IMG/VR virus record: IMGVR_UViG_3300028840_002104
Span: 1 to 64,000 of that record
From: a virus
Direction: 5' to 3' (one strand)
DNA length: 64,000 bases
How positions within the stretch are numbered: the stretch's first letter is position 1; the number at the start of each line of letters is the position of its first letter. This document shows positions 1 to 64,000 of the stretch, piece after piece. The position numbers and the translations under genes are program-made. Below the pieces are notes generated by a model, which worked only from the letters and a program-made list of their open reading frames with translations, did no database searches and had not been told where the DNA came from.

Positions 1-2
1 AC

Positions 3-1328
3 ATCATAACGGGAGAGACAAGAGTCTTTGGTGGAGAAAGACAGCTTCCAGACAAGGTAGGATTTAGAGCTGTAGGAAGTTCCGCGACTCTGCGGGTGAT
101 GCAAGGCCCTTTCGTTAGTGGAGCCTCTGCCGGAAGCGCGGGGGCAGATGCGTCCATACCTGCTCGTGTTGTTACTCTGGAGTCAGTTACTGCTGCTCAG
201 CAGGGAGAAATCAACGCTCTTGAGGGCAGAGTTGCTGTTAATGAAGGAGATATCGCTAGTCAAGACTCTAGAATAACGGTAGTAGAGAACAGGTTCTTGG
301 ATACTCCTACTACCTACTACTTCTCTCCTGCGGGAAGTGACTCTACAGGGGATGGTTCTTCAGGCAATCCTTGGCGTAGTTTCCGAAAAGGTTTTGATGA
401 GGTTCTTGTAGGATCTACCATTGTGGGTTGTGACATTACCTTTGAGTTTGCCGATGGTAGCTATGATGTCAATCCCATGCCTGCTATCTCTGCTTGGATC
501 TTTCCTTTTGGGTATCTTGGCGTGGGTACTACCTACGTTGCCCCCTTTGGAATAAAGTCCCAGGACGGAGGTAAGTTAAAACTGGTGTCTGAAAACCCTC
601 AAGGCGCTTCAGTAGGAACACTGCTGGCTGCGGCTTGTGACTATGTTGTATTTGATGGTTGGGACGCTAATACGGTCTCTGTAGGTTCCTGTGACACTAT
701 TGAGATCTTCGATGTGTGCGTTTGCAGGAATAGGTCAGAAGGGTGGCCTGGCATCCCTACGCCAAGGTTTTGGATACAAGAAACAGGGGCTGTAGGCATA
801 GATGGCTGCTACGCTAACGGCGGATCTGCTGGCATAGCCGTAGGCTCTAACTCTGTGGCTATGATCTCAGGTAGTGTACTTCATTCCAACACCAACGGGA
901 TTTACTGCGTAGATGGTGGTATAGCCTCTGTAGATACCACGGATACCCTAAGCGGAAACCAGATAGATATCCAGAGCATCTCCCATTTGGGCGGCGGTAT
1001 ACACAGAGTTACCCTGACGGGCGGAACCTTTTCAGCAACTGAGGTCAATAGGACCTTCTACGTCAAGATAACCGACGTTACTACCCCCGCTGAGGAGTAT
1101 AACGGTACTTGGCCTGTGGATGCCATGACCACAACTACTGTAGATATTGATACAGGATTCACAAATCCAACAAGTTCAGGGACAGAGGGCAAAGTAGTTG
1201 TCTCAAATGACCAGACTGGTGCCAATGTCAGCTATCTTGGCCTTTTGGCTACTGTAGGCGGTAATTGGAACATCTATGGCGCAACCGATCAGTTCACCAG
1301 CAATGGCGGAGTGATTCACCCGTATTAA
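3..1328 (+). CDS. Beta-helix tail appendage/spike protein, 5' end cut by window
   Basis: The frame is open from the first bases, and the residues before the first internal ATG (96) look coding, so the gene almost certainly starts upstream of the window. About 30 residues after that ATG there is a heptad-like segment (LESVTAAQQGEINALEGRV) consistent with a trimeric coiled coil. The motif TYYFSPAGSDSTGDGSSGNP then opens a repetitive, Gly/Asp/Val-rich region typical of right-handed parallel beta-helices in phage spikes and pectate-lyase-like proteins. The next gene carries the same motif (LYVATTGDDESGDGTSANP), so the two are paralogues. A host-surface-binding or polysaccharide-processing role is inferred from the fold only. 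Confidence 0.75.
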   Translation: MITGETRVFGGERQLPDKVGFRAVGSSATLRVMQGPFVSGASAGSAGADASIPARVVTLESVTAAQQGEINALEGRVAVNEGDIASQDSRITVVENRFLDTPTTYYFSPAGSDSTGDGSSGNPWRSFRKGFDEVLVGSTIVGCDITFEFADGSYDVNPMPAISAWIFPFGYLGVGTTYVAPFGIKSQDGGKLKLVSENPQGASVGTLLAAACDYVVFDGWDANTVSVGSCDTIEIFDVCVCRNRSEGWPGIPTPRFWIQETGAVGIDGCYANGGSAGIAVGSNSVAMISGSVLHSNTNGIYCVDGGIASVDTTDTLSGNQIDIQSISHLGGGIHRVTLTGGTFSATEVNRTFYVKITDVTTPAEEYNGTWPVDAMTTTTVDIDTGFTNPTSSGTEGKVVVSNDQTGANVSYLGLLATVGGNWNIYGATDQFTSNGGVIHPY

Positions 1329-1337
1329 GGAGGAAAC

Positions 1338-2558
1338 ATGGAACTAGCAAAGGTTGCTTCAGCCGTTCTGCTTTCTTCTCCAGAAAGTACGGACGATGTT
1401 TGGGTATTTCCTCCTACAGAGGAGAAGGTAACCAGAAGTGGTGCAGCAGGTGACTGGAAAGTCACGAGTGATTCAGGAGAGGTAATGTACCTCACTGACG
1501 CTGAGTGGCTGGATATGCGTCTTTCTGAGGCCCTTATCACGTGGGATCTCACTCTCTATGTCGCCACAACAGGTGATGATGAGTCAGGAGACGGCACTTC
1601 AGCAAATCCCTACCAGTCACCAAACAAGGCAATTGAGGTGGTCACAGGAAAGATTATCTCCAATTGTACGGTTACGATTGAGCTAGCAGACGGAACCTAC
1701 AACACCAATCAGCAGCTAGCAGAACTAGACGTCTATCAGTATGGTCATGTTTCCATTCCTACTTTCATGCTTGTGGATGGAATCAAGACACAGGGATCAG
1801 GTATTCTTAAGATCCAGGCGGAAAATGAGCATGGGGCAACTATTGCACGAGCAAATGCCCTTACAGTAGCTATTCTGAGATCTTCAGGAGTAACCATAGA
1901 CGGCATCAAGATCACTGACGTAGCCAACACAGGCGGAGGAGTAATCCTCTTTCAATCTTCCGAAATTCAGGTCCTCAATAGCCACATTACGGAAGCAGGT
2001 TTTTCAAACAACGGAGCCTGTGTCTATTGCATTGAGGCGGCCAATGTTTTGGTCAAGGGATGCTATCTTTCTGGGTGTGCTGTTGGGGTCTATCAGACAG
2101 GCAATTCCAAAGGCAGTATAGAAGACTGTGAGATCCACGGATGTCTTCGTGCCGTGCACCCAAGGCACTCGTCTTATGCCACGGTCGAATCAGATAATAC
2201 TTCGGGAACTCAGAGAGGCGTGGAAACCATAGAAGATCAAGGAGGTGATGTCTGGAGGGTAACTGTTTCCTCGCCGCCACTGACTCAAGATGAGAAGGAC
2301 TTTTCAGCCTGGGTAAAACTGCTTGACTGTGAAGGTGCTGATGATGGTGTCTACGATGTGACAGGAACAGGCGACGACTACTTTGAAATAGAGGGTGGTG
2401 GTCAAGTGTCCGCTTACGGGTATCCTTCAGGAGATGCCAGAGTCAGTAATCGAGACTTCGGTGTTTATGCAAGTCGAGCCTCTTCAGCTTCCACGGGAAG
2501 TCACACTTTGGTCGGGGAAGCTGATGAAGGTACAGGTTCAGGAGGATACATTGAGTGA
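1338..2558 (+). CDS. Beta-helix tail appendage/spike protein, paralogue of the preceding gene
   Basis: A protein of 406 aa whose ATG sits behind AAGGAGGAAAC. The N-terminal 80 residues lack the coiled coil of the upstream paralogue. From about residue 75 the signature LYVATTGDDESGDGTSANP begins a right-handed beta-helix-like region with recurring G-V-x-I-x-G turns (for example GVTIDGIKIT, NVLVKGCYLSG). This is typical of phage spikes that bind or cut surface polysaccharide. No catalytic site can be assigned by eye. The stop codon overlaps the TTG start proposed for the next gene. Confidence 0.75.
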   Translation: MELAKVASAVLLSSPESTDDVWVFPPTEEKVTRSGAAGDWKVTSDSGEVMYLTDAEWLDMRLSEALITWDLTLYVATTGDDESGDGTSANPYQSPNKAIEVVTGKIISNCTVTIELADGTYNTNQQLAELDVYQYGHVSIPTFMLVDGIKTQGSGILKIQAENEHGATIARANALTVAILRSSGVTIDGIKITDVANTGGGVILFQSSEIQVLNSHITEAGFSNNGACVYCIEAANVLVKGCYLSGCAVGVYQTGNSKGSIEDCEIHGCLRAVHPRHSSYATVESDNTSGTQRGVETIEDQGGDVWRVTVSSPPLTQDEKDFSAWVKLLDCEGADDGVYDVTGTGDDYFEIEGGGQVSAYGYPSGDARVSNRDFGVYASRASSASTGSHTLVGEADEGTGSGGYIE

Positions 2559-2856
2559 CTTTCGTTGGTTGGCTGATGCAGGTTCCGCAGGTCTTGTAGT
2601 AATTGCTCTGATTGTAATCTTGAGATGGGTTAGATCCCTCCAGGAAGATATGAAAGAAGCTATGAAGCTTATGGCCAAAGCTGTGGACAAGAACTCAGTC
2701 TCAGTAGTCACTCTTGGGCAGTCGATTGTTGGTTTGGTTACTATTTTGGCCCAGAAGCCCTGTGTTTCGGAAGATCTTCAGGGTCAGGCTACCGCATTGA
2801 TTGAAAAGCTCAAAGAGGCGCAGGAAAACATCATTAGCCAGGGAAATGGATCGTGA
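2551..2856 (+). CDS. Small one-TM membrane protein, holin-like candidate
   Basis: A 101-aa product if it starts at TTG 2551, which follows CAGGAGGATACA with good spacing. The frame is open further upstream but there it only shadows the spike gene. Residues 6-22 (LADAGSAGLVVIALIVI) form one transmembrane segment, followed by a charged amphipathic helix (WVRSLQEDMKEAMKLMAKAV) and a weaker hydrophobic stretch (IVGLVTILA). Size, topology and position beside spike and terminase genes fit a holin or tail-linked membrane protein. No family motif proves it. Confidence 0.55.
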   Translation: MSDFRWLADAGSAGLVVIALIVILRWVRSLQEDMKEAMKLMAKAVDKNSVSVVTLGQSIVGLVTILAQKPCVSEDLQGQATALIEKLKEAQENIISQGNGS

Positions 2857-3131
2857 GTCCGCCTCTTAAAACTGCCAGGAAGAAGGCTACTAAGAAAGAG
2901 AAGAGCAAGGTACGCAGTTCAAACATTGCGGAGCTTGTTGAGAGCGGGCGACCACAGAAACAGGCTGTGGCCATTGCCTTTTCTCACGAGCGCCAAGTAG
3001 CTAAAAAGAGGAGAAAACAAACCATGGCAAGGAAAAAATCAAGACGTCGTAATTGTGCGAGTAAGCCCAAAGGCATGAGAGGTAAGAAGGTCATTCGGAA
3101 GAAGCTGACCGGTCGCGCCAAGGGATTCTAG
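2853..3131 (+). CDS. Lysine/arginine-rich small protein, DUF6496-like
   Basis: A 92-aa, extremely basic protein. GTG 2853 overlaps the upstream stop (GTGA). Residues around 30-48 (ESGRPQKQAVAIAFSHE) match the short RPxKQAxAIAxSEA pattern of phage DUF6496 proteins. The C-terminal half (MARKKSRRRN onward) has its own ATG behind AAAGAGGAGAAAAC, so a second, shorter product is possible. Role unknown; nucleic-acid binding near the packaging genes is plausible from charge alone. Confidence 0.6.
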   Translation: MSPPLKTARKKATKKEKSKVRSSNIAELVESGRPQKQAVAIAFSHERQVAKKRRKQTMARKKSRRRNCASKPKGMRGKKVIRKKLTGRAKGF

Positions 3132-4807
3132 TGGTAGGTTCTGTAGCAGTAAATCCCGTAAAGAGGAAACAGATAAGGAAAACGACGTCCAAAGTTGACG
3201 TTGAATTCCTTGCGGAAACCTGTACGCGGGAAAATAGCATTATTGAGGTTCCCACCAAGGTCTTGGTGGCTTTCATTGTGGAGCTTGCTCAGTTCCTCTC
3301 TGAGAAGGAGTTCTATTCGTACCAGCTCCTTCCCTGCATGAGGATGATTGAGTCAGTTCTGAACCACGATGCGGCCACTATCACTGGTCTTTTCTCGCGC
3401 CAGAGCGGAAAGACTGAGATGGTGGCTGGAACTATGGCCTCCTGTGCTATTGCTCTACCTTTCTTAGCCAACCATCCCCTGTTCGAGGGAGACTGGCGTC
3501 TCAACATGACGGATGAGCGGGGAAGGTATAGAGGCTACAAAAATGGAGTAAAGATTGGTATCTATGCTCCTAAGAGAGACCAGGCAAGGCTTCAGTTTGA
3601 GCGGCTAGTCAGGGATTTGAGTACTGACACAGCAACTCAAGTGCTCGAAGAGCTTGGTCTGGAGTTTACTGCCAAGAACAGAGGCTTTGTAAGGCTTACG
3701 AATGGCTCTGAGATCATAGCAAGCTCTGCCTCGGATACTTCCCATGTGGAGGGCTCTACTCACCACATTTTGGTCATGGAAGAGGCTCAAGACATCAGTC
3801 AAAGGAAGATCCTGAAGAGCTTGAGGCCGATGATTGCTGCCACCAAGGGAAGTACCGTCATGATCGGAACCGCCACGACAAAGAAAGGCGAGTTCTACCA
3901 TTCAATTAGACGGAACCTCCATGCTTACGCCACGGGTGACAGGAGAGACAACTTCTGCGTTCCTTGGAGAGTGGCCGCCAAAGAAAACTCCTTGTATCGA
4001 GAGTATGTGACCGAGCAGATCCGACAGTACGGAGAAGACTCAGACGAAATTCGGATGTCCTACGGCTGCGAGTGGATACTTGAAAGAGGGATGTTTGTCA
4101 CTCCTGCTCAGTTGATGAACCCCTTTGTGGCTCTTACGGAAGGCCCTTATTCTTTCTTCCACTTTGGAAGCAAAAACAAAGACCAGTGCGCGGGAATTGA
4201 CTTTGGAAAAGGTCAAAGTTCTACTGTCATAACAGTCGTGGAGGTTGATTGGACAGAGCCTGACTTTGACCAGTTTGTTATGACCCCTGACGGAGAAGTT
4301 CACTATGTTTCCTACAAGAAGCACGTGATAAACTGGTATGAGATCCACGGCGACAACTGGGAAAGACAGTTTGCCCTCATTCTGGAGTTTCTCTTCCAGT
4401 TTCCGAATATGTCCAAGATCACTTTGGATCGAACAGGTCTTGGAGAAGTCCTCTGTGACCGCTTCATCGCAACTGTGGGAGAAGAGATTGAGGTTGAAGG
4501 GATCGCTTTCAGTAGACCTATGAAATCAGACGGCTACAAGAACTATTCCTTTGATCTCATGGGAGGAAGGTGGACCTTTCCTGCCAATCCCGCTATTCGG
4601 CATGAGATGAGCTGGAAGAGGTTCGTGAAGCAAATGCTGGACCTCCAGAAGACCTATGTAGGGAATTTGATGGTTTGCGAGAAGCCGGACGAAAAAGGCG
4701 CATTGGATGACTTTCCTGACAGTGGAATGCTGTCAAACATATCAGGAAATCGACCGGCAAGATCAACTGACGTAGAAGTTACTGACAACGTGTTTTTTAT
4801 GTCATAG
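3131..4807 (+). CDS. terL: Terminase large subunit
   Basis: A 558-aa ATPase-nuclease that packages DNA into the prohead. The Walker A-like motif SRQSGKT is at residues 89-95 and Walker B ILVMEE at 213-218. The coupling-like segment MIGTATTKKGEF follows around 244-255. The RNase H-like nuclease domain starts with AGIDFGKG (Asp357), with a further acidic candidate in ITLDRTGLGE. GTG 3131 overlaps the upstream TAG, and this start is less certain than the rest. No separate small-subunit gene is obvious immediately upstream; the basic peptide there is not a clear TerS. Confidence 0.92.
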   Translation: MVGSVAVNPVKRKQIRKTTSKVDVEFLAETCTRENSIIEVPTKVLVAFIVELAQFLSEKEFYSYQLLPCMRMIESVLNHDAATITGLFSRQSGKTEMVAGTMASCAIALPFLANHPLFEGDWRLNMTDERGRYRGYKNGVKIGIYAPKRDQARLQFERLVRDLSTDTATQVLEELGLEFTAKNRGFVRLTNGSEIIASSASDTSHVEGSTHHILVMEEAQDISQRKILKSLRPMIAATKGSTVMIGTATTKKGEFYHSIRRNLHAYATGDRRDNFCVPWRVAAKENSLYREYVTEQIRQYGEDSDEIRMSYGCEWILERGMFVTPAQLMNPFVALTEGPYSFFHFGSKNKDQCAGIDFGKGQSSTVITVVEVDWTEPDFDQFVMTPDGEVHYVSYKKHVINWYEIHGDNWERQFALILEFLFQFPNMSKITLDRTGLGEVLCDRFIATVGEEIEVEGIAFSRPMKSDGYKNYSFDLMGGRWTFPANPAIRHEMSWKRFVKQMLDLQKTYVGNLMVCEKPDEKGALDDFPDSGMLSNISGNRPARSTDVEVTDNVFFMS

Positions 4808-4819
4808 ACGGAGGCTCTG

Positions 4820-6532
4820 ATGGCCTTATCTGCTTATCGGCGTGTTACCGACTTCATGGGCCTTACGGACAAGTACTTGGACGCTGCTCTCTTTGGTTCA
4901 TCTATTCTAGATGTAAGCCGTATGCAGTCGGATGAGTGGCAAGAGATGGCAGTCCAGAGACTCGATCGCTACCGAGAGAACTGGATGTTCTACAAGGGAG
5001 ATCAATTTGTCCAGTACATGGCCGATGGCGAGAGAAAATCTGTACTAAACTACTGTCGGAAAGTAGCTGACAAGAGCACAGATTGGCTCTTTGCTACGCC
5101 TTTTGAGGTTGTATCGCCTCCAGGGAACGAGGCTGCTTCCCTCATGGTGGAGTCAGTCTTCAGAGCAAACAGAATGGCCCTGCAAGCCTACTACGGCGGA
5201 CAAATGGGCGCGGTGACAGGTGACTGCTTCTTTCAGGTCACGCTGAATACCCATGAGATAGACGCATACTCAGGAGAAAGAATTCAAATTCCATTCGATC
5301 AGTGGCAGATCAGAATAAGGAGACTTGACTCCTCTCACGTTTTTCCAGTTTTCAGTTCCGACGACCCGCATAGAATGGAAGCCTGTTTGATCCAGTATCC
5401 CATCAGCGCGTCAGCACCTATAGTGTCAAGAATCGACCCAAGAGCTGCGGAGGCCAAGAGCCGGAGGGCTCTCTATAGCATCTTCATCACTCCCACTGAA
5501 GTTCGGGAGTTCATCAATCATGAAGAAACCGATTGGTCTCCTTTCCCCAACCTTCTGGGAGAGATTGGTGTGGTTCACATCCAAAATCTCGCGTTGGCGA
5601 AAAGCAGCTTTGGCTTCAGTGACTTAGACGGCATCAAGGAACTCTGTGAGGACCTGAATACTGTCGTCTCAAACATCAGGCAAATCATAGACAATCACGC
5701 AAATCCGATTACTATCCTTTATGGAGCAAGAGTAGGTCAGTTAGTCAGAGGACCGAACAAGCTCTGGGGACTTCCTGAAAAGGCAAGGGTTGAAATCTTG
5801 AAGCTTGAAGGGGAGCTTACGGCTGCTGTAGCCTTCACGGATATGTTGAAGGACGAGATATCGGTTCACAGTGATACTCCACGCTCTGCCCTTCAGACCC
5901 CTCCGAGCGTGGGGAACACAACCAAGGCAGCTATTGACATGGTTTTCTTGCCTCTGACTGAAAAGACGCTTCGCAAGCACTTGACCTATGGAGACGGCCT
6001 TGCTAGGCTAGGAGGTATAGTACTTAGAGCCCTTGAACGGATCTTTCTCCTCGATTTAAGGAGCTACGTTGCTTATCCACAAAGGCGATACGACCTCAAG
6101 ATCAAGTTCGGATCTCCGATACCGGAGAACGAAATCGAGAAGCTTGAAGTCACTCGCCAGAAGCTGGAACTTGGCCTTGAGTCCAAGTACAGCTCTCTTG
6201 TGAACTTAGGCGTAGAAGACGTGAGGAAAAAGATCGTTGAAATACTTGCGGATGAAAGAGAGAAACTAGTAGTTGACGCAGAGAGAGGAAAAGCGGCACA
6301 AGGCATGATACCCAATTTGAGAGCCTTGTCGCTTGGTAGTTTGGCTATTGGTGGAGATCTAGTTGAGATCTTCGAGGCGGACGATGAGATTTTTGAGCAG
6401 ACTGCCCAGATTGCTAAGGACCTGCAAGATAGCCTCACACAGCTTCAGGTTGCACAGCAACAGGAACAGATGATGGCTGAGCAGGCCGAGATGGAAGAAA
6501 TGGAAGGCATGGTAGAAGATTCGTCCACGTGA
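4820..6532 (+). CDS. Portal protein
   Basis: A 570-aa protein directly after the terminase and before the scaffold and capsid, the classic portal position. The sequence fits SPP1/gp6-type portals: an N-terminal region with RENWMFYKGDQ and VADKSTDWLFATPFE, a central clip/stem region, and a long C-terminal helical tail ending in a Gln/Glu/Met-rich segment (residues about 540-570). It forms the dodecameric vertex through which DNA enters. ATG behind ACGGAGGCTCTG. Confidence 0.85.
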   Translation: MALSAYRRVTDFMGLTDKYLDAALFGSSILDVSRMQSDEWQEMAVQRLDRYRENWMFYKGDQFVQYMADGERKSVLNYCRKVADKSTDWLFATPFEVVSPPGNEAASLMVESVFRANRMALQAYYGGQMGAVTGDCFFQVTLNTHEIDAYSGERIQIPFDQWQIRIRRLDSSHVFPVFSSDDPHRMEACLIQYPISASAPIVSRIDPRAAEAKSRRALYSIFITPTEVREFINHEETDWSPFPNLLGEIGVVHIQNLALAKSSFGFSDLDGIKELCEDLNTVVSNIRQIIDNHANPITILYGARVGQLVRGPNKLWGLPEKARVEILKLEGELTAAVAFTDMLKDEISVHSDTPRSALQTPPSVGNTTKAAIDMVFLPLTEKTLRKHLTYGDGLARLGGIVLRALERIFLLDLRSYVAYPQRRYDLKIKFGSPIPENEIEKLEVTRQKLELGLESKYSSLVNLGVEDVRKKIVEILADEREKLVVDAERGKAAQGMIPNLRALSLGSLAIGGDLVEIFEADDEIFEQTAQIAKDLQDSLTQLQVAQQQEQMMAEQAEMEEMEGMVEDSST

Positions 6533-6547
6533 ACAAAGGAGGAAAGC

Positions 6548-6796
6548 ATGGCTCCTCTTAAGCAGAATCTTGGATATCTGCCAGAGAGAAATGCATCTCT
6601 CGGTCGTCCCTTCAATGGCGGGACAAAGAAAGATCAGAAGATGACTTCTGGAGGCAAGCAGGATCTCAAGAGAGGTTCTACGTTCAACCGCCTCAGTAGT
6701 GCCAATCAGCCCGCCGCGAAGGGCGGTGTTTGGCGGAACAACAAGCCGATTCCGCAGAGGAAAGAGGGTTTTTCTGGCGCTGACAGCCGATATTAG
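6548..6796 (+). CDS. Small basic protein between portal and scaffold, unknown
   Basis: An 82-aa protein with a strong ribosome site (AAAGGAGGAAAGC before ATG). It is rich in Gly, Lys, Arg, Asn and Gln without hydrophobic segments, and probably disordered (GRPFNGGTKKDQKMTSGGKQ). No family recognised. The position suggests a minor virion component. Confidence 0.6.
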   Translation: MAPLKQNLGYLPERNASLGRPFNGGTKKDQKMTSGGKQDLKRGSTFNRLSSANQPAAKGGVWRNNKPIPQRKEGFSGADSRY

Positions 6797-6851
6797 GCTT
6801 CAGCATTAACTATGGCGGACCTCGAATTGCAGAGAATTGAAGGAGGATGGA

Positions 6852-7721
6852 ATGGCAGGCGAAAAGGTCCAGGACGGAACGAAAGAAGAGAAGAAGACAG
6901 AAGGGCAGTCTAAGGATGGTATTGAGACTCCTAAGTCTCAGGAAGGCGACGAAGAAGAAATTCAGGTTCGCATTCCCGACGATGTTAAGGAGATCCTGAA
7001 GAAAGCCAAGGAGGATGCTCGTCTCGAAGAGAGGCAGAAACTCGGCGGACAATTAAAGTCTGCTGAAGAGCTGTCTCAGGAGAAGCTGAAAGAGAACAAA
7101 ACCTTGCAAGAGAAGCTCGAATTGTTGGAACGACAGGTGCAAGAACGCGAAACTGCTTTGGCTGAGTTTCAAAAGCAGGCCGAAGCAGATGAAGGAAGCA
7201 AGAAGAAGGTTTCCGAAGATGAGATGAATGCCGTCATCGAAAGTAAAGCGGAAGCTCTTCTCAAGCAGGTTGAGGCTGCCATGGTTGAAAAGGACAAGGT
7301 AGCCCAGACTCAGATAGAGCAGCTCCAGGAACAGCTCAGACAGAAAGAGCTGAAAGAGTACAGAGACGCGCTGATTGCAAAGGCTAATGGCCAAATCATC
7401 CCTGAGCTAGTTGCGGGAAACAGCGTAGAGGAGCTTGATGCTTCTTTTCTTGTTGCCCGTGAGAGGTATCAGGGAATTGCAGAGAGTTTGGCTGGCAATG
7501 TTGGGAATCAGCTTGCAGGTTCGGGAGCAGGTGCTCCTCCTGCGGCTGGTCCTGGCATAGAAGCTGCTGGTTCAGCCCCTCCAGGCACAAGTCAGGAATC
7601 TCAGTTAGTCCGGAAGGTTGCTCAGATGACTAATGAGGAGTTCAACGCCAATAGAGATGCTCTCAAGGCAGAACTTGAGCATCTATTTCCAAGGGGACTC
7701 CCCGGGGCTCCCTTGACCTAG
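6852..7721 (+). CDS. Capsid scaffold protein
   Basis: A 289-aa, highly charged, mostly helical protein. ATG 6852 follows AGGAGG at 6841-6846. A disordered acidic N-terminus leads into a long coiled coil (about residues 50-175, rich in Glu, Lys and Gln). A Gly/Ala/Pro linker and a short C-terminal helix (MTNEEFNANRDALKAEL) follow. This composition, and its place between portal and capsid, is the usual signature of a scaffold that templates prohead assembly and then leaves. No protease domain is visible. Confidence 0.75.
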   Translation: MAGEKVQDGTKEEKKTEGQSKDGIETPKSQEGDEEEIQVRIPDDVKEILKKAKEDARLEERQKLGGQLKSAEELSQEKLKENKTLQEKLELLERQVQERETALAEFQKQAEADEGSKKKVSEDEMNAVIESKAEALLKQVEAAMVEKDKVAQTQIEQLQEQLRQKELKEYRDALIAKANGQIIPELVAGNSVEELDASFLVARERYQGIAESLAGNVGNQLAGSGAGAPPAAGPGIEAAGSAPPGTSQESQLVRKVAQMTNEEFNANRDALKAELEHLFPRGLPGAPLT

Positions 7722-7756
7722 TTTGGCTGTTGTACTCCTAAAAGGAGTAACATCAG

Positions 7757-8743
7757 ATGCCTAATTACACGACTTCACTGAGCGCAACAGGCGGATCTCC
7801 TACAGCGGTTCCTCTTCCAGAGGCCGTTATGACGGTCTATTCCAGGGAGATTCTCTGGACAGCTCTTCCGCTGCTCATGTTTGAGCAGATCGTAGAGAGA
7901 AAGGAAGAGCTTGGGGCCATTCCTGGGCAGGAAATTGTTTTCACGAAGTATGCTTCCCTCGCTCGTGGTGGGCAGCTTGTAGAGAACACTCCTATGGAGA
8001 CCCAGAACTTGGCAGCGAGTCAGATCACTCTGACTGTCTACGAACATGGCAACGCTGTCAGTGTCCAGGAAGCTCTCTTGAGAGCGTCCTGGATGAATGT
8101 CCTCAACGACACCGCCCGTCTCCTTGGCATGGATTATGCCACCTACCGCGACGAGATGATCCGAGACGAACTTCTCGGAAGTGCAAATGTTCTCTTCGCG
8201 GCTGGCAGGAGTGCCCGAACACAGCTCACCTCTGGGGATGTCTTTGACACTCGGATGGTGAAGGATGCGACCGAGCTTCTGGCTAACAACAAGACCCCGA
8301 AGTTCACGCAGTTCGGACCTCTTCCCGCCTACATCTGCTTTGTCTCGCCTCACCAGGCAAGAGGCATTCGGGATGACAAGAACTGGATCAACGCGCAGAA
8401 TTATGGCCCGAACGATAACATTTTGCGCGGCGAAATAGGCAAGTATGAGGATGTTCGATTTATCGAAACAACTCAGATCACCTATATCCAGCAGAACACA
8501 GGCAAGATCTACAGCGACAATGCGGATAGCGGCAACGTGGCAGGGACCTACAGTGCCAATGCTGATGTCCATCAGGCCCTCATTGTCGGAGACCATGCGA
8601 TTGGCCTTGGAACTTCTCTTGATGCAGAGCTGAGAGACGACGGAGTTCATGACTTCGGTAGGGAGCATAAGCTTGGTTGGTACGGTATCTGGGGAGTCAA
8701 GAGAATTGAAGAGGGTCATTCCGCAGTTCTGGAGACCGCCTAA
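7757..8743 (+). CDS. Major capsid protein, N4-gp56 family
   Basis: A 328-aa HK97-fold capsid subunit of the N4-gp56 type. Recognisable segments include TVYSREILWTALPLLMFEQI near the N-terminus, GQEIVFTKYASLARGGQL with the adjoining E-loop-like region, and a C-terminal P-domain/A-domain region with YICFVSPHQARGIRDDKNW, EIGKYEDVRFIETTQI and HKLGWYGIWGVKRI. It follows the scaffold gene with AAAGGAGTAAC upstream of ATG. The large antisense open frame across this gene is a shadow. Confidence 0.9.
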   Translation: MPNYTTSLSATGGSPTAVPLPEAVMTVYSREILWTALPLLMFEQIVERKEELGAIPGQEIVFTKYASLARGGQLVENTPMETQNLAASQITLTVYEHGNAVSVQEALLRASWMNVLNDTARLLGMDYATYRDEMIRDELLGSANVLFAAGRSARTQLTSGDVFDTRMVKDATELLANNKTPKFTQFGPLPAYICFVSPHQARGIRDDKNWINAQNYGPNDNILRGEIGKYEDVRFIETTQITYIQQNTGKIYSDNADSGNVAGTYSANADVHQALIVGDHAIGLGTSLDAELRDDGVHDFGREHKLGWYGIWGVKRIEEGHSAVLETA

Positions 8744-8789
8744 ACAAGGACTTTGAACGCAACCTTGGTTGCTATGGAGGTTTCTAGAA

Positions 8790-9608
8790 ATGGATCATTG
8801 GAATGCACACGGGGCGCTTCCAGTAGGCCCTTCGGCAGCGGATTTGCATCCTGAGCTGAAGACCATGCTGGAATCTGCCTATAAGACAACGCCTGCTACC
8901 CCGTCTGCGGGAGCTGCTTGCGCGGCTGCTGTGGCGGATAGTGGGAATTCTGAAACGTTCGATCTTTCCTCGTTGACGGCGGGCACTCTCACCGTTCAGT
9001 TTTCGGTTGATGGTGGGATAGTCTACATTCCCATTATTGTTGACGTAACAGTCACAGCAACGGCGAATAGTAGAGCAGATGCGGCTTTGGCAGCGGATAT
9101 CGTTGCGGATCTCAACGGGAATACGATGTTTAGCTTGTACCTTGAGGCTTCTGACAACAGTGGTGCTGTCAGGATAACGTCAAAGGCTATCGGAAGCGAC
9201 GTGAAGATCTATGTCGTGGACGAAGAAGCCAACACGCCTCTTGGGTACACTGAGATCTCTGACGCCACTGCTGCGGCTGGTACAGGAACTCCGATTGATA
9301 TCGAAGCTGACTGTGCCGACTGTGCTGGTCAGGTAGCTGCTTTCAGGAGAGTCACGGTTGCCGTCTATGACGCTGCTTCTGCTGGCGCTCTTGTGTCAAC
9401 TGCCCAGATTCAGGCCGTATCAAAGGGACGTCTCGTGTCGGGAGGATACACCAACCTGGCAGAGATTGAGTCAGACGAGAACGGAGAGGTCGATTTCCAG
9501 GTGGCGGATACTGGTTCCAACACTGACTACCTTGAGATGTCCGGTCCTGCGGAACTCTTCTTGGTCGGTTTGGCAGTGGGTGACAGAACCACTTTGACCT
9601 TCGCCTAA
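8790..9608 (+). CDS. Virion protein after the capsid, possible decoration protein
   Basis: A 272-aa protein. ATG 8790 is chosen because TGGAGG lies 9 bases upstream. The N-terminal 35 residues are unusual (MDHWNAHGALPVGPSAADLH). The rest is Ala/Thr/Val/Asp-rich and beta-rich, resembling Ig-like or jelly-roll virion domains (LTAGTLTVQFSVDGGIVYI). Directly following the capsid gene fits a head decoration or head-fibre protein, but no family is recognised. Confidence 0.6.
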   Translation: MDHWNAHGALPVGPSAADLHPELKTMLESAYKTTPATPSAGAACAAAVADSGNSETFDLSSLTAGTLTVQFSVDGGIVYIPIIVDVTVTATANSRADAALAADIVADLNGNTMFSLYLEASDNSGAVRITSKAIGSDVKIYVVDEEANTPLGYTEISDATAAAGTGTPIDIEADCADCAGQVAAFRRVTVAVYDAASAGALVSTAQIQAVSKGRLVSGGYTNLAEIESDENGEVDFQVADTGSNTDYLEMSGPAELFLVGLAVGDRTTLTFA

Positions 9609-9625
9609 ACTAAAGGAGGAAATGC

Positions 9626-10003
9626 GTGCCTAGCAAGAGAGAGGACCAAGTGAAAGTGAATGCAGTGGAAGAGCTACAGGCTCCTCCGGCTCCTGCTGTG
9701 GAAACTACTAGTGAGGTTCCACCTCCAGTTGCTGGAGAGTCTGCGGTCAACATGGCTGGCATGGTTACGGTCCAGATTGATCCTAAACAGGTAGCGGTTC
9801 CGATGAGTGCTCAGAGAGGACAGCTTCAACTCAATGATTTGGTGGCTGTGCGTACTCTAAAGACAATCGAGCCTCCCCCTGTCATTGGAAAGTTCAACTT
9901 CCGAAAGGAGTTTGAATTCTTCCTTGAAGGAAAGATCTATCTCGTACCTGCTGGTGTTGCTGCAATTCTCCGGGAGAAAGGCGTGGCGTTTGGAGGCAGG
10001 TAA
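9626..10003 (+). CDS. Small head-tail region protein, unknown
   Basis: A 125-aa product from GTG 9626 behind AAAGGAGGAAATGC; the nearby ATG at 9622 hits a stop at once. Residues 1-45 are Pro/Ala/Val/Glu-rich and likely disordered. A compact C-terminal part (FNFRKEFEFFLEGKIYLVPA) follows. Its stop overlaps the next ATG. Role unknown; position suggests head-tail joining. Confidence 0.65.
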   Translation: MPSKREDQVKVNAVEELQAPPAPAVETTSEVPPPVAGESAVNMAGMVTVQIDPKQVAVPMSAQRGQLQLNDLVAVRTLKTIEPPPVIGKFNFRKEFEFFLEGKIYLVPAGVAAILREKGVAFGGR

Positions 10004-10809
10004 TGCCCGAAGCCACTCTACTTGATTCTGCGTCTATTCAAGGCCAGTCGGTTGCGGAACTTATGGTCCATTTGTTGACCACGAGAGCCCGCATTCGAGA
10101 AGGCGGAGAGTTTGGCCTTAGCTTTGGAGAGGCCAGAATCTTTCTAGAAGAGGCAATTCAGCGTCATAACGACGAGTATACCTGGGACACCTTACCCGCA
10201 AAGGAGCGCCCGGCTGTTCTCCTGTTGGCTTGGAAGACAGTTTGCTTTGTAAGAGCTACAGAAATAGGCTCTCACCAGTTTTCTGTCACCGGTCAGCAGG
10301 GCAGTTCCAATCCTGCGGAGCGATTTAACTATCTGATGCAGTTAGTTGAAAAGCTCGAAAAGGAATATGAAACCCTTTGCGATGATATAGGCGTGGCCTC
10401 AGATGACGTTACTGTCGGAACAATAATCAGGGTAGATAAGCTCACAGACTGGGTTATTCCCTATAACCAGCATACGGGGCCTACAGCTTCAACGTTGGCG
10501 GTCACGGCTTCTGGTGCTACACAGGTTGATCTGGTTTGGACTCAAGAAGCTGTTCCTGGTTTCTTCCGATACAGCGTTTTCTATGACACTTCCCCAGGAC
10601 TTGAAGACTTGACAACGCTGAATGAAGCTAATCCCACTCACTATGGGATAACGTCTTCTGCTTCTCTTCTCAGTACGATAACCGCAATCCACAAGACAGC
10701 TTTGAGGGTTACTGATCTGGAGGCCGGGCAACTCTACTACTTTGTCGTCCAGACCATGGACTCCTCGAAGCATGTTAGTCTGAGTAATGAGGTTGAAATC
10801 GTTCTATGA
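10003..10809 (+). CDS. Head-tail connector with C-terminal fibronectin III-like domain
   Basis: A 268-aa protein. Residues 1-130 are helical (LSFGEARIFLEEAIQRHNDE, ERFNYLMQLVEKLEKEYETL), in the position of a head-tail adaptor. From about residue 158 the sequence becomes Fn3-like (TASTLAVTASGATQVDLVWT near the start, VTDLEAGQLYYFVVQTMDS near the end). Fn3 or Ig-like domains on phage virion proteins are commonly surface-exposed and dispensable, but a connector is an uncommon carrier. Confidence 0.65.
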   Translation: MPEATLLDSASIQGQSVAELMVHLLTTRARIREGGEFGLSFGEARIFLEEAIQRHNDEYTWDTLPAKERPAVLLLAWKTVCFVRATEIGSHQFSVTGQQGSSNPAERFNYLMQLVEKLEKEYETLCDDIGVASDDVTVGTIIRVDKLTDWVIPYNQHTGPTASTLAVTASGATQVDLVWTQEAVPGFFRYSVFYDTSPGLEDLTTLNEANPTHYGITSSASLLSTITAIHKTALRVTDLEAGQLYYFVVQTMDSSKHVSLSNEVEIVL

Positions 10810-11243
10810 GCGTGGCAAGTGAGGATGTAAGACAGCAACCCCTGAATGAGGCCAATCTTCAGTTCATTCATGACCAGGATAGAGTCATTTGGACTGTAGA
10901 CAGGTTTCGTTTGGGCGACCCTTCCTGCACGCTTCACAGGTATGTCAGAGACGGCGGAAATCCCGCCACAGGAGTTGAAGGCACTCAAGTTGACCAGTTG
11001 AATACGGACTATGAGTGTACCTTCAAGGATTATTCCGAGCACAGAATTGTCAATTCTGGTGGTGACATTCAGAGAGAAGATCAGGAAGTTGTGATCTACT
11101 ACTTCGAGCCTGAGCTTTCGGACGTTGTAGAACTTCCGAAGGACTCAGGCCGAATGTGGCAGATCATCAAAAGGACTTATCACGAACCTTCAGGGAGGTG
11201 CTCAATTCAGGCTAGGCCCCTGAATGCCAGGAGAGATCCTTGA
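10806..11243 (+). CDS. Head closure / head-tail joining protein candidate
   Basis: A 145-aa, soluble, acidic, beta-rich protein (VIWTVDRFRLGDPSCTLHRY, REDQEVVIYYFEPELSDV). ATG 10806 overlaps the preceding stop by four bases. Size and order (connector, this, then HK97 gp10-like) match the head-closure protein slot of siphophages. No sequence family recognised. Confidence 0.6.
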   Translation: MSVASEDVRQQPLNEANLQFIHDQDRVIWTVDRFRLGDPSCTLHRYVRDGGNPATGVEGTQVDQLNTDYECTFKDYSEHRIVNSGGDIQREDQEVVIYYFEPELSDVVELPKDSGRMWQIIKRTYHEPSGRCSIQARPLNARRDP

Positions 11244-11692
11244 TATCTGTCAAAGTTCAAGTGCTTACTCAAAGCTTAAAACGCACTGAGAGCACCCTGA
11301 ATGAGGCTAAGAAGGAAATCGACGGCTTAGTGGTCTGGGCTCTGGAAAGAGTCAAAAAGAAGACGCCAGTTGATGCAGGAGCTACTAGAGCTGCCTGGAG
11401 AGTTGTGCGTCACAGAACAGTCGGAAATGCATGGCGCTGGAGCATTCGTAACCCAACAAAGGTGTCTCTTTGGTTAGAAGAAGGAACTCCTCCTCATGAG
11501 ATCCCTAGACCAGGCGAGTCCCTTAGCGGACAAGCCATGCGGTTTGAGATCGGGGGAGAAGTGATCTTCGCGAAAAGAGTACAGCATCCCGGAACTAAAC
11601 CTCTGGGAATGATGGCCACGACTGTTCCAGAGATCGAAAGACGCGCCAATAAGATGGTTAAGCGGATTACCGTTCTGATAAATAAGAAGTAG
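11240..11692 (+). CDS. HK97 gp10-like tail completion protein
   Basis: A 150-aa protein with the HK97-gp10 pattern: an N-terminal helix, then VKKKTPVDAGATRAAWRV (the conserved TPVDTGxLRxSW-like motif), and a C-terminal KPLGMMATTVPEIERR helix. These proteins shape the head-tail interface and tail end. Start TTG 11240 overlaps the upstream stop and has GGAGAG just before it. Confidence 0.8.
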   Translation: MISVKVQVLTQSLKRTESTLNEAKKEIDGLVVWALERVKKKTPVDAGATRAAWRVVRHRTVGNAWRWSIRNPTKVSLWLEEGTPPHEIPRPGESLSGQAMRFEIGGEVIFAKRVQHPGTKPLGMMATTVPEIERRANKMVKRITVLINKK

Positions 11693-11718
11693 GGCAAGCG
11701 CCCTTTTACATAGGAGCG

Positions 11719-12522
11719 ATGTTGGCAGATCCCGCAGATCCTCAAATTTGGGTTCTGACTGCGGTAGGTCTCGGAACTCCTGTCAATAATGCTGTTGTCG
11801 TTGGAGCTTTCTGCAAGAATGCGGAAGAGGCTCAGTTTAGAGTAAAGGACCTTGATCTTGGTGTTACGGAGCCATGGCCATCAACTTGGTCTGCTTACGC
11901 ACCAGAAACACAGGTTAGCCTTTCTGGAAATGGCCCTTGGGTTGTTTACGGAAGGTTCAAGTCCGCTGAAGGTGGTATCTCTTCGGAAGTTGAGGCTCCC
12001 GTTGGATTGCCTGCGGCGGATGATGAACAGCTTGATCTATTCGACAGCAACATTAAGAGGAGTCTTCACGAGTTTATCTATACGCATTTTCAGATGCCCT
12101 ACGACTATCCAGTCAACTATGAGGACGCAAGGTTTGATCCGGAAGGAGCGGAAAGATACGTCGAAATCAAATGGCTCAGCTTTGGAAATATGCCCTGGAC
12201 AACAAACGTTCTTCACATTCGATGCTTTGGCAGAGTTGTGGATGATAGTTTGAGAGTCCGGTTTGAGGAGATGGTTGGCCGATTGAAGCGTGTTCTTAAT
12301 GTTACCGCGATTCCTTTCAAGGATTACACGAATGACCCTGAAAATCCAGTTCAGCTTTCATGGCGAGGAGAAGATCTGGAGATGCCAATTCGCTACCAGG
12401 ATAGACCTACGGCAGAGACGCCTTCCGGTGTCGGAAATGCTAACGAAGCAAACAGGCCGTCTGTGGACATGACCGTCTTGACTTACCATGTGTATTGTCC
12501 AAGGCCGTCCGTCGTTCCATAA
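11719..12522 (+). CDS. Tail terminator-position protein
   Basis: A 267-aa protein between the gp10-like gene and the tail tube region, where the tail terminator normally sits. Residues 1-95 are an Ala/Val/Gly-rich, beta-rich domain. The rest (LHEFIYTHFQMPYDYPVNYE, VDDSLRVRFEEMVGRLKRVL) looks like the alpha/beta fold of tail terminators. The N-terminal domain makes it longer than usual, so the assignment is positional. Confidence 0.55.
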   Translation: MLADPADPQIWVLTAVGLGTPVNNAVVVGAFCKNAEEAQFRVKDLDLGVTEPWPSTWSAYAPETQVSLSGNGPWVVYGRFKSAEGGISSEVEAPVGLPAADDEQLDLFDSNIKRSLHEFIYTHFQMPYDYPVNYEDARFDPEGAERYVEIKWLSFGNMPWTTNVLHIRCFGRVVDDSLRVRFEEMVGRLKRVLNVTAIPFKDYTNDPENPVQLSWRGEDLEMPIRYQDRPTAETPSGVGNANEANRPSVDMTVLTYHVYCPRPSVVP

Positions 12523-12534
12523 GGAGGTAGGCAA

Positions 12535-13239
12535 ATGAACCTTCCTGGTTTTGGTGCTGTCGGTGTTGACTCCTTGAGCCTGTCAAGGAACACTGACAAC
12601 TTAGAATTCAGAGACGGCCTTGACGTTCATCTTGTATACAGAACAGAGACGGGAAGCGTACAGCGCTCCGTCACTCGCATACCAGCTTGGGGAATTCAAG
12701 GCCAAGACGTGAATGCTCTGGGTAGAACCCTTGAGTCGGTTTCCTTCCAGGAAACTGAAGAAGTGGCTACCCATGATGCGTGGACAGGTAACACTCCTGG
12801 TACAGGAGATAAGCTTGTCTACACGGATGCGTTCCTTATCCTTGTCGTGCGTCAAACCATGACCGTGACAGGTTTCGGCACGCTTCCTACCAATTACGAG
12901 GAGTCCAAGCACGGAACTCCTGACTACGACCTGACCATAAACTCGGTCGTGGGAAGTTTTTCTGTCAGCATCGAAGACGCGATTCTCATGAATCCGCGTC
13001 TCGACAAGACTCTCACGGATTGGTACAAGTTTACGTTTGAGCTTCAGCGTGTGATCTCTACTCCCCTTCCAGATGCGGATGACCACTTTATGACGGGCCT
13101 TCCTACTCCTCCAACAGAGGTGAAGGCCACAAATTACACGATTACCAGGGGAACAACGCTGAACAACGAGAACTGGGCAACAGAGGAAATCACTTACGAA
13201 GAGCATTACGGAGATACTCAGGCTCCAGATTGGGAATAA
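12535..13239 (+). CDS. Tail protein, possible tail tube component
   Basis: A 234-aa, beta-rich protein after AAGGAGGTAGGCAA. Segments such as VVGSFSVSIEDAILMNPRLD and TLTDWYKFTFELQRVI suggest a structural tail protein. Tube or terminator-associated function is inferred from location. The 325-aa antisense frame over this region is a shadow. Confidence 0.55.
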   Translation: MNLPGFGAVGVDSLSLSRNTDNLEFRDGLDVHLVYRTETGSVQRSVTRIPAWGIQGQDVNALGRTLESVSFQETEEVATHDAWTGNTPGTGDKLVYTDAFLILVVRQTMTVTGFGTLPTNYEESKHGTPDYDLTINSVVGSFSVSIEDAILMNPRLDKTLTDWYKFTFELQRVISTPLPDADDHFMTGLPTPPTEVKATNYTITRGTTLNNENWATEEITYEEHYGDTQAPDWE

Positions 13240-13242
13240 GTT

Positions 13243-13593
13243 GTGGCTGATAAGACGGTCATTAAGTATTCGGTCCCTCTTCCGAAGAATACTCTTCTCA
13301 ATAAGGGAAGAAATATTGGTAGGAAGATGGGCTACCGCCACTTTATGATCGTCTACGGGATGTTTGTTCTTGGTGAGGAGCTTCAAGACTTCATTGACTC
13401 CGCCATAGACGATCCTGCGTTTGTACTTGTCGGAGATCCTCAACTTTCTGAGGTTGGCGGCGAGACGAACATCTGGAACATCAAAGTAATCGGCAACGGC
13501 TTTGGTACTGCTCCGATTGATGCGGAGGTAACTGGTACTGGAAAATGGGTATATCCAAACTTTGACGCTTCTTTGCAACCACCAACGGGTTGA
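13243..13593 (+). CDS. Small tail-region protein, unknown
   Basis: A 116-aa product from GTG 13243, three bases after the previous stop. It contains RKMGYRHFMIVYGMFVLGEE and a Gly/Thr-rich C-terminus. No family recognised. Its packing between tail genes argues for a minor tail component. Confidence 0.55.
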   Translation: MADKTVIKYSVPLPKNTLLNKGRNIGRKMGYRHFMIVYGMFVLGEELQDFIDSAIDDPAFVLVGDPQLSEVGGETNIWNIKVIGNGFGTAPIDAEVTGTGKWVYPNFDASLQPPTG

Positions 13594-13595
13594 TT

Positions 13596-13880
13596 ATGGC
13601 TTACGAAAGGACAACTATCATTTCGTGGCCCGTGAACAACCTTAGTTGTTCTATTGGAGTCACAAACTCTGTAGTTCAAGCTGGTAGGCAGTTTAAGAAG
13701 TATTGGAAGATCCAGTGGGCTACTTTAGCTTACGCTCTTCAGAGGCTAGAAGAGGAGTTCCCTGGCGGAGAAGGGGAATGGACTCTAGACAGTCCTCCGA
13801 GTGAAATCAAGCCCATTCAACAAGGAGTTGGTCTTGTGAACCTTGAAGTGACAGGTACGCGAAGAGAGCCTGTTCAATGA
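13596..13880 (+). CDS. Small tail-region protein, unknown
   Basis: A 94-aa protein. TTG 13590 and ATG 13596 are both possible; ATG is preferred. No strong ribosome site is visible, so translation may depend on coupling to the preceding stop. Residues 30-55 form a helix (QFKKYWKIQWATLAYALQRL). Unknown function. Confidence 0.5.
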   Translation: MAYERTTIISWPVNNLSCSIGVTNSVVQAGRQFKKYWKIQWATLAYALQRLEEEFPGGEGEWTLDSPPSEIKPIQQGVGLVNLEVTGTRREPVQ

Positions 13881-13895
13881 TGTCAGGAGGTTGAA

Positions 13896-14837
13896 ATGGC
13901 TATTACGAAAAAGCAGAGGTACACCAATCCGACCACAGGCGTCCAAGCAGAGGCGAATGTTGCTATCTCTGTGGATGCTGTACGTCTGGATGCTACAGAG
14001 GGTCCAGAAGAGACTCCCGTCCTTAAGGCAACGTCCACAGGAGGAATTGTCGTCTATAGGGATATTACCGATCTTGTGACTGAGATCCTAGACGGTAGTC
14101 CTGGGAAGGCGCTAGAAGGAAGGCCAACGGCTTACTTCGACAGAGCATACGCCAACAACACGAGTTTGGTGATTGCTGCTGCGGAGTATGTCCGCTTGGG
14201 AAGTCCTTCTTATGGCGCTATTCTTCTGGCAACCAAGGATCATGACGGCACGGACTCTAGCGTAGCCCTGGTCGCTTCGGTTTCGGGAGGAGATCCCAAG
14301 ACTCTGACTTTGGGAGCTATAGATGATGGTGGCGCGTCTTACAATGGTTTCTGGAATGACTATGACATAGGGGACATCCTTCAGCTTGTCTATGATCCGG
14401 GAGCAGCTACTCCCATTAAATTCGACATAGAGTCGTCTCTGAATGTGGAGAATGAGTACGGGGTAAAGGCCCTCTTGGAGGCTCCTGACGCTCCTACTTT
14501 TGCGGTTGCTCAGTGGGCAGGGGATGAAGTTGCCGTCACAATCTATGAGGGAACCGAAGTCGTAGTCACTCACTACGATGTCTATGCCAGGGATCAGAGC
14601 TTTACAGAGCTTCCAGTGAATGCTCAGGCCGATGAAGCAGACGTGGCAGTTACGGACTTTATGAGCGGACAGAGGACAGTCTACTTGTCCACTCATGGTG
14701 GCGGCACAGACGCAGGCGGCGGAAGTTTGGTAAGTGCGGAAGAGTACTTTCTGACAGTGGTTGCAAAGACAGGAACAGGTGAATGGGGTAATGTGGAGAG
14801 CAAGCCGGCTACTCCAACAAGTATCGTGCTTGACTGA
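13896..14837 (+). CDS. Major tail (tube) protein candidate
   Basis: A 313-aa protein just before the chaperone pair, the standard place of the major tail tube protein. ATG behind TCAGGAGGTTGAA. The first 200 residues are beta-rich with a tube-like start (ITKKQRYTNPTTGVQAEANV). The last 100 residues (VTHYDVYARDQSF, EYFLTVVAKTGTGEWGNVES) resemble an appended Ig/Fn3-like domain, as on other siphophage tail tubes. Confidence 0.65.
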   Translation: MAITKKQRYTNPTTGVQAEANVAISVDAVRLDATEGPEETPVLKATSTGGIVVYRDITDLVTEILDGSPGKALEGRPTAYFDRAYANNTSLVIAAAEYVRLGSPSYGAILLATKDHDGTDSSVALVASVSGGDPKTLTLGAIDDGGASYNGFWNDYDIGDILQLVYDPGAATPIKFDIESSLNVENEYGVKALLEAPDAPTFAVAQWAGDEVAVTIYEGTEVVVTHYDVYARDQSFTELPVNAQADEADVAVTDFMSGQRTVYLSTHGGGTDAGGGSLVSAEEYFLTVVAKTGTGEWGNVESKPATPTSIVLD

Positions 14838-14852
14838 ATGTAAGGAGATTTC

Positions 14853-15695
14853 ATGGCAAAACGATTGGATGAAGCGCCAGCAGGTTATGAGTTTTTAGAT
14901 CCCATGGCTGATAAGGAAGTCGTTGCCGTTGGCAGAGACTTCTTTGAGCTTACTCCCATGGTTGAGGGAGAGCTTGAGCTGGTTTGGGCAGAGCTTTCTT
15001 CTGTCATAGATGCGGCGATGTCTAAGCTGGTCAAGGGAATAGCAAATCCGAAGGTTGTGGTTCGTGGTAAGAAAAACCCCAAAGAGCCCCACCATGCGGA
15101 GGAAAAAGCTCAGGCAGACAGCTCCTTTGCTGACTTCCTGCTTGGTATTAAAGATGGTTTGAAGGCATTGATCTCTGATGGCCGTTTGAGCAAAATTCTG
15201 CACATAGTCCTTGGCGAGCCTTTAGAATACATCCAGGATAACATGACAGTAAAGCAGGCTCTCCATGTGGCGGGTGTCCTCTACAAGCAGAACTTCAACC
15301 TTGATGGCCTACCAGAGGATTTCCGAAAAAACTGGGACGGCTTTCTGGGGATTCTAGGCTTCGGAGGGAGTTCAAAGGAAGAGGAATTTGTAGAATTCAC
15401 TTTAGTCGAACTGGCGAAAGCCCTTACGGAGAAACAGAGTCACCAGGAAGCGATCAGCAATCTTCGGGAAGAGGCTTTGAGGCTCGAATACATAAGCGTC
15501 TCCAGCTTTACCGAGTCTACGAATGCCTTGCCCACGAATGCGGATTCTCCAGAGAGTACGTTAGAGGAAGGAGAGAGCGAGTCTGCAAGCTTACCGGAGA
15601 ACGGTGCCGACTCGGATTCGATGGCGTCTGTGAACGTGCCGAATGTGGCGAGCACACCGGATACCACAGATCCGAATACACCATCTGGGGGCTGA
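14853..15695 (+). CDS. Tail assembly chaperone, zero-frame product (G-like)
   Basis: A 280-aa protein between the tube and tape measure genes. The first 160 residues are globular/helical. The remaining 120 become low-complexity and acidic (Ser, Glu, Asp, Pro, Thr). At 15326-15332 the zero frame reads A AAA AAC, where a -1 slip would carry ribosomes into the downstream frame. G/GT pairs assist assembly of tail tube subunits along the tape measure. The long zero-frame tail beyond the slip site is unusual, since such frames normally end soon after it. Confidence 0.8.
   Translation: MAKRLDEAPAGYEFLDPMADKEVVAVGRDFFELTPMVEGELELVWAELSSVIDAAMSKLVKGIANPKVVVRGKKNPKEPHHAEEKAQADSSFADFLLGIKDGLKALISDGRLSKILHIVLGEPLEYIQDNMTVKQALHVAGVLYKQNFNLDGLPEDFRKNWDGFLGILGFGGSSKEEEFVEFTLVELAKALTEKQSHQEAISNLREEALRLEYISVSSFTESTNALPTNADSPESTLEEGESESASLPENGADSDSMASVNVPNVASTPDTTDPNTPSGG
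15326..15332 (+). promoter_or_regulatory. Programmed -1 ribosomal frameshift site (A AAA AAC)
   Basis: A canonical X XXY YYZ heptamer in the correct phase of the chaperone gene (zero-frame codons AAA at 15327 and AAC at 15330). The -1 frame opens only 22 bases upstream and continues without stops to 16375. No downstream stem-loop or pseudoknot was established by eye. Confidence 0.75.
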
Positions 15696-16375
15696 CCAGA
15701 AAGCTTCTCATAGTCTATTTTTCGGCGGCGATGGAGAGGTTCTATGATGATCTCTATCTCCAGATCATGCTACACGGCGGAGATCCTGACAAAGAGTCTA
15801 AGGACGCCACGACTAAAGAAGAGGCCGAAAGGCTCATTGATGATCCCTTCGGAGACTTTCCGCACGACGTTGACTACTCTGTTTTCAACCCAGAAGATGT
15901 TTCCAGGATGGTTAACAAGGATGAGGCGAGAATCGCAAAGGCGAAGGCGTCTGGCGTTGAGCTTCCCAAGGAAGTCATCTGGCGTCTCTGGACTCGTGAG
16001 AGGATGGATAGCCTTTTTGGGGATGATCCTCTCAAGAAGCGGGCCAGTGTTAACAGCAATCTTTGGTTTCTCTACAATCAGATGTGTCATCGTGGATACC
16101 AGCCCAAGATGGAGGACATCAAGCAGTGTGTGAAGATTTCCTATGCCGCTTATCTTATTCAGCCGAACAGTGGAGATATGCGCCAGAGGAAGTCTCTCGA
16201 AAAGAAGAGGGGCCTCCCGAAATGCAAGTTTCGCTTGGGAGATTCAAATGTTCCAGTTTGGCACACTGCCAATCTAGTTCGGGAGGGCAGGTTGGATAGA
16301 CTCGTGGCCAGGCTTGACGTGGCTTGCGGCTTTCCTATTGTAGGTCTTCCGAACGCGGAGAAGTTCGATGGCTGA
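15332..16375 (+). CDS. Tail assembly chaperone, -1 frame extension (T-like part of a GT fusion)
   Basis: The -1 frame is closed by TGA at 15302-15304 and then stays open to 16375. Fusion at the slippery site gives about 507 aa: 160 zero-frame residues plus 347. The part from ATG 15731 (MERFYDDLYLQIMLHGGD) is clearly coding. That ATG has no Shine-Dalgarno sequence, unlike nearly all neighbours, which favours frameshift expression. Between the slip site and 15731 the two frames overlap; the -1 reading there is Arg/Cys-rich (for example YECLAHECGFSREYVRGR), and I cannot tell whether the actual slip is at the heptamer or later. The stop overlaps the tape measure start. Confidence 0.75.
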   Translation: MGRLSGDSRLRREFKGRGICRIHFSRTGESPYGETESPGSDQQSSGRGFEARIHKRLQLYRVYECLAHECGFSREYVRGRRERVCKLTGERCRLGFDGVCERAECGEHTGYHRSEYTIWGLTRKLLIVYFSAAMERFYDDLYLQIMLHGGDPDKESKDATTKEEAERLIDDPFGDFPHDVDYSVFNPEDVSRMVNKDEARIAKAKASGVELPKEVIWRLWTRERMDSLFGDDPLKKRASVNSNLWFLYNQMCHRGYQPKMEDIKQCVKISYAAYLIQPNSGDMRQRKSLEKKRGLPKCKFRLGDSNVPVWHTANLVREGRLDRLVARLDVACGFPIVGLPNAEKFDG

Positions 16376-18986
16376 AGCTTCCGTAATCATTAACTTTGTA
16401 GCGACAGGCGCACAGAAAGCAGGAGATTCTGTCAAGAAGATCCGGGAAAAGCTCGGTCAGTTAAAAGACGGTGCTTCTCGGTTGGCTGGCAGACTCAAGG
16501 AAAGTGGTACTTCTGTTGCCAAGTTTGCTAATATCCTAGTTACCGCAGGAGCCGCAGTCGGAACTTTTGTTAGTGCTTTGGCGGCCACAGCGTTATCTAT
16601 GGGACTTGCTGTTCTTGCAGGCGGCATAACAGGTCTAACAGGTCTTTTAGCTAAACTTGGTAGGGAAGCCGTTGCTACGGGTACGATTTTCGACGATTTT
16701 CGTATTAAGTTTCGAACGCTATACGGATCTATTGACTTAGCGTCGGAGAAGATGAGGGTTGCCATTGACTATGCCGCCCAAACTCCGTTCCGAGTCAATC
16801 AGGTTGTGGATGCTTTTGCTGCTTTTCAGGCTGTGGGAATTGATCCTACCCAGGTCCGAAATCAAAAGATGCTCCTAGATGACATGGCCGATCTTGCTTT
16901 CGGAATGGGCAAGAGCCTTCAAGATGCGTATTGGAGTGTGAAAGAGGCTGCCGCCGAGGGCAATTGGATGTCCTTAATGCGGAGATTTTCTACGAGTAAG
17001 CAGCAAATTCAAAGCTTGCTTGAAGCTCGTGGATTTGAAGTAAATCTCGGAACTATACAAGGCCGAATTGATGCTATCCGTGAGTACATCCAAATCCGTT
17101 TTGGTGGTTCTATGGAGGCAATGAGTGGCTCGGTCAGGGTCTTATTGTCAAATATTGGTGACCACTGGATGAAGTTCAAGGACCTGGTATATCAGTCAGG
17201 TCTTTCTGAGTCTATTGCAGACATCGTGACCAGGATCTTAGAAAAGCTCGACGAGCTTTGGGAAACGGGCCAAATGGAAAGCTGGGCACAGAGCCTTGGT
17301 GATGTCTACAGGATGATCCACGCAGGAATTCTTCAGTTTGTGGAGGTGGCCAAGGCTGCTTATGACGACATCCTTAGTAGAGTGCGTATTTTTGGTGGCG
17401 CTTCTTCGGAAGCGATTCTTTTAGCTGTCCAAGCGGCCAAGGTTTTTGTTCAGTATATCGCTGTCACGATCAAAGCTGTCTTAGCTCTGACAAAGACTGT
17501 TCAAGCTTTGGGATCGCTTATCTGGGGGCTTGTTGGTGGAGTCACCGGCTTGAGCGGTGCCTTTACTTTTGTTGGGAAGGTTGCCGAGAAAATTACAAGA
17601 GAAGACACAGGCTTGGGAAAGGTATCAAAGGCTCTAGACGCTTGGAATAATTCTATAGACGCTGCTCGTGCGGGTTTAGGCAAAACCCCCGGTGATATTG
17701 CAGGCACGAGTAAAACCGCTGACAGCCTGAATGCCGTTTTCGAGGAATCTGTTCGCATCATAGACGACCTGAAAGGTGAACTCTCAGAAAGCGACTCTTT
17801 GGTTGAAGGAATAAAGCGTGGAATAGAACTCATCAGGAATGCCGCTCTAGGTGCTGCTGGCGCTGTAGGCGAAATGGCCGATGAAACTGAAAGGCTTCGT
17901 GGTGCAAATAGGGCAGTTGAGCTTATAACGGACAGGATTGTTAAAGCCGCCATAGATGCTAAGAGAAACGTTATTGCCCAACAGAAAGAGGTAGAAAAGC
18001 TAAAGAATCAATATGCAGGACTCCTGGACAAGCAATTTCAGATTAACGAAGCGGCTGCTAAACTCAATCGTAGCTACGGCATTTTGACAGGAACCCTTAC
18101 CAAACCTGCTGCAAGGCTTCAGGAGATTGCTGAAATTGAAAAAAGAGCCGCTCGCTACAGAGCCGAAGGAATGACTGAAAAAGCCTTGGACCAACAGAGA
18201 AAAGCGGCTACGGAGAGAATGGGCTTTGCTCGCGACTACAGGATGCTCATGGCTCAGACTGGTCTTGTTAGACAGGTAGAGGGAGAGCTAGTTGACCCAT
18301 TAAAGGGAAAGGCTCTTTTTGAGGCGCAAAGAAAACTCAGGATGATGACGGTCGAATCGTCGAGAGAGTTGGGCCTTTCTCCGAGAGCAGGTGCTCAAGA
18401 AGTCTACCGAGCTATGGAGCAAAAACTAGGCGTAGACATCCAAACGGTTTCTCAGGAGACCAGATCGCTGGCTGAAAAGTTTGGCGCTTCTATGGTTGAC
18501 ACTCAGCAGCGGCTGGAAAAAGCTATCAAAATGTACGCAGATAATGTGGCCGGAATGAATGAAGCTATGATAAATCTTGAGCTTACTAGACAAGCCATAG
18601 AACAGTCTGGTTTGGACATAACTAAGTTTATGGCTGAGAATGTTGTGAGAAAGCTTGAAGAAGCAGCTACGTCACTTAATACGATTGCAGGAAAGATGGG
18701 TTTAGAAATTCCTGCGGCAGTGGGAGCTATGCCTGAAGATCTCCCCAGAGGCATTAGAGGGGTGCAGCAGGCGAGTGCAGCGGTTCTTGGTCCTAGAGGT
18801 GGAGTGCCTATGACCCTCTTTGAGATGAGTGTTGCTGCTGAGGCAGAGGCTAGAAAGCAGACCACTCTTCTCGCAGAACAAAAGAAGGTCCAAGAAGATA
18901 TGAGGGATGAAGCAAGAAAACCGCTTACTCCTAGAAGAAGAGATGATCTTGAGGTGGTATCTCCGGGGATATCTGTTTGGATGTGA
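16368..18986 (+). CDS. Tail tape measure protein
   Basis: An 872-aa protein setting tail length and probably aiding DNA ejection. Residues 55-100 are very hydrophobic (ANILVTAGAAVGTFVSALAA, MGLAVLAGGITGLTGLLAKL). The motif DYAAQTPFRVNQVVDAFAAF matches tape-measure core sequences. A second hydrophobic patch lies around 360-400, followed by long heptad-rich helices (KAAIDAKRNVIAQQKEVEKL). The start overlaps the end of the chaperone frame, as usual. Confidence 0.88.
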   Translation: MAEASVIINFVATGAQKAGDSVKKIREKLGQLKDGASRLAGRLKESGTSVAKFANILVTAGAAVGTFVSALAATALSMGLAVLAGGITGLTGLLAKLGREAVATGTIFDDFRIKFRTLYGSIDLASEKMRVAIDYAAQTPFRVNQVVDAFAAFQAVGIDPTQVRNQKMLLDDMADLAFGMGKSLQDAYWSVKEAAAEGNWMSLMRRFSTSKQQIQSLLEARGFEVNLGTIQGRIDAIREYIQIRFGGSMEAMSGSVRVLLSNIGDHWMKFKDLVYQSGLSESIADIVTRILEKLDELWETGQMESWAQSLGDVYRMIHAGILQFVEVAKAAYDDILSRVRIFGGASSEAILLAVQAAKVFVQYIAVTIKAVLALTKTVQALGSLIWGLVGGVTGLSGAFTFVGKVAEKITREDTGLGKVSKALDAWNNSIDAARAGLGKTPGDIAGTSKTADSLNAVFEESVRIIDDLKGELSESDSLVEGIKRGIELIRNAALGAAGAVGEMADETERLRGANRAVELITDRIVKAAIDAKRNVIAQQKEVEKLKNQYAGLLDKQFQINEAAAKLNRSYGILTGTLTKPAARLQEIAEIEKRAARYRAEGMTEKALDQQRKAATERMGFARDYRMLMAQTGLVRQVEGELVDPLKGKALFEAQRKLRMMTVESSRELGLSPRAGAQEVYRAMEQKLGVDIQTVSQETRSLAEKFGASMVDTQQRLEKAIKMYADNVAGMNEAMINLELTRQAIEQSGLDITKFMAENVVRKLEEAATSLNTIAGKMGLEIPAAVGAMPEDLPRGIRGVQQASAAVLGPRGGVPMTLFEMSVAAEAEARKQTTLLAEQKKVQEDMRDEARKPLTPRRRDDLEVVSPGISVWM

Positions 18987-18992
18987 GAACTA

Positions 18993-21311
18993 ATGGCTAC
19001 TTACGAAGTTTTTCGGGAGGTTCCTTGCTCAGAGGATATCATCACCTCTTCCCTCAAGAAGCTTACCTTCAGCTACTCCATTGATGACCTCTCCACCAGG
19101 ATTACCGTTGATCTTGAGGCTCTCACTACCGCGATTGAAGCTGGCCAGGACATTACCCTAGACAATATTGACGGCTTCATTGGTGATATTGGCCATAGCA
19201 TGGGCGGTGCTGACGGCGACTTTGGAACAACTCTTAATTTCAGGAGTGAGCTTTCAAAGCTGCTGCTTTCTTCTCCTGACAGGAACCTTTCTTTCATTAC
19301 CGCGCCAACCTATACGTGGGAGCAGCTCAAGCGGGGAAAAGACGTAGACACAGCCCTCTTCATCCGAAATGGCGACGACATTGGAAGAGGCGGCTGGACG
19401 ATGAGAATGATCCTGACAGAGATTGCTTATCTTCTAGGTCTTGCCATTCGCGGTCAGGGATATAATCTCATCTACAGCCTGCCTGATTTTTGGGTGCAGC
19501 AATACCAGGTTTCAATGACTACGCCCTACTTCCAGGCGCTTGCTTCAGGGATTTCTTCGTTCAAGCCGAACATCAATATTGTAGGCAATTATGTTGTGGT
19601 CTCTTCTCCGCTTGAGAATCAGGTCCTTTCTTCGGGATCCCTGGTGCTGGATGCCACAAAGATAGATGTCCTGAATCAGCGCGAAGTCTACACGAGGCCG
19701 CCTAAAACCTTGATCTTCACAGGAGGTCAAGGTCCCTTTGACATCAACAGATATCGCGGTAGAAAGGTCCATCATTCAGGCAGAGCGGAAGACTTCTACA
19801 TCTTTGGTCAGTCGTGGGGAAGAGGTTGTCCAGGTTTCTTCGAGACTAGGGTAACTTCAGTTAAGGACTCAAACTCGCTTACTGTCATTAAGCAAGTCTA
19901 TGCCATGTCTAAGCTTGGAGACGAAAGGGGTCTTGTCTATCAGCAGACAGTTAAGTACAAAAGAAGAATAGGGGCTCAGTTCTTTCCAGCTATAGGAGAC
20001 CCTCCTCCCTTCGGCCAAGACTGGAACTATCAGTCTTCTGACATCGTTAACTATGACATGACGGATAGCGACACGGGCAGTTCTCCTCTTCCCGATGGTC
20101 TTGACATTGAGGATCTTATTGTGGAGAACTACCAAAGCTTGGAAATGACGGTAGATCCCACTGAGTATCGTCTGATGGGCATGGATCTTGTCTTGAACTT
20201 TTTCTACAACCTTGGGGACGATTACGACAGACCGCTTCTTTGGAAGACTTTGATGTCTAAGGTTCAGTATCTCTACTACCCACTGCCCAAAGTAGAACGC
20301 ACTCCTTACGGAGTTACTCCTGCTCCTAACTATATAGACATCTTGAACTCTTCCAAGGAAGCGATAGAGCAGGCTATCCGCGAAGTCTACCTCAGAAAAG
20401 AAGGGGAGACTATAGTTAACTACACTCCTGATCCTAATCTACCTATACCGAACGGCTACGAAAGAGCTATTTACTGCGGAAAGACCGAAGCCCCGGCTAT
20501 TGGGATTTGGGCGGAAGAAGGCTGGATGGAGCAGACCCTCTATCACTACGAACATGAGCAGCACGGCGGGAGATTGAAAGAGCAGATCAACCGAGCTTGG
20601 GGAGACGTTTATTTAGAAAGTGCTTACTGGGACGAAGAGGGCGTTCCGCATAAGAATGATGTTCAGATTTACCAGAAAAGAGCGGACATAGATAGGTTCT
20701 CTGCTTTTCCTTACAGGATTCCTCCAGAATACCCTATGCGGAACCTCAGAACCTCTGTTACTAGATATAAAGAGGTGGGCTACAGACATGCTCAAAAAGC
20801 TACTTTTGAGTCGGAGCTTAATTCAGACTGGGTAGATGTTGAGCAAGAAAAGATCATTGAACTAGCTGACTCGGAAACTAGGTATCCGCACTCTCACTAC
20901 AAGGTCAAGACATCCTTTCAGCAAATCCCCTTGTCCCAGGTCCCTACTAGCTGGTCTCGGATGAGACAGATGCCTATCAAGCTCTTTCTGAGCATTGATG
21001 AAGAAGACGCTTTCGGAAAAGCTGAGATTTCCGTTCCTTTGGTCTGTGACTGGTTTGATGCTCAAGTAATAGCTGAGTGGTTTAAGAACTATCTCATTCA
21101 GTCCTCTAACAGGAAACAGACCACCATTGTCATGAAGGGTAAGCACAATGTTCCTGTGGGAGCTGCTGTGTCCGGTCAAGTAAGAGACGGCATGAACAAC
21201 TTTGACTCCCTTGAGTGCGGAGAGAATCCTTACGCAGAGTCTGTTGTTCAGGTTGAAGACGGCAATGGCGATGTGAGCACGGAGGTAACAATCATTGGCT
21301 ATAGACGGTAG
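18993..21311 (+). CDS. Large tail-tip / baseplate protein
   Basis: A 772-aa protein immediately after the tape measure, where distal tail and tail-associated proteins lie. It starts at ATG 18993, six bases past the previous stop. It is rich in aromatic residues and beta-prone, with no obvious enzymatic motif. Segments such as KLTFSYSIDDLSTRITVDLE near the N-terminus and RKQTTIVMKGKHNVPVGAAV near the end suggest a hub-like protein. Function assigned by position only. Confidence 0.6.
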   Translation: MATYEVFREVPCSEDIITSSLKKLTFSYSIDDLSTRITVDLEALTTAIEAGQDITLDNIDGFIGDIGHSMGGADGDFGTTLNFRSELSKLLLSSPDRNLSFITAPTYTWEQLKRGKDVDTALFIRNGDDIGRGGWTMRMILTEIAYLLGLAIRGQGYNLIYSLPDFWVQQYQVSMTTPYFQALASGISSFKPNINIVGNYVVVSSPLENQVLSSGSLVLDATKIDVLNQREVYTRPPKTLIFTGGQGPFDINRYRGRKVHHSGRAEDFYIFGQSWGRGCPGFFETRVTSVKDSNSLTVIKQVYAMSKLGDERGLVYQQTVKYKRRIGAQFFPAIGDPPPFGQDWNYQSSDIVNYDMTDSDTGSSPLPDGLDIEDLIVENYQSLEMTVDPTEYRLMGMDLVLNFFYNLGDDYDRPLLWKTLMSKVQYLYYPLPKVERTPYGVTPAPNYIDILNSSKEAIEQAIREVYLRKEGETIVNYTPDPNLPIPNGYERAIYCGKTEAPAIGIWAEEGWMEQTLYHYEHEQHGGRLKEQINRAWGDVYLESAYWDEEGVPHKNDVQIYQKRADIDRFSAFPYRIPPEYPMRNLRTSVTRYKEVGYRHAQKATFESELNSDWVDVEQEKIIELADSETRYPHSHYKVKTSFQQIPLSQVPTSWSRMRQMPIKLFLSIDEEDAFGKAEISVPLVCDWFDAQVIAEWFKNYLIQSSNRKQTTIVMKGKHNVPVGAAVSGQVRDGMNNFDSLECGENPYAESVVQVEDGNGDVSTEVTIIGYRR

Positions 21312-21504
21312 GGGACGACTGCGTGTAAACCCACGCGAAGCCGAGTTAAGGAGACGAAGAGACGTCCGATTTGTGTCTACTTTTCTTTTGGCCTCGTCGG
21401 AAGGCGTGGCTGTAATAGTGGGTCCTCAAGGGGGAACAGGTGAAATCGCCAATCCCAGGCCCGCCATTCCGATCAACGACGGACATAAGCTGGTGGTCCT
21501 GTGA
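21295..21504 (+). CDS. Small tail-region protein, unknown
   Basis: A 69-aa product from TTG 21295, which follows ACGGAGGTAACAATCA with good spacing and overlaps the previous gene by 17 bases. The N-terminus is Arg-rich (GRGRLRVNPREAELRRRRD), followed by a hydrophobic beta-like stretch. No family recognised. Confidence 0.5.
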   Translation: MAIDGRGRLRVNPREAELRRRRDVRFVSTFLLASSEGVAVIVGPQGGTGEIANPRPAIPINDGHKLVVL

Positions 21505-21519
21505 TAGAATGGTCTCGGG

Positions 21520-21738
21520 ATGATACGATTTCGCGAATTTCCTAAAAGCAGCCCTATTCTCCTCAGAACGCCCTTATTCAACGGGTTTCCCGTCCAATGC
21601 TGTGGAGATGTTGTTCTCTTTTCCAAAGAGCCTCTTGGGAGTTTGACCGTCGCGGTCAGAAAGGGGCCTATGGTTGATACACTAACCAGTGAGCTTTCCT
21701 CGGACTTTCCTGACTACTTTGATGAGGAGCCAGAGTGA
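21520..21738 (+). CDS. Small tail-region protein, unknown
   Basis: A 72-aa product (MIRFREFPKSSPILLRTPLF start). Support comes from tight packing: its TGA overlaps the GTG of the next gene by four bases. The ribosome site is weak. Its acidic C-terminus ends SSDFPDYFDEEPE. Unknown role. Confidence 0.5.
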   Translation: MIRFREFPKSSPILLRTPLFNGFPVQCCGDVVLFSKEPLGSLTVAVRKGPMVDTLTSELSSDFPDYFDEEPE

Positions 21739-22694
21739 GCTTAAAGCAGCGCATCTTTAGTCTTTTCTCAGGAAGAGCAGACTACAGGGGTCTAAGCAAT
21801 CTAGGCACAGGCCAAGTAATTCAGGCTGTGGAGTGGGCCAGAACTGCCGACGACAACAACTCCTTGCAAAATTCAGCCGACTTATACGACGCCGAAGGAC
21901 TGGCCCCTCCGCCTTTTCTCTTTCACGACGAAGTTCCTTCAGGAAACCTGAAGAGAAGGGACGCACTTAGAGCTTTTCCTCGAATGGCTGAAGAAAGGTG
22001 GGGAGATACTTTCATTACCAAGATGGGGGGCATAATGCTCCCCTTCACTCCGCACCTCTTTGGTTTGAACAACCACGGATTTTGCCCTCCCAATTTTGTA
22101 GTGGGCAAGCTTCACGAAAACTCACGGTTTGCATCAGGAGATTTTAGGCAAGATCCTGACGCTGAAGAGGAAGAGCCTCCTTACGGAGAGGCGGCTGAGC
22201 AGAGATCCGACGACAGAATTATACCCATTGACTCAGCAGTTATTATGTTTAGCGGAGACTGGTCCATAGGACAAGGTGTGGTTACTTTTGGTGGTCTTGA
22301 TGATGGCTCACCAAGCTCCGCGACAGCAGGAGACTACGCTGTTGGGGTTGTCACCGCTCGTCTTGAGAACGGTCTTTATCTAATCCAAGTCAGCGGAGTT
22401 TGCCGAGCTTTTGGTTGGGTAGAAAATCTTGTGACCTATTCTGAAGGCACGGAAGACGAGGTTGTAGGCTCTGAGCCCGGTTATGGTTCTACGACAAGAG
22501 TCTATCCAAAGCAGTACTCAAGTACGGGATTTTTTACGCCATCTGCTTTGGGTAATGCTATTCCTGTTATTGCCGCTTTCTACCCTCCAGAGGAGTACGA
22601 AGAGGGCAAGTATCGTGTTCCTCTCTTGGTTAGTCTAGGAGCTTCTGGTGGTGGAGGCGGCGCTAACTTCATCTCCTTTTCGGAGTACCCATGA
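21735..22694 (+). CDS. Tail-region structural protein, unknown
   Basis: A 319-aa product from GTG 21735. Domains seen: a Gly/Asn-rich N-terminus, an acidic loop (QDPDAEEEEPPYGEAAEQ) and a beta-rich C-terminal half (AGDYAVGVVTARLENGLYLI) ending in a Gly tract (SGGGGGANFI). Such glycine hinges are common near the ends of fibre/baseplate proteins. No family recognised. Confidence 0.6.
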   Translation: MSLKQRIFSLFSGRADYRGLSNLGTGQVIQAVEWARTADDNNSLQNSADLYDAEGLAPPPFLFHDEVPSGNLKRRDALRAFPRMAEERWGDTFITKMGGIMLPFTPHLFGLNNHGFCPPNFVVGKLHENSRFASGDFRQDPDAEEEEPPYGEAAEQRSDDRIIPIDSAVIMFSGDWSIGQGVVTFGGLDDGSPSSATAGDYAVGVVTARLENGLYLIQVSGVCRAFGWVENLVTYSEGTEDEVVGSEPGYGSTTRVYPKQYSSTGFFTPSALGNAIPVIAAFYPPEEYEEGKYRVPLLVSLGASGGGGGANFISFSEYP

Positions 22695-25159
22695 GCTATA
22701 CGGTTCATCCACCCTTTTACTTGTTTGACTACGGCACGGATATAGATCTCATGGGCTGGAACGAAAACAGAGGCTTGATTTTCAACTCTACGCCTCTTAA
22801 GATAGCCTACCCAACGGATCTTTACAGAGGTCGTGTTCCTTTGTGGTCTAGTCACATTGAGCAAGTTTTCAACTACCACAATGATCTTCGCCTGGCAGCG
22901 GGAAGAGACCCTTATGAGTTTCATGCCTACATAGACGCTTTCCACTCGGATGTCTACGCGGCCAGAAATGGCTTGACCATGACTCAGGCAACGCTCTATG
23001 GAAGCACCGTTCATTTTGGTGTCTTGGAAATTGTACCTTTTGACTGCCTCTGGTACTCTCGTTGGCGCAGATCTAGTATCCAGGAAGTTCCAATCATTCC
23101 TTTCTGCTATTTTCCTGAAGAGATGGGCAGAGAGCCAAAAGAGCTTGAGTTTTTTGGGGGTGGCAGGCTTCCCTGGGAAAACATTGAGGTTATTGGCTTC
23201 AACGGAGATGTTGACTGGACAAATAATGATCCTGACTACAGACGAATCAATGGTGTCTGGGAAGGTCTTCTTTTCTATCGCAGGCTCCGAGATTCAAATG
23301 GTGTTGAGAGAGACCTAATTTCCATCAAGCAGCTCTACACAACGGGAGACGAGCGTGGGGATGAGTTTTGGTATTGGCCAAATAGTTTCTACAGACAACT
23401 CTTCTTTGGAGCTACTCCGAGCTACAAAAGACCTGACATCTACATTGACCGTCCTTATCCAGGCTCTCGGTCTAGGGATACTAGACCAGAGTACGAGTAT
23501 TTTGAGACTCAGCCTCGTTGGGAGACTCCTGCCTACTTGGGTCCGTTTAAGAACACACATTTCGATCTTATTGAAGTTCCAGAAGAGCTTCCTGAAGGAA
23601 CAGAGTCTTTTGAAGTTGACGTCCCTGTTAGAAGTTCTGACGGCGCAGACTTAGGGATTTCCTTAACACTTAACTTTTCTCGTCCTGGTGTAGATCAGGC
23701 AATCTTCTATGTTGGTTTCCGTCTCCTTCGGACAGAGCCTTCTTTCTTTGAAGAGCATCTGCCTTTGGTTGGTTCTCCGGATCTTTTTAATGAGAGGATG
23801 AACTTCCACATCATGCAGGAAAGGCATCTGACAGAAAGAGGCGGAAACATTAATCCTTCTGATAACGCCATCTATAGCTACTTAGAAATAATTCCGTTTT
23901 CGGAATACGCTTTGTTCTCAATGGGGCGAAACACGATCTTTCCGCGCTTCAGTCATTCCTATCTTGACGGAAGATCTAAGGCGCGAAAAATAGTTGCCCA
24001 TGTTGATTCGATGCCAGCAGAAAGTCGTTTCTCTTTCAAACCAGGAGACAACGTTGCTTCTTTCGAGGGAACGCCTACACTGACAGGCTACGCTTCAAAC
24101 TTTAGGGATTACTTTGCCGAAGCGCGGGAATCTCTAGAGGGCTTGATTGAAGACGGCTTGATAGTGAGAAAGAATGTAGGCGGAAACGACACCCCAGAGA
24201 TTGGTTCTTTGCCTGACTTTCTCCGAACTAAGTACACATCCGAAGGAGAGAGAGACGAGCTATGGAGTGAACAGCCTTGGCCTGATCGTACCAAGTTTGA
24301 TGAATGGGAGCATGAACTTTCTGAGATAGGAACTAAAGTAGTTGTTCTAAAGCCTGAAGATCCGGAGGTCTATGATCTTAGAATAGAAGTCTTGAGAGGG
24401 CCTTGGGACATTGATCTAGATGAAGTTGCTTTCCGTTCTTTCTCAGTTCCAAGACTTCATCTTAGGCTTGATTGCGGCACGGGCCTCTTGGCTTACGATA
24501 CTGTTATATTGGCTCCCGGAGGCTCTGCGTGGGCTCCAGGAGTTTGGCCTCTAGGCCCACATAATCTAAATTGGTCTCCTGGGGATACTCTCGAAAGTCA
24601 CGTATACTATAATCGGTTTCCTGAAGCGTATGCTCTCTTGGAGTCTGAGATCTTGTCGGAAATAGACTCCAACCCTTGGACTGTTCTTGATGCGGCGGGC
24701 AGTAGTGCTCAGCCTGATCCAACAACTCCGCTCGGAAGGCAAGACTGGTTTGACTCAGAAGCTATTCAAAGCGGCTTGGATGCCTATAAGAATTTGCCAG
24801 GCAACGGAGGAGGTTACACTTTTTGGTACTCTCTTGAGGACATTCTCGGCAAGCTACACTTTAGCGCGTATACCTGGTCTGGCTACGGCAGCTCTGACTG
24901 GACAAGAATTACGACCGGTATTTCTAGGAATATCATTGGCGGTCATATTGTCATGCTTGTGTCTGATCCTTGGATATATCGCATGTTCGGCCAGGATATT
25001 ACAGGGGACCCTTTCGCGGAGGGTTGGCTTCTTCCTGCTCTTGGAGAGGGTCTTGCTAGAGCAGGCATACGACTTGACGTTTTAACCAGAAGCGAAAGTG
25101 GCGCGGAAAGAATAGAAGAGCTTACTGAACCTACAGGCGGTAAAATACTAGTTTTCTAG
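22691..25159 (+). CDS. Large tail/baseplate protein, unknown
   Basis: An 822-aa, Tyr/Trp/Phe-rich protein with many short surface-type motifs and no membrane segment. ATG 22691 overlaps the previous stop. The region around residues 60-115 (NYHNDLRLAAGRDPYEFHAY) faintly recalls CAP/SCP-type domains, but key His/Glu residues cannot be matched. The size, composition and location support a virion role. Confidence 0.6.
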   Translation: MSYTVHPPFYLFDYGTDIDLMGWNENRGLIFNSTPLKIAYPTDLYRGRVPLWSSHIEQVFNYHNDLRLAAGRDPYEFHAYIDAFHSDVYAARNGLTMTQATLYGSTVHFGVLEIVPFDCLWYSRWRRSSIQEVPIIPFCYFPEEMGREPKELEFFGGGRLPWENIEVIGFNGDVDWTNNDPDYRRINGVWEGLLFYRRLRDSNGVERDLISIKQLYTTGDERGDEFWYWPNSFYRQLFFGATPSYKRPDIYIDRPYPGSRSRDTRPEYEYFETQPRWETPAYLGPFKNTHFDLIEVPEELPEGTESFEVDVPVRSSDGADLGISLTLNFSRPGVDQAIFYVGFRLLRTEPSFFEEHLPLVGSPDLFNERMNFHIMQERHLTERGGNINPSDNAIYSYLEIIPFSEYALFSMGRNTIFPRFSHSYLDGRSKARKIVAHVDSMPAESRFSFKPGDNVASFEGTPTLTGYASNFRDYFAEARESLEGLIEDGLIVRKNVGGNDTPEIGSLPDFLRTKYTSEGERDELWSEQPWPDRTKFDEWEHELSEIGTKVVVLKPEDPEVYDLRIEVLRGPWDIDLDEVAFRSFSVPRLHLRLDCGTGLLAYDTVILAPGGSAWAPGVWPLGPHNLNWSPGDTLESHVYYNRFPEAYALLESEILSEIDSNPWTVLDAAGSSAQPDPTTPLGRQDWFDSEAIQSGLDAYKNLPGNGGGYTFWYSLEDILGKLHFSAYTWSGYGSSDWTRITTGISRNIIGGHIVMLVSDPWIYRMFGQDITGDPFAEGWLLPALGEGLARAGIRLDVLTRSESGAERIEELTEPTGGKILVF

Positions 25160-25169
25160 GAGGTTTCCA

Positions 25170-26171
25170 ATGTCTAGACCTTGGGATTTAGGTTTCTATC
25201 ACAGTGGCGCAGGAGACGATGATCTTGGTGGAGCAATAGGTAGCAGGATAGACAATGCTGACATGATCTCTTGGACGTCTCTTGTGAATGTTACAGGAGT
25301 TACGATCATTGATGCTGCTTCATTTCATGCTTTGGACCTAGACGAGAATCCTCTAGGAGTACTTGCTTATGAGAACGCTTCAGGTTCGCTAAAGTGGCAG
25401 CCTCCAGGAGAAGCTGTCTTTGGTTCTCTGGTGGATGTGGGAGCTGGCGGTCTAAACTACTTGTACGGACCTTATGATGACTCTCAGTATCTCGCTGTCG
25501 AAGTTCAGGCAGGCAGTCTTCCAGGAAGTGACCAGCAGGATAATGTGAATTTCTCCTACATCAGCAATGTGATCTTCGACGACGTTACTTCTCAGGAAAG
25601 CGAGACCGGGGACATTGAGTACAAGGGCTTTTTTATCAAGAACGAGAGCGGGGATTTTCTAACTGGTCTACAAGTCTATGCGGATGTTTCCTATGTTGAT
25701 TCCGGTGCTCTTGTTTCAGGCTATGGTAGTTCAGGAAGTGTTGAAGTAGACATGGGAAGTTATCTTGCCGATTTTCCTGCATCAGGCTTCATGTATAATT
25801 CGGAAAGAAGTGAGGCCCTCTATTACGCATCGAAGTCTATAGACGGTACGAAGGCTCTGGTTTCTTCCGCAGGAAGAGGTGTCCGAGGAACGGCTGCTGC
25901 GGCGGGTCTGGCAGGTGACGGCATTAACTACTATGCTCCCATTGACCTGGGATTTGAAGAGCCCTCTGGTGGGAGTATCCAGACAATAGCGAATGAAAGC
26001 ACAGCTCCTTCGGGAGTAAGTTTCAACTACCACGGTCTTTCTTCAGTCAAACTGCTTGGTGGCCTCGGTCCTCTAGAAATGTGGGGAGTCTGGCTCAAGA
26101 GATTTGTTCAGGTCAACTCAAGGCCCCTTGTTGGCCAGAGAGGGTCACTTCGGTTTGTCTTCGACAACTAA
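25170..26171 (+). CDS. Tail appendage protein, copy 1 of a duplicated pair
   Basis: A 333-aa protein after TAGGAGGTTTCC. It shares ordered landmarks with the gene at 28566: YLAVEVQAGSLP versus YLLVEVAQGELP, NVIFDDVTSQESETGDIEY versus NNIFDDATPLEAEEGMTDY, YYAPIDLG versus YYVPIDVG, and a GSLRF versus GKLRF ending. This makes the two diverged paralogues. Likely a fibre or baseplate-appendage subunit; the fold is not recognised. Confidence 0.65.
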   Translation: MSRPWDLGFYHSGAGDDDLGGAIGSRIDNADMISWTSLVNVTGVTIIDAASFHALDLDENPLGVLAYENASGSLKWQPPGEAVFGSLVDVGAGGLNYLYGPYDDSQYLAVEVQAGSLPGSDQQDNVNFSYISNVIFDDVTSQESETGDIEYKGFFIKNESGDFLTGLQVYADVSYVDSGALVSGYGSSGSVEVDMGSYLADFPASGFMYNSERSEALYYASKSIDGTKALVSSAGRGVRGTAAAAGLAGDGINYYAPIDLGFEEPSGGSIQTIANESTAPSGVSFNYHGLSSVKLLGGLGPLEMWGVWLKRFVQVNSRPLVGQRGSLRFVFDN

Positions 26172-26181
26172 GGAATGACAC

Positions 26182-27774
26182 ATGGCAGATCATTACGTCA
26201 ATTTTGACGCTACAAACAATGGTGATGGTACTACTTGGACAGATGCGGCTGCTCCAGGAGGGGCGGGTGCTTGGAATCAGTTCACAGCCGCTGAGCACGC
26301 TTCTGTTTCAGCAGGAGACTTTGTTTGGTTCAAGCCCGGAAATTCGACAAGAAAGTCTCTGTCACCGAAGGCGGGGAGTTTAGGTAGCTGGATTCATTAC
26401 TGCTCTTGGCCCTCTGCTAGCCATCGTTACTATGAATCTAGGCCCTCAGGTCCTAGAACTACTTGGGACCCTCTTGGTGAGTGGGCAAATCTTCTTTCCT
26501 TAGTCGCGGAAAGCCATAACTGGTACTCAGGTTTTAACATTGCTCAAGGTTCTGATGGTTTTAAGATCAATTCCAAGGAAGATGTCTATGGGGAAAGAAT
26601 AGATTCCACTCAGTACGATCCTTCCACGTCCAAAGGAGGGCTTCAGATTGTTAGTTCTAAGCAGATCTTTCTCTACAGTTGCTGGTTTAGAGGTAATTCC
26701 ACAGTTTCTGGCACAAGAAACGGCATTGACATTGATTCTGCGGAAGCAGTTACCCTGTCGTCTTGTCAAGTAGAAGCAGGAACTTCTGATGCATGGATGG
26801 TCTACTGTTTAGATAGCAAAGGTGTTCGTCTCTTCACCGCTTCTCTCACAGGAACTGAACCTGGCTACGGAATGGGTTTCGTGGGCTGCTCTCGTTGTTC
26901 ACTGCGTAATTGTGAGACTAGCAAGATCAGAAGTAGATATAGCTCGGACCTTCACATGATCTTTTGTGAAACAACCGAAGGCTCAAGTGACTACGGTCTT
27001 GAGATTATGGATATTACAGATTCTGACGATGATTCGTGTCATATTGTCGCGGACTCTTGTATCTTTGAAGGAAGCAGTGCCGACGTGTACCTTCCTTCGG
27101 GAAACCTGAAGGGCTCTATCATTGGCTCTGAGAACACTTTTGACCTTCCGAGTTTGACACAGGATCCCGACAACAAGTTTCTGATTTCCTTGTCCAACCA
27201 CAACAGCGTTGACAATAATTTCATTCAGCGAAGTTGGGCGGGAGACATCAGCGTTTCGCCTGTCAAGCGAGAGGGCCACTATTGGTTTAGTTATTTGATG
27301 TCCCCTAGCTCTGCTGTCGGCACATCTGGCGGAGTTGACGGCCTTGTCCTGAGCCCTCCAGGTCATGAGACAATGAGAGTAGTTTTTCCTGAAGTTCCTT
27401 GGTACGACGGATACGCCATGATTAAAATATACGGAGCTTATTCTTCAGGCTGGTCTTCGGGAGAGCTAAACCACCACACTCTCTGGGCAGAGGGCGAGGT
27501 TCTTTTGGAGTACACCCGAAGAGCCCTGATTCCCATGGTAAATCAAAGGCATTATTTAAGCGGCCTGGACGAAGATATAGGAACAGGTAGCACAGAAGAT
27601 ACGGCGTCAACTTGGTCTGACGGAACCGTAACTCCTTTTGTTTTGACCCTTTCCTGCTTTTTTGGCTCACTAGAATTTTTGGACAGAAGAGCGCAAATAA
27701 GGGTCTATTTGGCGAATTCTGGTGGTCTCGTATACATTGACCCTGTTCCGGAGGTTGCGAGGTACTATTTCTGA
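26182..27774 (+). CDS. Parallel beta-helix tailspike-like protein
   Basis: A 530-aa protein beginning MADHYVNFDATNNGDGTTWT, the DAxxGxDxxxG-type entry seen in many phage right-handed beta-helix spikes. A beta-helix-like core follows (residues about 110-300, with short repeats such as GIDIDSAEAVTLSSCQV and CSLRNCETSKI). The final 170 residues form a beta-rich C-terminal domain. A receptor-binding or depolymerising spike is plausible; no catalytic residues can be assigned. Confidence 0.7.
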   Translation: MADHYVNFDATNNGDGTTWTDAAAPGGAGAWNQFTAAEHASVSAGDFVWFKPGNSTRKSLSPKAGSLGSWIHYCSWPSASHRYYESRPSGPRTTWDPLGEWANLLSLVAESHNWYSGFNIAQGSDGFKINSKEDVYGERIDSTQYDPSTSKGGLQIVSSKQIFLYSCWFRGNSTVSGTRNGIDIDSAEAVTLSSCQVEAGTSDAWMVYCLDSKGVRLFTASLTGTEPGYGMGFVGCSRCSLRNCETSKIRSRYSSDLHMIFCETTEGSSDYGLEIMDITDSDDDSCHIVADSCIFEGSSADVYLPSGNLKGSIIGSENTFDLPSLTQDPDNKFLISLSNHNSVDNNFIQRSWAGDISVSPVKREGHYWFSYLMSPSSAVGTSGGVDGLVLSPPGHETMRVVFPEVPWYDGYAMIKIYGAYSSGWSSGELNHHTLWAEGEVLLEYTRRALIPMVNQRHYLSGLDEDIGTGSTEDTASTWSDGTVTPFVLTLSCFFGSLEFLDRRAQIRVYLANSGGLVYIDPVPEVARYYF

Positions 27775-28052
27775 TGGATGTCTGGAATCGTTTCGGCCTA
27801 ATCCGACAAGCTGACCAAAAGTATTGGACTCCCCACGGTCTTTTGATCCACGGGAATCCTCAGAAGGTCCTTGGTCTTGAGGAATACGAGATTGAGGCGT
27901 ACATACTCTCTTCCCAGGCTCTTGATAAGTGGGATATCTCAGGTGTCAAGGGTCCTAGAAGTAGAGTGGGTGCTTCTCCAGGAGTACCTTCTACTGCTAC
28001 AGGGAGAGACAAGGCAGCCAAGCCTTATGTGACGCAAGGAGGTTTCTTGTGA
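27774..28052 (+). CDS. Small tail-region protein, unknown
   Basis: A 92-aa protein; ATG 27774 overlaps the preceding TGA by one base. It is rich in Gly and Trp, with a Ser/Pro/Gly C-terminus (RVGASPGVPSTATGRDKA). Its last bases contain the AAGGAGG ribosome site of the next gene. No family recognised. Confidence 0.6.
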   Translation: MDVWNRFGLIRQADQKYWTPHGLLIHGNPQKVLGLEEYEIEAYILSSQALDKWDISGVKGPRSRVGASPGVPSTATGRDKAAKPYVTQGGFL

Positions 28053-28555
28053 ACGTCACTTATCGTTTCTGGGTTTCAAATGCTGGTTTCATGGCCGAAG
28101 GACTAAGCCCTGATTTTGAGGCGCTTCATCGTGAGTCTGACGGCTTTGATCTCATAGGTTCCGCTCCGTCTATCACTGAGATTGGCGGAGGCTGGTACAA
28201 GTTCACCATTCCACAGACAGACATGCCTATAGTAGGCGTGGTTGATGCAGATCCAGGAGACTCGAACAATCTTGACAGCAGGGATCGTTACATTCCTGTG
28301 TTCATGCATGAGGATGACTACAATCTGGACTTGCAGCTCTCTTCGCTGAACATCTCGGCCTCTCAGATTGCAGATGCAGTTTGGCAGGAACCAATTGATG
28401 ACCATGATGGGGTGTCCGGCTCTGCTGCCCAGTATCAGTCTGTTCTCCTGCGCGGTGAGTGGGAACTAGATGGCAGTACCTTGAAGCTAAAGACTCCAGA
28501 GGGCGTGACCTTCCAGGAATTCACGATCAGTACGACAGCTCGAACGCCAACGTAA
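28049..28555 (+). CDS. Tail fibre-associated protein
   Basis: A 168-aa product from GTG 28049 behind CAAGGAGGTTTCTT. The N-terminal beta-rich domain (GGGWYKFTIPQTDMPIVGVV) is followed by SASQIADAVWQEPIDDHDG, a short helix motif that recurs in many siphophage tail fibre and neck proteins (IADAVWDE type). Probably part of the distal tail. Confidence 0.6.
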   Translation: MNVTYRFWVSNAGFMAEGLSPDFEALHRESDGFDLIGSAPSITEIGGGWYKFTIPQTDMPIVGVVDADPGDSNNLDSRDRYIPVFMHEDDYNLDLQLSSLNISASQIADAVWQEPIDDHDGVSGSAAQYQSVLLRGEWELDGSTLKLKTPEGVTFQEFTISTTARTPT

Positions 28556-28565
28556 GGAGACTCCA

Positions 28566-29600
28566 GTGTCTTTGGATATTCGTTTCTTGCGAACAAATAG
28601 CCTGGCAACTCAGGATGGTCAGGCTGGCTACAACATGCGTGGTGGTAGGTACTCTGCTGATGAGATAGTTGATGTAATTGCGGAGCTTCCCTACGAGCTG
28701 ACAGGAGTTAACTTCACCTCCGCTTCTTCGAGAAACCTCAGAGGCGGAAGAGTAGGCTATCTGAACTTCAACTACGATTATGGCTATTTCAACTACTCTT
28801 GGAACTATCGACACCAGATGTCGTGGAAGGCTCCCGGGTCCCCTGAGTTTGGACCTACTCTTGATGTCCCCCTTGATCCCTTTGATATTTCCGCACGCAT
28901 AGAGCTTTACGACGGATATGATCCTGACAAGTATCTTCTTGTCGAAGTAGCCCAAGGCGAGCTTCCTCTCCAGAACTTCTCGGATCTTCCAGTCATGCTT
29001 CTTCCGAGCATCAACAACATCTTCGACGACGCCACGCCCCTTGAGGCGGAAGAAGGTATGACTGACTACAGATGCGTAGTTGCTCGAAACGTAGGAGACT
29101 CCTCGTGGACAACAGCCTCCCTTTGGTTAGAGACCAACATCTCTTCAACCACGGTTTCCAATTTCTCAGGATACGCCACTGAGGGAGAGATCACTATCAA
29201 CGTAGCTTCTACCATCGGCTATCCCAAGTCAGCCTACATTTTCAATCGGAACTACGGTGAGATCATGCTGTATGACTACAAGACGCCTACTTCTTTCCAC
29301 GTGCCAGTCCTGGGAAGAGGCGCTCTGGGGTCAACGGTGACTGGCGGTGAATACGAGAACACCATTGACTACTACGTGCCTATTGATGTGGGAGTAGGTG
29401 GCTCCTATCCAACGGTTACAGTTAGCAGCTATGAGGCCCGTCCTTTCGGAATTACCTTTGCCCATCCCCTCCCAAATTCTCCTCTTTCGGCTACCGTGGT
29501 CAACGGAGAATTTGTACCCATTTGGCTAGGAAGACAGATCACTCCTGGCATGTCTGAGGTCGGTAAATTGCGGTTTGATCTTATTCTGGAGGCGGCATGA
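28566..29600 (+). CDS. Tail appendage protein, copy 2 of a duplicated pair
   Basis: A 344-aa product from GTG 28566 behind AAGGAGACTCCA. Paralogue of the gene at 25170; the shared landmarks are listed there. The N-terminal 120 residues differ from copy 1 (aromatic-rich, GYLNFNYDYGYFNYSWNYRH), while the C-terminal two thirds align. A different binding surface on a shared scaffold is an inference. Confidence 0.65.
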   Translation: MSLDIRFLRTNSLATQDGQAGYNMRGGRYSADEIVDVIAELPYELTGVNFTSASSRNLRGGRVGYLNFNYDYGYFNYSWNYRHQMSWKAPGSPEFGPTLDVPLDPFDISARIELYDGYDPDKYLLVEVAQGELPLQNFSDLPVMLLPSINNIFDDATPLEAEEGMTDYRCVVARNVGDSSWTTASLWLETNISSTTVSNFSGYATEGEITINVASTIGYPKSAYIFNRNYGEIMLYDYKTPTSFHVPVLGRGALGSTVTGGEYENTIDYYVPIDVGVGGSYPTVTVSSYEARPFGITFAHPLPNSPLSATVVNGEFVPIWLGRQITPGMSEVGKLRFDLILEAA

Positions 29601-30397
29601 GACGAAGCCTTAGTGGATCTTACGGCATCTGTAGGACTAAACGCTTCAATCTTCGAGAAGGCTTTGCTGTCTGGAATACTTCCAGAACCCTCGTGGATGG
29701 CCATAAGATTATGACCTTTGGTTACTTCCAGGATGATCCTGTCAGCTTTGAGACCATGGCCAAGTGGGGATACTTTGAAAGCTTGCCTGATCCTCCAGAG
29801 ATCGAACTTTTTCCCGATGTGACAAGCTATGACAACATGCAGCTAGCTGTCTTCGGAGACTTTGGTGTTGTCATGACTATTCCTTACTACTTCTACATCC
29901 TCGGCACCAGGAGAGTTCTCCAGGTTAGGGTCTGGTGGTGCAAAGACAAAGACGATGGGCCTGATCTGGCCGATTTGGTCTTGAAGGTAAATCCTCTGGA
30001 TGCTTCTGAGCTTCAGCTAGGATCAGAGCTTGCTTCATATGCGATAGCCGGTCTTACTGAGGCAACAGCGGAGTACATACCCAATGGCTTGGACATGGGC
30101 TCTATGACCACTAACAGCTACAAAGATATCTATCTCGGCTTCCATGCTCCGCCTTCGGTGCAGAGCACGGGAGAAGTATACATGAAGGTTGACTTTGAAG
30201 CAGGTATTCCGCCATCTGACATCGGAGATGCTGTCGTTGGTGGGTCTGCTCACTATGGCGGCCAGGACGCACCAATAGATCAGATCGTTCTTAACTATGA
30301 CATCATTTTGGCCGTTCATTGTATAACTTCCCAGGAAGCAGAGAACCTCCCAGGGACGGTTACAGGCGTACCAAGCCATATTGAATGGAGTGACTAG
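29597..30397 (+). CDS. Tail-region structural protein, unknown
   Basis: A 266-aa protein; ATG 29597 behind GGAGGCGGC overlaps the previous stop by four bases. Aromatic and Asp-rich, beta-prone, without recognised motifs (GYFQDDPVSFETMAKWGYFE). Sits in the distal-tail gene run. Confidence 0.55.
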   Translation: MRRSLSGSYGICRTKRFNLREGFAVWNTSRTLVDGHKIMTFGYFQDDPVSFETMAKWGYFESLPDPPEIELFPDVTSYDNMQLAVFGDFGVVMTIPYYFYILGTRRVLQVRVWWCKDKDDGPDLADLVLKVNPLDASELQLGSELASYAIAGLTEATAEYIPNGLDMGSMTTNSYKDIYLGFHAPPSVQSTGEVYMKVDFEAGIPPSDIGDAVVGGSAHYGGQDAPIDQIVLNYDIILAVHCITSQEAENLPGTVTGVPSHIEWSD

Positions 30398-31318
30398 ATG
30401 AGCTTTCCTACGGACTCTCACGACGACTTTGTGACCATGGTTGACCATAGGCTTACTCCTGTGGATAACTCCGAGAGCTACGAGATACCAGAGGAGCCCT
30501 CTGATCCTACGGTCTATACGGAAGAGCGACCTACCGAAGGGACCCTCTTTGTCACAGGCTCAATCACCTTCACGGAAGTTTCATACGAGCCTACTCAGAG
30601 CGGCGAGTTCTACGTGAACTACAATACGGGACAGATCCTCTTCCATGAGGACGATAGAACCAAGGTAGTCACCGTTGTTTACCAAGGCGTGGGAAGTGCT
30701 TCTAAGGCGGTAGACTGGAACAACGTCTACACATCCATCCAGAATACTCAGGATGAGGTAACCGTCCTTAGAGACCTTCTGCTGGCAGGTAAGGTAGAGG
30801 CCACAGATCCTGTTTCTAAGAAGGTCCAGGTCTACGGAGGCACTTTCTATCCCACAGCCAAGATCCCTGCCACCTTGACGGACACATTGGTAGACTTCGC
30901 GTCTCCCCCGTACCTTCTCAGCGCCATCACGGTTTCCTATTGGAGACCCATTCTCTTGGTTGTGGACCCTGACGGCGACCTTGAGGTAATCGAGGGAACC
31001 ATTTCCGCGACTGAGACAGACTTTAGCTTTCCTGGCACCTTTGAGCTGGCCTACAGGAACTATCTTGTGATCTGTGAGATCCACGTCCGAGACAACGGCA
31101 CAGGCGCTCCAGGCACGATCATAGATATCACGGACGACAAGATCTTTGATAGGCGGCCTTTGGTTGCTTCAGGCGCTCCTATTGAAGGAGTGGCTCCTCC
31201 TGCGAATTCCGTGGTTTTGTGGCCCTCTTCGGAGACAGTTCCCACAGGATGGCTCAGAATAGGCACAGAGACGCTCTCCCTCGGAGGGGTCGAGCACTTC
31301 TACATCAAGAGAACGTAA
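30398..31318 (+). CDS. Tail fibre/collar-like protein, last of the late tail run
   Basis: A 306-aa protein starting at the base after the previous stop. The C-terminus (PPANSVVLWPSSETVPTGW, then an FYIKRT ending) matches the phage tail-collar style motif with an Ile-x-Lys-x terminus. The central part is beta-rich. Its end is followed by the promoter region that opens the replication genes. Confidence 0.65.
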   Translation: MSFPTDSHDDFVTMVDHRLTPVDNSESYEIPEEPSDPTVYTEERPTEGTLFVTGSITFTEVSYEPTQSGEFYVNYNTGQILFHEDDRTKVVTVVYQGVGSASKAVDWNNVYTSIQNTQDEVTVLRDLLLAGKVEATDPVSKKVQVYGGTFYPTAKIPATLTDTLVDFASPPYLLSAITVSYWRPILLVVDPDGDLEVIEGTISATETDFSFPGTFELAYRNYLVICEIHVRDNGTGAPGTIIDITDDKIFDRRPLVASGAPIEGVAPPANSVVLWPSSETVPTGWLRIGTETLSLGGVEHFYIKRT

Positions 31319-31338
31319 AAAATACTACGTTTATACCC

Positions 31339-31368
31339 TTGACCCCTGCTTTCCAGCCGTGATACAAT
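31339..31368 (+). promoter_or_regulatory. Sigma70-like promoter of the replication gene block
   Basis: TTGACC (31339-31344), an 18-bp spacer and TACAAT (31363-31368), in a 95-bp gap before the helicase gene. A dyad lies at the expected transcription start (see 31370-31386). The promoter at 56043 has almost the same layout. Confidence 0.65.
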
Positions 31369-31369
31369 G

Positions 31370-31386
31370 CTATTGACAGTCAATAG
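31370..31386 (+). promoter_or_regulatory. Dyad at predicted transcription start, operator candidate
   Basis: CTATTGA-CAG-TCAATAG: perfect 7-bp arms, starting 2 bases after the -10 box. The position is right for a repressor operator. The binding protein is unknown; the Cro/CI-like gene at 45596 is one candidate. Confidence 0.45.
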
Positions 31387-31413
31387 TTTGAAAGAATGGT
31401 CACGGAGGTTAGC

Positions 31414-32871
31414 ATGAAAGAGGACCGGTCCCCCTTCCTGGCCGTAGACTGTAGAGTCCACCTTTGCAACCTACGCCCGGAGGTTTTTGAAGCCATTCAG
31501 ACGTCTCTGACGTTCAAAAATCCGAAGTATGAGCAGACTAGGAAGTTCAGCCCCTACAACTTCATCTCTCCCAAGATCCCTCGGAACATCAAACTGTGGC
31601 GCAAGGTGGGAGAGGTGCTCTCTGTTCCCAGGGGATACAGTTTTGAGACTGTGGGGGGTTTTGACTTCCTTCCGAAGACGTTTCAGCAGTCGCGGAATAA
31701 CTTTGCCTACGGAACCCATCTTGCTCGTTTTCCAAAGCCTCACTATACATTAACAGGTATACAGGAGAGAGCCCTCGAAGCCTTTGTGCGGGGAGAGCCT
31801 AAGCGCCCTTTCAATACATATCTCTTTGTGATGCCCACAGGTACAGGGAAGACGGTCACAGCGGCTGTGGCGGCGGCCAAGACACGAGAGAGAACACTCA
31901 TCCTAGTCCATAACCAGTTGATAGCGAGCCAGTGGCGGAGAGACCTGGCGGGCTGCTTCAATCTGGCCAACAAAGACATTGGTTTGGTGAGGCAGAACAC
32001 AATTCGTCTGGGAGATCAGTTCACCATTGCTTTTCTCCAGACTCTCTTCAAGCGCCCAAAGGTTTGGCAGGATATCAGGTATTCCTTTGGGTGCATGATC
32101 TTTGATGAATGTCACATCGTACCCGCCAGAACGTTCTATGACATCGCGGATGATTGCCCTTCCCTTTATCGAATTGGGCTCACCGCGACACCGACTCGGA
32201 ATGACGGTCTTCATGACATCATGTTTAATGTCTTTGGTCAACCATTCTACGACCTCTCTACAGACAGCAACGTGGAGTCAGAAGTTTCCATTCCAGTCTC
32301 AGACGTGATTGTCAGGCATACAAACTTTGTACCTGATGTTCCAAAAGGAATGCCTCTAGACATCTCAACAACTGTCAAAGAGCAGGCTTTCTGTGAAGAT
32401 CGAAACAGGCAGATCGTTGCGGATGTAAAGAAAGAGGTTTCAGAGGGTCATAGCTGTCTGGTTATCTGTCTGAGAAAGGCCCACGTGGAGATATTGATCC
32501 GAATGCTTGCGGATAGAATGGTCCTCGCTCTTCCGCTTACAGGCAGCCTCACGAAGAAGAAGGTTAGGGACTATGAGGCCAAGCTTTTGGATAGAAGCTG
32601 TCGCGTTGCTGTAGCCACGTCTCAGTTCGTGAAGCTTGGAACCTCAATCAATCCTTTGGATCGTCTCTTCATTGCTTGTGTCGTGGCTAATGAGAAAGAC
32701 CTTCTCCAGCTTGCAGGAAGAATCAGGCGGAAAGCAGACTCTAAGAATGATGCTGTAATTTATGATTACGTTGACTCTAAGGTTCGAATGCTGTGGAACC
32801 ATTTCCGCAAGCGGGCCAAAGTCTACAAGAAGATGGGCGTTGAAAGGTTCCGAAAAGCCGAGTTTGTGTGA
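31414..32871 (+). CDS. SF2 DEAD/DEAH-box helicase, UvsW-like
   Basis: A 485-aa helicase. ATG 31414 is chosen because CACGGAGG lies 5 bases upstream; ATG 31396 is less likely. Motif I MPTGTGKT is at residues 140-147, motif II DECH at 231-234, motif III LTATPTR soon after, and motif VI QLAGRIRRK near residue 440. The N-terminal 110 residues form a separate substrate-binding region. UvsW-type phage helicases remodel branched DNA and R-loops during recombination-dependent replication. First gene of the block. Confidence 0.85.
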   Translation: MKEDRSPFLAVDCRVHLCNLRPEVFEAIQTSLTFKNPKYEQTRKFSPYNFISPKIPRNIKLWRKVGEVLSVPRGYSFETVGGFDFLPKTFQQSRNNFAYGTHLARFPKPHYTLTGIQERALEAFVRGEPKRPFNTYLFVMPTGTGKTVTAAVAAAKTRERTLILVHNQLIASQWRRDLAGCFNLANKDIGLVRQNTIRLGDQFTIAFLQTLFKRPKVWQDIRYSFGCMIFDECHIVPARTFYDIADDCPSLYRIGLTATPTRNDGLHDIMFNVFGQPFYDLSTDSNVESEVSIPVSDVIVRHTNFVPDVPKGMPLDISTTVKEQAFCEDRNRQIVADVKKEVSEGHSCLVICLRKAHVEILIRMLADRMVLALPLTGSLTKKKVRDYEAKLLDRSCRVAVATSQFVKLGTSINPLDRLFIACVVANEKDLLQLAGRIRRKADSKNDAVIYDYVDSKVRMLWNHFRKRAKVYKKMGVERFRKAEFV

Positions 32872-32879
32872 GGTGTGCT

Positions 32880-33077
32880 ATGGAGAAGTGTCCTAACTGC
32901 GGGGCTTTCGTGAGAAGCTCTGTAACAAGAATAGCTAGCGCAAAGTTTCAACTGCTGGTCAGGATTGATTTGCTTCGAGACAGGATGTCAGAAGAAGAGT
33001 TCAGGCTTCTGGAGAATGATATTTTAGAGATTGTTGACGAAGGCGATCACAGGAGACGTTACCCGCACATTGAATGA
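32880..33077 (+). CDS. Small CxxC protein, unknown
   Basis: A 65-aa product from ATG 32880 with TGAGGTG upstream; GTG 32868 is an alternative. It begins MEKCPNCGAF, half of a zinc ribbon, followed by a helical region (LLVRIDLLRDRMSEEEFRLL). With only one CxxC pair, it would need to dimerise to bind zinc. Confidence 0.55.
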   Translation: MEKCPNCGAFVRSSVTRIASAKFQLLVRIDLLRDRMSEEEFRLLENDILEIVDEGDHRRRYPHIE

Positions 33078-33089
33078 AGGGAGAACTTA

Positions 33090-33374
33090 ATGTACGGACT
33101 ACCTGAGCTTGTAGAAGGCGAGTGTAATGCGATTTTGGAGATTGCTGATGACTACGGAGATAACAGCGCAACTATTCGCTGTCAGCTTGAGCCAGAGCAT
33201 GAAGGCCCACACAAGGAGGTGTTTCAGCGAGACGGAATGCCCGTAGTCATTACCTGGCACGGAGATGAGCGAAAGGTCTGCTCGAAGTGTAAAGCAAAGG
33301 TGTTTGATTGGAACATAGACACCTCTGGAGGTAAGTTTAAAGCCAAGTGTCCTGAATGTGACGCAGTTCAGTAG
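33090..33374 (+). CDS. Zinc-ribbon protein, unknown
   Basis: A 94-aa protein. Residues 67-92 hold CSKCKAKVFDWNI and KCPECDAVQ, a four-Cys zinc ribbon. Upstream are two lone Cys (near residues 12 and 31) and a HEGPHKE segment. Unknown role in the early block. Confidence 0.6.
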   Translation: MYGLPELVEGECNAILEIADDYGDNSATIRCQLEPEHEGPHKEVFQRDGMPVVITWHGDERKVCSKCKAKVFDWNIDTSGGKFKAKCPECDAVQ

Positions 33375-33386
33375 AAGGGAGAAAAG

Positions 33387-33827
33387 ATGGGTAAGGTGTC
33401 GTTTTCTGGGAAGAAGTCAGACGGTCCTCCCAAACTAGCAGTCTTGGAGACAAAGGCAAAGAGGTATGGCCAGATCCAAGAACAGATCAATACGCTGGAA
33501 AAGGAGAAAGATGTCCTGAAGGCTGAGATGAAGCCTCTGGTCAAAGATCTAGGCGTTCCTACCAAGAAAGGCGGAAGTAAGCTCACCATTGGTGGTTGGA
33601 TTCCTGAACGCCGCGCTAAGGTCGAGGTATTCCTGAAAGAAGGTGCGGAAAAGAAGCTGGAAGAAGAAGGCATCCTTGATCTAGTGACTACTCGCAAGCT
33701 AGACAAGAAGAAGCTAGAAGCCGCGCACAAAGAGGGACTCATAGACGATGATCTCCTCTTGGCTGTGGTTGATGAAAAGGTTACTTACAGCTTCTACTGT
33801 ACCAAGGTTAAGGATAGTGAAAGCTGA
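33387..33827 (+). CDS. Coiled-coil protein, unknown
   Basis: A 146-aa protein, SD AAGGGAGAAAAG before ATG. Residues 18-55 form a heptad-rich coiled coil (LETKAKRYGQIQEQINTLEK), followed by a charged helical domain (RKLDKKKLEAAHKEGLIDDD). No catalytic motif. Many replication regions carry such a protein; function unknown. Confidence 0.6.
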   Translation: MGKVSFSGKKSDGPPKLAVLETKAKRYGQIQEQINTLEKEKDVLKAEMKPLVKDLGVPTKKGGSKLTIGGWIPERRAKVEVFLKEGAEKKLEEEGILDLVTTRKLDKKKLEAAHKEGLIDDDLLLAVVDEKVTYSFYCTKVKDSES

Positions 33828-34602
33828 CAATCTGAAGAAGGTCAGAAAGCTTCCAGACGGATGGCTTGAGTATGTGGTTGATTGCGATGAATGCAAGGCC
33901 CTGGCCCCTCTTCCGCTTTTTCGGAAAGGCGTTTTGGGAAGCGTGTTCTTTGTGTTCTATCCTTTCTTCTACTCTCAAGACAGCGAGCTTCTGAAGAGAT
34001 ACATTTCACAGGAGATCCTTGGTATCTCTATCTTGATGTGTTTTCCTTTCTGCGCTCCTCTAGATAAACCGAAGATTTCAAAGCCGCATTCCAGAACGTG
34101 TCTTCCGAAGTTTCAGGAGTTAGTAGATCACTATGTTCCCGAAGCTATAGTCACGGTTGGTTCGGATTGTTTCAGTCACCTTTGCTGTGAGGGTTCTAGC
34201 CCTCCTGATATGAGGTTACTTGCTGGCACATTTGTCTATCCCGACCAGTTTGCCCTTCAGTCAGGAAGAGTTCCTGTGGGAGTTGTCAGAAGTCCTACGA
34301 AGCTTATTTCAGAAGGCCACCCTCTTGAGGAGGTGCTAGGCATATTCAGATCTCAGATTGGTCACATGAACGCATGGTTTGAGCGGGAGAACATTCCGAC
34401 AGAGTTAAGAGAAAGGAGAATTGTTGCGGAACCTAATGACTCCAAAGAGAACCAGGAAGAGACACGTACAGCTTCCAAGCGGGAGAGAGATTCCAGTTTT
34501 CTCTATCGGCGCTCTAGCAGCAAGGATAAAGAGAAAGGCGCACACAATCAGGTGGTGGATTCGAGAAGGAATAGTTCCTCCTCCGGTCCTCGATTTAGGT
34601 GA
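33817..34602 (+). CDS. Degenerate Fe-S uracil-DNA-glycosylase-like protein
   Basis: A 261-aa product from GTG 33817, overlapping the upstream end by 11 bases. It retains four cysteines in the spacing of Fe-S family-4/5 UDGs: C23 and C26 (CDEC), then C75 and C95, followed by the UDG-core-like FQELVDHYVPEAIVTVGSDC. The catalytic motifs of the intact paralogue at 36772 are missing: the GEAPG position reads FYPFFYS and the HPAA position reads SPTKLI. Activity as a glycosylase is therefore doubtful; a binding or regulatory role is inferred. The last 60 codons overlap the next gene in another frame. Confidence 0.55.
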   Translation: MKADNLKKVRKLPDGWLEYVVDCDECKALAPLPLFRKGVLGSVFFVFYPFFYSQDSELLKRYISQEILGISILMCFPFCAPLDKPKISKPHSRTCLPKFQELVDHYVPEAIVTVGSDCFSHLCCEGSSPPDMRLLAGTFVYPDQFALQSGRVPVGVVRSPTKLISEGHPLEEVLGIFRSQIGHMNAWFERENIPTELRERRIVAEPNDSKENQEETRTASKRERDSSFLYRRSSSKDKEKGAHNQVVDSRRNSSSSGPRFR

Positions 34603-34765
34603 TGGTAAACGTTGGTATATGGCCAGAGAGATTGAGATCTATGTCACCATCGCGGAGAATGAACAGATCAAACAGGGCTCTTCAATGAAGAAGACCAACT
34701 TTTCTTCCCGTCTTCGTGCGGAGATAGCACAACTTAGAGAGGATGTCGAGAATGCCAAGATCTAG
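34421..34765 (+). CDS. MerR/excisionase-like helix-turn-helix protein
   Basis: A 114-aa product (TTG 34421 or 34424, AAAGGAGAA just upstream; ATG 34436 also possible). Residues about 28-70 match a winged-HTH of the HTH_17/MerR type: FSIGALAARIKRKAHTIRWW, then IREGIVPPPV and GKRWYMAREIE. The frame overlaps the UDG-like gene by about 180 bases. Probably a DNA-binding regulator. Confidence 0.65.
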   Translation: MLRNLMTPKRTRKRHVQLPSGREIPVFSIGALAARIKRKAHTIRWWIREGIVPPPVLDLGDGKRWYMAREIEIYVTIAENEQIKQGSSMKKTNFSSRLRAEIAQLREDVENAKI

Positions 34766-35108
34766 AAAGAACACAAAGAGTGGATTGCCCAAAGATCCTG
34801 CAAAGAACTTCAAGGTTCTGAAAGCAAAGAACGACGAAATGATTAAGAAGGCTGTCGAATCCTCAATGAAGGAAGGTGACGTTGATATAGGAACACTCAA
34901 CCTTTCTTATAGCCCGCTTGAGGTAGGCTTTGTCGAGGTTGACATAGGAATTAAGAATTTTGGAAATGGCGCTCGTGTTGCTCTCCGTATTCCTTGTCAG
35001 CCTGGTGAGGAGCCAGAAGCTTTCGCCAAAGCTTGGGATCTTTGTGAGAATCAACTAGGTCCAAAACTCAAGGAAGTGGCTCAAGTGGCTAAGAAGTATA
35101 AGGTATGA
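34743..35108 (+). CDS. Conserved-looking small phage protein, unknown
   Basis: A 121-aa protein (ATG 34743; ATG 34752 is better spaced from AGAGAGG). A basic N-terminus precedes an alpha/beta domain (SPLEVGFVEVDIGIKNFGNG, then a helix near the C-terminus). No family recognised. The last bases overlap the next ATG (ATGA). Confidence 0.55.
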   Translation: MSRMPRSRKNTKSGLPKDPAKNFKVLKAKNDEMIKKAVESSMKEGDVDIGTLNLSYSPLEVGFVEVDIGIKNFGNGARVALRIPCQPGEEPEAFAKAWDLCENQLGPKLKEVAQVAKKYKV

Positions 35109-35737
35109 ATGACCGTCTAGTGATGCTCTTGATTTCCAGATCTTCTCTGAGCAGCGATGGCAAGGTCCTTCTTACGGAGCTTTATCCTCACGTGGAAGAA
35201 GGGTACATTCCGAATGACAGGAACATCTCAGTTCTTCTAGGTTGGCCGCTTGATAGAGTCAAGCATACCTATGAAGAACTTGAGGATAGAGGCGTTTTCG
35301 TTGGCGTTCCTCTTATTGGCGAGCACCAGGTTTACGGAGGTTGTAGGCTGGACTTAGAGGTTTTGGCCAAAGAGCAAGGCAAGACACTCTCTGAGTTGAA
35401 GTACAAGGAGTTCTTAGGCACGTTGCCTAAAGAGGTCCCGACTCACCATTCTGATTTTTCTGACATCGGTGAGCTTTCAACTAAGGATCTGTTTACTTAC
35501 TTCTCGAAGCTTCATCGTATCGTAGAGAAAAGCGAGTACTGTTCAAAACCAAAGGACTTCCGTCAGATCCAAGTCTTACACAAGACCTATGGCTCTGAGA
35601 TGGTTTATCACATGATTGGTACACTTCTCTGGGATAGAAAGTTCTACGCCTGGGGTCCTCCAACCATCGCTAATCTGTTTGAGAAACGGAAGCTTCTTTA
35701 CACAGACATCCAAAAATCCCTTACTAAGAAGGTCTAG
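35105..35737 (+). CDS. Winged-helix replication initiator-like protein
   Basis: A 210-aa protein. Residues 10-70 look like a winged helix (SDGKVLLTELYPHVEEGYIP, VLLGWPLDRVKHTYEELEDR). The C-terminal half (FTYFSKLHRIVEKSEYCSKP, MIGTLLWDRKFYAWGPPTIA) resembles initiator C-terminal domains. It lies just before the loader-like and helicase genes, as in many phages that recruit DnaB helicase. Function inferred. Confidence 0.5.
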   Translation: MNDRLVMLLISRSSLSSDGKVLLTELYPHVEEGYIPNDRNISVLLGWPLDRVKHTYEELEDRGVFVGVPLIGEHQVYGGCRLDLEVLAKEQGKTLSELKYKEFLGTLPKEVPTHHSDFSDIGELSTKDLFTYFSKLHRIVEKSEYCSKPKDFRQIQVLHKTYGSEMVYHMIGTLLWDRKFYAWGPPTIANLFEKRKLLYTDIQKSLTKKV

Positions 35738-35799
35738 AGGCCATCTATAAAGATTAAAGAATACAGAAGAGAATAAGATGGTCATATCCTATAGAGTAA

Positions 35800-35824
35800 C
35801 AACCTAACTCGGAGAGTTAGGTTG
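35800..35824. promoter_or_regulatory. Perfect 10-bp hairpin in an intergenic gap
   Basis: CAACCTAACT / AGTTAGGTTG with a 5-base loop (CGGAG), in the 120-bp gap before the loader-like gene. There is no T-run after it, so it is unlikely to be a simple terminator. It could be an operator or an mRNA structure. The arm GTTAGGTTG resembles units of the G/T-rich tract at 58.2 kb. Confidence 0.5.
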
Positions 35825-35859
35825 AATAGTCTACAGTTATGTCGCGCCAGGAGAAAAAG

Positions 35860-36399
35860 ATGGAAGTTTCTTTCACCAAAAGGTTTCTTCTTGACCACGG
35901 AGTTTCCGAGAGGTTTCAGGACAAGTACATAGAAGACTTCGAGCACATTAGGGAAAACCAGAGTCACAGTTTCATTGGTTATCTCTCCAGGCTCTTTGTT
36001 GACAAGAGACCAAGCAACCTTTGGCTTCAAGGAAGTCCTTCTTCTGACGCAGAGCTAATGGGAGCTTTGGTTGTGAGAGAAGCCCTCTTTCATAGCTTGG
36101 AAGCTTTCATGCTCAGACCGGGGAAAGTTCAAGATGCTCTGTACGCTTGGTGGCAAGGAGAGTCTCAGCTTTGGATGGAGTTGACCTTGGCCTATGTGGT
36201 GGTTTTCAATCTTGAGAATTTAGTTCTGAGCAGTCAGAAGGAAGCGGCAGCTCTGACTAAGCTGTTTTTGCTTCGAGAAGATTTAGGAAGATCAATTGTT
36301 GTTATTTCTTCCGCTTCATCCAATGCTTTGTCGGATACCTTTGGTGAGGCTTTGGGTTGTGCGGTTAGAAGGTTCCAGCAAATTGATTGTCCTGGCTAG
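35860..36399 (+). CDS. Helicase-loader-like AAA+ protein lacking a Walker A lysine
   Basis: A 179-aa product from ATG 35860, six bases after CAGGAG (ATG 35839 has no ribosome site). The layout follows DnaC/IstB-type ATPases: NLWLQGSPSSDAELMGAL stands where the Walker A loop should be, YVVVFNLENLVLS where Walker B should be, and RSIVVISSASSNALSDTFGE where sensor 1 (xxITSNxxxxxL) should be. GKT/S is replaced by SSDAE and the DD/DE of Walker B by NLE, so ATP hydrolysis is unlikely. It may act as a structural adaptor for the downstream DnaB-type helicase. Confidence 0.5.
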   Translation: MEVSFTKRFLLDHGVSERFQDKYIEDFEHIRENQSHSFIGYLSRLFVDKRPSNLWLQGSPSSDAELMGALVVREALFHSLEAFMLRPGKVQDALYAWWQGESQLWMELTLAYVVVFNLENLVLSSQKEAAALTKLFLLREDLGRSIVVISSASSNALSDTFGEALGCAVRRFQQIDCPG

Positions 36400-36407
36400 G
36401 AAAGACC

Positions 36408-36833
36408 ATGAGCTTCAATCTTGATAATAGACCTATGCCTGCTCTGTTCGTAGATGCTTTAGGCTTTGTCTTTCTTCCGATTGAGCAGACGTGGAAAGAT
36501 AAGTTCCTGGGAAAACCTCAGAGGTATCAAACACTTTCTGTGGTGCGGCAATGGATGTATCAAGTAAGTGGCAGGTTTGGTCTCTATCTGTTGGTTGAGT
36601 CTGAGGAGATGGTAGAGAAGCTTAGAGAAGAGGAGTACATTCTCTTCTACAATGATTTCATCGTTGTGAAGAAACCGGAAGAGCTTATTGAATGGATGAT
36701 GGTATTGAAAGCATACGCAGTGACTAATCTTCCCAAGCAGTGGGAAAAGCCTGTGAGAGGAGCATACACGTATGAAAGCATCTCCCATGCAATTAGGATT
36801 ATCTCAATGCTCGCTCCCTCCAAAGGTGGCTAG
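36408..36833 (+). CDS. Small protein, unknown
   Basis: A 141-aa product from ATG 36408 behind TAGGAAAG. Starts MSFNLDNRPMPALFVDALGF. Helical C-terminus (YESISHAIRIISMLAPSKGG). It overlaps the next gene by 62 bases. Sequence features recall a nucleotide-hydrolase-like alpha/beta protein (ALFVDALGFVFL) but not convincingly. Confidence 0.5.
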   Translation: MSFNLDNRPMPALFVDALGFVFLPIEQTWKDKFLGKPQRYQTLSVVRQWMYQVSGRFGLYLLVESEEMVEKLREEEYILFYNDFIVVKKPEELIEWMMVLKAYAVTNLPKQWEKPVRGAYTYESISHAIRIISMLAPSKGG

Positions 36834-37488
36834 CAGTCTCAAGAAGAGGCGGAAGATCCTACCCTTGATTTTGGAGTGGAATGACTGTCGAAAGTGCAAC
36901 ATAGGCAAGTCTAGGGAGAACATCGTTTTTGGAAAGGGCTTTGTCAATGCTCCTGTGGTTTTGGTAGGTGAGGCTCCAGGGGAAAGAGAAGACGAGCAGG
37001 GAATACCTTTCGTTGGTCCAGCAGGCCAGCTCTTAGATGAGATCTTGGATAACCTGATCGTTGGTGAGTTCTCCAGGGCTCTATCTTACAAGCACGATGA
37101 CTGTGTTCCTTGGAGAAGGTGTTTCATAACTAATATCGTGGCTTGTCGTCCTAGAGGTAGGCGTGGTAATAGACAGCCTAATCCACAGGAGATATCTAAG
37201 TGTCGTCCTAGACTAGAAGCCACACTCAATGTCATCAGACCCAGGATCATCGTTGCTCTGGGAAGAGTAGCCGAAGCGAACCTAATTGGTCACGGAGGTT
37301 TGTCGTTTCCTTTGAAGCTTCAGGGGGTGCATATCTTTCAGGTTACGCATCCTGCGGCTTATCTATACGGGGGAAAAGAAAGAATGAGAGAGGACAAGAA
37401 GGTATGGGTGTCTGTTGTAGAAAAGGCGGACGAGCTAAGAGAGGGCTTGCGTCCTACTTCGATAGTCCTTCCGCTTCTGACAATGTAG
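36772..37488 (+). CDS. Uracil-DNA glycosylase, family 4 (Fe-S)
   Basis: A 238-aa enzyme that removes uracil from DNA. N-terminal CRKC (first Fe-S pair), then VGEAPGEREDEQG and FVGPAGQLLD (uracil pocket and catalytic loop). ACRPRGRRGNRQPNPQEISK followed by C supplies the second cysteine pair, then IRPRIIVALGRVA and the C-terminal VTHPAAYLY motif. All hallmarks of family-4 UDGs are present. ATG 36772, with 36787 as an alternative. In phages such proteins may repair deaminated cytosine or process replication intermediates. Confidence 0.88.
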   Translation: MKASPMQLGLSQCSLPPKVASSLKKRRKILPLILEWNDCRKCNIGKSRENIVFGKGFVNAPVVLVGEAPGEREDEQGIPFVGPAGQLLDEILDNLIVGEFSRALSYKHDDCVPWRRCFITNIVACRPRGRRGNRQPNPQEISKCRPRLEATLNVIRPRIIVALGRVAEANLIGHGGLSFPLKLQGVHIFQVTHPAAYLYGGKERMREDKKVWVSVVEKADELREGLRPTSIVLPLLTM

Positions 37489-37496
37489 AAGAATGG

Positions 37497-37691
37497 ATGA
37501 CCAGAGTTCCAGTTTCAGGTTGGTGGATTCCGAAAGATCAGATTGAGTCGGAGATAAGTTTTCGGGAAGTTCGTTTTCGTGTGCGTATGTCAGGATTAGA
37601 CCGTCATTGGGATTGGCCCCCAATAGATCCTTACGATCCGTATGAATACGATTTTAGGGAGTATACAGATTGGGGCGCTAGAGTTTGGTAG
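37497..37691 (+). CDS. Small Trp/Tyr-rich protein, unknown
   Basis: A 64-aa product from ATG 37497. A striking aromatic/acidic C-terminus (WDWPPIDPYDPYEYDFREYT). The frame is open upstream over the UDG gene, but that part is its shadow. Unknown. Confidence 0.45.
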   Translation: MTRVPVSGWWIPKDQIESEISFREVRFRVRMSGLDRHWDWPPIDPYDPYEYDFREYTDWGARVW

Positions 37692-37700
37692 GAGGTAAGT

Positions 37701-37925
37701 ATGGCAGACTATTCTAAGTGGCATTGTCACGTAAGACCAGGGTATCACAAGGTAGAGCACTATGTATGCGTCTGGCGTTGGTTTGTGGATGTTTATGATG
37801 GCAGGGGCAAGCATGTTCGGTCTCACGTTTCTTTGGATAAGAAGTGGGCGCAAAGAAGGGCAAGGAATTTGAGAGAAGATTGGAAGAGAAGAGCCAAGGA
37901 GGTGTCAGGTGGAAGGAAAAGATGA
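37701..37925 (+). CDS. Small basic aromatic protein, unknown
   Basis: A 74-aa protein behind TAGGAGGTAAGT. Rich in Trp, Arg, Lys and His (KWHCHVRPGYHKVEHYVCVW, RRARNLREDWKRRAKEVSG). Charge suggests nucleic-acid contact. No family recognised. Confidence 0.55.
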   Translation: MADYSKWHCHVRPGYHKVEHYVCVWRWFVDVYDGRGKHVRSHVSLDKKWAQRRARNLREDWKRRAKEVSGGRKR

Positions 37926-38151
37926 TACAGGTCTTGTTGGGTTTGAGGGACAAACGTTCTATTGTCCTGAATGTGAGGCACAGTTGACCTTATGCTTGGA
38001 GGAATTTGGTAGGAAAGCTGTTCTTCATTCTGAGCGGTCTAAGCTAGCGAAGGCCATAGAGCTGAGAGAGGAGAAGATAGCAAGCTTACAAGCGGACTTG
38101 GTTGTTTTAGTCAAGAGAAGAGAGGTTATGGAGGCTGATGGTCAATCCTGA
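37909..38151 (+). CDS. Small zinc-finger-like coiled-coil protein
   Basis: An 80-aa product from GTG 37909 behind CCAAGGAGGTGTCAG. N-terminal FYCPECEAQLTLC contributes Cys ligands. A coiled coil follows (KAIELREEKIASLQADLVVL). Overlaps the helicase start by 14 bases, suggesting coupled translation. Confidence 0.55.
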   Translation: MEGKDDTGLVGFEGQTFYCPECEAQLTLCLEEFGRKAVLHSERSKLAKAIELREEKIASLQADLVVLVKRREVMEADGQS

Positions 38152-39496
38152 ACTAGAAGCAATTGCAGCGTTTCTTGAAGCAAGTCCTTCGGAAGGTCAA
38201 AGAGATTTTCTAGCGGCGACCAAAAAGATAGCCCTCTTCAGACAGTTCTATGTTGAGTGGCAATGGATTGTTACCTATGTGGGCGAATACGGGAATGCTC
38301 CTAAGAAGCGGACATTTCTTGAGTACTTTCCTACAATGAAGTTGCCAGAGAAACCAGAGACCTTATCCTTTTGTATGGAGCGGCTTTTTGAGCGGGAGAA
38401 GTTCAACCGCATCAGACAGATGGTACATGATGTTCAGGAAGATCTGAGTAGTACGGATGTCTCGGCTGCGTCGAAAGCAGCAGCAAAGATCTCTGACGTT
38501 GTACTTGACCTTGACCATATGTGGTCTCGGAAGAAAGACATCAACGTGGGAGAAGAGGTCGAAAGAAGATACCAAAGCTATTTGGAGATTGAGAGGCAGA
38601 CCACGGCTTCTGGTGTAGGTACTCCCTGGCCCACGTTGAATAGGATGATCCCTCCTCTGAGGCCCAAGAATTTGGTTGGCTTCCAAGCCAGAGGCGGTTT
38701 GGGAAAGACGTGGCTTGCAGTAGTCCTGGCAACTCATTTCTGGCGGTTAGGCAGGAAAGTCCTCTTCATCACAAAAGAGATGGGGGCCGAAGAAGTTGTG
38801 GCCAGAGTAGACAGCTATCTCTTTGGTATTAAATGGACACCTTTCTCTCGTGGGGAATTGTCTCAGAAAGAGAAAGCACGGTTTGCCTTACTGCTGAAGA
38901 AGGCCGAAGGTCAGTTTTCAGGAGAGCTGATTATCTCAGACGAAGAAGACCTAGATGCTTTTGGCTTGGACTCATTCATCTCCAAGCTGAGCGAGTATAG
39001 TCCTGACGTGGCAATTTTAGACGGGCTTCATCTTTTGTTTGGAACTACTGAAAGGTCAAGCGGTAGAGATGAGAGCTATGTCCAATCAGCCTATGCTATC
39101 AGCAGGAAGATGAAAAGAATAGCGCGGGCAAAGAATGTCCTCCTGCTTGAGACTACCCAGACAGGTAGAGACGCGGAGAAAGGCAAGAAAGGCTACACAG
39201 GGGGAGGAGTTACAGCTACCCAGTGGACAGATGCTCTTCATCAGGATTGTGACTACCTCTTTGAGATCTGTGGTTATCGAGAGACCAAGTACAAGTGGAG
39301 AGAGCTGAAGCTAATCAAGGGAAGAAATTGTCCTGTTGGTGAAAGCGTATTCTACAAGTTTGAGATGGACCCTCCGGTGTTCAAGGAGTTGCCGACAGAC
39401 TTCGATCCCAACGCAGAGACGGAAAACGAAGCTACCAAGATAGCAGTGAGAAGCGTCTTTGGTGAAAAGGAGGCTAGCCGTGAATTTTCAACCTAA
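38138..39496 (+). CDS. Replicative DNA helicase, DnaB-like
   Basis: A 452-aa RecA-fold hexameric helicase. The N-terminal helical domain (1-130) is followed by an interdomain linker and GVGTPWPTLNRMIPPLRPKN. Walker A ARGGLGKT is at residues 184-191, the FITKEMGAEEVVAR motif (H1a-like) follows, Walker B is PDVAILDGLHLL, and a H3-like LLLETTQTGRD segment is near residue 340. It unwinds DNA at the fork with the primase and family A polymerase below. Confidence 0.88.
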   Translation: MVNPELEAIAAFLEASPSEGQRDFLAATKKIALFRQFYVEWQWIVTYVGEYGNAPKKRTFLEYFPTMKLPEKPETLSFCMERLFEREKFNRIRQMVHDVQEDLSSTDVSAASKAAAKISDVVLDLDHMWSRKKDINVGEEVERRYQSYLEIERQTTASGVGTPWPTLNRMIPPLRPKNLVGFQARGGLGKTWLAVVLATHFWRLGRKVLFITKEMGAEEVVARVDSYLFGIKWTPFSRGELSQKEKARFALLLKKAEGQFSGELIISDEEDLDAFGLDSFISKLSEYSPDVAILDGLHLLFGTTERSSGRDESYVQSAYAISRKMKRIARAKNVLLLETTQTGRDAEKGKKGYTGGGVTATQWTDALHQDCDYLFEICGYRETKYKWRELKLIKGRNCPVGESVFYKFEMDPPVFKELPTDFDPNAETENEATKIAVRSVFGEKEASREFST

Positions 39497-39749
39497 TTTT
39501 ACTTTCGAGGCGAAGGAGGCCAAACAGTTCTATGTAGAATGGAACGAACCCAAGAAGTTTGGAAAGGCCAATCTTCGCGTGGTGGTTACTAAAGATGAGA
39601 TCTTTCTCCAGATCAAGCACGATCATAAGGAGTGGTCAGCTAGATTTGAGAGGGCAGAGGATCTAGATATGGTACGAACAATCATGAAGCAAGGATTGGT
39701 CTTGGTAGACGATGCACGGCGGGATTGGTTAGAAATGAGGCAACCATGA
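39480..39749 (+). CDS. Small protein, unknown
   Basis: An 89-aa product from GTG 39480, behind AAAAGGAGGCTAGCC, overlapping the helicase by 17 bases. Starts VNFQPNFTFEAKEAKQFYVE. A mixed alpha/beta small domain, no motif recognised. Confidence 0.55.
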   Translation: MNFQPNFTFEAKEAKQFYVEWNEPKKFGKANLRVVVTKDEIFLQIKHDHKEWSARFERAEDLDMVRTIMKQGLVLVDDARRDWLEMRQP

Positions 39750-39985
39750 CTAAGGCTGAGATTGAAAAGGTAGAGAAGGACGTTGTAAGTGCTAAACACT
39801 ACTGGAAGTCTCAGAATACTGAGCGATTGTCAATTGAGGATGTCCAGATGGTCGCAAACATGAGGATGATCTGTACAGCTCTTGACTGTTTGCTCAGGAG
39901 AGTTAGTAGATTAGAGGAAATAGCCAACCATCACAAGGACTTTGATGACTGGCTCAGAGAGGAGAAAGAATGCATCCCGCACTAG
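39746..39985 (+). CDS. Small helical protein, unknown
   Basis: A 79-aa product from ATG 39746 (ATGA overlap with the preceding stop, GAGG upstream). Nearly all helical (KAEIEKVEKDVVSAKHYWKS, RMICTALDCLLRRVSRLEEI). Unknown. Confidence 0.55.
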   Translation: MTKAEIEKVEKDVVSAKHYWKSQNTERLSIEDVQMVANMRMICTALDCLLRRVSRLEEIANHHKDFDDWLREEKECIPH

Positions 39986-40056
39986 CGTTTGTCCTCGGTT
40001 GGATTATTGGTGTTCTGTCGCTCATGTTTTGGCTCATGTTTGGTCAGCAGCCGTGA
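39970..40056 (+). CDS. 28-aa hydrophobic membrane peptide upstream of the primase
   Basis: ATG 39970 follows GAGGAGAAAGA. It reads MHPALAFVLGWIIGVLSLMF, then WLMFGQQP, then TGA: one strong transmembrane helix. Its stop overlaps the primase GTG start (GTGA), so it may serve as the translational feeder for the primase. A 28-aa membrane protein or leader is rarely annotated; nothing is known of its role. Confidence 0.55.
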   Translation: MHPALAFVLGWIIGVLSLMFWLMFGQQP

Positions 40057-40976
40057 ACGGCCAGGATCTAAAGAGACTCTGTGAAAGTCTGGGATTAGAG
40101 AAGCTTCACAATCGAGGAAGCGACATTACAAGCTTATGTCCTTTCCACGATGAGAGGCATCCGTCTTTCGGAGTTTCGATTGAGAAGAGGTATCATCCGT
40201 TTAACTGTTTTTCCTGTGGAGCTTCAGGTAATCTTTTGACTATGGTTTGTCATCTTCGAGGTTTGAGGAGAAAAGAGGGCCTGGCCTTTATAGAGAGCTT
40301 TGGCAGTTATTCAATCCCACCAGTCAGCGCAGAGATTCAGCCCTATGGTGCATCCAGGCGCGGAAAAGATATCAGGGTCCCTGCGTCTCTGTATGCTCCT
40401 TATCGAATAGGCAGAAGCAAGTCCTTTGCGTGGCTCTTGGAAAGAGGTATTCCCCTGGAGCTTTCTGGAGAGTGTGACATAGGCTTTGATCCAGAAGAGA
40501 GGAGAGTCCTCTTCCCGTGGTGGGAGCCTGGCGGCAAGTTTTTCAACGGTGCCACAGGGAGAAGCATGGTGGGCTCCTCTTTGAAGTCTAAGCCTTTCTT
40601 CGGATTGAAAAAGGGCAGCCATCTCTTCAGGCCAAAGATGAGCGGTCCCTATGACTACAGGAAGACCCTCTTCGTTGTGGAGGGAGAAGTAGACGCGCTT
40701 CGAGTGGCCAGTTTTGGTTATACCAATGTGGTGGCTACAGGAGGTTTTCCTACAAGGGCTCAAGCTGAAAAGATGGCCGAAGTAGCAGGCGTGGTGATGC
40801 TTGCTTTCGATAATGATCCAGCAGGCAAAGAGATGTCTAGGAAACTGCTGTCGTGGACTGGAGAGTGGACACGGTTTGTCAAGTTCAAGTATGTTTCGGA
40901 CGCAAAAGACCCTGCGGAGCTGAGCAAACAAGAGTTTGAAGAAGGTATAGACAAGGCAGAGTTTTTCTTAGGATGA
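40053..40976 (+). CDS. DNA primase, DnaG-type
   Basis: A 307-aa product from GTG 40053. The frame is open upstream but that part is out of family and shadows the 28-aa peptide. CHC2-type zinc finger: C29, H32, then C52 and C55 (SLCPFHDERHPSFG, NCFSCGASGN). The TOPRIM domain begins LFVVEGEVDALR, with the second acidic motif LAFDNDPAGKEM. It lacks the long C-terminal helicase-binding domain of bacterial DnaG. Makes primers for lagging-strand synthesis. Confidence 0.85.
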   Translation: MNGQDLKRLCESLGLEKLHNRGSDITSLCPFHDERHPSFGVSIEKRYHPFNCFSCGASGNLLTMVCHLRGLRRKEGLAFIESFGSYSIPPVSAEIQPYGASRRGKDIRVPASLYAPYRIGRSKSFAWLLERGIPLELSGECDIGFDPEERRVLFPWWEPGGKFFNGATGRSMVGSSLKSKPFFGLKKGSHLFRPKMSGPYDYRKTLFVVEGEVDALRVASFGYTNVVATGGFPTRAQAEKMAEVAGVVMLAFDNDPAGKEMSRKLLSWTGEWTRFVKFKYVSDAKDPAELSKQEFEEGIDKAEFFLG

Positions 40977-40987
40977 AAATAAAACTA

Positions 40988-41016
40988 TTGACAAGGTGTC
41001 TGAGGTATGATAGACT
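40988..41016 (+). promoter_or_regulatory. Sigma70-like promoter before the SSB/polymerase genes
   Basis: TTGACA (40988-40993), a 17-bp spacer, TAGACT (41011-41016), in a 168-bp gap. A transcript from here would have a leader of about 120 nt containing the mini-ORF at 41085. Confidence 0.5.
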
Positions 41017-41084
41017 GTTATTGTATTGTCGAGATACTGTTTAGGTAGCCGATAGTGGCCCCCAACCCCAGGGAGGTGAGTACC

Positions 41085-41105
41085 ATGTCTGAAATCCTGG
41101 TGTAG
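41085..41105 (+). CDS. Six-codon leader peptide candidate (MSEILV)
   Basis: ATG 41085 stands 7 bases after GGGAGGTG, a very strong ribosome site, and stops after six codons at TAG. The site is flanked by CCAGG (41068-41072) and CCTGG (41096-41100), which could pair and put the start codon in the loop. The real gene (41145) has its own AAGGAGGAAAG. Existence as a translated leader is an inference. Confidence 0.3.
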   Translation: MSEILV

Positions 41106-41144
41106 TGCTTCGATGGTTTGTTGGAATACTAGAAGGAGGAAAGT

Positions 41145-42110
41145 ATGCGGATGCGAACAAAAGAAGACAGTAGCAAAGATGTCAAGAAAACCTCTTACGA
41201 GGGAGTCTCCAGAGGGAACATCAAGAAGATTGCCTTTGCTCTTGGCGTCAAGGTCATGACAGGCCATTCGGCCACGGATATTGCTCAGAACGTTCTCCAG
41301 AAGCTCAAAGACTACTCTGAGCTTTGGTCTACGCTTGGTGATGAGGAACAGGCCAACGCTCGTCTGATTGGTTACGAGCCTCCCGCAATTCGTGGAGGAC
41401 TTCAAGAGGCTACTTCTGATGGTGAAGACCTTCCCGAAGGAGTTCCTGTTTCAGGCTGGATGAAAACGGGTAGAGACGAGATTCAAGATGCGGTTAATGA
41501 GCAGGAACGTAGAGCCAAGATGCGGTCTGTTCCTAAGCTCTTTGTCCGAGACGGTGACACAGTGACCGTGGATGTTCTCAGAGATCCAGAGACTAGGGAC
41601 CCCGGTGCTCTCTGTGCTCTCAATCTTCATGCAGTGAAGACGACAAGCGGCTGGAATTATTCTGTCTGCTCTCAAGGTACAAGAGACAAAGAGGGTAATC
41701 CTTGCCGTTGTGCTTTCTGCGAGAGCAACAACAAGAGGCTCAATCGGAAGTCTCTGAGAATGATCTACATGGTCGTGGACAGAGATGAGCGAGAGGGAAA
41801 AGACGGCAAGATCTACAAAGACCAGGTAAGGTTCTTTGAGACGGATACCAGGCTCCACAAGACGCTAGAGAGATTGGCTCAGAGAGGTATCCTAGATACG
41901 AACTCTATCGAAATAGGTAGACAAGGTGACAAGCAGGCCGCTTGGTCTGTAGTCCCCATCGGGAAGAGCGACTCTCCTGACAAGACGGAAGAGGCCAAAG
42001 AGCTTAGAGATAAGTTCGAGGATTTCTACAGGCCGCCGACTTACGCGGAGCAAAAAGAAATCATCGCTGATGTTCCTAGTTCAGGAGTTGCTGAGAGGGA
42101 GGCGAATTGA
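41145..42110 (+). CDS. Candidate single-stranded DNA-binding protein with zinc site
   Basis: A 321-aa protein between primase and DNA polymerase. The central domain has a Cys cluster (SVCSQGTRDKEGNPCRCAFC) and a beta-rich stretch (SLRMIYMVVDRDEREGKDGK, VRFFETDTRLHKTLERLAQR). This is reminiscent of T4 gp32-style ssDNA-binding proteins with an embedded zinc. The C-terminus is acidic but without a clear DF-type tip. Position and layout support SSB; there is no unambiguous signature. ATG after AAGGAGGAAAGT. Confidence 0.5.
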   Translation: MRMRTKEDSSKDVKKTSYEGVSRGNIKKIAFALGVKVMTGHSATDIAQNVLQKLKDYSELWSTLGDEEQANARLIGYEPPAIRGGLQEATSDGEDLPEGVPVSGWMKTGRDEIQDAVNEQERRAKMRSVPKLFVRDGDTVTVDVLRDPETRDPGALCALNLHAVKTTSGWNYSVCSQGTRDKEGNPCRCAFCESNNKRLNRKSLRMIYMVVDRDEREGKDGKIYKDQVRFFETDTRLHKTLERLAQRGILDTNSIEIGRQGDKQAAWSVVPIGKSDSPDKTEEAKELRDKFEDFYRPPTYAEQKEIIADVPSSGVAEREAN

Positions 42111-42113
42111 GCA

Positions 42114-42431
42114 ATGGCTCTTATATGTGATTACTGCGAAGCTAACGTTACGGAAGACGACGTGTGCGAAGAGTGTAATGCTCATATGTGCTGTGACTGT
42201 ACTTGTGTAGACGACGAAACGGTTTGCAAGGAGTGTGGTACTGAGTGCGGCACGTGCGGTCTTCCTTTTGCAGGTCCTGACTACTGTGCTGAGTGCGGAG
42301 AAGATGTCTGCCCTGAGTGCATAGAGGACGATCTTTGCAGTTCCTGTGCTTATGCAGACGAAAGTACGGAGGATGATTTAGATGATGGAGAAAGACCCGA
42401 AGATTATCTCCCTTCCGACGCAATCGACTGA
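42114..42431 (+). CDS. Cysteine-rich zinc-binding protein
   Basis: A 105-aa acidic protein with at least nine CxxC-type pairs or near pairs (CDYCEANV, CEECNAHMCCDCTC, CKECGTECGTCG, CAECGEDVCPECIEDDLCSS). The pattern resembles tandem treble-clef/B-box-like or double zinc ribbons, with an acidic C-terminal tail. Partner unknown; adjacent to polymerase and SSB candidates. Confidence 0.6.
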   Translation: MALICDYCEANVTEDDVCEECNAHMCCDCTCVDDETVCKECGTECGTCGLPFAGPDYCAECGEDVCPECIEDDLCSSCAYADESTEDDLDDGERPEDYLPSDAID

Positions 42432-42732
42432 GGAGACTCTTGAAGAGGAGCCCACGACGATCAGTGTCATTGTCAGATCCAGCAAAGGCGAAGAGAAGGT
42501 CCTGGAAGAAAAAGTGATCGAATACGTTTTGGTCACTGGCACGATTGATGGCAATCTGAAGAGCCATACCAACTTGGCGATTGCAGATAGGATCTTGTTC
42601 CTGCTGGAATTGGGCAAGACGATGCTAATCACGATACCCATGGTTCAGAAGATCTCAATGCCCGGGAAGAATAAGGTCGTGGTTCCTTCTAAGAGCGGCA
42701 TAATGAACTTTGTGCGGAGAGGCAAGAAGTAA
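42382..42732 (+). CDS. Small protein, unknown
   Basis: A 116-aa product from ATG 42382 (ACGGAGG 9 bases upstream), overlapping the Cys-rich gene by 50 bases. An acidic N-terminus, then a beta-rich segment (TISVIVRSSKGEEKVLEEKV) and a basic C-terminus (NFVRRGKK). Unknown. Confidence 0.5.
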   Translation: MMEKDPKIISLPTQSTEETLEEEPTTISVIVRSSKGEEKVLEEKVIEYVLVTGTIDGNLKSHTNLAIADRILFLLELGKTMLITIPMVQKISMPGKNKVVVPSKSGIMNFVRRGKK

Positions 42733-42742
42733 ATTGCTGGTT

Positions 42743-44584
42743 ATGAATGACCAAACGCTCCAAATGGTATGTCGGGATTTACTGAAAGAGCCAGCATTCG
42801 CAATCGACACAGAGACCTATGACCCATCAGTTACTCAGAACGCGCTTTCTTTACACAAAGCCAGGATACTGATGGTTTCGATCTGCTTTGGTGACTCTCC
42901 GTATAGAACGTATTCCATTCCCACGTCGGCGCAGTCGCCGGATTTTCTTCCAACATATGCCGTGGTAAACGCGCTTTCAAAGGTCCTAGAAGATCCTTCT
43001 GTGCTGAAAGTTATGTGGAATGCGAACTATGACGTCAATGTCTTTTTGAACCATGGCGTGAGAACTGTTCGCTACTGTTGTGGAATGGTCATGGCGTGGT
43101 GTCTGGATGAGAACAAGCCAAAAGGTCTGAAAGATCGAAGCGTTGAAGTTCATAGGCATTTGCGGAAGACAAAGAATGTTGACTTTGAGGATACCGACGA
43201 ACTAGCCATTTATGCTGAGCAAGACGCTAGAGCCACCTGGGATCTCTACCGTGCTTTTACGAAAGGCCAGATTGAGCTTTCTGAGGTTCCCAAGACAATG
43301 GTTTTGTCAGGAGTCAGAAAGAAGTTCTTTCACGAGCAAGAGATGCCTTTGGTAGATGTTGTGGTTTCCATGGAAAGACGTGGTATCCAGCTTGATGTGG
43401 ACGGCATTCGCAAGACGGCCAAGAAGATGGAGAAGCGTCTAGACGATCTTGAGGATAGGATCTACACCGAAGCAGGCCACGACTTCAACATTGGATCTGG
43501 CCCACAGCTTGCCGGTGTTCTCTTTGATGAACTAGACCTCCCTGTCTTGAGGCGGACAAAAAAGACCTCTAGACCTTCTGTGGATAAGATGACGCTCTCT
43601 CTTTTGAGAAACCATCATCCCATCGTTGACTTTGTTTTGGAGCATTCTGCTGTCAGGAAGCTCTACAGTACCTATGTTTGTCCTGAGAAGGATGGTCTAC
43701 CCTGCGGTCTTTTGGCTCATGCTGATATGGCAGGCGTTATTCATCCTACGATGAACACTGTGGGAGCTGTAACAGGCAGGTTCTCTGGGAGTCAGCCCAA
43801 TCCTCAGAACATTCCGAAAGACGCGGATAGAGATGAATGGAAGATAAGGTCTAAGTTTATAGCGCGGCCAGGTCATTCTCTGATAGTCGCGGATAAATCT
43901 CAGATTGAGCTTAGGCTGCTTACGGTTTTCTGTCGTGACCCCTTACTCATGAAGGTTTACCAAGAGGGCGGAGATGTTCACCAAACGACGGCTGACACTT
44001 GCCGAGTCATAAGAGACAAGGCCAAGGCGGTCAACTTTGGTGCTGTCTACGGGCTTCAGGCTCGAAGTTTAGCGGCAAATCTCACGTTCTATGGTACTCC
44101 TACTACGGAGGCTGAGGCTCAAGCTCTCTTGGATAGCTTCTTCAACAAGACCTACAAAAAGATAGACCCTTGGCGTAAGTCTTGGATTAAGCTTCACAAT
44201 GAGCGGGGTTTTGTTCCTCTGATTACAGGCAGGCCACGGCGCATTCCTGATCTTTTCTCAAGGAATAGGTTCAAGCGTAGCGTGGCAGAGCGTGAGCTGA
44301 TTAACAACACTATTCAGGGAAGTGCAGCAGATCTGATGAAACAGGCCATGCTTCGATGTCATTTTGACAGAGAGCTTCGAGAGCTGGAATGTTTCATGCT
44401 TATCCAGGTTCATGATGAATTGGTGTTTGAGGTTCCAACCGCGAATGCTGAAAAGGCGGCAAGAAGAGTTCGGGAGTTGATGTGCCAGCTTCCAGATGGC
44501 CTCATTTTGCCGATTGACATACCGATTGAAGTTAACGTGGCGATAGGCCCAAACTGGCGAGAAACGGAGAAATTGGCAGCATAG
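42743..44584 (+). CDS. DNA polymerase, family A, with 3'-5' exonuclease domain
   Basis: A 613-aa product from ATG 42743. Exo I AIDTET, Exo II NANYDVNVF and Exo III YAEQDARATW form a complete proofreading domain. The polymerase domain has motif A VADKSQIELRLL, motif B RDKAKAVNFGAVYG and motif C QVHDELVFE. Motif A carries Lys where Tyr is usual (DYSQIELR). Motif B keeps the Phe equivalent to E. coli F762. There is no 5'-3' exonuclease domain. The gene ends at a 16-bp sequence repeated 272 bases downstream. Confidence 0.92.
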   Translation: MNDQTLQMVCRDLLKEPAFAIDTETYDPSVTQNALSLHKARILMVSICFGDSPYRTYSIPTSAQSPDFLPTYAVVNALSKVLEDPSVLKVMWNANYDVNVFLNHGVRTVRYCCGMVMAWCLDENKPKGLKDRSVEVHRHLRKTKNVDFEDTDELAIYAEQDARATWDLYRAFTKGQIELSEVPKTMVLSGVRKKFFHEQEMPLVDVVVSMERRGIQLDVDGIRKTAKKMEKRLDDLEDRIYTEAGHDFNIGSGPQLAGVLFDELDLPVLRRTKKTSRPSVDKMTLSLLRNHHPIVDFVLEHSAVRKLYSTYVCPEKDGLPCGLLAHADMAGVIHPTMNTVGAVTGRFSGSQPNPQNIPKDADRDEWKIRSKFIARPGHSLIVADKSQIELRLLTVFCRDPLLMKVYQEGGDVHQTTADTCRVIRDKAKAVNFGAVYGLQARSLAANLTFYGTPTTEAEAQALLDSFFNKTYKKIDPWRKSWIKLHNERGFVPLITGRPRRIPDLFSRNRFKRSVAERELINNTIQGSAADLMKQAMLRCHFDRELRELECFMLIQVHDELVFEVPTANAEKAARRVRELMCQLPDGLILPIDIPIEVNVAIGPNWRETEKLAA

Positions 44585-44587
44585 GAG
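44572..44587 (+). repeat. 16-bp direct repeat, copy 1 (3' end of the polymerase gene)
   Basis: ATTGGCAGCATAGGAG, spanning the last codons and TAG stop of the polymerase gene. An identical copy is at 44844-44859. The two flank the 82-aa gene at 44594. Confidence 0.85.
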
Positions 44588-44593
44588 GATACT

Positions 44594-44842
44594 ATGGAAC
44601 GCACAAGAGAAGCGTCGGCACTAGAAGGGGAGTTGCGGCGAGAGCTTACTAGAATTAGAGGAGACCATGAGTCGGCTAAGATAGCCCTGGAGATTTTGGA
44701 AGAAGAGCCCACCCTAGTTGATGTTAGCTGCTACGAAAGTTTGGATCAAGCTCGAAGGGCAGTACTATTTCTTTCTAAGCGAGAGGAGAAGCTTGTACTG
44801 AGGCTTAAGGAGCTTGCAGACGAGAGTGAAATTGATAGCTAA
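44594..44842 (+). CDS. Small helical protein, unknown
   Basis: An 82-aa protein behind ATAGGAGGATACT. Charged, fully helical (LEGELRRELTRIRGDHESAK, LFLSKREEKLVLRLKELADE). It is the only gene between the two 16-bp direct repeats. Unknown role. Confidence 0.55.
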   Translation: MERTREASALEGELRRELTRIRGDHESAKIALEILEEEPTLVDVSCYESLDQARRAVLFLSKREEKLVLRLKELADESEIDS

Positions 44843-44843
44843 G

Positions 44844-44859
44844 ATTGGCAGCATAGGAG
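44844..44859 (+). repeat. 16-bp direct repeat, copy 2 (5' strand of the RNA closing helix)
   Basis: Identical to 44572-44587. Here it lies just after the stop of the 82-aa gene and forms the 5' strand of the long helix at 44846-45040. A near-exact inverted version is at 45023-45040. Confidence 0.85.
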
Positions 44860-45040
44860 AAAGGCCAGCACGTGCGGCAATGGAATGCAGTAATGGATTG
44901 GACCCGCTGTAATTCGAGTCCCTGTTGGATAAAGACCTTAGTCGCGAGAGGTGCTTTTCCAAGCAGACTTGTCATAAGTCGGAGATCTTAGTGTTCTGGC
45001 GTCAAATCTAGCAAGATGTGCTTTTCTCCTACTGCTGCCA
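44846..45040 (+). ncRNA. Candidate structured RNA, multibranched with a long closing helix
   Basis: A 215-bp gap with no gene. Its ends pair: TGGCAGCA with TGCTGCCA, then TAGGAGAAA with TTTCTCCTA (one bulged C), and GCAC (44868-44871) with GTGC (45018-45021). Inside, consecutive hairpins fit without overlap: 44900-44921 (GGAC/GTCC with inner CG/CG), 44925-44962 (TTGGA/TCCAA enclosing ACCT/AGGT), 44966-44980 (GACTT/AAGTC) and 44985-45017 (ATCTT/AAGAT). No tRNA, tmRNA or 6S RNA pattern could be confirmed, although TTCGAGTCC recalls a tRNA T-arm. Confidence 0.5.
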
Positions 45041-45057
45041 TTTGAAAGGATGAAGAT

Positions 45058-45291
45058 ATGCTTGAGAACATGAGTCCTGATGTTCGGCATTTTATTACGC
45101 CTCTTCTAGGTTATGGCGGAGGAAGACCTAGTTGTAGAACTTGTGCTTTTTGTGACGATGTTCAGGATACGCCAGGGCCTAACGGAGAGCCCGCTTTAGC
45201 TTGTTTTATTGTGTCAGAAGCGTTAGGTGTTTTTGCGACGGGGGCAGACAACTACTGCCAGAGATGGAAGGCTGTTCCAGAGACACCTTAG
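45058..45291 (+). CDS. Small CxxCxxC protein, unknown
   Basis: A 77-aa protein, AAAGGATGAAGAT before ATG. Contains CRTCAFC and two later Cys (ALACFIV, NYCQRW), giving five to six possible metal ligands. Could bind zinc or an Fe-S cluster. No family recognised. Confidence 0.55.
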   Translation: MLENMSPDVRHFITPLLGYGGGRPSCRTCAFCDDVQDTPGPNGEPALACFIVSEALGVFATGADNYCQRWKAVPETP

Positions 45292-45308
45292 CTAAGGAGG
45301 ATGAGAAG

Positions 45309-45512
45309 ATGGGCAAATGGAAATTAGGAAAGAAGCCTCATCTAGGTATTGAGCAAGCTCTTTGGAATCAGTTTGCTGAAAATCTGGAAGAGAGTTCCGA
45401 GATAATCGGTTCGACTATCGGAAGATCTGTAGCTGAAGCTTTGTCGGATCAACTGATGAAGACGCCTATAACCATAACCATTTCGGTGAAACCTGAAGGA
45501 TTAGGTAGATAA
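45309..45512 (+). CDS. Small protein, unknown
   Basis: A 67-aa product from ATG 45309 behind AAGGAGGATGAGAAG. Starts MGKWKLGKKPHLGIEQALWN and ends in a beta-like ITITISVKPEGLGR. Unknown. Confidence 0.55.
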   Translation: MGKWKLGKKPHLGIEQALWNQFAENLEESSEIIGSTIGRSVAEALSDQLMKTPITITISVKPEGLGR

Positions 45513-45595
45513 CTTAATGAGACCTGGTTTGATAGTTTGTTTTTGCTTGAGAGGTTGCCAACGGTCTCCAGGAGAAATAGATAGGAGGCTTGGCG

Positions 45596-45910
45596 ATGCC
45601 AACAAAGTCTACTGCTGACATTAGGACGAAGTACAAGGCACGTTTGAGGGAAGTTAGAGAGAAGTATGGCTGCAAAACCCAGTCCGCTCTCGCGGAAAAG
45701 ATGGGCATACCCAGACAGATAGTCCAGCAGGTTGAATGTGGCCGTATCTTTCTTTCTTCCGCAATGGCGTTGTGGATCAAAGAAGTGACAGGCTGCTCTT
45801 TGGACGAGCTTTTCGAGCTTGTTGAGAAGGAGAAGCCTAAGTCTGCATCTTTTCAGTCCGCTTTGAGTTTTGGTTCAAGTCGTAGGAGAAGGCGAAAAGG
45901 TAGTGATTGA
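45596..45910 (+). CDS. XRE-family helix-turn-helix regulator (Cro/CI-like)
   Basis: A 104-aa product from ATG 45596, seven bases after AGGAGG. HTH_XRE at residues about 17-70: REKYGCKTQSALAEKMGIPR, then QIVQQVECGRIFLSS and TGCSLDELFEL. A short basic C-terminus (SSRRRRRKGSD) follows. Probably a transcriptional regulator acting on phage promoters; the dyads at 31370 and 53214 are possible targets (inference). Confidence 0.75.
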   Translation: MPTKSTADIRTKYKARLREVREKYGCKTQSALAEKMGIPRQIVQQVECGRIFLSSAMALWIKEVTGCSLDELFELVEKEKPKSASFQSALSFGSSRRRRRKGSD

Positions 45911-47039
45911 AGACATCGTTCTTTCGATTGAAGAGAAGTTTGGGAAAGGTGCCGTCCTTCCTGCTAGCGAAGCTAAAGGCTTGGTTATCAGGAAGTTTTC
46001 CACGGGCAGTATTGTTCTTGACTACGCGCTGAAAGGCGGCTGGCCCAAGGGAAAGATCGTAGAGATCTTAGGAGCTGAGTCGTCTGGTAAGAGTACGCTA
46101 GCCCTTATTGCTTCAGGAGAGTTTCAGAAAGAGCATCCTTCTGGAGTTGTTGTCTACCTTGATTTGGAAGGCACACTAGATAAGGCTTGGGCTTTGCAGC
46201 TTGGCGTTGATTTGGAGAGGCTCTACGTCGCGGATAACACTCATTTGGTAGGCGGTGAAGATGCAGGAGATTTCCTGGTTCGCTGGATGGAGGCGGGGAA
46301 AGACTCAGGAGAGCCCACGCTCTTTGTTCTGGACTCTATTTCTGCTGCGGTTCCTCTTAGAGAGATCGAAGATGAGATGGGAAAAGCACAGGTTGCTCTC
46401 CATGCCAGACTGATAAACAAAATGCTCAGAAAGCTTTTGGTCGGGATGCGGTATGACTTGTCCAGAGAGGAGCCTCCCTTTACTCTGATCCTAATCAATC
46501 AAGTAAGGATGAAGGTAGGTATGCCAGGCTACGGCAATCCCTACATCGGTACAGGCGGCCAAGGCAGGAAGTTCTTGGCTTCTCAGCGCATCTACTTGGT
46601 TAGAGAAGGCTTTGTTACCTACCAGACGAAGGTTGAGGAAAAGACAGTCAAGCGAAGTATAGGGATAAAGGTCAAGTTTCGCGTCGAAAAGAACAAGACT
46701 GGTGGCCAGATGGGAGAAGTAGGTGTCTTTTCATTGTATACTCAGAAGAGAGGCTCTCTTCTTCCAGGAATGATTGATAACGGGAAGGAGATCATTCCTC
46801 TTCTGAAAGACCTTGAGCTGATTGAGAAAAAGAAAGGAAAGCTGATATGGGATGGCGTTCCATTTTCAGAAAGAAAGCTGACAGAACATTTCAGGACGAG
46901 TCGAGAGAGCCTTCAACGCGCCCGGTCGGTATTGTTAGGCGAGATAGGCCAAAGCCCAGGCCCTTCCCAGGAAAAGAAGGCGAAGAGGACGTCCAAGAAA
47001 TCTCCCCAGAAGGGGAAGCCGTTGAAGTTCAAGCATTGA
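45903..47039 (+). CDS. RecA-family recombinase
   Basis: A 378-aa product from GTG 45903, overlapping the regulator stop. Walker A GAESSGKS is at residues 57-64 (bacterial RecA: GPESSGKT), Walker B is LFVLDSISA, and an ILINQVRMKVGMPGYGN segment matches the L2-region NQxRxKxGxxxGxP pattern. The C-terminus is basic (KKAKRTSKKSPQKGKPLKF), unlike the acidic tail of host RecA. It promotes strand exchange in phage recombination and repair. The last 190 bases overlap the next gene. Confidence 0.9.
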   Translation: MIEDIVLSIEEKFGKGAVLPASEAKGLVIRKFSTGSIVLDYALKGGWPKGKIVEILGAESSGKSTLALIASGEFQKEHPSGVVVYLDLEGTLDKAWALQLGVDLERLYVADNTHLVGGEDAGDFLVRWMEAGKDSGEPTLFVLDSISAAVPLREIEDEMGKAQVALHARLINKMLRKLLVGMRYDLSREEPPFTLILINQVRMKVGMPGYGNPYIGTGGQGRKFLASQRIYLVREGFVTYQTKVEEKTVKRSIGIKVKFRVEKNKTGGQMGEVGVFSLYTQKRGSLLPGMIDNGKEIIPLLKDLELIEKKKGKLIWDGVPFSERKLTEHFRTSRESLQRARSVLLGEIGQSPGPSQEKKAKRTSKKSPQKGKPLKFKH

Positions 47040-47518
47040 AGGAGGACGCCTCTTTTGAAGACTTGGCCGAGTTGATAAAAGGTCAGGATATCTTCGAGGA
47101 CGACAAGAAGGGCAGGATGATTACCGCTCTGGTAGCCCTCCTCCAGGATTTCGGCAGAAGAGCAAGTGGATGCCTCACGTTTGACGGCTTGATTGAGAGC
47201 GTGGTTGTCAGGAAAATCCCTGCCAATGTGACGTTGACAACTGTTGCCTCAGCTTTCATGGAAGAAGGCGAGCATCGAATTCTTCTCAATATCATCTTTC
47301 TGCGAAAGGTAGACGACAAAGAAGAGACCGTCAGGCTGGAGAGATTGCCTTTGTTGGATGATGTCATTGAGGTAAAGCAGACGGCAAGGCAATTTAGGTT
47401 CATTAGGATAAATAGGTTTCCTTTGGTGGCTAGTGGGGCTCACCTGCTTGAGTTTGTGCTAGATGGTGAGTTGATGGCCAGGTATCCGTTTAGTGTGAGA
47501 ACGGGGAGTCCGAAGTAA
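46847..47518 (+). CDS. Unknown protein overlapping recA
   Basis: A 223-aa product from ATG 46847 behind AAAGGAAAGCTGAT. The first 60 residues (basic, Pro/Glu-rich) are encoded inside the recA 3' end in another frame. Residues 70-223 form an alpha/beta domain (IFEDDKKGRMITALVALLQD, VTLTTVASAFMEEGEHRILL). The ribosome site supports the long start; TTG 47036 is an alternative with a poor one. Function unknown. Confidence 0.6.
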   Translation: MGWRSIFRKKADRTFQDESREPSTRPVGIVRRDRPKPRPFPGKEGEEDVQEISPEGEAVEVQALKEDASFEDLAELIKGQDIFEDDKKGRMITALVALLQDFGRRASGCLTFDGLIESVVVRKIPANVTLTTVASAFMEEGEHRILLNIIFLRKVDDKEETVRLERLPLLDDVIEVKQTARQFRFIRINRFPLVASGAHLLEFVLDGELMARYPFSVRTGSPK

Positions 47519-48867
47519 TGCTTTTCAATGAAGATGTGGCCTTTGCTCCTCCGGTTGACCATGTTGTGGAGAAGAAGATTGTCAGGGTTCCTTCCTTTGC
47601 CCAAGGTGCCTATACGAGACTAGGCGCACGTGTCCGAGGAGAGGTCAGTGGGGTCAAGAGGTTTCATTGGGGAAGCTACTGGCATACTCGTGATGGTTAC
47701 GGCCAGTCTGCTGTCATAATGGCGGAAGAGCTTCACAAGCGCGGTTATGAGATGGAGCTTCGCGATACCGGCAACGAATACCAGACCTTAGATTGCGCGG
47801 AGTCTCGATTGATCCAGAAGCTGCGGAAGAAGAGAGTCTCTGATCCTGATTTTGAGTTTGCTTTCTGCATGGCTCCAGACATGGGAATGTTAGATCTTAC
47901 CTCGCCCTTCTTAGTTTTCTATTCGATGTGGGAAGCTACCGAACTTCCGAAGACGTGGATTCCATTTATTCGAGAGGCAGACACCATTATCACGCCTTCG
48001 GAGTGGGTAGCTTCCGTTTTTCATGCTGCGGTCAAGAATCTGAGCATTCCTGTTGTGGTGGTGAATGTCCCTCTTCGCTCGGAAGTCTACAAGTTTCGGG
48101 AAAAGGCTTTCCTCAAGAGAATGTATAGGACACTTTCTAAGAGGCGGCCTAAGCCTTTTAGGTTTCTTTTCGTGAGCACGCCCGTTAAGAGAAAAGGAAT
48201 AGATGTTCTGATTGAGGCATTTCAGCAGGCGTTTCCTGTTGAGGCTTTGGATAACGTGGCTCTCCACCTTCATATGCGAACAGGCCCTTTGAATAGGCAC
48301 GTCTTTCCAGAGCAGGATAAAGTAGCGGCGCGGGTTGAAGACGACTACAGAATTACTTACAACCTCAAGCCCATACCGTTGAGGAAACTCCTGAAGGTAT
48401 ATGACAAGCATGATTGCCTAGTTCACACTTCAAGGTCGGAAGGTTTCGGTCTCACTCCTTGTCAGGCTATGGCGTGTGGCTTGCCTGTGATCTGCACGAA
48501 CGCTACAGGCTGTACGGAATACGTGATGTCGCCTGAGCCCTACGCTTTTCCGATCAACATCTCAGGTTGGGAAAGCTGTGACCACGCATTCTACAAGGAA
48601 GGCGAGTGGTCAACTCCTGACGTGGGTCATGCGGCACATCAAATGAGGTATGTCTATGAGCACAGAGAAGAGGCCATGGATAGAGCCAACAAAGGCTCAA
48701 GGTGGGTTCTCAAGAATTTTGGCCGAGAGGCGACAGTAGCAAAGCTGGAAAGGGCGCTTGAATGGTCAAAAGCAGTACACAATTTGAAGATGAGGTCGCT
48801 GAAGAATTCGGCGGGAGAAGACAACTCGCATCAGGTTCCATCCCAGGTAGTCCGGGTGACGTTGTAG
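47518..48867 (+). CDS. GT4-type glycosyltransferase
   Basis: A 449-aa GT-B enzyme. The N-terminal domain has HWGSYWHTRDGYGQSAVIMA (donor/acceptor Gly-rich loop). The C-terminal domain has FLFVSTPVKRKGIDVLIEAF and SRSEGFGLTPCQAMACGLPV, the nucleotide-sugar binding motif. The usual E-x7-E pair reads E-x7-Q here. Likely transfers sugar from an NDP-sugar. Substrate unknown; phage DNA, a virion protein or a host surface glycan are all possible. ATG overlaps the preceding TAA. Confidence 0.85.
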   Translation: MLFNEDVAFAPPVDHVVEKKIVRVPSFAQGAYTRLGARVRGEVSGVKRFHWGSYWHTRDGYGQSAVIMAEELHKRGYEMELRDTGNEYQTLDCAESRLIQKLRKKRVSDPDFEFAFCMAPDMGMLDLTSPFLVFYSMWEATELPKTWIPFIREADTIITPSEWVASVFHAAVKNLSIPVVVVNVPLRSEVYKFREKAFLKRMYRTLSKRRPKPFRFLFVSTPVKRKGIDVLIEAFQQAFPVEALDNVALHLHMRTGPLNRHVFPEQDKVAARVEDDYRITYNLKPIPLRKLLKVYDKHDCLVHTSRSEGFGLTPCQAMACGLPVICTNATGCTEYVMSPEPYAFPINISGWESCDHAFYKEGEWSTPDVGHAAHQMRYVYEHREEAMDRANKGSRWVLKNFGREATVAKLERALEWSKAVHNLKMRSLKNSAGEDNSHQVPSQVVRVTL

Positions 48868-49124
48868 TTTCGGATGAGTACCTGATTGAGTGCAAAGAGA
48901 CAGATAAGACTCAGTTCATTCTAAAACGAAGTATTTGGGGAAAGATAATAAAGGAGTCTCTTAGTCTGGGCTTGGTTCCTGCGATAGCTCTTCGATTTTG
49001 GGGTTGTAATCGAACAGGATTTAGGCGAAGAGATCTTATCATTCTAGACAGACACGAGTTTCTTGCGTTGTTGGACGAACTCAGAGAGTACAGGGAGAGC
49101 GAAGATGCCAAGAGGCATGAGTGA
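48762..49124 (+). CDS. Hjc-like Holliday junction resolvase / PD-(D/E)xK nuclease
   Basis: A 120-aa protein overlapping the glycosyltransferase by 106 bases. FEDEVAEEFGGRRQLASGSI, then GSPGDVVVSDEYLIECKETD gives the E…GD…ExK active-site layout (IECK). The C-terminus is helical. Family resembles small phage/archaeal resolvases. Paralogue at 52382. Resolves branched DNA before packaging (inference). Confidence 0.75.
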   Translation: MVKSSTQFEDEVAEEFGGRRQLASGSIPGSPGDVVVSDEYLIECKETDKTQFILKRSIWGKIIKESLSLGLVPAIALRFWGCNRTGFRRRDLIILDRHEFLALLDELREYRESEDAKRHE

Positions 49125-49356
49125 GATACGGAGAGCAGCCAAAGAAGGTCGTAAGGTCAAAATTCGTTATCTTCGGAAAGGTCGCGGTAGAGACAGAGAT
49201 CGAATGGTCACCAGAACTGTTACCGGCTACGAGCGGAAAGGCCGCTACTTGTATGTTGACCACAGAGGCAGAACGAAGTCGTTTATTGCCTCTAGAATTC
49301 AGTCGGCGCGGATTGCAAAGACGAAAGCAGAACCTAAGTATCCAGTAAAGCTTTGA
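49105..49356 (+). CDS. Standalone WYL-domain-like protein
   Basis: An 83-aa product from ATG 49105 behind AGGGAGAGCGAAG. The sequence follows the WYL pattern: AAKEGRKVKIRYLRKGRG (x-A-x-x-x-x-x-V-x-I-x-Y), RTVTGYERKGRYLYVDHRG, then KSFIASRIQSARI (the x-F-x-x-x-R-I-x end). WYL domains are ligand-sensing modules, usually fused to an HTH in regulators of defence and DNA repair. A WYL module without HTH is unusual. Confidence 0.55.
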   Translation: MPRGMSEIRRAAKEGRKVKIRYLRKGRGRDRDRMVTRTVTGYERKGRYLYVDHRGRTKSFIASRIQSARIAKTKAEPKYPVKL

Positions 49357-49368
49357 AAGAAAAATAGA

Positions 49369-49584
49369 ATGCGAGAGAAGGAGAGGCTGAGAAATTCGAT
49401 AATGCACCACGAGTTGTCAGATAATCAGGAGAACGACGTATCTGCGGTGAGGCAAGATGCCTACGATCTTGGTGAGAGCCTCTTAGCTTATTGCCCTGAG
49501 TGTAGGGAAAGGTCTTTGGCTATGACAAAGCTGGAAGAGTGTTTGATGTGGGCAGTTAAAGCAATTGCTTTGAATGAGGAGTAG
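49369..49584 (+). CDS. Acb2-like cyclic-nucleotide sponge (anti-CBASS)
   Basis: A 71-aa helical-hairpin protein. Residues 12-70 match the Acb2/Tad1-hairpin family pattern: MHHELSDNQENDVSAVRQDA, then CPECRERSLAMTKLEECLMW and AVKAIALNE, the conserved SRExSLAxTKLEEAxMWA motif. Family members (T4-like and Pseudomonas phages) form oligomers that sequester cyclic di/tri-nucleotides and block CBASS signalling. Two Cys in the loop are not family hallmarks. Start ATG 49369 has a weak GAAAG site. Confidence 0.7.
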   Translation: MREKERLRNSIMHHELSDNQENDVSAVRQDAYDLGESLLAYCPECRERSLAMTKLEECLMWAVKAIALNEE

Positions 49585-49599
49585 TGAAAGGAGTAGAGA

Positions 49600-50127
49600 A
49601 TGGGAGAATGTTTCATGGTTTTGATCTTATGGTCAGATGGTTCAGTTACTCAGAAGGCCATGACTATTGATGATCTTGAGGACTTTTTCCGAAAGCAGAA
49701 GACAGAGGAATCCTACAAAGGCTCCCGGGTCTTCAGGTATGTCGAGAAAGAAGATGTCATAGGAGACTTTGAGGAGCTAGTGAACGGCAATTGGTCTGAG
49801 TTAGATCCTTCGAGAAGAGCTATTCAGGCAGCGTTGTCAAGTCTCCAGGAGGAAAGTCCCGAAAAAGAAGAAAGGACTTATCTGATCTTTGGTTGTACTT
49901 CTGGCCAGATCTATGTAGAGCAAGGATTAGTCTTTGTTCCGAAGGGAACAGAAATCCTTGAAGTTACAGGTTCTCAACAGGTAGTCCTCACGGATGTTGA
50001 TCCTAGTACGATTGCTCGGACTTCGGTTCCTGGCGTTGGCCGCTGTATCTTTCTCCCGAAGGAAGCTTATAGGGATGTAAGAGCTACTGACTCAGGCACG
50101 CCTGCTCCGGTATTGAGGGGGTACTAG
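49600..50127 (+). CDS. Unknown protein
   Basis: A 175-aa protein behind GAAAGGAGTAGAGA. N-terminal domain about residues 1-60 (FMVLILWSDGSVTQKAMTID), an acidic linker, and a beta-rich C-terminal part (GRCIFLPKEAYRDVRA). No motif recognised. Confidence 0.55.
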   Translation: MGECFMVLILWSDGSVTQKAMTIDDLEDFFRKQKTEESYKGSRVFRYVEKEDVIGDFEELVNGNWSELDPSRRAIQAALSSLQEESPEKEERTYLIFGCTSGQIYVEQGLVFVPKGTEILEVTGSQQVVLTDVDPSTIARTSVPGVGRCIFLPKEAYRDVRATDSGTPAPVLRGY

Positions 50128-51105
50128 ATGAGCTTGAAGGATGCCGTGGCGAGGGCTTCAGCGAATAAAGGACTACTTGTTCCTCTCATGCGAGACTTTA
50201 TCGCGGCTGAAGAGCAAGCGGTCCTAGATGGTAGAATGAAAGGCTGGAAGATAGCTGCTCACGAGAGAAATAGCCTCTTAGAGCTTTTGGCTATGCAGGA
50301 AGACGAAGTAAAGAATGGCCAAGACAAAGGTATTGTAGGCAGAAATGATTCTGATGGAAATCCCCTTCTGCATCCTTCGCAGATGATGAAGTGTCTGAGG
50401 CAGCAGGCGTATAAGTACTTCAAAGCTCCAGGACAAGCAGGTTCTTCTAGAGAGGTCTTCGAGGGCCACCAAAAGATGTCCAATGGTACTTACTTTCACT
50501 ATCGGATACAGTCATTGTTGATGCGTATGGGCATCTTGGTGGCTCCGGAGATCCTCATTGACGGGTTTCTCGGTCCCTGTCACGTGGTAGGCCATGGTGA
50601 TGGCATAGTCGTGGTCTCGGAAGAGCACTTCCCCAATTTTGGTGGTGTCTTTGGTCAACGGTATCTTCTTGAGCTGAAGAGCGCCAATGACAGGAATTTC
50701 TGTCTTTTCGCGGGAGGGAAGATCTACGAAAGCTATCTTTACCAGGTGCAGATTTACATGCACTTTGTGAAGGCCAAGGGATGTATTCTTCTCTTCGAGG
50801 ACAAAGATAATCAGAGAAAGTTGGACATTCTGATTGAGTACAACCCAGAAGTCGTTGACAAGGCTCAAGAGAGAATGTCGGATCTTCATTTTGCCCTGTT
50901 GAATGGTGAATTGCCTCCAGCAGAGAAAGCTTGGACATGCAAGTGGTGTCCTTATGGCCTTCTCTGTGCAGATGAGAATGAAACAAGGAGATGGCTAGAT
51001 GAAGTTCACAAAGAGTCAGGAAAAGCTGACGCACTTCGAGACTCAGGCAATAAAACGAGTGGAGCAAAAGGGCTTCGCTTTACCCCCGCGTCCAAGAAAA
51101 ACTGA
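50128..51105 (+). CDS. Cas4/RecB-like PD-(D/E)xK nuclease with Fe-S cysteines
   Basis: A 325-aa nuclease. N-terminal Cys in MMKCLRQQAYKYF, then GTYFHYRIQSLLM (motif H), VVGHGDGIVVV (motif II Asp), YLLELKSA (motif III ExK), YQVQIYMHFVKAKG (Q-x-x-x-Y motif). The C-terminal TCKWCPYGLLC supplies three Cys for a cluster. This is the Cas4/AddB layout. In phages such enzymes act in recombination; nothing links it to CRISPR here. Confidence 0.8.
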   Translation: MSLKDAVARASANKGLLVPLMRDFIAAEEQAVLDGRMKGWKIAAHERNSLLELLAMQEDEVKNGQDKGIVGRNDSDGNPLLHPSQMMKCLRQQAYKYFKAPGQAGSSREVFEGHQKMSNGTYFHYRIQSLLMRMGILVAPEILIDGFLGPCHVVGHGDGIVVVSEEHFPNFGGVFGQRYLLELKSANDRNFCLFAGGKIYESYLYQVQIYMHFVKAKGCILLFEDKDNQRKLDILIEYNPEVVDKAQERMSDLHFALLNGELPPAEKAWTCKWCPYGLLCADENETRRWLDEVHKESGKADALRDSGNKTSGAKGLRFTPASKKN

Positions 51106-51475
51106 CAAGTATCAGGATCTTCCTGACAACATCACAGAGATCTCCTCAGAAGAGCTTGGGGAACGCTATGCAGCTATGGTTGCTTGGTGGGCTTATGCTG
51201 AGGCGAAGCTAGGTCTATCCCAGGCGCGGCTTGTGGAAACGGCCAGAAACGTCAGCAGCAGGGAGACCTCTCTCTTAGCCCAGTGTACTTCTAAGGAAAA
51301 GTGGCGCTTCGAGAAGTACCTCTGGACTGATGAGATCTGGTTAACGCTCACCAGTGATAGGGATAAAGATTTGGCCTATCACAATCTCCTCCAGCAGTTA
51401 GCGAAGCGGTATGAGAAGTTCGCTTCCTGCTTGTCCAGGGAGATAACCAGAAGGGGGATAGCTTTCGATGCTTAA
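50999..51475 (+). CDS. Helical phage protein, unknown
   Basis: A 158-aa product from ATG 50999, with AAGGAG eight bases upstream, overlapping the nuclease by 107 bases. Helix-rich (GERYAAMVAWWAYAEAKLGL). Also LTSDRDKDLAYHNLLQQLAK and a C-terminal CLSREITRRG. The layout resembles phage proteins encoded next to recombination nucleases. Unknown. Confidence 0.6.
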   Translation: MKFTKSQEKLTHFETQAIKRVEQKGFALPPRPRKTDKYQDLPDNITEISSEELGERYAAMVAWWAYAEAKLGLSQARLVETARNVSSRETSLLAQCTSKEKWRFEKYLWTDEIWLTLTSDRDKDLAYHNLLQQLAKRYEKFASCLSREITRRGIAFDA

Positions 51476-51659
51476 AGATGTGTACGTTGTTGAGAAATGG
51501 GAGCCTCACGAGTGCTCTGAGATTGTTGGTGTCTTTGCTGACAAAGAGGACGCTTTAGAGGCGGGGAAGACTTATGTGAATCCTGATCGTTGCTGCTGGG
51601 CTATTACTAGATATCCGTTGAACAAGCGATTTCACGGGCAAGTTATTTTCAGAAGCTAG
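51468..51659 (+). CDS. Small protein, unknown
   Basis: A 63-aa product, ATG 51468 overlapping the previous stop by eight bases. Starts MLKDVYVVEKWEPHECSEIV; contains a Cys pair (DRCCWAI). No clear ribosome site. Unknown. Confidence 0.5.
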   Translation: MLKDVYVVEKWEPHECSEIVGVFADKEDALEAGKTYVNPDRCCWAITRYPLNKRFHGQVIFRS

Positions 51660-51667
51660 GAGAAGAA

Positions 51668-51901
51668 ATGATAGAAGCTGAACGAGAGTTTCAAATGTGC
51701 AGCAAGTATATCTCAGAGCTTCAGTTTCTCAGAGGAGAGCTTCACGGTCTTCTCAGAATGATGGACAACAACAAGCGGATAATTGAACATGCTCTAGAGC
51801 GTGTAGAGAAGGCTACAGGTTTTCCTATGACCATGGAGACCTGGCAGAACGCTTCTCTTAGGCAGGCTGAAGAGCGGCATCAAAGGAAGAGAGATGCCTA
51901 A
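51668..51901 (+). CDS. Small helical protein, unknown
   Basis: A 77-aa protein behind TAGGAGAAGAA. Almost entirely helical (LQFLRGELHGLLRMMDNNKR). Its last bases overlap the endopeptidase ATG. Might be lysis-associated by position only. Confidence 0.5.
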   Translation: MIEAEREFQMCSKYISELQFLRGELHGLLRMMDNNKRIIEHALERVEKATGFPMTMETWQNASLRQAEERHQRKRDA

Positions 51902-52355
51902 GTACATACACACGGACTACAATCCTCTGGTTACATTCGATGAAGAGCATGGATGGTTTTATGAGGTCAAACCGGGCTCTCCTGATGAGGTTCTCGATTT
52001 CGCGCCTAGCTGTTGGTTCTCTCTCAGGGAGTTTAGGTGTCCTTGCTGTCAAGCGGTGATTGTTTCCTCAAAGTTGATTAACAAGCTTACGCTTTTGAGG
52101 GAAGAGCTACAGTTTCAGGTAACCATTTCGAGTGGCTACCGTTGTGAGGCGAAGAACACGGCGGTAGGCGGAGTTCCTAACTCTCAGCACTTGAAGGGTA
52201 CGGCAGTAGACATCCCCAAGTACACTCAGGATGTTGTTGTAGTCAGAACTATGAGGGCTGCTCTTGAGAGGCGATTTGCTCAAGGCGGCATGGGCGAGTA
52301 CTCAGGACATTTTCACGTTGATGTGCGTGGATTTCGTGCTCGTTGGCGGAAGTAA
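51894..52355 (+). CDS. Endolysin, peptidase M15 (D-Ala-D-Ala carboxypeptidase-like)
   Basis: A 153-aa zinc peptidase. Metal and active-site motifs: SGYRCEAKNTAVGG, NSQHLKGTAVDI (His and Asp ligands) and GHFHVDVRG (catalytic region and His ligand). This is the M15A/VanY family used by many phages as a single-domain lysin that cuts peptidoglycan peptides. A CPCC motif precedes the domain. No signal peptide or cell-wall binding domain is present, so a holin is required. Confidence 0.82.
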   Translation: MPKYIHTDYNPLVTFDEEHGWFYEVKPGSPDEVLDFAPSCWFSLREFRCPCCQAVIVSSKLINKLTLLREELQFQVTISSGYRCEAKNTAVGGVPNSQHLKGTAVDIPKYTQDVVVVRTMRAALERRFAQGGMGEYSGHFHVDVRGFRARWRK

Positions 52356-52373
52356 CCCCACATCTGGTATACT
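52343..52373 (+). promoter_or_regulatory. Extended -10 promoter candidate
   Basis: TGGTATACT (TGn plus TATACT at 52368-52373), with a weak -35-like TTGGCG at 52343-52348. The expected start is about 52380, two bases before the next ATG, which would give a leaderless mRNA. Confidence 0.45.
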
Positions 52374-52381
52374 TTGGATAG

Positions 52382-52726
52382 ATGACGGCACGATCTACAT
52401 GGAAGGCGAATGAGCGTAAGGCAGCAGGTTTCTTTGGCTCGGTTCGTAACCGATGTTCTGGCTCATCGGGAAGGTCAGACCTTAGCCGTTCTGACTCCAC
52501 GAATGAGCGGATCTACGTTGAGACGAAAACTTCAAAACGAAGCAGTCTTCACACTCTTTTCCGCGAGACAGAAGACAAGGCGGCCAAAGAAGGAAAAATC
52601 CCAATCCTCCAGATATTCCGTACTGGTGATAGACGAGGCCCCCTGATTACGCTTAGACCGGAGCACCTTCTCTATGTTGCTTTTGAACGATTGCTTGCTA
52701 TGCTTGAGGAGGCTCTAGATGAATGA
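52382..52726 (+). CDS. Second Hjc-like PD-(D/E)xK nuclease
   Basis: A 114-aa protein similar in layout to 48762: ERKAAGFFGSVRNRCSGSSG, SDLSRSDSTNERIYVETKTS (acidic pair and ETK active site), then AAKEGKIPILQIFRTGD and LRPEHLLYV. ATG 52382 lacks a ribosome site and lies two bases after the predicted transcription start (52343 promoter). The alternative frame from 52410 has a GGAAGG site but no nuclease motif, so this frame is preferred. Confidence 0.65.
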   Translation: MTARSTWKANERKAAGFFGSVRNRCSGSSGRSDLSRSDSTNERIYVETKTSKRSSLHTLFRETEDKAAKEGKIPILQIFRTGDRRGPLITLRPEHLLYVAFERLLAMLEEALDE

Positions 52727-53126
52727 CGCTGAATCTTTCTATCCTGAGTACACTGTTGGGGAGTTAACTCTCAAGATCAAGGGGACGACTAGCCCTCAAG
52801 GTGCTGCTCAGTTTGCCGTTGCGCGGTTGCGCGAAGGCGAGTGGTATGTGGACTTTGTTTTCATGGGGGGCAATGCTGGCCAGCAGGCAGACAAGGCTTG
52901 TTATGCCGCCCACAGGAGTTTGGTGATAGAGTGGGGCATTGATGCCTTCTTTATTCCGCTTCGATTTGTGGCCCAGACGAGACCAGAGAGAGATCCTCAG
53001 ACAGGAGAAGTTACTCGTCCGCTGAAGGACATCTTTGTGTGGCGGCTTTGGCGTTCGGAAGCCTACTATGACGTGGCGGCGGAAGAAAGAAGAGCCCCTA
53101 CAGCAGCTAAGCACACTGGGACGTAG
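52719..53126 (+). CDS. Unknown protein
   Basis: A 135-aa product, ATG 52719 overlapping the nuclease stop by eight bases (GAGGAGG upstream). Rich in Arg, Ala and aromatic residues (YVDFVFMGGNAGQQADKACY, FVWRLWRSEAYYDVAAEERR). No family recognised. Confidence 0.5.
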   Translation: MNDAESFYPEYTVGELTLKIKGTTSPQGAAQFAVARLREGEWYVDFVFMGGNAGQQADKACYAAHRSLVIEWGIDAFFIPLRFVAQTRPERDPQTGEVTRPLKDIFVWRLWRSEAYYDVAAEERRAPTAAKHTGT

Positions 53127-53185
53127 AATTTGCAGTTTTTGGTCGATTCGTTCTATGAAAGCGTGTATTTTTGTCAGTTGTTTCG

Positions 53186-53215
53186 TTGACAGGCGCTTCG
53201 GATCTCCCATAGCAT
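53186..53215 (+). promoter_or_regulatory. Promoter candidate before the small basic protein gene
   Basis: TTGACA (53186-53191), 18-bp spacer, TAGCAT (53210-53215). The 18-bp spacing equals that of the 31339 and 56043 promoters; the -10 box is weaker. A dyad overlaps its downstream edge. Confidence 0.45.
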
Positions 53216-53233
53216 AGTGTATAGAAACACTAT
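53214..53233. promoter_or_regulatory. Dyad at predicted transcription start, operator candidate
   Basis: ATAGTGT-ATAGAA-ACACTAT, perfect 7-bp arms around the expected +1 of the 53186 promoter, analogous to the dyad at 31370. Confidence 0.45.
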
Positions 53234-53267
53234 TACACCTCAGTTACCTTTTGAAAGGAGGTAGATT

Positions 53268-53480
53268 ATGGGAGGTGGCGGCGCAACTTACACGATGGTA
53301 GAAGCTGATGGCACTAGGACTCCTGGTCTCACGTATGCCGATGCCCGACAGTTCGTAGGACAGAGAGGTATCCGAATGGAAACGGCGACAGGTCGAGAGT
53401 ATAGGCCGAGACCTCGAAGAGCAGCGGCTACAGGAAGACGGCGAACGGCTTTTGAAGCACAGAGAGCCTACGCTAGGTAA
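53268..53480 (+). CDS. Small basic protein, unknown
   Basis: A 70-aa protein with a very strong ribosome site (AAAGGAGGTAGATT) and its own promoter and terminator, so probably expressed alone. Gly-rich start (MGGGGATYTMVEADGTRTPG), Arg-rich C-terminus (RPRPRRAAATGRRRTAFEAQ). Might bind nucleic acid. No family recognised. Confidence 0.6.
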   Translation: MGGGGATYTMVEADGTRTPGLTYADARQFVGQRGIRMETATGREYRPRPRRAAATGRRRTAFEAQRAYAR

Positions 53481-53538
53481 GTTCTAGTAATGATACAGAA
53501 GTAAGTAAATGTAGCCCTAACTTGCTTCTGGTCGGTGT

Positions 53539-53567
53539 GGGGAGGTCGTTTCGGCCTCCCCTTTTTT
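53539..53567 (+). terminator. Rho-independent terminator upstream of the queC cluster
   Basis: GGGGAGG (53539-53545) pairs with CCTCCCC (53555-53561), with a small inner CG/CG pair, followed by six Ts. Separates the preceding monocistronic gene from the modification genes. Confidence 0.9.
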
Positions 53568-53583
53568 GAATGGAGGTATGACA

Positions 53584-54351
53584 ATGGATGCTAGAATTAG
53601 GGCGCTTCTTCTCTTTTCAGGTGGTCTTGATAGCACAGTAGCCTTGTGGCATATCCTGAAAGACCACGATCTTCGGACAGTCTGTCTTCACTTTACCCAC
53701 GGGCTGAAACCTACTCACCATATCACCGATCTATCCGCAATCATCAATGAAGCCAATGATGAGTTCGGAAGAAACAGTGTCACTCTTGAGGTTGTTCATC
53801 TTCCCGACTTTTGGCTAGGTCTTGAGGACTACCAGCCTGAGTGGAGACTGAAAGCAGCCGAAGGCCCTACCAACAGGGAAATTCTCCACGCTCGAAACCT
53901 GGTCTATCTGTCTCTTGCTGTTCCTTACGCCATCCGTTTTGGGGCCAACAATATTTTCACAGGATTTCTCGCTGGTGTTCCTGTCGTCCCACCTGACGCG
54001 ACTCTTCAGTTCTCGGAAATGGCAGAAAAGGTTATCCACGAAGCGATAGGCGAAACTCTTCTAGAGAACTTTGGCGGCCTGGCCGTCATTTCTCCCATGA
54101 TAGCTATGGATAAGCTAGATGTCTGGAAACACGCAGATCAGTTTGGCATTCTAGGTCTTGTCAAGGATCGTGCGTCTAGTTGCAACGCATTCTTCATCAA
54201 TGACCCTGATCTCCTTGTTGCGGAGCATTCTTGGGGATGGGGTTGCGGTAAATGTCAGTCATGCGAAGAAAGGGCGAATTCCTGGGAAGCATTTCAGAAA
54301 ATCAGAAAGGTCGGAGGCAAAGGTGAACAGCAGGGAGAGACAGAAGGCTGA
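53584..54351 (+). CDS. queC: 7-cyano-7-deazaguanine (preQ0) synthase QueC
   Basis: A 255-aa product from ATG 53584, seven bases after GGAGG (ATG 53578 is too close). Converts 7-carboxy-7-deazaguanine to preQ0 with ATP and ammonia. PP-loop LLLFSGGLDST at residues 8-18. C-terminal zinc ligands SSCNAF and WGCGKCQSCEER. Family-typical size; no glutamine amidotransferase fusion (as in Gat-QueC). First of four overlapping preQ0 genes. Confidence 0.9.
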   Translation: MDARIRALLLFSGGLDSTVALWHILKDHDLRTVCLHFTHGLKPTHHITDLSAIINEANDEFGRNSVTLEVVHLPDFWLGLEDYQPEWRLKAAEGPTNREILHARNLVYLSLAVPYAIRFGANNIFTGFLAGVPVVPPDATLQFSEMAEKVIHEAIGETLLENFGGLAVISPMIAMDKLDVWKHADQFGILGLVKDRASSCNAFFINDPDLLVAEHSWGWGCGKCQSCEERANSWEAFQKIRKVGGKGEQQGETEG

Positions 54352-54922
54352 GAATGCCCTTCGGCGGATGTTCTCAGTTTACCGCGACAAGGACGATATT
54401 CCGCACATAGAGTTTAAGACGACCAGTACGAAAGACACTCCCGCACGTGTAGTTCGTATGTACGAGGAGTTCTTCTCTGCGGAAGAGCCTGACTTCACAA
54501 CCTTTTCCGCTGATGTAGACACTCTTGTCGTTGTTCGGGATATCGAGTTTGTCTCTGTCTGCGAACATCATCTACTCCCATTCTATGGCCGCGCCCATGT
54601 AGGCTACCTGCCAGACGGGAAAATAGCTGGCTTGTCAAAGTTTGGTCGTGTGGTTGACTTCTTCGCCAAGAGGCCGCAGCTTCAGGAAAGAATGACTGAT
54701 GAGACTGCGGAGTATCTTATGAAGAAGCTCAAGCCACGCGCTCTGTGTGTTTATGTGGAAGCCAAGCATACTTGCATGGCTCTGCGCGGAACAAGAAAGC
54801 TCAATTCAACTACGGTTACTCATGCAATTCGAGGGAATGAAGAGAAAGTGCGTTTCGAGGTGAAGCGTGAATTTCTCCAGATGCTAAAAGGAGGTCTGAG
54901 TAATGGTGGCAACAGTTATTAA
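54323..54922 (+). CDS. folE: GTP cyclohydrolase I
   Basis: A 199-aa product from GTG 54323, five bases after GGAGG, overlapping queC by 29 bases. Makes dihydroneopterin triphosphate from GTP, the first step of preQ0 synthesis. Signature SVCEHHLLPFYGRAHVGYLP (zinc Cys and His), AGLSKFGRVVDFFAKRPQLQ, then VEAKHTCMALRG with the second zinc Cys. An upstream start would only shadow queC. Confidence 0.92.
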   Translation: MNSRERQKAENALRRMFSVYRDKDDIPHIEFKTTSTKDTPARVVRMYEEFFSAEEPDFTTFSADVDTLVVVRDIEFVSVCEHHLLPFYGRAHVGYLPDGKIAGLSKFGRVVDFFAKRPQLQERMTDETAEYLMKKLKPRALCVYVEAKHTCMALRGTRKLNSTTVTHAIRGNEEKVRFEVKREFLQMLKGGLSNGGNSY

Positions 54923-55382
54923 GCAACTGAAGTCTCTCTCCCTTGCCCACAAGCTCACTTCTCGTAAGGCGGGAAAGTGTTGTCGTCTACACGGGCATAA
55001 CTACCAAATTACGGTTTTCTATGAGGACGAGGTTGATGAAGAGACTGGCATGGTTCTGAACTTTAGTGAGTTCGACCTTCTTGAGGAGTTTATTTCTTGG
55101 CTTTTTGACCACAGAGCGGTCAAGAAGGCTACCAGGCACACTAAGGATTACTTGGCTTTTCCTTTTGAGCCTACGGCTGAGATGCTGGCCGCCACTATCG
55201 CTTACTCAGCTTTTCTGACGCTCAAGCCTTCAGCTCACGGAGCGATTATGGTGCAGGTGTCTGAAACAGACAGGTGCGCTGCCAGATATCGCTTAGCTTT
55301 AGGAGGGCTTCCGGAGAAGCTAGAGGATTGGATTGTAGACATGCTATCTCGTTTTAGAGTAGGGGGAGTGGCACATGAGTGA
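54903..55382 (+). CDS. queD: 6-carboxy-5,6,7,8-tetrahydropterin synthase QueD
   Basis: A 159-aa enzyme for the second preQ0 step. LSLAHKLTS gives one zinc His and CRLHGHNYQ the other two plus the catalytic Cys. Downstream are MVLNFSEFDLLEEFI, LFDHRAV and SETDRCAARY, all QueD landmarks. ATG 54903 (AAAGGAGGTCTGAGTA) overlaps folE by 20 bases. Confidence 0.92.
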   Translation: MVATVIKQLKSLSLAHKLTSRKAGKCCRLHGHNYQITVFYEDEVDEETGMVLNFSEFDLLEEFISWLFDHRAVKKATRHTKDYLAFPFEPTAEMLAATIAYSAFLTLKPSAHGAIMVQVSETDRCAARYRLALGGLPEKLEDWIVDMLSRFRVGGVAHE

Positions 55383-56013
55383 GCGGCTGAAGATTAACGA
55401 CATCTTTCTGAGTATTCAAGGAGAAGGTCAGTATGTGGGGACTCCGATGGTCTTCATCAGATTCGCAGGATGCAATCTTTCCTGTAGCTGGTGTGATACG
55501 GACAAGTATGAGCACTACTGCATGACAGCGGAGCAGGTCTTTAACTATATCAAGACTCTTTGTAACTATCCTAGTTCTATTCCTGTCTGTCTTACAGGAG
55601 GGGAGCCTCTTCTTCAATGGGGATTGGCAATGGAAGAGCTTGCCAACAGGCTTATAGAGAAAGGCTCAGGACTTCATCTTGAGACGAACGGTCTTCTGCT
55701 CGACGGAGAGATTGGTCTAGGTGTTTTTGACTATGTTACGGTTAGTCCTAAGCCCCCCTCTTCAGGCTGCGAAACTCTTGACTACTGGGATAGCTTAGCT
55801 CTCTCTCGCGCTGATGAGTTTAAGGTTGTGATAGCAGATCAGGAGGACTACAATTGGGTTGTTCAGAATGCTTGCTGGTTTGTTGATCGTCCCCTTTTTC
55901 TCCAGCCTTGTGACGGAAGGTCTTCTTTCTCTGATCTCTGGGAGATGTGGCAGAAGAACCCTATCCCCTGTCGGATACTTCCTCAAGTCCACAAGCTCGT
56001 GGGCGTCAAGTAA
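55375..56013 (+). CDS. queE: 7-carboxy-7-deazaguanine synthase QueE (radical SAM)
   Basis: A 212-aa radical SAM enzyme for the third preQ0 step. DIFLSIQGEGQYVGTPMVFI and CNLSCSWCDTD (the QueE-type CxxxCxxC) bind the 4Fe-4S cluster. CLTGGEPLLQ is the SAM GGEP motif, followed by LETNGLL and VSPKPPSSG. ATG overlaps queD by eight bases. The last gene before a promoter region, so queC-folE-queD-queE look like one operon. Confidence 0.92.
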   Translation: MSERLKINDIFLSIQGEGQYVGTPMVFIRFAGCNLSCSWCDTDKYEHYCMTAEQVFNYIKTLCNYPSSIPVCLTGGEPLLQWGLAMEELANRLIEKGSGLHLETNGLLLDGEIGLGVFDYVTVSPKPPSSGCETLDYWDSLALSRADEFKVVIADQEDYNWVVQNACWFVDRPLFLQPCDGRSSFSDLWEMWQKNPIPCRILPQVHKLVGVK

Positions 56014-56042
56014 ATTACTGTCAAAATACCTGCCATATCCTC

Positions 56043-56072
56043 TTGACGCCCCTCTCCTATGAATGGTACAAT
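56043..56072 (+). promoter_or_regulatory. Sigma70-like promoter after queE
   Basis: TTGACG (56043-56048), 18-bp spacer, TACAAT (56067-56072). Nearly the same as 31339 (TTGACC, 18 bp, TACAAT). Drives the genes from 56154 on. Confidence 0.65.
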
Positions 56073-56110
56073 GATAGTGCAAAATGCGAGAATGAATGTA
56101 TGATTCGGAG

Positions 56111-56133
56111 GTAACCACAATGGGCGTGGTTAC
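56111..56133 (+). promoter_or_regulatory. Hairpin around a leader ribosome site
   Basis: GTAACCAC (56111-56118) and GTGGTTAC (56126-56133) are perfectly complementary with a 7-base loop containing the ATG at 56120. The ribosome site CGGAGG is at the foot of the stem. Suggests translational control of the leader peptide, or an operator. Confidence 0.45.
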
Positions 56134-56188
56134 ACAGATGCAAGGAGGTCAAGATGACGCGGTTATTGTCAGAATCCATGCCTTTTGA
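56120..56188 (+). CDS. 22-aa leader peptide candidate
   Basis: ATG 56120 behind CGGAGGTAACCACA, reading MGVVTQMQGGQDDAVIVRIH then AF and TGA. It overlaps the start of the next gene in another frame. The hairpin above encloses its start. Translation is an inference from the strong ribosome site and conspicuous dyad. Confidence 0.35.
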   Translation: MGVVTQMQGGQDDAVIVRIHAF

Positions 56189-56492
56189 GATGAGGCCATT
56201 CCTCTCTCCACAAGAGCTGGAAGAAGCCATCTCAAGCAAAGAGGGAATGGACGCTCTTCTAGCCAAGATGCAAGAGCATCATGGTGCCAACGAGGAGCAC
56301 CAGAGATCCTTTCTCTCTAAACCTATGTCTTTTGTAGGTCCCGCCCATGCGATTCTCTACATGGTGCGCGTATCCAAGGAGCTTTGGCCAGAGGCGCGTA
56401 TCACGGTCAGAAAGATCACAGTTCGGAAGAATGACATGGGGTCTGGGTTCGTTCCAGGCGTCCTGAAGGCGTTTGTTACTTTGAAGTCTTGA
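56154..56492 (+). CDS. Unknown protein downstream of promoter
   Basis: A 112-aa protein, CAAGGAGGTCAAG before ATG. Helical N-terminal half (FLSPQELEEAISSKEGMDAL) and a beta-rich end (ARITVRKITVRKNDMGSGFV). No family recognised. Confidence 0.6.
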   Translation: MTRLLSESMPFEMRPFLSPQELEEAISSKEGMDALLAKMQEHHGANEEHQRSFLSKPMSFVGPAHAILYMVRVSKELWPEARITVRKITVRKNDMGSGFVPGVLKAFVTLKS

Positions 56493-56502
56493 GGAGTGTG
56501 TC

Positions 56503-56955
56503 ATGGGTTCGCTCAAGATGGTCACAAAGAGGCGTATTCGCCGCCCTATTTATAGGTATCCAGAGCTTCAGGCTTTGGTAGAGAGCGCGGATATTCACAA
56601 AGGGTCCAAGGTTACGAGGGTCGATAGGTGGAATCGAGAGACACAAGTTCTAGATTTCACTACAGTCGTTGGAGAGCCCTTGTCCCAGGGAAGGAGGTTC
56701 AATACTGTCAAGAGGTTTCTTGTCGAAGTGCCTGTGGTTGTGGTCGAAGGAGATGATGGTTTACCAGTAGCCGCGACACTTCAATCGTTTCCGCCGGATT
56801 ATCGTCTGACAGAAGCGATCATTGTGCCATGGTTAGTCCAGAAAGCCGAGCGCCAGGCGAAGAAGGCGCGGAGGAAAGACCTAGACATTGGTTTGGTCAG
56901 CCAACCGTTTGGGGTGATTACCGCTCAGTATCCAACGTTTGCGAAAAGGAGATGA
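56503..56955 (+). CDS. Basic small protein, unknown
   Basis: A 150-aa protein behind TGAGGAGTGTGTC. Basic N-terminus (KRRIRRPIYRYPELQALVES), a beta-rich middle (VKRFLVEVPVVVVEGDDGLP), and a basic helix (QKAERQAKKARRKDLDIGL). Unknown. Confidence 0.55.
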   Translation: MGSLKMVTKRRIRRPIYRYPELQALVESADIHKGSKVTRVDRWNRETQVLDFTTVVGEPLSQGRRFNTVKRFLVEVPVVVVEGDDGLPVAATLQSFPPDYRLTEAIIVPWLVQKAERQAKKARRKDLDIGLVSQPFGVITAQYPTFAKRR

Positions 56956-56957
56956 AA

Positions 56958-58052
56958 ATGGTTGAAAAGAAAGATGTGGCTAACATTCTTAGTGGTATTA
57001 TCACTCAGGCTGAGACAATCAAGGATCAGGCTGAGTGGCTTCTCTCTAAGTTTGGTGGCAGCAAGAAAGAGCAGAAGGAATCGCCTGGCGCGAAGTCTGA
57101 AACAAGTCTTCAGGATGAGATGAGAGTCTTTCCCAAGCCTGACGTCATCAAAGAGATGGGCAGAGAGAAGTGCCTGGAGTGGTTTGACGCTCTTGGTCTC
57201 AGCACGGCTGAGCATAAGAACGACTCTCCGTCCAAGCTCCGAACGGATCTCTTGGTCATGGCGGTTGCCATAGATGGTGACAGCTCTTCAAGGCATCATA
57301 AGGTGACTGTTGCTCAGGTGGCCGCGCTCCTGGAATGCGAGGTAGAAGATGAGGACAATAAGACGGTCCTTCTTACCAAGATTGGTGAAGCAATATCTCA
57401 GCGCCTGAACAGCGGACAAGAAGTTGAGGAGGGTCCTGATGAGGAAGAGACAGAAGAAGGCCCTGAAGAAGAAGAAACGCCTTCAGGCGAAGGAGAAGAA
57501 GAGACAGAGGAAGGTCCAGACGAAGAAGAGGAAGAGACACCTGATGACGGCGAAGAGGAGGAAGGCCCAGAAGAAGGCCCGGAAGAAGCGAACTTAGGCG
57601 GAGATTTTGTCCTGAAGCCCAAGTTCATCAAGAAGGCCAAGGAGAGCATAGCTGAAGAGGTGGAGAAAGACAGCAATGCTGTTGCGGAACTAGCTGTTGA
57701 GGCTAAGGTCAACTGGGTTCCCTTCCTGCCTGAAGATGTCCAGAAAGCCGCGCTAGACATGAGCGACGAGGACTTAGTTCTCGCTTTTGAGTGCGCCTTT
57801 GTTGATGATGAGGGAGAAGATCATGACTGGGATGAGGCGTATTCTCATAACGGCACGGTGTTCTGCAATGGCGTTGATGTCAAGGAACATGAAGGTGATG
57901 AGGACTTCACTTGGCATTCAAGCGTAGAGTCGCCGCCAGAGGGCATTGATCCCAGTGACTTTGGAATAGGCGTTTCTCGTGGTTCCGATGAGACTCACTA
58001 CTTCATGATCCATGATGGGAAAATTCTTGAAGTAGAACCCGTGTCAGGCTGA
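56958..58052 (+). CDS. Acidic-repeat protein, unknown
   Basis: A 364-aa product from ATG 56958, seven bases after AAAAGGAG. N-terminal coiled-coil/helical region. An extreme acidic, Gly/Pro-dotted repeat lies at about residues 155-210 (EEGPDEEETEEGP, EEETPSGEGEEETEEGP and similar units). The C-terminal domain is folded and acidic (HDWDEAYSHNGTVFCNGVDV). Acidic tracts of this kind can mimic DNA or serve as flexible spacers. No family recognised. Confidence 0.6.
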   Translation: MVEKKDVANILSGIITQAETIKDQAEWLLSKFGGSKKEQKESPGAKSETSLQDEMRVFPKPDVIKEMGREKCLEWFDALGLSTAEHKNDSPSKLRTDLLVMAVAIDGDSSSRHHKVTVAQVAALLECEVEDEDNKTVLLTKIGEAISQRLNSGQEVEEGPDEEETEEGPEEEETPSGEGEEETEEGPDEEEEETPDDGEEEEGPEEGPEEANLGGDFVLKPKFIKKAKESIAEEVEKDSNAVAELAVEAKVNWVPFLPEDVQKAALDMSDEDLVLAFECAFVDDEGEDHDWDEAYSHNGTVFCNGVDVKEHEGDEDFTWHSSVESPPEGIDPSDFGIGVSRGSDETHYFMIHDGKILEVEPVSG

Positions 58053-58075
58053 ATTTTCTGGCTGACCGTGGCCAC

Positions 58076-58109
58076 GAGGAGGAAGTCTCTCTTTTGGGGC
58101 TTCCTCCTC
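58076..58109 (+). terminator. Hairpin after the acidic-repeat gene, terminator candidate
   Basis: GAGGAGGAAG / CTTCCTCCTC, perfect 10-bp arms with a 14-base loop, 24 bases after the stop. No T-run follows (ACCCCCTAAAAG), so termination is unproven. It marks the start of a 430-bp noncoding stretch. Confidence 0.45.
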
Positions 58110-58149
58110 ACCCCCTAAAAGTTATGCTCAGAGTTATTGCATTTGTTCA

Positions 58150-58465
58150 TAAGGGGTTGGGCTTGGCGTGTTGAGGTTGGTTTCGTTCAGGCACGTTTAG
58201 GTTGGTTACGGCTAGGTCTGGTTAGGTTGGCCATGGCGTGGAAAGGTTAGGTTGGCTGTGGTTTGGTAGTGCAGGGTTTGGTCCCTAGTGGGGTCTGTTG
58301 GGTTCAGTTTTGGTTAGGTCTGTTGGGTTGAGGTATGTTCAGTTCTGGCCGGTCATGGCGCGTTGAGTTGCGGTTTGTTTCGTTAAGGCGGGGCGAGCTT
58401 AGGTGTGGTTTGTTTTGGTCCGGTAGGGTCGGTTTGGGTTGGTTGGGTTAAGGTTTGGTATGTCT
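58150..58465. repeat. G/T-rich repetitive noncoding tract
   Basis: About 310 bp in which the + strand is roughly 75-80% G+T in the two lines counted. Dense short repeats of GGTT-type words: TTAGGTTGG three times (about 58198, 58222, 58246), GGTCTGTTGGGTT twice 25 bases apart (58292, 58317), many GGTTTGG/GGTTGGG. No ORF of note. Resembles telomere-like or G-quadruplex-prone DNA; could be an origin, packaging or recombination site. Confidence 0.75.
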
Positions 58466-58484
58466 ACTTGAAAGGATGTGAGTT

Positions 58485-59108
58485 ATGCCAGCAAAGAAAG
58501 TTGCAAAGGTGTTAGGTCCTGAAGTTTCTAACGGTGCCAAGGTTGCTATTGAGTCAGGAATTCCATTTACGCTCAGAGCAAGGGTGCGGGGTGTTTCTCC
58601 AGGTCTCATTATGCATGCTTGGAACTGTGAGGCAATAGCTAATCTTCCAGGCAAAGGCGCAAAGAAGAAGGATGATCTTGAGACTTATGTTCGGCGTGAT
58701 GACGAAGGTTATCTTTGCATTCCAGGTGAGTATTTTAGGGGCTCTATGATTAATGCGGGCAGATCCAGAAAAGATCCCAGATCTTCTAGGAAATCCATGA
58801 TGGATCTTTTGAAGGCGGCAGTTATTCCTCTGACCTATTTGGCTCCTATTAGTCCTAAGTCTAAGGAGTGGCCTAAAGTGCATAAGTGCCGAGCGGTCAT
58901 TCAGCGTTCGGCTATTACTAGAGAACGTCCCTGGTGGCCTGAAGGGTGGGAAGCTCAGATAGACCTTCAGTGTATTATGCCTGAATACGTGAGTCCCACG
59001 GTGTTTCACGACATCTTGGTAGATGCGGGAAGGTTTGTGGGTGTGGCTGACTATCGTCCTACTTACGGTCGTTTTCAGGTTATTCACAGCGAGATTCTTG
59101 AGGACTAG
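58485..59108 (+). CDS. Phage protein of unknown function, beta-rich
   Basis: A 207-aa protein; ATG 58485 follows AAAGGATGTGAGTT. Pattern IPFTLRARVRGVSPGLIMHA, an internal KKKDDLETYVRRDDEGYLCI, GEYFRGSMINAGR, and a C-terminal ILVDAGRFVGVADYRPTYGR. The same general layout occurs in hypothetical proteins of many phages and prophages. A ferredoxin-like (RAMP-like) fold has crossed my mind but cannot be shown here. Sits between the queC-E cluster and dpdA. Confidence 0.55.
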   Translation: MPAKKVAKVLGPEVSNGAKVAIESGIPFTLRARVRGVSPGLIMHAWNCEAIANLPGKGAKKKDDLETYVRRDDEGYLCIPGEYFRGSMINAGRSRKDPRSSRKSMMDLLKAAVIPLTYLAPISPKSKEWPKVHKCRAVIQRSAITRERPWWPEGWEAQIDLQCIMPEYVSPTVFHDILVDAGRFVGVADYRPTYGRFQVIHSEILED

Positions 59109-59132
59109 AGGTGTCTTGGTTGTGGCCAAAAC

Positions 59133-59168
59133 GGGGAGAGGGTCGCTTGTGAGAGAGGCTCTCTCCCC
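59133..59168 (+). terminator. GC-rich hairpin, terminator candidate
   Basis: GGGGAGAG (59133-59140) and CTCTCCCC (59161-59168) form an 8-bp stem. A weak ATTTT lies 7-8 bases downstream. Located in an 85-bp gap. Confidence 0.4.
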
Positions 59169-59193
59169 ACCTCCTATTTTAGAAGGGAATATC

Positions 59194-59472
59194 ATGGCTG
59201 CGAAAGCGGGTCTGAAAGCTAAAGAACACCTGTGGCGGCATAACTACAGGAAGCTTAGCCCTCGTGAGCAGAGGGAAGGGCAGCCTCCGTTCATTGAATG
59301 TTTTCTCTGCGGGAGTTATACTTCTGTTCAGGGTAGAGAATGGGTTCAGATGGCCTCTTTGTCTCCTCGGATGTTGAAGAAAGAGGGTCTAGATGGGTTT
59401 CCTCAGACTCACCTTTTGGTCTGTCGTCTCTGCGAGAGGGATCTTTTGAGATTGGAGAAGTCCTTTGCCTAG
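59194..59472 (+). CDS. Small zinc-finger-like protein
   Basis: A 92-aa product from ATG 59194, six bases after AGAAGGG. FLCGSYTS and CRLCERDL give two or three Cys ligands (one CxxC). Rest basic and helical. No family recognised. Confidence 0.5.
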   Translation: MAAKAGLKAKEHLWRHNYRKLSPREQREGQPPFIECFLCGSYTSVQGREWVQMASLSPRMLKKEGLDGFPQTHLLVCRLCERDLLRLEKSFA

Positions 59473-59487
59473 AATCAGGAGAATCTC

Positions 59488-59742
59488 ATGAACATTGAAA
59501 GCTTGAAAGATGCAGAAGCTCATGTGAGGGTTGCTCAAAACATTCTTACGGCTCAAAGGAAAAAGTGTCCCGATGATGGGCCTTACGAAGATTTAGACAA
59601 GGGAATTAAAGCCTGTTCTTGGGTCCTTTCGTCTCTTGAGGATGTGCTTAACGATTTTCCTCGCAAGTACACGTGCTCTGTTTGTGGCGCTATCTTTGAG
59701 CCCTCTTGTCCTGTTTGCGCGATGTATTTGGACGAAGGTTAG
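59488..59742 (+). CDS. Small zinc-ribbon protein
   Basis: An 84-aa protein. C-terminal CSVCGAIFEPSCPVC is a clean four-Cys ribbon. Helical N-terminus (AEAHVRVAQNILTAQRKKC). Its stop is 10 bases before the dpdA start. Unknown role. Confidence 0.55.
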   Translation: MNIESLKDAEAHVRVAQNILTAQRKKCPDDGPYEDLDKGIKACSWVLSSLEDVLNDFPRKYTCSVCGAIFEPSCPVCAMYLDEG

Positions 59743-59752
59743 GAGGTCTCTG

Positions 59753-61054
59753 TTGCCTAGAATCTTCTATGCGGGAACTGATGAAGATGAATTCTACAAC
59801 CTATCATGCGAGCAAGGCGTTGATGCACAGCTTGTCTCTTTCTACAAAATGCGGAAATGGCCTGCCCTACTCCGCAAGCGGAAAGAAGAGCATCCAGAGG
59901 TAGACTTCTTTGTTGATTCGGGGGCCTACACGTTTCAGCGAGAAAAGGGTCAAGAGCTTACCCTTGATGATTACGAGCTTTACGCGGAAGAGTACACCAA
60001 GTATCTAGAGACAAACATTGACTGTATATTTGCTGCGGCAGAGCTGGATGTTGAACAGGTTGTAGGGCTGGAGAGAGTGTATAGATGGCAGCGGGAATTG
60101 TTTGCTCCTCTTGAGGATCGCATCCCCATTGTGTATGTCTGGCATCCTTTTCGCGGTCCAGATGGCTGGACAGAGATGTGCAAGCAGCATGAGTATGTGG
60201 GCTTCTCCCGCGACGTCTCGCATGAAGAGCGCGTGAGACTGCTTGCCACAGCGCGGAAATATCTGACCAAGGTCCATGGCTTTGGTATCACTGACTCCAC
60301 CTCTCTGAGAACGCTGAATTGCTATTCCGTGGACTCTCTGACGTGGAAGACTTGTGAGATGTATGGCACTACCTACTATTGGGACGGTTCTACGCTGAAG
60401 GTCTTCGATAAGACGCAGAAAGATCAGAGGCGCAGGTTCAGAGGCCAGTTTGAGACTCTAGGACTTGACTGGGCGGCCATTGAGAATGATGAAAGGCGAG
60501 AGATCACTAGAGCTTCCCTGATGGCCTTTCGTCTCATGGAATTCGCGATGGAGAGGCGGGCGGTCATGGTCCCCTTCTGGGAGTATCGAGTCCCTCCAAG
60601 AGAGCTGAGCCCTGAAGACATCTCGAAGTGGGCAGAGAAGTTTGGCTGGAAGAATGCTGAGTTTGATGATTCTGAAGAGGACAAGTTCTATGTGAGTCTT
60701 GTCCAGGCTGTGCAGAACAACTGGGGACTTGAAGACTATGATCCAGAGGATCTGGCAGAAGGTCTTGGCTGGCTTCTGAAGAGTCACGGGAAAGTCACGA
60801 GTGATCCTCACGACGCGGCGATTTATGACAAGATTCGGGTGAAGATGAATGATTGCTTGGTGCCGAAGAAGACATTCGCGGTGCCGAGGACTTCAAATGA
60901 GGTATTTCTAGACAGGTTCCCAAAGCCTAGAGCAAGGTCTTTAGAACCTACTGACTACAATACTTTGGACTGGCGAGAAGTGGATAAGAACATGGCTGCG
61001 GCGCTAGATGCAGGTGTCCGCGAAACGATGGAGGATTCTGATGGGCTTTTCTGA
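59753..61054 (+). CDS. dpdA: DNA guanine transglycosylase, DpdA-type
   Basis: A 433-aa product from TTG 59753, six bases after AGGAGG; upstream frame is shadow. TGT-fold landmarks: FFVDSGAYTF (Asp55, cf. DSGGFQ of tRNA-guanine transglycosylases), VHGFGITDSTSLRTLNCYSV then D194-S (the second catalytic Asp position), and WHPFRGPDG. DpdA proteins swap guanine in DNA for a 7-deazaguanine supplied by the que genes. No zinc motif of tRNA TGTs is seen, as expected for DpdA. Confidence 0.8.
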   Translation: MPRIFYAGTDEDEFYNLSCEQGVDAQLVSFYKMRKWPALLRKRKEEHPEVDFFVDSGAYTFQREKGQELTLDDYELYAEEYTKYLETNIDCIFAAAELDVEQVVGLERVYRWQRELFAPLEDRIPIVYVWHPFRGPDGWTEMCKQHEYVGFSRDVSHEERVRLLATARKYLTKVHGFGITDSTSLRTLNCYSVDSLTWKTCEMYGTTYYWDGSTLKVFDKTQKDQRRRFRGQFETLGLDWAAIENDERREITRASLMAFRLMEFAMERRAVMVPFWEYRVPPRELSPEDISKWAEKFGWKNAEFDDSEEDKFYVSLVQAVQNNWGLEDYDPEDLAEGLGWLLKSHGKVTSDPHDAAIYDKIRVKMNDCLVPKKTFAVPRTSNEVFLDRFPKPRARSLEPTDYNTLDWREVDKNMAAALDAGVRETMEDSDGLF

Positions 61055-61784
61055 CATGCTTGAAGACTTTCTTGAGGAAGAGGCTGACAGTAAGTTTGGT
61101 AAGCTTCTCCAGAAGTTTGCTAAGAAGCTTTGGAAGAAGTACTTCAATGATGATGGGGATGAAGATGAGCAGCCTGAAGTGCCTGGTGAGGAGTTTCACG
61201 TTCCTCGGTTCTTGCGCGTGGTTCCTCTGACTAAGGCTCCGTCTGAAGGCTCTGGCTTTGCTGTCTGTACGGAGAACTACATGGCCTACTACATACCAAC
61301 GTACAAAGACAGAGGCGGTTCCATTTGCTTCATCCACGTGGAGATCCACGGTGAAGATGGCTCTGTGGAGAAGGTTCACTACAACAATATGGAGCCCAGA
61401 AACCAGTATCGAAAGGGCAAGGCGCATACAGGTTGTCCAGGTGGCGCGAAGAACTGGACAGACAATGGGGATCATCCTGGTGAGAAGAAGTCATACCTCT
61501 ACACGACGGCATATCCAGACAAAGAGGCCGGTGCTGACGGAACTAGAAGAGGCTATGCTTTCGTCCCATTCTCCAAGCCTGGTAGATACGACGTGAAGAT
61601 CAGATACCGCCCGACTGGGAATAGAACCTTTCAAGGCTTTGTGGTCCTCTACTCCAAGAAGATCCGAAATGGCCAAGAAGAATGGGCGGCACACTGTTAC
61701 TCTTGGAACCAGAGAGGCGACGGAATTCACAGAACGGTTACGTTGGCCGAAGGTTTCCGCTTCTTCGAGGAGATAAGTCAATGA
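61041..61784 (+). CDS. Unknown protein after dpdA
   Basis: A 247-aa product from ATG 61041, five bases after GGAGG, overlapping dpdA by 14 bases. Residues 1-45 are helical, then an acidic segment (FNDDGDEDEQPEVPG), then a beta-rich domain with GGSICFIHVEIHGEDGSVEK and Trp/Gly/Asn motifs (HTGCPGGAKNWTDNGDHPG). It could be a carbohydrate- or wall-binding module. No family recognised. Confidence 0.5.
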   Translation: MGFSDMLEDFLEEEADSKFGKLLQKFAKKLWKKYFNDDGDEDEQPEVPGEEFHVPRFLRVVPLTKAPSEGSGFAVCTENYMAYYIPTYKDRGGSICFIHVEIHGEDGSVEKVHYNNMEPRNQYRKGKAHTGCPGGAKNWTDNGDHPGEKKSYLYTTAYPDKEAGADGTRRGYAFVPFSKPGRYDVKIRYRPTGNRTFQGFVVLYSKKIRNGQEEWAAHCYSWNQRGDGIHRTVTLAEGFRFFEEISQ

Positions 61785-62566
61785 TTGTCGTGTCAGATCT
61801 GCACTTTCAGCCGTTCAAGAGAGCTTCGGAACAATCTCCTTTGCTTGAGCCTTTCTTTACCTATGTGTGTGGCAGAGACGAGCTGCTTATCTTGGATGGC
61901 GACACCTTTGATTGCTTTCCATACACCTTCTTGATGGCTCTAGAGATGTTTGGTCATTGGTTTGAGGATGTGGCTTTGAGTGGTGGTCTCATCGTTATTG
62001 AAGGCAATCACGACTACGGCATCAAGAGTATAGCTTCTTCTTTGGAGCTATCTGTCTGTTCCCAGGGAGGCTTAGAGATCCAGGATTGTAAAGGCAGGCT
62101 GTGGATGATAAAGCATGGTCATACCCTTGATTCTGTGTGGGGAAAAGAAGGTGTGTTTGACTCAGAGCAACCGAAGAAGGTCAAGTTCGGAAGAGCTTTT
62201 TTGGCTGTTTCGATTCTGCTTGAGCGAGCTATCCCGTCTTCGGATGATCGTCTTCTGGCGGCGGGGAGAAAGGTCTATCGTGCTCTGTGTCCAAAAGGTG
62301 AGGAGGTCCAGACAGAGATCTATAGACAAGATGCTCTCAGGCATTTCTCTAGAGGCTTTCACGGATATCATTACGCCCACACTCATGATCTACACCATGA
62401 AACGGTGAGCGTTGGCGATAGACGAGCAGTGATCCTAAACGCGAAAGACTGGACAAGTGGCTCTGAGTCCGTGTACTTTTCGCGGCTAGAAGAAGACGCA
62501 ATCTACGAGTTTACCGAGGATGGTCCTCGGCTACATTGGCAGGCTGGTCAGTCAGAAACCGCCTAG
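61781..62566 (+). CDS. Calcineurin-like metallophosphoesterase
   Basis: A 261-aa product from ATG 61781 (ATGA overlap with the preceding stop, GAGGAG upstream). Metal-binding motifs in order: VSDLHFQPF (D-x-H), LDGDTFDCF (GDxxD), IEGNHDYG (GNHD), MIKHGHTLDS, and YAHTHDLHH (GH-x-H equivalent with YAHTH). Resembles LpxH/UDP-diacylglucosamine hydrolase-type enzymes. Substrate unknown; nucleotides, lipids or phosphoproteins are all possible. Confidence 0.8.
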   Translation: MIVVSDLHFQPFKRASEQSPLLEPFFTYVCGRDELLILDGDTFDCFPYTFLMALEMFGHWFEDVALSGGLIVIEGNHDYGIKSIASSLELSVCSQGGLEIQDCKGRLWMIKHGHTLDSVWGKEGVFDSEQPKKVKFGRAFLAVSILLERAIPSSDDRLLAAGRKVYRALCPKGEEVQTEIYRQDALRHFSRGFHGYHYAHTHDLHHETVSVGDRRAVILNAKDWTSGSESVYFSRLEEDAIYEFTEDGPRLHWQAGQSETA

Positions 62567-62580
62567 CAGAAGGAGGTGAG

Positions 62581-62751
62581 GTGAAAAGAGTGCTCAAAGT
62601 CAATCGACCCTTTGAGAGAAGACGTAATGGCAAGGATATGTCCGTTTCCTTGGACAGAATCCGGAGAGTGCAGGCCATACGTCCAGGTCTTGGCCCAGAG
62701 CTGGAGCACAGACTGCGTGAGGAGGGCAGAATTGTTGGCCGCAGTGTCTGA
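62581..62751 (+). CDS. Small basic protein, unknown
   Basis: A 56-aa product, GTG 62581 very close to AAGGAGGTGAG; exact start uncertain. Arg-rich (FERRRNGKDMSVSLDRIRRV). Unknown. Confidence 0.4.
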   Translation: MKRVLKVNRPFERRRNGKDMSVSLDRIRRVQAIRPGLGPELEHRLREEGRIVGRSV

Positions 62752-62783
62752 GCCAAGAGAATGTCAGAATGAAAGGATGAACG

Positions 62784-62984
62784 ATGGATGAAGTTAGATT
62801 TCCTGATGTGACTGTTCGATTGGTGGGCGAATCTGGTAACGCTTTCGTCATCATGGGAAAAGTGATAAGCGCTCTGAAAAGAGCGGGTCACGCTGACGCG
62901 GTAGATGAGTACACCGCTGAGGCTGAGTCAGGAGATTATGACAACCTGCTTACTGTCACGATGAGGTGGGTTAACGTAGAATAG
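62784..62984 (+). CDS. Small conserved-looking phage protein, unknown
   Basis: A 66-aa protein (MDEVRFPDVTVRLVGESGNA start), AAAGGATG upstream. The pattern TVRLVGESGNAFVIMGKVIS, ALKRAG and EYTAEAESGDYDNLLTVTMR is typical of short phage proteins of unknown role encoded near replication genes. Confidence 0.55.
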   Translation: MDEVRFPDVTVRLVGESGNAFVIMGKVISALKRAGHADAVDEYTAEAESGDYDNLLTVTMRWVNVE

Positions 62985-62996
62985 GAGGTTGCCAGT

Positions 62997-63347
62997 ATGC
63001 GTGGTGAGAGAGAGGACGACGGCTTTGCAACAGGCGTTGTTGTCGTGATTTTGATTGTTGTGATCGGAGTAGCTCTTTTTGGAAGCGGTTATTGGTTAGC
63101 AGCAAGGCACTATAATCGAAGTCTGGATAAGATCAGAGCTTGGTATCTTGCAGACCTCAACAAGACTCCTATGAGAGTCCTAATGCCGGAAGATCTAGAC
63201 GTGGACGATCAGATCAGATTGGCCACAGCCATTCTCAACAGCGCACTTCAAGTTCAAGGATCTGTGGTTGATGTCACGGTCACGCCTCCAGAGATTGTGC
63301 GAGGTGTTGAAAAAGTAGAAGCTGCGGCGAAAGGGATGGTAGAATGA
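62997..63347 (+). CDS. Membrane-anchored small protein
   Basis: A 116-aa protein behind TAGGAGGTTGCCAGT. Charged N-terminus, then one long transmembrane helix (residues 11-37, VVVVILIVVIGVALFGSGYW), then a soluble helical domain. Could anchor phage factors at the host membrane. Confidence 0.65.
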   Translation: MRGEREDDGFATGVVVVILIVVIGVALFGSGYWLAARHYNRSLDKIRAWYLADLNKTPMRVLMPEDLDVDDQIRLATAILNSALQVQGSVVDVTVTPPEIVRGVEKVEAAAKGMVE

Positions 63348-63658
63348 AGACAAAGACAACGTTGATCGGACCAAACGATGGCCTACCTACCTGGGTTACG
63401 TTCAAAACGCTTTCGGGTAGAGAGATCGAAACCATCGGTCCCGCAGGAGAGATCAAGCTCCAGGAGGAAGATCGAACCTTTGTTCGTTGTCGCGGAGAAA
63501 AGGTCATGCAGGTTCTTCAGATAGATGAAGACAAGGTGACTTATGAAGACCTTTTCAAGGAAGCGAAGCGGCAAAACCTGAAGTGGATTGTCTTTGGCAA
63601 TCCTGCGGCGGTCCCAAGAGCAGGAGAAATCAAGATACTGGAACTGATAGAAGAGTGA
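63344..63658 (+). CDS. Unknown soluble protein
   Basis: A 104-aa product, ATGA overlap with the previous stop. Beta-rich N-terminus and a helical segment (DLFKEAKRQNLKWIVFGNPA). Last gene of the run before a terminator. Confidence 0.55.
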   Translation: MKTKTTLIGPNDGLPTWVTFKTLSGREIETIGPAGEIKLQEEDRTFVRCRGEKVMQVLQIDEDKVTYEDLFKEAKRQNLKWIVFGNPAAVPRAGEIKILELIEE

Positions 63659-63687
63659 CACCTCCTCCCCTTACCGGGGAGCCCGGC

Positions 63688-63742
63688 GAGACCGGCAATC
63701 TGGAATTGTGCTTGCGTGGTTTTGGATTGCTGGTCTCTTTTT
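63688..63742 (+). terminator. Rho-independent terminator at the end of the gene run
   Basis: GAGACCGGCAATC (63688-63700) pairs with GATTGCTGGTCTC (63725-63737), 13 bp with one G-T wobble and a 24-base loop, followed by five Ts. Confidence 0.85.
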
Positions 63743-63750
63743 ATTCTGAG

Positions 63751-63766
63751 AAGCTTCGCGAAGCTT
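63751..63766. repeat. 16-bp perfect palindrome
   Basis: AAGCTTCGCGAAGCTT, fully self-complementary, five bases before the 40-bp repeat array. Could be a protein-binding site. Confidence 0.7.
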
Positions 63767-63770
63767 TGGC

Positions 63771-63930
63771 CTGTGGCTGGCCTGTGTCAGGCCCTGGCAG
63801 GCCCTGTGGCCTGTGGCTGGCCTGTGTCAGGCCCTGGCAGGCCCTGTGGCCTGTGGCTGGCCTGTGTCAGGCCCTGGCAGGCCCTGTGGCCTGTGGCTGG
63901 CCTGTGTCAGGCCCTGGCAGGCCCTGTGGC
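63771..63930. repeat. Four perfect 40-bp tandem repeats, noncoding
   Basis: Copies at 63771-63810, 63811-63850, 63851-63890 and 63891-63930 are identical. Each is GC-rich, made of GGCCTG/CAGGCC-type inverted words (CTGTGGCTGGCCTGTGTCAG, then GCCCTGGCAGGCCCTGTGGC). The 40-bp period is not a multiple of three, so no protein frame is kept. Partial flanks continue for 3 bases before and 6 after. Possible iteron-like, packaging or recombination site. Confidence 0.9.
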
Positions 63931-63934
63931 CTGT

Positions 63935-63950
63935 GGTTACTCTTGTAACC
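63935..63950. repeat. Short hairpin after the repeats
   Basis: GGTTAC-TCTT-GTAACC, 6-bp perfect stem immediately downstream of the tandem array. The remaining bases to 64000 hold no recognisable gene. Confidence 0.6.
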
Positions 63951-64000
63951 TGACTACGTTTGTTACTATTCCCAGATTTTGCCTAAAATGCTTAAATACG

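Follow-up and report, generated by a model that had tools for sequence, protein, structure and literature searches.

The intergenic stretch at 44843–45057 of the window (which covers bases 1–64,000 of a virus record of 85,818 bases) is spanned, in predicted folds of the plus strand, by a closing helix of 20 pairs, which we take on this modelling to be real and probably selected, although its margin over chance is not overwhelming when the entire genome is taken into account. In the modelled structure the element is a long helix around largely unremarkable sequence, rather than a demonstrated complex noncoding RNA. The reading we favour, tentatively and at somewhat under an even chance, is that of an ORF-less intercistronic closing helix in a plus-strand polycistronic mRNA, which would act as an RNase III-type processing element or as an insulating element. 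Taken alone, the gap element would be just another candidate for an intercistronic RNA structure; what makes it useful is the pattern that it brought to light, six unit-enclosing helices in the early region of the same genome.

The gap and its neighbouring genes

On the plus strand, the gene order is a family A DNA polymerase (42734–44584; Pfam PF00476, E = 3.6e-95, in the frame 42710–44581), an 82-aa ORF (44594–44842), the gap, and a 77-aa Cys-rich ORF (45058–45291), the gene calls being mechanical and made in this analysis. The 215 bases of the gap are thus those that follow the 82-aa ORF, whose stop is at 44842, and precede the 77-aa ORF, whose start is at 45058. Neither of the two small ORFs has a family match in Pfam or PHROGs, and both have gene-like codon statistics, while those of the gap are off-frame-like; the first-pass annotation had described the gap as carrying no gene, and the codon scores agree with it, being non-coding in all six frames. 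A hidden small gene was considered and rejected: a 39-codon frame at 44872–44991 is open, yet its codon score is non-coding. The accompanying description of a genome with almost no gaps holds only approximately, as the whole record contains 24 gaps of 100 nt or more. The record begins and ends with an identical 144-bp direct repeat (1–144 and 85675–85818), and on this evidence we take the genome to be probably complete, with a length of about 85.7 kb.

The closing helix

The closing helix pairs 44846–44865 (the 5′ arm, “A”) with 45020–45040 (the 3′ arm, “C”), both on the plus strand, with predicted pair probabilities of 0.77–1.0. It consists of an outer part of 8 bp (44846–44853/45033–45040) and an inner part of 12 bp (44854–44865/45020–45031), with a bulged C at 45032; the only non-Watson–Crick pair, 44863–45022 in the inner part, is G-U on the mRNA strand, and there is no A-C pair. 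The helix fits the gap closely: arm A begins 3 nt beyond the 82-aa stop codon, and arm C ends just before the Shine–Dalgarno sequence of the 77-aa ORF (AAAGGA, 45045–45050), which lies outside the helix. With 20 pairs and one bulge, it provides the roughly two turns of double-stranded RNA that characterise an RNase III signal.

A closing helix of 20 bp had already been proposed from the letters alone, and it stands up well against shuffled controls: not one of 3000 dinucleotide shuffles of the gap matched the energy of the terminal duplex, and under a looser helix definition a single shuffle in 400 reached it. Ranked by terminal helix, the gap comes first among the 26 gaps tested. At spacings of 100–260 nt, the closing helix is the strongest in the whole 85.8-kb record, and only two of 4281 tiled 214-nt windows reach its energy, one being the element itself and the other lying at about 8901. 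A helix stronger than that of the element was given by one of eight shuffled genomes, and the statistical support, with the whole genome counted, is moderate. An unconstrained fold of 2 kb of the mRNA recovers the helix whole, folding energies over hundreds of bases being rough.

The enclosed sequence

The sequence inside the helix (44866–45019, plus strand) is non-coding and folds no better than its shuffles: the 154 bases alone give −36.5 kcal/mol against a shuffle mean of −41.0 kcal/mol, with 88% of shuffles equal or better. The only inner hairpin predicted firmly is at 44926–44961 (pair probabilities 0.69–0.98), so that the four consecutive hairpins drawn in the first-pass annotation are not recovered. 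The 3′ side of this hairpin (44944–44959) and a segment on the side of arm C (45011–45026) share 14 of 16 bases, and alternative pairings are therefore possible.

The element as a whole does fold better than shuffles, with z-scores of −2.4 for the plus and −4.2 for the minus strand, and it does so because of the closing helix. The minus-strand fold is itself the weaker (−65.5 against −71 kcal/mol); its better z-score arises because the shuffles are weaker there (mean −48.6 against −60.2 kcal/mol). Comparison with shuffled sequence, which had been suggested as a check, thus gives a split answer, favourable to the whole element and unfavourable to its interior. Structure at the RNA level, as originally suspected, is supported in the form of the closing helix, while a multi-hairpin structured RNA, an aptamer or a decoy finds no support in an interior no better than random. 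Since the interior is unstructured, the helix itself is the feature.

Searches for relatives

Rfam 15, whose families include those of tRNA, tmRNA, 6S, riboswitches and introns, gave no match when the window was searched at gathering thresholds, nor at E ≤ 10 over 44560–45080; the impression by eye that nothing here resembles tRNA, tmRNA, 6S or common riboswitches survives even the permissive search. The DNA of the element gave short chance matches only against phages and plasmids and no convincing match in viral and genome contigs, these being searches from which very near records may be left out. A covariance model built from the single sequence recovered the element itself plus chance-level matches. 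One DNA pattern of the two arms hit one contig, by chance, and a second pattern hit none. The neighbouring proteins are similarly isolated: the 82-aa ORF, the 77-aa ORF, the recombinase and the major capsid protein have no relatives in the viral contigs, the 77-aa ORF has none in annotated phages, and the relatives of the polymerase are distant only (~24–35% identity).

These results bear on whether the element could be a small RNA, stable once cut out of the transcript, that acts in trans on host or phage targets. Its closed architecture resembles that of RNAs freed by the cutting of leader–trailer helices (PMC10250234), but with an interior no better than shuffles, no Rfam match, no relative, and no promoter on either strand in a consensus scan, we consider such an RNA improbable.

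Still less probable is a mobile-element remnant, or a non-autonomous copy with terminal inverted repeats. Inverted ends of some 20 bp on either side of 155 nt would suit such an origin, but the 196-bp unit lacks a flanking target duplication, the element is present in a single copy in the record, no convincing match to it turned up among the phages, plasmids, viral contigs and genome contigs searched, and the record has no reverse transcriptase (no match to PF00078). A 16-nt repeat does occur 272 bp upstream; it lies inside the sequence of arm A and is not a target duplication of the 196-bp unit. A retron noncoding RNA was rejected for want of a PF00078 match in the record.

An inverted repeat is of course present in the DNA too, and this one adjoins a polymerase gene, so a DNA element of the replication module, such as a replication origin or a protein-binding site, was also weighed. 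We regard it as very unlikely, the arms being 155 nt apart and no A+T-rich stretch, skew turn or iterons having been found.

A repeated segment and an alternative pairing

The 16 bases ATTGGCAGCATAGGAG at 44844–44859 recur exactly at 44572–44587 (“B”), where they overlie the polymerase stop codon and the Shine–Dalgarno sequence of the 82-aa ORF. Arm C, which is unique within the window, could because of this copy pair with either A or B; it is in other words complementary, via B, to the Shine–Dalgarno region of the 82-aa ORF, with the pairing of A to C competing and usually winning. As isolated duplexes, A with C gives −35.4 kcal/mol and B with C −26.3 kcal/mol. In a 516-nt fold, pairing of B with C is favoured by 2.5 kcal/mol, and pairing of A with C by 4 kcal/mol when the 82-aa ORF is held open; in the remaining fold windows tried, A with C wins.

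The arrangement could be a translational switch, in which arm C pairs over a long range either with A or with B across the Shine–Dalgarno sequence of the 82-aa ORF; pairing with B would shut the ORF off, and A, competing for C, would keep it open. We consider such a switch rather unlikely. The exact 16-nt copy, the anti-Shine–Dalgarno-like UCUCCU in arm C, and the 516-nt fold, where B with C is the minimum-energy choice and A with C lies within 3 kcal/mol, all speak for a switch; the A–C arm duplex, which is 9 kcal/mol stronger and wins both in other windows and with the ORF open, speaks against it, and copy B may be a mere duplicated ribosome-binding segment. There is a precedent in the icaR mRNA of S. 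aureus, whose 3′-UTR pairs with the Shine–Dalgarno region and is cut there by RNase III (PMC3868564). Both cases set a pyrimidine-rich 3′ sequence against the Shine–Dalgarno region of the same mRNA, but here arm C has a second and stronger partner in arm A, and regulation is putative; by analogy, the pairing of B with C could regulate translation in the manner of icaR.

The same repeats could have arisen by neutral rearrangement, with the end of the polymerase gene and the ribosome-binding site copied directly (A) and inverted (C) by template switching and the gap left as functionless filler. Three copies of one sequence in 470 nt, two direct and one inverted, are what such copying would leave, and an unstructured, non-coding interior is consistent with filler. 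Yet filler is rare in this genome, which is compact, the helix covers the gap exactly, its lone non-Watson–Crick pair is G-U and not A-C on the mRNA strand, and six selected-looking helices occur elsewhere in the genome (see below); we therefore think this origin doubtful, at about one chance in a handful.

Six unit-enclosing helices in the early region

Beyond the window, at 64467–68322 of the record, lie six consecutive early units, each inside its own helix of 26–31 positions. The enclosed units are 64508–64894, 64984–65739, 65844–66557, 66669–67323 (two genes), 67413–67742, and 67826–68284. In each, the 5′ arm precedes the ribosome-binding site, the 3′ arm comes just past the stop, and the arm sequences differ from unit to unit. 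A ribosome-binding segment close to GGAGGTTTGGTCATG is common to the early genes at 64508, 64984, 66669, 67413, and 67826.

In a self-comparison of the record that set aside the tandem-repeat array at ~63.8 kb, the early helices take the top six places among inverted repeats within 3 kb (41–45 bits, the next best scoring 28), and they are the six strongest among the gap pairs tested. All six reappear in an unconstrained fold of the 3.9-kb early RNA. More telling is the nature of their irregularities: all seven mismatches are C-U, and the five other non-Watson–Crick pairs are all G-U, with no A-C. Were the repeats kept as DNA, A-C and G-U should occur equally often on this strand; the probability of five G-U to zero A-C by chance is 0.03, or 0.016 on adding the G-U of the gap element. 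The presence of G-U without A-C points to selection on the plus-strand RNA, as judged from the sequences of the helices, and this series is stronger evidence of selection than the gap element. No such helix series was seen in ~1.19 Mb of sequence from elsewhere, most of it from phage loci surrounding DNA polymerase genes.

The gap element resembles the early helices in being a long helix with an unpaired pyrimidine and G-U wobbles only, and in having arms that adjoin stop codons and ribosome-binding sites. It differs in length (20 pairs against 25–30), in having a bulged C where they have central C-U mismatches, and in that arms A and C enclose non-coding sequence whereas the early helices enclose one or two genes; only the weaker pairing of B with C would enclose a gene, the 82-aa ORF. 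Of the features that define the early series, the gap element thus shows the G-U pairs without A-C, and lacks both the length of at least 26 positions with a central C-U mismatch and the enclosed gene or genes. Because these two strict criteria fail, we do not file it as a member of the series; the likenesses are suggestive of kinship.

One possible, though rather less probable, generalisation is that the phage divides its polycistronic mRNA into closed units, each with its own long helix marked by a central C-U mismatch or an unpaired pyrimidine, the gap element being an ORF-less unit that would release an RNA of ~180 nt or separate two messages. If the early helices are cut, or keep mRNA ends together, this would amount to a unit-by-unit scheme of mRNA processing or packaging in a phage. 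No description of such unit-by-unit enclosure was found in the open-licence literature, which is weak evidence of novelty.

A proposed processing or insulating signal

In the reading favoured here, the helix would be a signal recognised as double-stranded RNA, for processing or for insulation, and host RNase III is the simplest candidate to act on it. The host enzyme is assumed because no match to RNase III or to a dsRBD was found among the products of the phage. Cleavage would part the message for the polymerase and the 82-aa ORF from that for the 77-aa ORF and the recombinase, and what is left of the helix could protect the new mRNA ends. The gap element would also be a shorter, ORF-less relative of the six early unit-enclosing helices.

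In phage T7, host RNase III cuts the early mRNA at five sites, which yields mono- and dicistronic mRNAs (PMC4858673). Both the T7 early signals (e.g., R1.1) and the gap element are stretches of double-stranded RNA between cistrons of a phage polycistronic mRNA, and both have a defect in the helix. The RNase III signals of T7 are compact local hairpins of ~60 nt. The arms of the gap element, unlike these, are 155 nt apart, and RNase III cleavage is here only a prediction. A geometric parallel is bacterial pre-rRNA, in which complementary flanks form a long closing helix in a longer transcript (PMC10250234). Leader–trailer helices and the gap element share this geometry of complementary flanks around an RNA unit, but the former enclose highly structured rRNA and the latter poorly structured non-coding sequence.

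Inverted repeats together with conserved ribosome-binding segments are also known from the SAS/ESAS elements of cluster K mycobacteriophages, which occupy the intergenic gaps of many genes (PMC3203893). The ESAS repeats have a shared consensus, are mostly 4–13 bp apart, and lie upstream of one gene (PMC3203893). The likeness to the gap element extends to inverted repeats and ribosome-binding segments in phage intergenic gaps; membership was rejected, as the arms here are 155 nt apart and unique in sequence, against local repeats of shared consensus.

Other features of the record

Several further features of the record were seen in passing. A 304-nt gap at 68285–68588 is a candidate small RNA, with a TTGACA-type promoter-like sequence (by eye), a GGGTGTA…TACACCC stem, and a terminator-like hairpin followed by a T run. 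Within the window, in the 432-nt gap at 58053–58484, a strong hairpin is followed by G/T-rich repeats, for example GGTTAGGTTGG, and the plus-strand fold of the gap is unusually stable. A tandem repeat with a 40-bp unit lies at 63767–63936, close to where the final ORF ahead of the early region ends. Matches to a QueE-like radical SAM protein (55435–56010) and a queuine tRNA-ribosyltransferase (59753–61051) denote genes for queuosine-type modification, and the early region encodes, at 68920–69924 of the record, an ArdC-like anti-restriction protein with a zincin-like domain.
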